Assembly: GCA_001803565.1 (NCBI GenBank)
Contig: MHDQ01000200.1
Coordinates: 1-6,569 of the forward strand
Source of the DNA: Nitrospinae bacterium RIFCSPLOWO2_12_FULL_45_22
Lineage (GTDB): Bacteria > 2-12-FULL-45-22
Length of the DNA stretch: 6,569 nt
Reading direction: 5' to 3'
This document shows, one piece after another, positions 1 through 6,569 of this stretch. The notes beneath the pieces are model-generated. The model did no database searches. It was not told the DNA's origin and worked only from the letters and a program-made list of their open reading frames with translations. Made by a program: the position numbers and the translations under genes. How positions within the stretch are numbered: the first letter of the stretch is position 1; each line of letters starts with the position of its first letter.

Positions 1-87
1 CCCTGGATTTATGTAGGACCCCTCTATCACCCTCAATCCTTACCCTCTTTATTATCCTCCTTACCTGCCGATCACTTAATGAAAGTA
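1..87 (-). mobile_element. Fragment of an ISNCY/IS1202-like transposase gene (second copy, helix-turn-helix part)
   Basis: These 87 bases are identical, in the same orientation, to 4890-4976. Read on the minus strand they encode residues of about 36-64 of the transposase described at 4366-5082, starting SLSDRQVRRIIKRV and covering the recognition part of the N-terminal helix-turn-helix. Identity stops abruptly after base 87, where the sequence passes into a PIN-toxin gene fragment, so this copy lacks the transposase N-terminus and its promoter. The C-terminal part would lie to the left of the window. The identity is seen directly. Whether this is a true second IS copy or a repeat-induced overlap at a contig edge cannot be decided from the window. 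Confidence 0.85.
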
Positions 88-230
88 ATATAAATGTCTT
101 GATTTCCGGGCTTTTGTGGGAGGGAATACCCCACCGAATACTAGGGTTAGCCGAGAGAGGAACTATATCCATTTACACGACTATATCAATTTTAGAGGAG
201 ATGGAAGAGGTTCTTGTCCGACATAAATTA
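88..230 (+). pseudogene. Truncated PIN-family toxin (COG1569/TIGR00305-like), N-terminal third only
   Basis: The reading frame gives NVLISGLLWEGIPHRILGLA, then about 25 more residues ending EEMEEVLVRHKL. This is the usual start of 'putative toxin-antitoxin system toxin component, PIN family' proteins: beta-1 with DTNVLIS, a WxG loop, a helix, and the LEEmEEVL helix carrying the second acidic position. The family is normally about 130-145 residues; only about 48 remain. The initiator, the first strand and the catalytic Asp are missing: the DTN motif reads N-I-N (codons 87-95), with the break after base 87 falling inside the Asp codon. Similarity ends near 230, and the later acidic motifs (ADxxI, TxD) are absent. 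No antitoxin gene is seen. It is a dead remnant, not a functional toxin. TTG at 99 should not be read as a real start. Family assignment rests on recognised motifs, not a search. Confidence 0.7.
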
Positions 231-237
231 CGGACAA
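214..237. repeat. 7-bp perfect dyad TTGTCCG-N10-CGGACAA
   Basis: TTGTCCG at 214-220 and CGGACAA at 231-237 are perfect reverse complements separated by ten AT-rich bases, a geometry compatible with a dimeric helix-turn-helix repressor site. The left arm lies in the PIN remnant and the right arm begins where PIN similarity ends. It lies about 135 bp upstream of the operon's -35 box, far for a simple operator. Chance occurrence is possible. Confidence 0.35.
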
Positions 238-238
238 A

Positions 239-272
239 CCCCTCCTTTCCCGTTTTCGCCCCCATTCCTCCC
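239..272 (-). other. Putative G-quadruplex motif in a polypyrimidine tract
   Basis: On the + strand, C-runs lie at 239-242 (4), 249-251 (3), 259-263 (5) and 270-272 (3), separated by 6, 7 and 6 bases. The minus strand therefore satisfies the canonical G3+N1-7 rule with four G-tracts. It is embedded in a pyrimidine-rich stretch running from about 239 to 310, within the 221-bp spacer between the PIN remnant and the first operon gene. No gene was found in that spacer. Confidence 0.5.
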
Positions 273-370
273 TACTCGTTCAGTCTCCCTTTGGTTCCCT
301 TCGCCTCTTACACCTATCTTGTGCCATGCTGCAAGCTTGACCACAAGACAAAAAAAGACAAAAAACCCTC

Positions 371-397
371 TTGACTTTCTCTGCTCGCAGATATAAT
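371..397 (+). promoter_or_regulatory. Sigma70-like promoter of the three-gene operon
   Basis: TTGACT at 371-376 (5 of 6 to consensus) and a perfect TATAAT at 392-397 are separated by 15 bp, two below the optimum, which would suit a weak or activator-dependent promoter. A start site near 404-405 would give a leader of about 47 bases before the ATG at 452. It is the only convincing promoter upstream of the operon. The leader contains several ATCAAA repeats. Confidence 0.6.
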
Positions 398-408
398 TTA
401 CTGCTAAA

Positions 409-438
409 ATCAAACTCCTATCAAAATCAAATATCAAA
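409..438. repeat. Four ATCAAA repeats in the operon leader
   Basis: ATCAAA occurs at 409-414, 420-425, 426-431 and 433-438, between the predicted transcription start and the ribosome-binding site of the first gene. The A-rich, G-poor leader should be unstructured, which favours ribosome loading. A role as a binding site for an RNA- or DNA-binding regulator is speculation. Confidence 0.3.
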
Positions 439-451
439 AGGATATAAGCTA

Positions 452-910
452 ATGGAACCCCAATTCCGTTTCTCTGTATGGCGTCCTGCACGGCTTATTC
501 GCACATTAGATTATCCTGTCAATACCTGTGGTGATGAAATTTTTGTGTTTGAACCTAATCGTCTTCAAGAGCAAATTTATATCTGGGATCCTGGACCTAA
601 CGATGTTTTTGCATCCCTTGATAAGGAGCTTGGAGATGAATTTCGACTTTTTCTGCTTGAGAAATTTGATCCCGGCTTGGCCCCTGAGGAGCGAAGTATC
701 GCTCTGTTAGGGGAAGCTGTCGGCGACTTGAACTCCAAACTGCAAAAAACCATGACAACTCCCTGGGCTGACTCCCAACAAACGGTCCTACAAGGTCAGA
801 ATGACGAAGTTAATCTTCGCGTCAACGTGCCCTTGGCATTATTGAATCACCTTTTATGGATAGCTAAGGTGTTTGGGCATGTGCCTCGCGCTTCGGTGAC
901 GGTCAGATGA
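452..910 (+). CDS. Unrecognised 152-aa protein, first gene of the PIN-ATPase operon
   Basis: I do not recognise this family. The protein starts MEPQFRFSVW and ends RASVTVR. It is soluble, with no signal peptide or membrane segment. Residues 1-50 are rich in aromatic residues and likely strands (FRFSVW, EIFVFEP, QIYIWDP); 54-72 and 78-100 look helical; 104-118 is a polar Q/D/N loop; 121-152 is a hydrophobic helix plus strand (VPLALLNHLLWIAKVFG, then ASVTV). No catalytic motif is obvious, so an adaptor, sensor or regulatory role is the natural guess. ATG at 452 is chosen because AAAGGA (437-442) sits 9 bp before it; the frame is open back to a TTG at 371, but that codon is the promoter's -35 box. 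The stop overlaps the next start as ATGA (907-910), which implies translational coupling with the PIN protein and probably controlled stoichiometry. Confidence 0.85.
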   Translation: MEPQFRFSVWRPARLIRTLDYPVNTCGDEIFVFEPNRLQEQIYIWDPGPNDVFASLDKELGDEFRLFLLEKFDPGLAPEERSIALLGEAVGDLNSKLQKTMTTPWADSQQTVLQGQNDEVNLRVNVPLALLNHLLWIAKVFGHVPRASVTVR

Positions 911-2997
911 GAGAGTTTTGTCTCCAGTCCCGACAGGATTCCGTAAAAACACTAGCCAACTTCTTTTTCAAAGCTGGGGAGGATACCTCATCCGACCGCA
1001 TAATGGCTATTCTAGAAGTAGGGGAGGGTATTTGTTTTAAGGAAGGGAGCTGGCTCTCAGTTGGAGAAATTGAATTGTATCCCGGAACTCCTGTGGCCGG
1101 AGATGAGAATCCTTATTCTCTGTTGGAACGCGCCCTGACCCTGGGCTCATACGATTGGAAACTACCTGAATTGGATAATATGCTGGATAGGGCAATTAAA
1201 ATCGTGGCCGACAAGGACATAGAGAAAAAGAGGAACAAGCTGACCAAGGTACTGGAGGGTGTGGCTCACGTAGCCCTGAGGTGCGGCTTTACACACCCTG
1301 TATTTGATGCAGAGTCCTTGTCCAACATGCCCTTCAAAAAACCCACGACTGTGGTGGCTGACACCAGTTCGGTTTTGCACGGGGGGCTAGATTTTGTTGT
1401 TCGCTTTCTTTATCCAGTGGCAAGAATAAAAATACCTGCTGTGGTCCATATGGAAATACTGAATATAGCTGATCGTTACTTTAACCAACGGCGTGACAAA
1501 AAAACGACTGTAGGTGCATTATTCGATCACATCAACAGCCAAGGGGGCCAAAGAGTTCTCTTGAGGCTTGAATTGCAGACGGATGCAGAAATTGAACGTC
1601 CAAGATTGGGATCTGATCCCTTGAGAGGCATAGTCCAGCCGGATACAGACCCGGAAGACAGGAGCCTCGGGCTTCAAAACGTACAGAGGAGTTTCGCGGA
1701 CAGGTTAATTCTGGAAACGGCGATTCAACATAGAGAAAGAGTGAGTTCCGATCACCCGGTAATGCTTTTGACATGCGATCAGGGGCTTGCGAGAATGACG
1801 TTAGGCGAGGGAATGCAGCCGTTATTTTTTGATAAAAACTATTGCTGTCATCTCTTTGGCACCGTTCTTACCGGAACCTGTTTCTGCCCTTTCTTGAGCT
1901 CTCCGAATTCGGATCGACTTTACTTCATACCTCTCATGGATTTGATCTGGGAACTGGCTGTAACCTATGGTTCTGCCCGCATTGTTAATAAAGATTGTAC
2001 TGCAACGTTTGAAGTTCGTGCGATTGGGAAAACGCTTTCCTGGAGTCCTTTTCACGCAAAAGACGATCTTTTATGGGTGAGATGGGATGGCTTCAACGCT
2101 GTTGAAAGATTGGCTGAACTTAAGCGAGAAGAAAGCGGAATCCTTGCGGAGCCCCTACGCCCCAGACCGGAAGAAAAGGCTGGAAAAAAAGATAAAGCGA
2201 GCCAAGATCAGAAGCCCTTGAAAGGTTCATACAAGTTCAGCTTACCTTCCATGCTTTCGCTAATTCAGGCATTCCTTGAAAAGCAGATGCTAACAAATGA
2301 GGAAGGAATCGCTATCGTTGGCGTTAAGACTCTCGATAGTTATGAGAAATATAGAAATTTTCTCCGATCAGGAGACTTCATAATACCGGCTAAGAAAGGA
2401 TTTGAAAAAACCGAGAAACTCGATAAGCTTTGGGAAACTATTCTACTGCGGGATTATCCTAGTTTGGAATTACTCCTAGCCGCTGTGCCTTCTTTTAGGA
2501 ACTTCAGGGAAGAGCTTATGAAGAACAAGCTCATAATTCGATCAAAAGTAGCATCTGTAGCAGACTCTCCCTTCTCGACCTATTGCGGATTAGCTGAAAT
2601 GGTTTGTATTGGATTGCAGATCCCAGAAGAAGGTCTCCGTGGCACTTTTGTTAGACCGACTTTAGAAGAATTTTCTAAAATTGCGGTGGATTGCTATGCG
2701 AAAATTGCCCAGGGGGAGGAATATATATTGACGGGCCAGTGGCTAGAGGCATTGGCGAGAGAATATGGCGTTCACCCTGTTCTGGCAAGAAGTAGGCTTG
2801 ATGAGGCCTACCAAGCCGGATATCTTCAAAGATATACGGAAGGGTCTACGCCCGAAACCCAATTCGAGAAGCACATAATGACTTATCTTAATGTTGAAAA
2901 GGGTATCCCAGTTATCGAAAGAATCAATTTATACCATGGCGATTTTATTTTGCCCGATAGAACCAGTGTTAGTATTAGAATAATTCAAGGAAGATAA
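907..2997 (+). CDS. Large multidomain PIN-domain protein (696 aa), probable metal-dependent ribonuclease
   Basis: Residues of about 147-310 form a PIN domain with a full acidic set: D152 in VVADTSSVLHGG, E183 in PAVVHMEILNIADRYF, D265 in SFADRLILETAI, and D291 in LLTCDQGLA. PIN domains are Mg/Mn-dependent single-strand ribonucleases, so an active RNase is predicted. The rest is not recognised: residues 1-146 are mixed, with a helical part at 85-130; 335-395 is a strand-rich module just after PIN (LYFIPLMDLIWELAV); 415-440 is a charged Lys/Glu linker; 441-600 is mostly helical; 605-660 resembles a winged helix (TGQWLEALAREYGVHPVLARSRLDEAYQAGYL). The length is several times that of VapC-type toxins (about 130-150 aa), and no small antitoxin is paired, so this is not an ordinary toxin-antitoxin toxin. 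The start is fixed by the ATGA overlap with gene 1. The stop TAA is followed directly by the ATPase start. Inferred role: effector or processing nuclease controlled by the neighbouring ATPase. Confidence 0.88.
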   Translation: MREFCLQSRQDSVKTLANFFFKAGEDTSSDRIMAILEVGEGICFKEGSWLSVGEIELYPGTPVAGDENPYSLLERALTLGSYDWKLPELDNMLDRAIKIVADKDIEKKRNKLTKVLEGVAHVALRCGFTHPVFDAESLSNMPFKKPTTVVADTSSVLHGGLDFVVRFLYPVARIKIPAVVHMEILNIADRYFNQRRDKKTTVGALFDHINSQGGQRVLLRLELQTDAEIERPRLGSDPLRGIVQPDTDPEDRSLGLQNVQRSFADRLILETAIQHRERVSSDHPVMLLTCDQGLARMTLGEGMQPLFFDKNYCCHLFGTVLTGTCFCPFLSSPNSDRLYFIPLMDLIWELAVTYGSARIVNKDCTATFEVRAIGKTLSWSPFHAKDDLLWVRWDGFNAVERLAELKREESGILAEPLRPRPEEKAGKKDKASQDQKPLKGSYKFSLPSMLSLIQAFLEKQMLTNEEGIAIVGVKTLDSYEKYRNFLRSGDFIIPAKKGFEKTEKLDKLWETILLRDYPSLELLLAAVPSFRNFREELMKNKLIIRSKVASVADSPFSTYCGLAEMVCIGLQIPEEGLRGTFVRPTLEEFSKIAVDCYAKIAQGEEYILTGQWLEALAREYGVHPVLARSRLDEAYQAGYLQRYTEGSTPETQFEKHIMTYLNVEKGIPVIERINLYHGDFILPDRTSVSIRIIQGR

Positions 2998-4149
2998 ATG
3001 AGCCTTAAGGACAGAATACGTAAGAAAGGGGCTGGAGAGTCAGAACATCAGACGGCGCTGTTCAATAAGTTTGGGGTGGTTGAGAATCCCTTTCCGGCTG
3101 CTGGACAGCCATCCGGACACCCACGTTTGGAAAATGATGTCGATGAGAAAGTTGGCTTTGACATTCAGGAATTCGAAACCTCTCACAAGACTCAAATTTT
3201 AGTGATAGAAGGCTCTCAAGGGGTAGGCAAGACGAACCTCTTAAACTACTACCAGAATGAACTAGAGGACCTATATCAAGATGACAAAACTTGTTACATA
3301 ATCCGGTACTATCCAGACCCAGAACCGAGTTTTGACGCAATTATCCGCAAGGTTTTTCAGGAACTGGGGGAGAATCACCTGCGCGGAATGGCGCGGAAAT
3401 TGAGTAATCTTAGCCGCGACGAGAAGTCGGGTATAATTGATACTGCAAAGAATCAAGAATTGCGCCTTGTTTTACACAAACTAGCTAAAAGTGCGGAGAG
3501 TGGTGACGCTGATTTGGAGACGACTTCGGAAACAGCCATGGAATGGCTTTTAGGCCTGCGAGTTCTGAATAAGCATAAGGTGCTAGGTGTAAGATTTCGG
3601 CTCGACACAGTAGAATCGAAGACTCAGGTGCTGCGTGATGTGGTTTACGTAAGTGTCAAACTCGGAATCTTACGCGGAGTTTTTCTTTTGTTAGATGAAC
3701 TCGAGAAACAGGACTATTCACTTAGTACTACCCCCGTTGTCCGGTACTTGTCAGCTATTCGTGCTTTGATAGATGCCTTGCCAACCCACCTTTTTCTCAT
3801 GACGGCCCTAACTCCTGATGCGCGTCTTCGATATTTCAAGATGTTACCAGCCATAGCAGGTAGATTACAAAATGTCTACACCCTTTCCTCCCTGAAGGAT
3901 GAAAAAGACGGCCTTTCTCTCTACAGCCTTTATCGCGATAAAGCACGGGAAAGCGCTCAGTTAAGGCTGAAGGTTAGTTCGAAGGGCGTAAAGCTTAATG
4001 ACATTATTGACCGGGAGGAAATCGTTAAGCTCTTTAAAGAACTGTTGCAGAAATCGGCCCAGAAAGGTATCCAAGGCGTAACTCAACGTGATTTTCTTAA
4101 TGAGCTTTACTTGCGGACTCAAGATCGGTTCAAAACCATACAGATATAA
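2998..4149 (+). CDS. AAA+/ORC-Cdc6-like P-loop ATPase (383 aa)
   Basis: Motifs in order: an N-terminal NPFPAAGQPSGHPRL segment (30-44) of the 'NPF' type seen before the core of several ORC/ExeA-like ATPases; Walker A GSQGVGKT (72-79) after strand QILVIE; Walker B VFLLLDELE (228-236, D233/E234); a sensor-1 strand HLFLMTALTPD (264-274); and a box VII-like LPAIAGRLQNVYTLSSL (283-299) with R289 a candidate arginine finger. Residues 300-383 are helical and may form a winged-helix tail. The roughly 150 residues between Walker A and B form a long helical insert. ATP hydrolysis is well supported; the exact subfamily is not. It recalls DUF2791/BrxD-type or ORC-like ATPases of defence loci, but only at motif level. 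The start ATG abuts the previous stop, with AGGA at 2988-2991 giving 6-bp spacing. Coupling to the PIN protein suggests an ATP-driven switch or loader for that nuclease. Confidence 0.88.
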   Translation: MSLKDRIRKKGAGESEHQTALFNKFGVVENPFPAAGQPSGHPRLENDVDEKVGFDIQEFETSHKTQILVIEGSQGVGKTNLLNYYQNELEDLYQDDKTCYIIRYYPDPEPSFDAIIRKVFQELGENHLRGMARKLSNLSRDEKSGIIDTAKNQELRLVLHKLAKSAESGDADLETTSETAMEWLLGLRVLNKHKVLGVRFRLDTVESKTQVLRDVVYVSVKLGILRGVFLLLDELEKQDYSLSTTPVVRYLSAIRALIDALPTHLFLMTALTPDARLRYFKMLPAIAGRLQNVYTLSSLKDEKDGLSLYSLYRDKARESAQLRLKVSSKGVKLNDIIDREEIVKLFKELLQKSAQKGIQGVTQRDFLNELYLRTQDRFKTIQI

Positions 4150-4167
4150 GAAAATACATCATCCGGG

Positions 4168-4187
4168 CCTCTTTTTCTCAAGAGAGG
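4168..4187 (+). terminator. Hairpin just after the operon, possible transcript end
   Basis: Arms 4168-4175 (CCTCTTTT) and 4180-4187 (AAGAGAGG) pair over 8 bp with one G-U wobble and a 4-base loop, beginning 18 bp after the ATPase stop. No T-tract follows, so it is not a canonical intrinsic terminator; it could stabilise the 3' end or be Rho-associated. The remaining spacer up to 4365 has no gene; it contains only a weak 5-bp stem (4271-4286) and an isolated T8 run at 4296-4303. Confidence 0.35.
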
Positions 4188-4365
4188 ATAGACTGCCTGC
4201 CAGGCTAATCCATCATTAAAGTGGTAATAAGCGACAAGATTTTATCATAGAATCTGAAGACTTGTAGGTGCTATCTGTTATGGTAGTATAATAAGTTTTT
4301 TTTAAGGAAAAGATTACTGAGTCCCTAGTGGAGAATCTCCTTTGCTGGCCTCATTCTGGTTTCCA

Positions 4366-5082
4366 TTAATCCCCTCTCAATTGACTCATAGGTCTCCTGT
4401 TGTTTAGTTCGTCTTCTATCGTAGGCGTGCCTGTTGATTTGTAGGTGGTGTGTCTGTCAAGATATAGGCTCATAGGTACCCCGTATTCCTTGATATATTG
4501 CTTGAAACTGTCCATAGCAGGTATTGTGCCTTCGTATTCGTAAAATCGGGCAAATACTCTGTTTGTGGCATCATCTATATACGCCATCAGCACAAGTTCA
4601 TCACCTCTTCCCTCCAGCCAGTCATGATGCGAGCCATCCATCTGAACCATCTCTCCTAAGTAATCTCTTCTCTCCCGCCATTGTCTATGTGCCCTAACTT
4701 TGCGAACCTTCTTCCAATCTCCAGATTCTGTAAGCCAGTTCCGTAATGTCTCTCTGCTTATCTTAACCCCCTCTATCTCCAAAAGCTTCTCTGCTGCCAG
4801 CGTTGGCCCAAAACCTTTGTACTTTTCCCGGTAAAGTTTTATCACCTTCGCCTTTACCTTTCTGGGAAATTTCCTGCTTGAAGGCGTGCCCCTGGATTTA
4901 TGTAGGACCCCTCTATCACCCTCAATCCTTACCCTCTTTATTATCCTCCTTACCTGCCGATCACTTAATGAAAGTATCTCCACTGCTTCTACCTGCTTTA
5001 ATACACCATCCAGCACCTTCTTAATTACGTGTAACCGCTTTAATTTCCTCTGACTTACCACGATAATGTCCTTTCTCGCCAT
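4366..5082 (-). pseudogene. ISNCY (IS1202-like) family transposase, C-terminally truncated (238 aa)
   Basis: An N-terminal helix-turn-helix (residues about 29-52, VEILSLSDRQVRRIIKRV) and a second DNA-binding segment (GFGPTLAAEKLLEIEGVKISRETLRNWL) are followed by an rve/RNase H-type core: MVQMDGSHHDWLEGRG with D149, LVLMAYIDDATNRVFARF, and SLYLDRHTTYKS with D209. Intact relatives continue after '..PMSQFERA' to the SPQAKGRxER segment with the catalytic Glu and total over 400 residues. Here the frame ends MSQLRGD, the third DDE residue is missing, and the element cannot transpose by itself. One missing T near 4380 would restore MSQFER, so a frameshift may have preceded the loss of the 3' part. 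ATG at 5082 is preferred over ATG at 5130 because GGGAGGGG (5085-5092) and a TATAAT at 5108-5113 lie just upstream. Confidence 0.85.
4890..4976. repeat. 87-bp perfect direct repeat, right copy
   Basis: Identical to window positions 1-87, in the same orientation, offset 4889 bp. It covers the helix-turn-helix coding part of the transposase. The two copies bracket the PIN remnant and the whole three-gene operon. Recombination between them would delete 4889 bp, including the entire operon. Confidence 0.95.
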
Positions 5083-5107
5083 AATCCCCTCCCTTGAACT
5101 GGAGAGA

Positions 5108-5136
5108 ATTATAACTTTGCCATAGGACATTTCTAA
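5108..5136 (-). promoter_or_regulatory. Promoter of the ISNCY transposase
   Basis: On the minus strand a perfect TATAAT (5113-5108) lies 17 bp downstream of a poor -35, TTAGAA (5136-5131). A start near 5101 would leave a leader of about 20 bases containing GGGAGGGG before the ATG at 5082. The -35 overlaps the first copy of a tandem GGACATT repeat, so transposase binding there could repress its own expression (inference). Confidence 0.5.
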
Positions 5137-5170
5137 ATTGGTTATTTAGGACATTATCATTTTGGTATTA
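5123..5170. repeat. Tandem 24-bp repeat with GGACATT core at the IS end
   Basis: Copies 5123-5146 and 5147-5170 share 16 of 24 positions, including the leading TAGGACATT and the internal TTGGT. A further GGACATTAT lies at 5318-5326, and the inverted form GATAATGTCC at 5062-5071 is a perfect 10-bp reverse complement of 5149-5158. Such clustered short repeats just upstream of a transposase gene are typical of transposase-binding sites in an IS end. The outer boundary of the element was not identified. The region 5171-5315 holds no other gene or clear signal. Confidence 0.5.
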
Positions 5171-5315
5171 CAGATTTTTTAAGGTATTTTTAAGCTATAT
5201 CCCAAAATTCATCTTGACTCTGCCGCTACAACTTGATATAAAGCTTTTTAGCTATTGGATCCCCTGGGAAATCCTCCTTAGACACCAACTGCTGAACCGC
5301 ATATAAACTGTTATC

Positions 5316-5576
5316 TTGGACATTATTCTAGAGCAAGATAAGTGGCGAAAGCTTATCGCGCTAGAAGTAAGGAAAGATAAGGGGGAGAGCAAGCTCTCTT
5401 TGGAGATCAATCAGGATAGGCTAAAGTCTTTGGAGAAGAGGATGGGAAAAAACATCCTCTTTACCGATAGAGACCATTGGAGCACTGATGAGATAGTCTC
5501 TGCCTATAGGGGCAAATACAGGATAGAGGATGCCTTCAAACTAATGAACCATAGTTCATTAGCTCAACAATATTGA
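5316..5576 (+). pseudogene. C-terminal fragment of an IS4-superfamily (IS1634-like) DDE transposase
   Basis: The frame carries IALEVRKDKGESKLSLEINQ, then GKNILFTDRDHWSTDEIVSAYRGKYRIEDAFKLM, the region around the catalytic Glu of IS1634-like transposases. In the YREK signature, Y64 and E71 are present, R is replaced by K67, and the final K is lost: position 78 is Asn, exactly where family similarity ends and a foreign tail NHSSLAQQY begins. The first two catalytic Asp residues and several hundred N-terminal residues are missing, as is the usual C-terminal part (typically FRPMxHWTDQKIRVH). Both ends are broken and no terminal repeats are visible. It is on the opposite strand to the ISNCY transposase and unrelated to it, so it records a separate insertion. 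The TTG at 5316 is only the first possible start in an open frame, with no credible ribosome site. Confidence 0.7.
5541..5562. repeat. 9-bp perfect inverted repeat at the IS1634-like fragment breakpoint
   Basis: CTAATGAAC (5541-5549) and GTTCATTAG (5554-5562) are exact reverse complements with a 4-base loop. The left arm is still transposase coding sequence (codons for L-M-N), and the right arm lies just past the break. The structure is AT-rich and is not followed by a T-tract, so it is not a convincing terminator. It may be a scar of a fold-back or inversion event, or a weak hairpin ahead of the dehydratase gene. Confidence 0.5.
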
Positions 5577-5660
5577 TTTTACAAGAAATTGCTATAACTT
5601 TATGTTTACCAATCTATAGGTGAATTATTGCTGAACAAAAGCAAGGAGGTAATAAGGATA

Positions 5661-6569
5661 ATGATTGCAGAATTTAAAGAGATATTTGCTAACCGTTATT
5701 CTATTGCCAGGACCAGGAAAGGTTTGGGGCAAAAAGTAATAGGGTGGGTTTGTACTTTTGTGCCAGAGGAGATCATCTATGCCGCTGGTATGTTCCCCTT
5801 CAGGGTGGTAGGGGGCGCAAATACCGAGACCCCGTTAGCTAATGCCTATCTCTATTCTAATAACTGTTCCTTCTCCCGTCAGTGTCTGGAAGAAGGTTTG
5901 AATAAGAACCTGGACTTTTTGGATGGCTTTGTAACTGCTAATTCCTGTGACCATATCAGGCGCTTATTCGATGTCTGGCTCAAGTACTTCCCTACCCCTT
6001 ATAAGAAGATTCTGAGTACCCCATGTAAGGTAACGGAGTCGGCCATTGCCCATTTTTGGGAAGAATTAGTCACCTTTAAGGAGGAATTAGAGACCATAGT
6101 AGACAGAGGGATAGGGGAGGATTGTCTCTGGCAGGCCATTGACCTGTATAATGAAACCCGTCAGCTATTTCTGAAACTTTATGCGCTTCGGAAGAACGAG
6201 CGGCTTCCTATCTCGGGCCGGGAGGTAGCTGAGATAGTACGGGCTGCCTGGTACTTACCCCGGGAAGAATACAATAATCTCTTGAGTAACACATTGTCCT
6301 GGTTAGAAAAACGGGAGCCTGTCTTGGATAATGATTCTGTGCGAGTGATGGTTGTGGGCAGTGAGCTGGATAACCCGGAATATATTGGGATAATAGAAGA
6401 CCTAGGGGGTGCAGTAGTGGCAGATGACCTTTGTTGTGGTTCCCGTTATTGCTGGACCCCAGTAGAAAAAGGTGAAGACCCTTTACGGGCCTTAGCTACC
6501 CGTTACCTTTCCCGTCCCTTCTGTGCCCGGATGCATCCCGCTTCTCACCGGATGGCGCATCTCCGGAAG
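5661..6569 (+). CDS. 2-hydroxyacyl-CoA dehydratase / benzoyl-CoA reductase family subunit, 3' end outside window
   Basis: The first 303 codons are open to the window edge; family members run about 370-430 residues. Recognisable blocks: WVCTFVPEEIIYAAGMFPFRVVGG (29-52), the N-terminal signature of HgdB/HgdC- and BcrB/BcrC-type subunits; NNCSFSRQC with C69; ANSCDHIRRLFDVW with C96; STPCKVTES with C122; and VADDLCCGSRY with C258/C259. C69, C96 and a Cys of the 258/259 pair match the expected [4Fe-4S] cluster ligands. Such subunits pair with a paralogue and receive an electron from an ATP-dependent activator (HgdA/BcrA-D type), for syn-dehydration of 2-hydroxyacyl-CoA or ring reduction in the cytoplasm of strict anaerobes. 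The substrate cannot be told. ATG at 5661 is chosen for AAGGAGGT at 5643-5650, 10 bp upstream; TTG at 5628 is a weaker alternative. No strong promoter is visible between 5577 and 5660. The partner subunit and activator would be to the right. Confidence 0.88.
   Translation, partial: MIAEFKEIFANRYSIARTRKGLGQKVIGWVCTFVPEEIIYAAGMFPFRVVGGANTETPLANAYLYSNNCSFSRQCLEEGLNKNLDFLDGFVTANSCDHIRRLFDVWLKYFPTPYKKILSTPCKVTESAIAHFWEELVTFKEELETIVDRGIGEDCLWQAIDLYNETRQLFLKLYALRKNERLPISGREVAEIVRAAWYLPREEYNNLLSNTLSWLEKREPVLDNDSVRVMVVGSELDNPEYIGIIEDLGGAVVADDLCCGSRYCWTPVEKGEDPLRALATRYLSRPFCARMHPASHRMAHLRK

Follow-up and report, generated by a model that had tools for sequence, protein, structure and literature searches.

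In this work we describe a compact three-gene operon, carried on a contig of a Nitrospinae MAG, in which a gene for a small orphan protein is followed by genes for a large PIN-domain protein and a predicted ORC/Cdc6-like AAA+ ATPase. With slightly better than even confidence, we read this trio as a rare, horizontally moving cassette of defence type, in which the ATPase would restrain and license the PIN nuclease. A defence function is likely, and the trio is best called an unnamed cassette among the known ATPase-plus-nuclease conflict systems. The original prediction had held the set to be undescribed, and this stands against PADLOC 2023, Pfam, NCBIfam, PHROGs and the published literature searched, in which no named system matches the trio.

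Operon layout and genomic setting

The window, by which we mean the whole 6,569-nucleotide stretch analysed here, is one entire contig (C200) of a 3.67-Mb MAG that is 85% complete. All three genes lie on the forward strand, encoding the small protein P0001 (152 aa, 452-910), the large PIN protein P0002 (696 aa, 907-2997) and the ATPase P0003 (383 aa, 2998-4149). The proposed coupling of the genes is borne out by their ORF coordinates, the start of P0002 lying over the stop of P0001 in a 4-nt ATGA overlap (907-910) and P0002 meeting P0003 at a zero-base TAA/ATG junction (2997/2998). The two large reading frames are not due to chance, since none of 200 shuffles of the window gave an open frame longer than 219 codons, compared with 696 and 383 here. 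Of the signals suggested to frame the operon, the shared promoter is plausible but weak: a forward-strand TTGACT/TATAAT pair (371-376 and 392-397) matches at 11 of 12 bases, but its 15-nt spacer falls outside the 16-18 nt range of our promoter scan, which did not call it. The closing hairpin (4150-4190, forward strand) is unsupported as a terminator, with a fold z of 0.27, equally good folding in 115 of 200 shuffles and no terminator call at that place.

The surroundings of the trio had been described as broken throughout, which is correct for a PIN_3 (VapC-like) toxin gene fragment in the upstream flank (about 93-236, forward strand, E 7e-4), a truncated ISNCY transposase downstream (4366-5130, reverse strand) and an IS1634 remnant (5316-5576), but not for an HGD-D dehydratase/benzoyl-CoA-reductase-like gene that begins at 5628 and stays open to the contig end. 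Apart from the toxin remnant, no defence genes are visible in the window outside the trio. The left edge of the contig is probably an assembly break at a repeat, because its first 87 bases (1-87) repeat a stretch of the internal transposase (4890-4976) exactly.

Predicted roles of the three proteins

Identification of P0002 as a PIN nuclease, put forward in the original prediction, is supported by the fold of residues 141-315 (1327-1851, forward strand), as compared by VIA-align and Foldseek using an AlphaFold model of low confidence (pLDDT 33.6). This region matches PIN-superfamily structures with VIA-align Z scores of 8-10.8, the best being 3i8o (Z 10.8), followed by RNA-free RNase P, Rrp44/Dis3, VapC and SMG6, and the structural matches also include an archaeal RuvB-like PIN ATPase (5f4h/5yww). 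The Pfam PIN profile gave an E value of 0.23, under threshold, and PDB sequence searches returned nothing useful. The acidic residues characteristic of PIN domains (D152, E183, D265 and D291) are all present in P0002, with D152 and D291, like K78 of the ATPase Walker A motif, at the positions previously given; E183, the second canonical acid, stands opposite Thr in the alignment with the rhizobial proteins described below, by which three of the four acids are conserved. On the strength of the modelled fold we assign P0002 to the PIN superfamily, and consider it a probable RNA-cutting nuclease. Its helical C-terminal region (residues 439-696; 2221-2994, forward strand) is collinear with the rhizobial homologues and could be a contact surface for the ATPase or for nucleic acid. 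We also considered whether the C-terminal half of P0002 corresponds to the ~300-aa partner of haloarchaeal ATPases, and rejected this as profile tests did not rise above shuffles.

P0003 carries an NPFP motif, a Walker A motif GSQGVGKT (K78) and a Walker B motif LLLDE (D233/E234), and matches AAA_22 (E 1.8e-6) and the PADLOC mad8 model (E 5e-5); the latter is taken as general ATPase kinship because no other Mad protein matched. Its best named sequence matches are haloarchaeal 'BREX system ATP-binding' proteins (23-25% identity, E 7e-6 to 3e-5), which lie in 7-deazaguanine clusters and match both BrxD and SngB models, while P0003 itself does not reach the PADLOC SngB model. The rhizobial ATPase is 27% identical over 197 aa to a Nonomuraea SngB (E 5e-182) whose Shango locus is complete, and the rhizobial ATPases match PF10923 at E 3e-4 to 6e-4, below cut-off. 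Four alphaproteobacterial genomes gave weak, partial matches to the ATPase profile (E 8e-6 to 8e-4). The Walker motifs and homology to group members support the proposed AAA+/ORC-like identity, and on sequence grounds we place P0003 among the ORC/Cdc6-like AAA+ ATPases of the BrxD/SngB/Mad8 group. ATPases of this group are paired with a helicase in Shango (PMC10250203) and in type-2 BREX, where BrxD has been suggested to act as a helicase loader (PMC12839542), and the coupling of Orc/Cdc6 ATPases to nucleases and DNA-binding proteins is a recurring anti-invader theme (PMC10853773). That relatives of the ATPase sit in anti-phage or DNA-modification loci speaks for defence.

P0001 belongs to no known family in Pfam, NCBIfam and PADLOC searches, its best PHROGs match has an E value of 0.22, and its AF2 model is uninformative (pLDDT 36). 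Despite occupying the same operon position, it resembles neither first-gene protein of the rhizobia in pairwise and profile tests, and homology of the small proteins between the two clades was dropped as a proposal. P0001 is probably an accessory protein, sensor or regulator, and the first gene is the fastest-evolving of the trio when the two rhizobial loci are compared.

Rhizobial counterparts and a mobile carrier

Two further trio loci were identified, on plasmid pT173c of Ensifer canadensis and in Neorhizobium huautlense, with proteins ~24% identical to those of the window. As the original prediction anticipated for a genuine system, all three genes are adjacent in both, in the same order and with coupled or overlapping ends, and neither locus is a housekeeping one. 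The Ensifer trio encodes proteins of 126 and 662 aa and a 402-aa ATPase, joined by 4-nt overlaps. It first surfaced as a weak plasmid match (E 0.04), and was accepted only on the combined agreement of gene order and of pairwise statistics for two of the three proteins. The PIN proteins (P0009 and P0012 being the homologues of P0002) are homologous, with a BLAST E of 5e-9 over 371 columns between window and Ensifer (z 15.3, 0 of 300 shuffles); the alignment of their C-terminal halves is weaker (z 4.5 with Ensifer and 2.4 with Neorhizobium). The ATPases are likewise homologous (BLAST E 1e-6 for window and Ensifer, z 21-23, HMM E 5.5e-9). The Neorhizobium locus was found through a genome scan with the Ensifer PIN protein (80% identity), as the sole match in 397 Hyphomicrobiales and 398 Pseudomonadota genomes, both samples including it by construction. 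Scanning the genomes of 84,980 species with P0002 as single query, a search that reaches close relatives only, gave no relative; BLAST or profile searches among 145, 386 and 317 of the MAG's relatives recovered only the MAG itself; a plasmid search with the window PIN or small protein gave no significant match; and no relative was found in the viral contigs and phage records scanned. The family is thus rare, with three loci in total within the samples searched; a set this small, with two members so closely related, offers slender ground for defining it.

The Neorhizobium trio lies inside a 9,693-bp element bounded by two copies of CTTGAAAACCGG and encoding NikA/MobC, a MobA/VirD2-type relaxase and a tyrosine integrase, which is an integrative mobilizable element. 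The 3' half of a tRNA-Ser lies in its left arm, and the element splits a DksA/TraR-like gene that is uninterrupted, as an empty site, in two related genomes. An alternative att repeat, TTCTGCAACAATGCTGCAAC, was discarded in favour of the core CTTGAAAACCGG in view of the tRNA-Ser arm and the interrupted DksA-like gene. Another Neorhizobium genome contains a 7,649-bp sister element with the same core and an integrase 73.5% identical, and beside that integrase, in place of the trio, it carries genes for 164-aa and 242-aa proteins with weak AbiEi-like and PD-T7-3-like matches; the trio therefore behaves like exchangeable cargo.

In Ensifer, the trio adjoins genes for an SNF2 helicase, a DUF1156 methylase and a DUF499 ATPase, with matches to HmaA (E 7e-94), HmaB (E 1e-34) and HmaC (E 1e-4), resembling the BREX-related DUF499 systems of PMC12839542. 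The position of the Neorhizobium trio as mobile-element cargo and of the Ensifer trio beside Hma-like genes speaks for defence; against it, element cargo could equally be a maintenance module. Also counting against it are the small number of loci, the window's lack of visible defence genes other than the toxin remnant, the absence of homology between the small proteins of the two clades, the Thr opposite E183 and the low confidence of the structure model. The two rhizobial loci are close relatives of each other, their trio proteins being 75, 82 and 88% identical for genes 1, 2 and 3, with respective dN/dS of 0.11-0.16, 0.06-0.07 and 0.03-0.06 at a dS near saturation, and the trio genes are under strong purifying selection. 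MobC, the relaxase and the gene that separates the relaxase from the trio share just 43-54% identity between the loci (45-51% for relaxase and MobC), and these three are partly broken in Ensifer, where the trio is intact. The trio is retained while its carrier element decays, a pattern that also speaks for the defence reading.

Known systems, competing readings and a candidate mechanism

Comparison with named systems helps to place the trio. Shango, comprising SngA (TerB), SngB (ATPase) and SngC (helicase), shares the ATPase group and the form of a compact three-gene operon, but where Shango has a TerB protein and a helicase, the trio has a small orphan protein and a PIN nuclease: no SngA match was obtained for the trio proteins in PADLOC, and neither the window nor the Neorhizobium element contains an ORF for a DEAD/DEAH helicase of SngC type. 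More generally, PADLOC 2.0.0 models gave no match to the PIN and small proteins at E values up to 10. Type-2 BREX likewise couples a standalone BrxD-like ATPase to the gene of a nucleic-acid enzyme, in the BrxD-BrxHI pair (PMC12839542), but the partner in the trio is the PIN protein, and no part of the BREX core (BrxC, PglX methylase, PglZ or BrxHI) occurs in the window. The PIN effector would take the place of the helicase that accompanies this ATPase in Shango and type-2 BREX. The haloarchaeal 7-deazaguanine (Dpd-like) clusters supply the closest named matches of P0003, but differ in that their neighbours are tRNA-guanine transglycosylase-type genes and in their ~300-aa partner, which has no detectable relation to the PIN protein. 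For PIN effectors in defence, the excerpted account of DefensePredictor describes DS-3 and DS-5, which need their catalytic residues; these are one- and two-protein systems for which that excerpt reports no ORC-like ATPase (PMC13092281). The same work shows that PIN nucleases lacking a classical antitoxin can defend, which speaks for the defence reading. Hachiman HamAB offers an analogy only: in an excerpt of PMC12278908 an ATP-driven, DNA-surveying partner restrains a nuclease, but the components are a helicase and the HamA nuclease, compared with AAA+ and PIN proteins here.

Several other readings of the trio can be weighed against a defence cassette. VapC-type PIN toxins are classical antitoxin-controlled RNases, and the trio could be an addiction or stabilisation module in which the PIN protein is the toxin and the small protein, perhaps with the ATPase, its antidote, so that loss of the element kills the cell. 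The small gene lies upstream of the PIN gene and is translationally coupled to it, the rhizobial trios are near relaxase and, in one case, integrase genes, and the window trio is beside a VapC-like remnant. We nevertheless consider this reading unlikely: the PIN fold is shared with VapBC, but the PIN protein (660-700 aa) is much larger and the ATPase (383-402 aa) is an extra component, sizes that far exceed VapBC parts and argue against membership of that family. In addition, the sister element is without the trio and has other cargo, and the Ensifer trio is intact though its mobility genes are degraded.

ORC/Cdc6-like ATPases act on DNA, and a ring of P0003 might instead load invading DNA with the PIN protein, which would act there as a structure-specific or flap nuclease and destroy that DNA without suicide of the cell. 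The suggested role of BrxD as a helicase loader (PMC12839542) and the RuvB-like PIN ATPase among the structural matches are in keeping with this. The top structural matches are mostly RNases, though fold shows no function, and no modification gene is present that would mark self DNA; we regard such DNA interference as unlikely. Most doubtful is the proposal that the trio belongs to the machinery with which the element replicates, transfers or maintains itself, or to an operon for host RNA processing, and is not for defence. ORC-like ATPases do also serve as initiators and loaders, and both rhizobial trios lie beside mobilisation genes. However, the sister element with its related integrase is without the trio, the Ensifer trio persists by Hma/BREX-related genes with its mobility genes degraded, and samples of 317-398 genomes contain no further copy of the trio, unlike housekeeping genes.

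Returning to the defence cassette, our fuller and more tentative proposal, which we place a little short of even, is that the trio is a system against phages or plasmids not described before: a BrxD/SngB-type ORC ATPase would gate the large PIN nuclease, the rapidly replaced first gene would encode the sensor, and integrative mobilizable elements would spread the set at very low frequency across distant phyla. In the mechanism that we consider most likely for the cassette, the ATPase probably assembles as a ring or complex on DNA and would restrain or position the PIN nuclease, while foreign or replicating DNA would trigger ATP-dependent activation of the PIN domain. The activated domain would then cut RNA and stop infection, perhaps with loss of the cell, and the small, fast-evolving first-gene protein probably supplies sensing or regulation. 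If this is true, the ATPase of the BrxD/SngB group is a portable module able to drive either a helicase or a PIN nuclease, and its role in BREX and Shango would become easier to clarify; a cassette of three genes is small enough for that role to be tested directly. The integrase-side site of the Neorhizobium element is, moreover, a defined place in which to seek more such cargo.

Rhizobial elements and their insertion sites

The integrative mobilizable element that carries the trio in Neorhizobium huautlense is complete at 9.7 kb (L008:4790-14482) and is inserted in a DksA/TraR-like gene, which is apparently a secondary site for this element, with the core CTTGAAAACCGG in common; the element also bears the 3' half of a tRNA-Ser. 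Its sister in another Neorhizobium genome (L031:2297-9945; 73.5% integrase identity) terminates at tRNA-Ser sequence and has, adjoining the integrase, a different two-gene cargo encoding proteins of 164 aa and 242 aa, with weak matches to AbiEi and PD-T7-3, respectively. A 197-aa gene of no assigned family occupies the interval between relaxase and trio in N. huautlense (L008:8916-9509), with a split counterpart in the Ensifer locus and a weak one in the sister element.

Haloarchaeal relatives of the ATPase

Haloarchaeal plasmids (L005, L006, L011, L012 and L013) have in common an operon encoding a tRNA-guanine transglycosylase, an unannotated protein of ~300 aa and a BrxD-like ATPase.

Ends of the window contig

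The contig starts with an ISNCY transposase segment (1-87) repeated exactly over 87 bp at 4890-4976, a pattern typical of an assembly break. At the other end, a 2-hydroxyglutaryl-CoA dehydratase/benzoyl-CoA reductase-like gene (5628-6569; HGD-D, E 6e-67) runs open off the contig.
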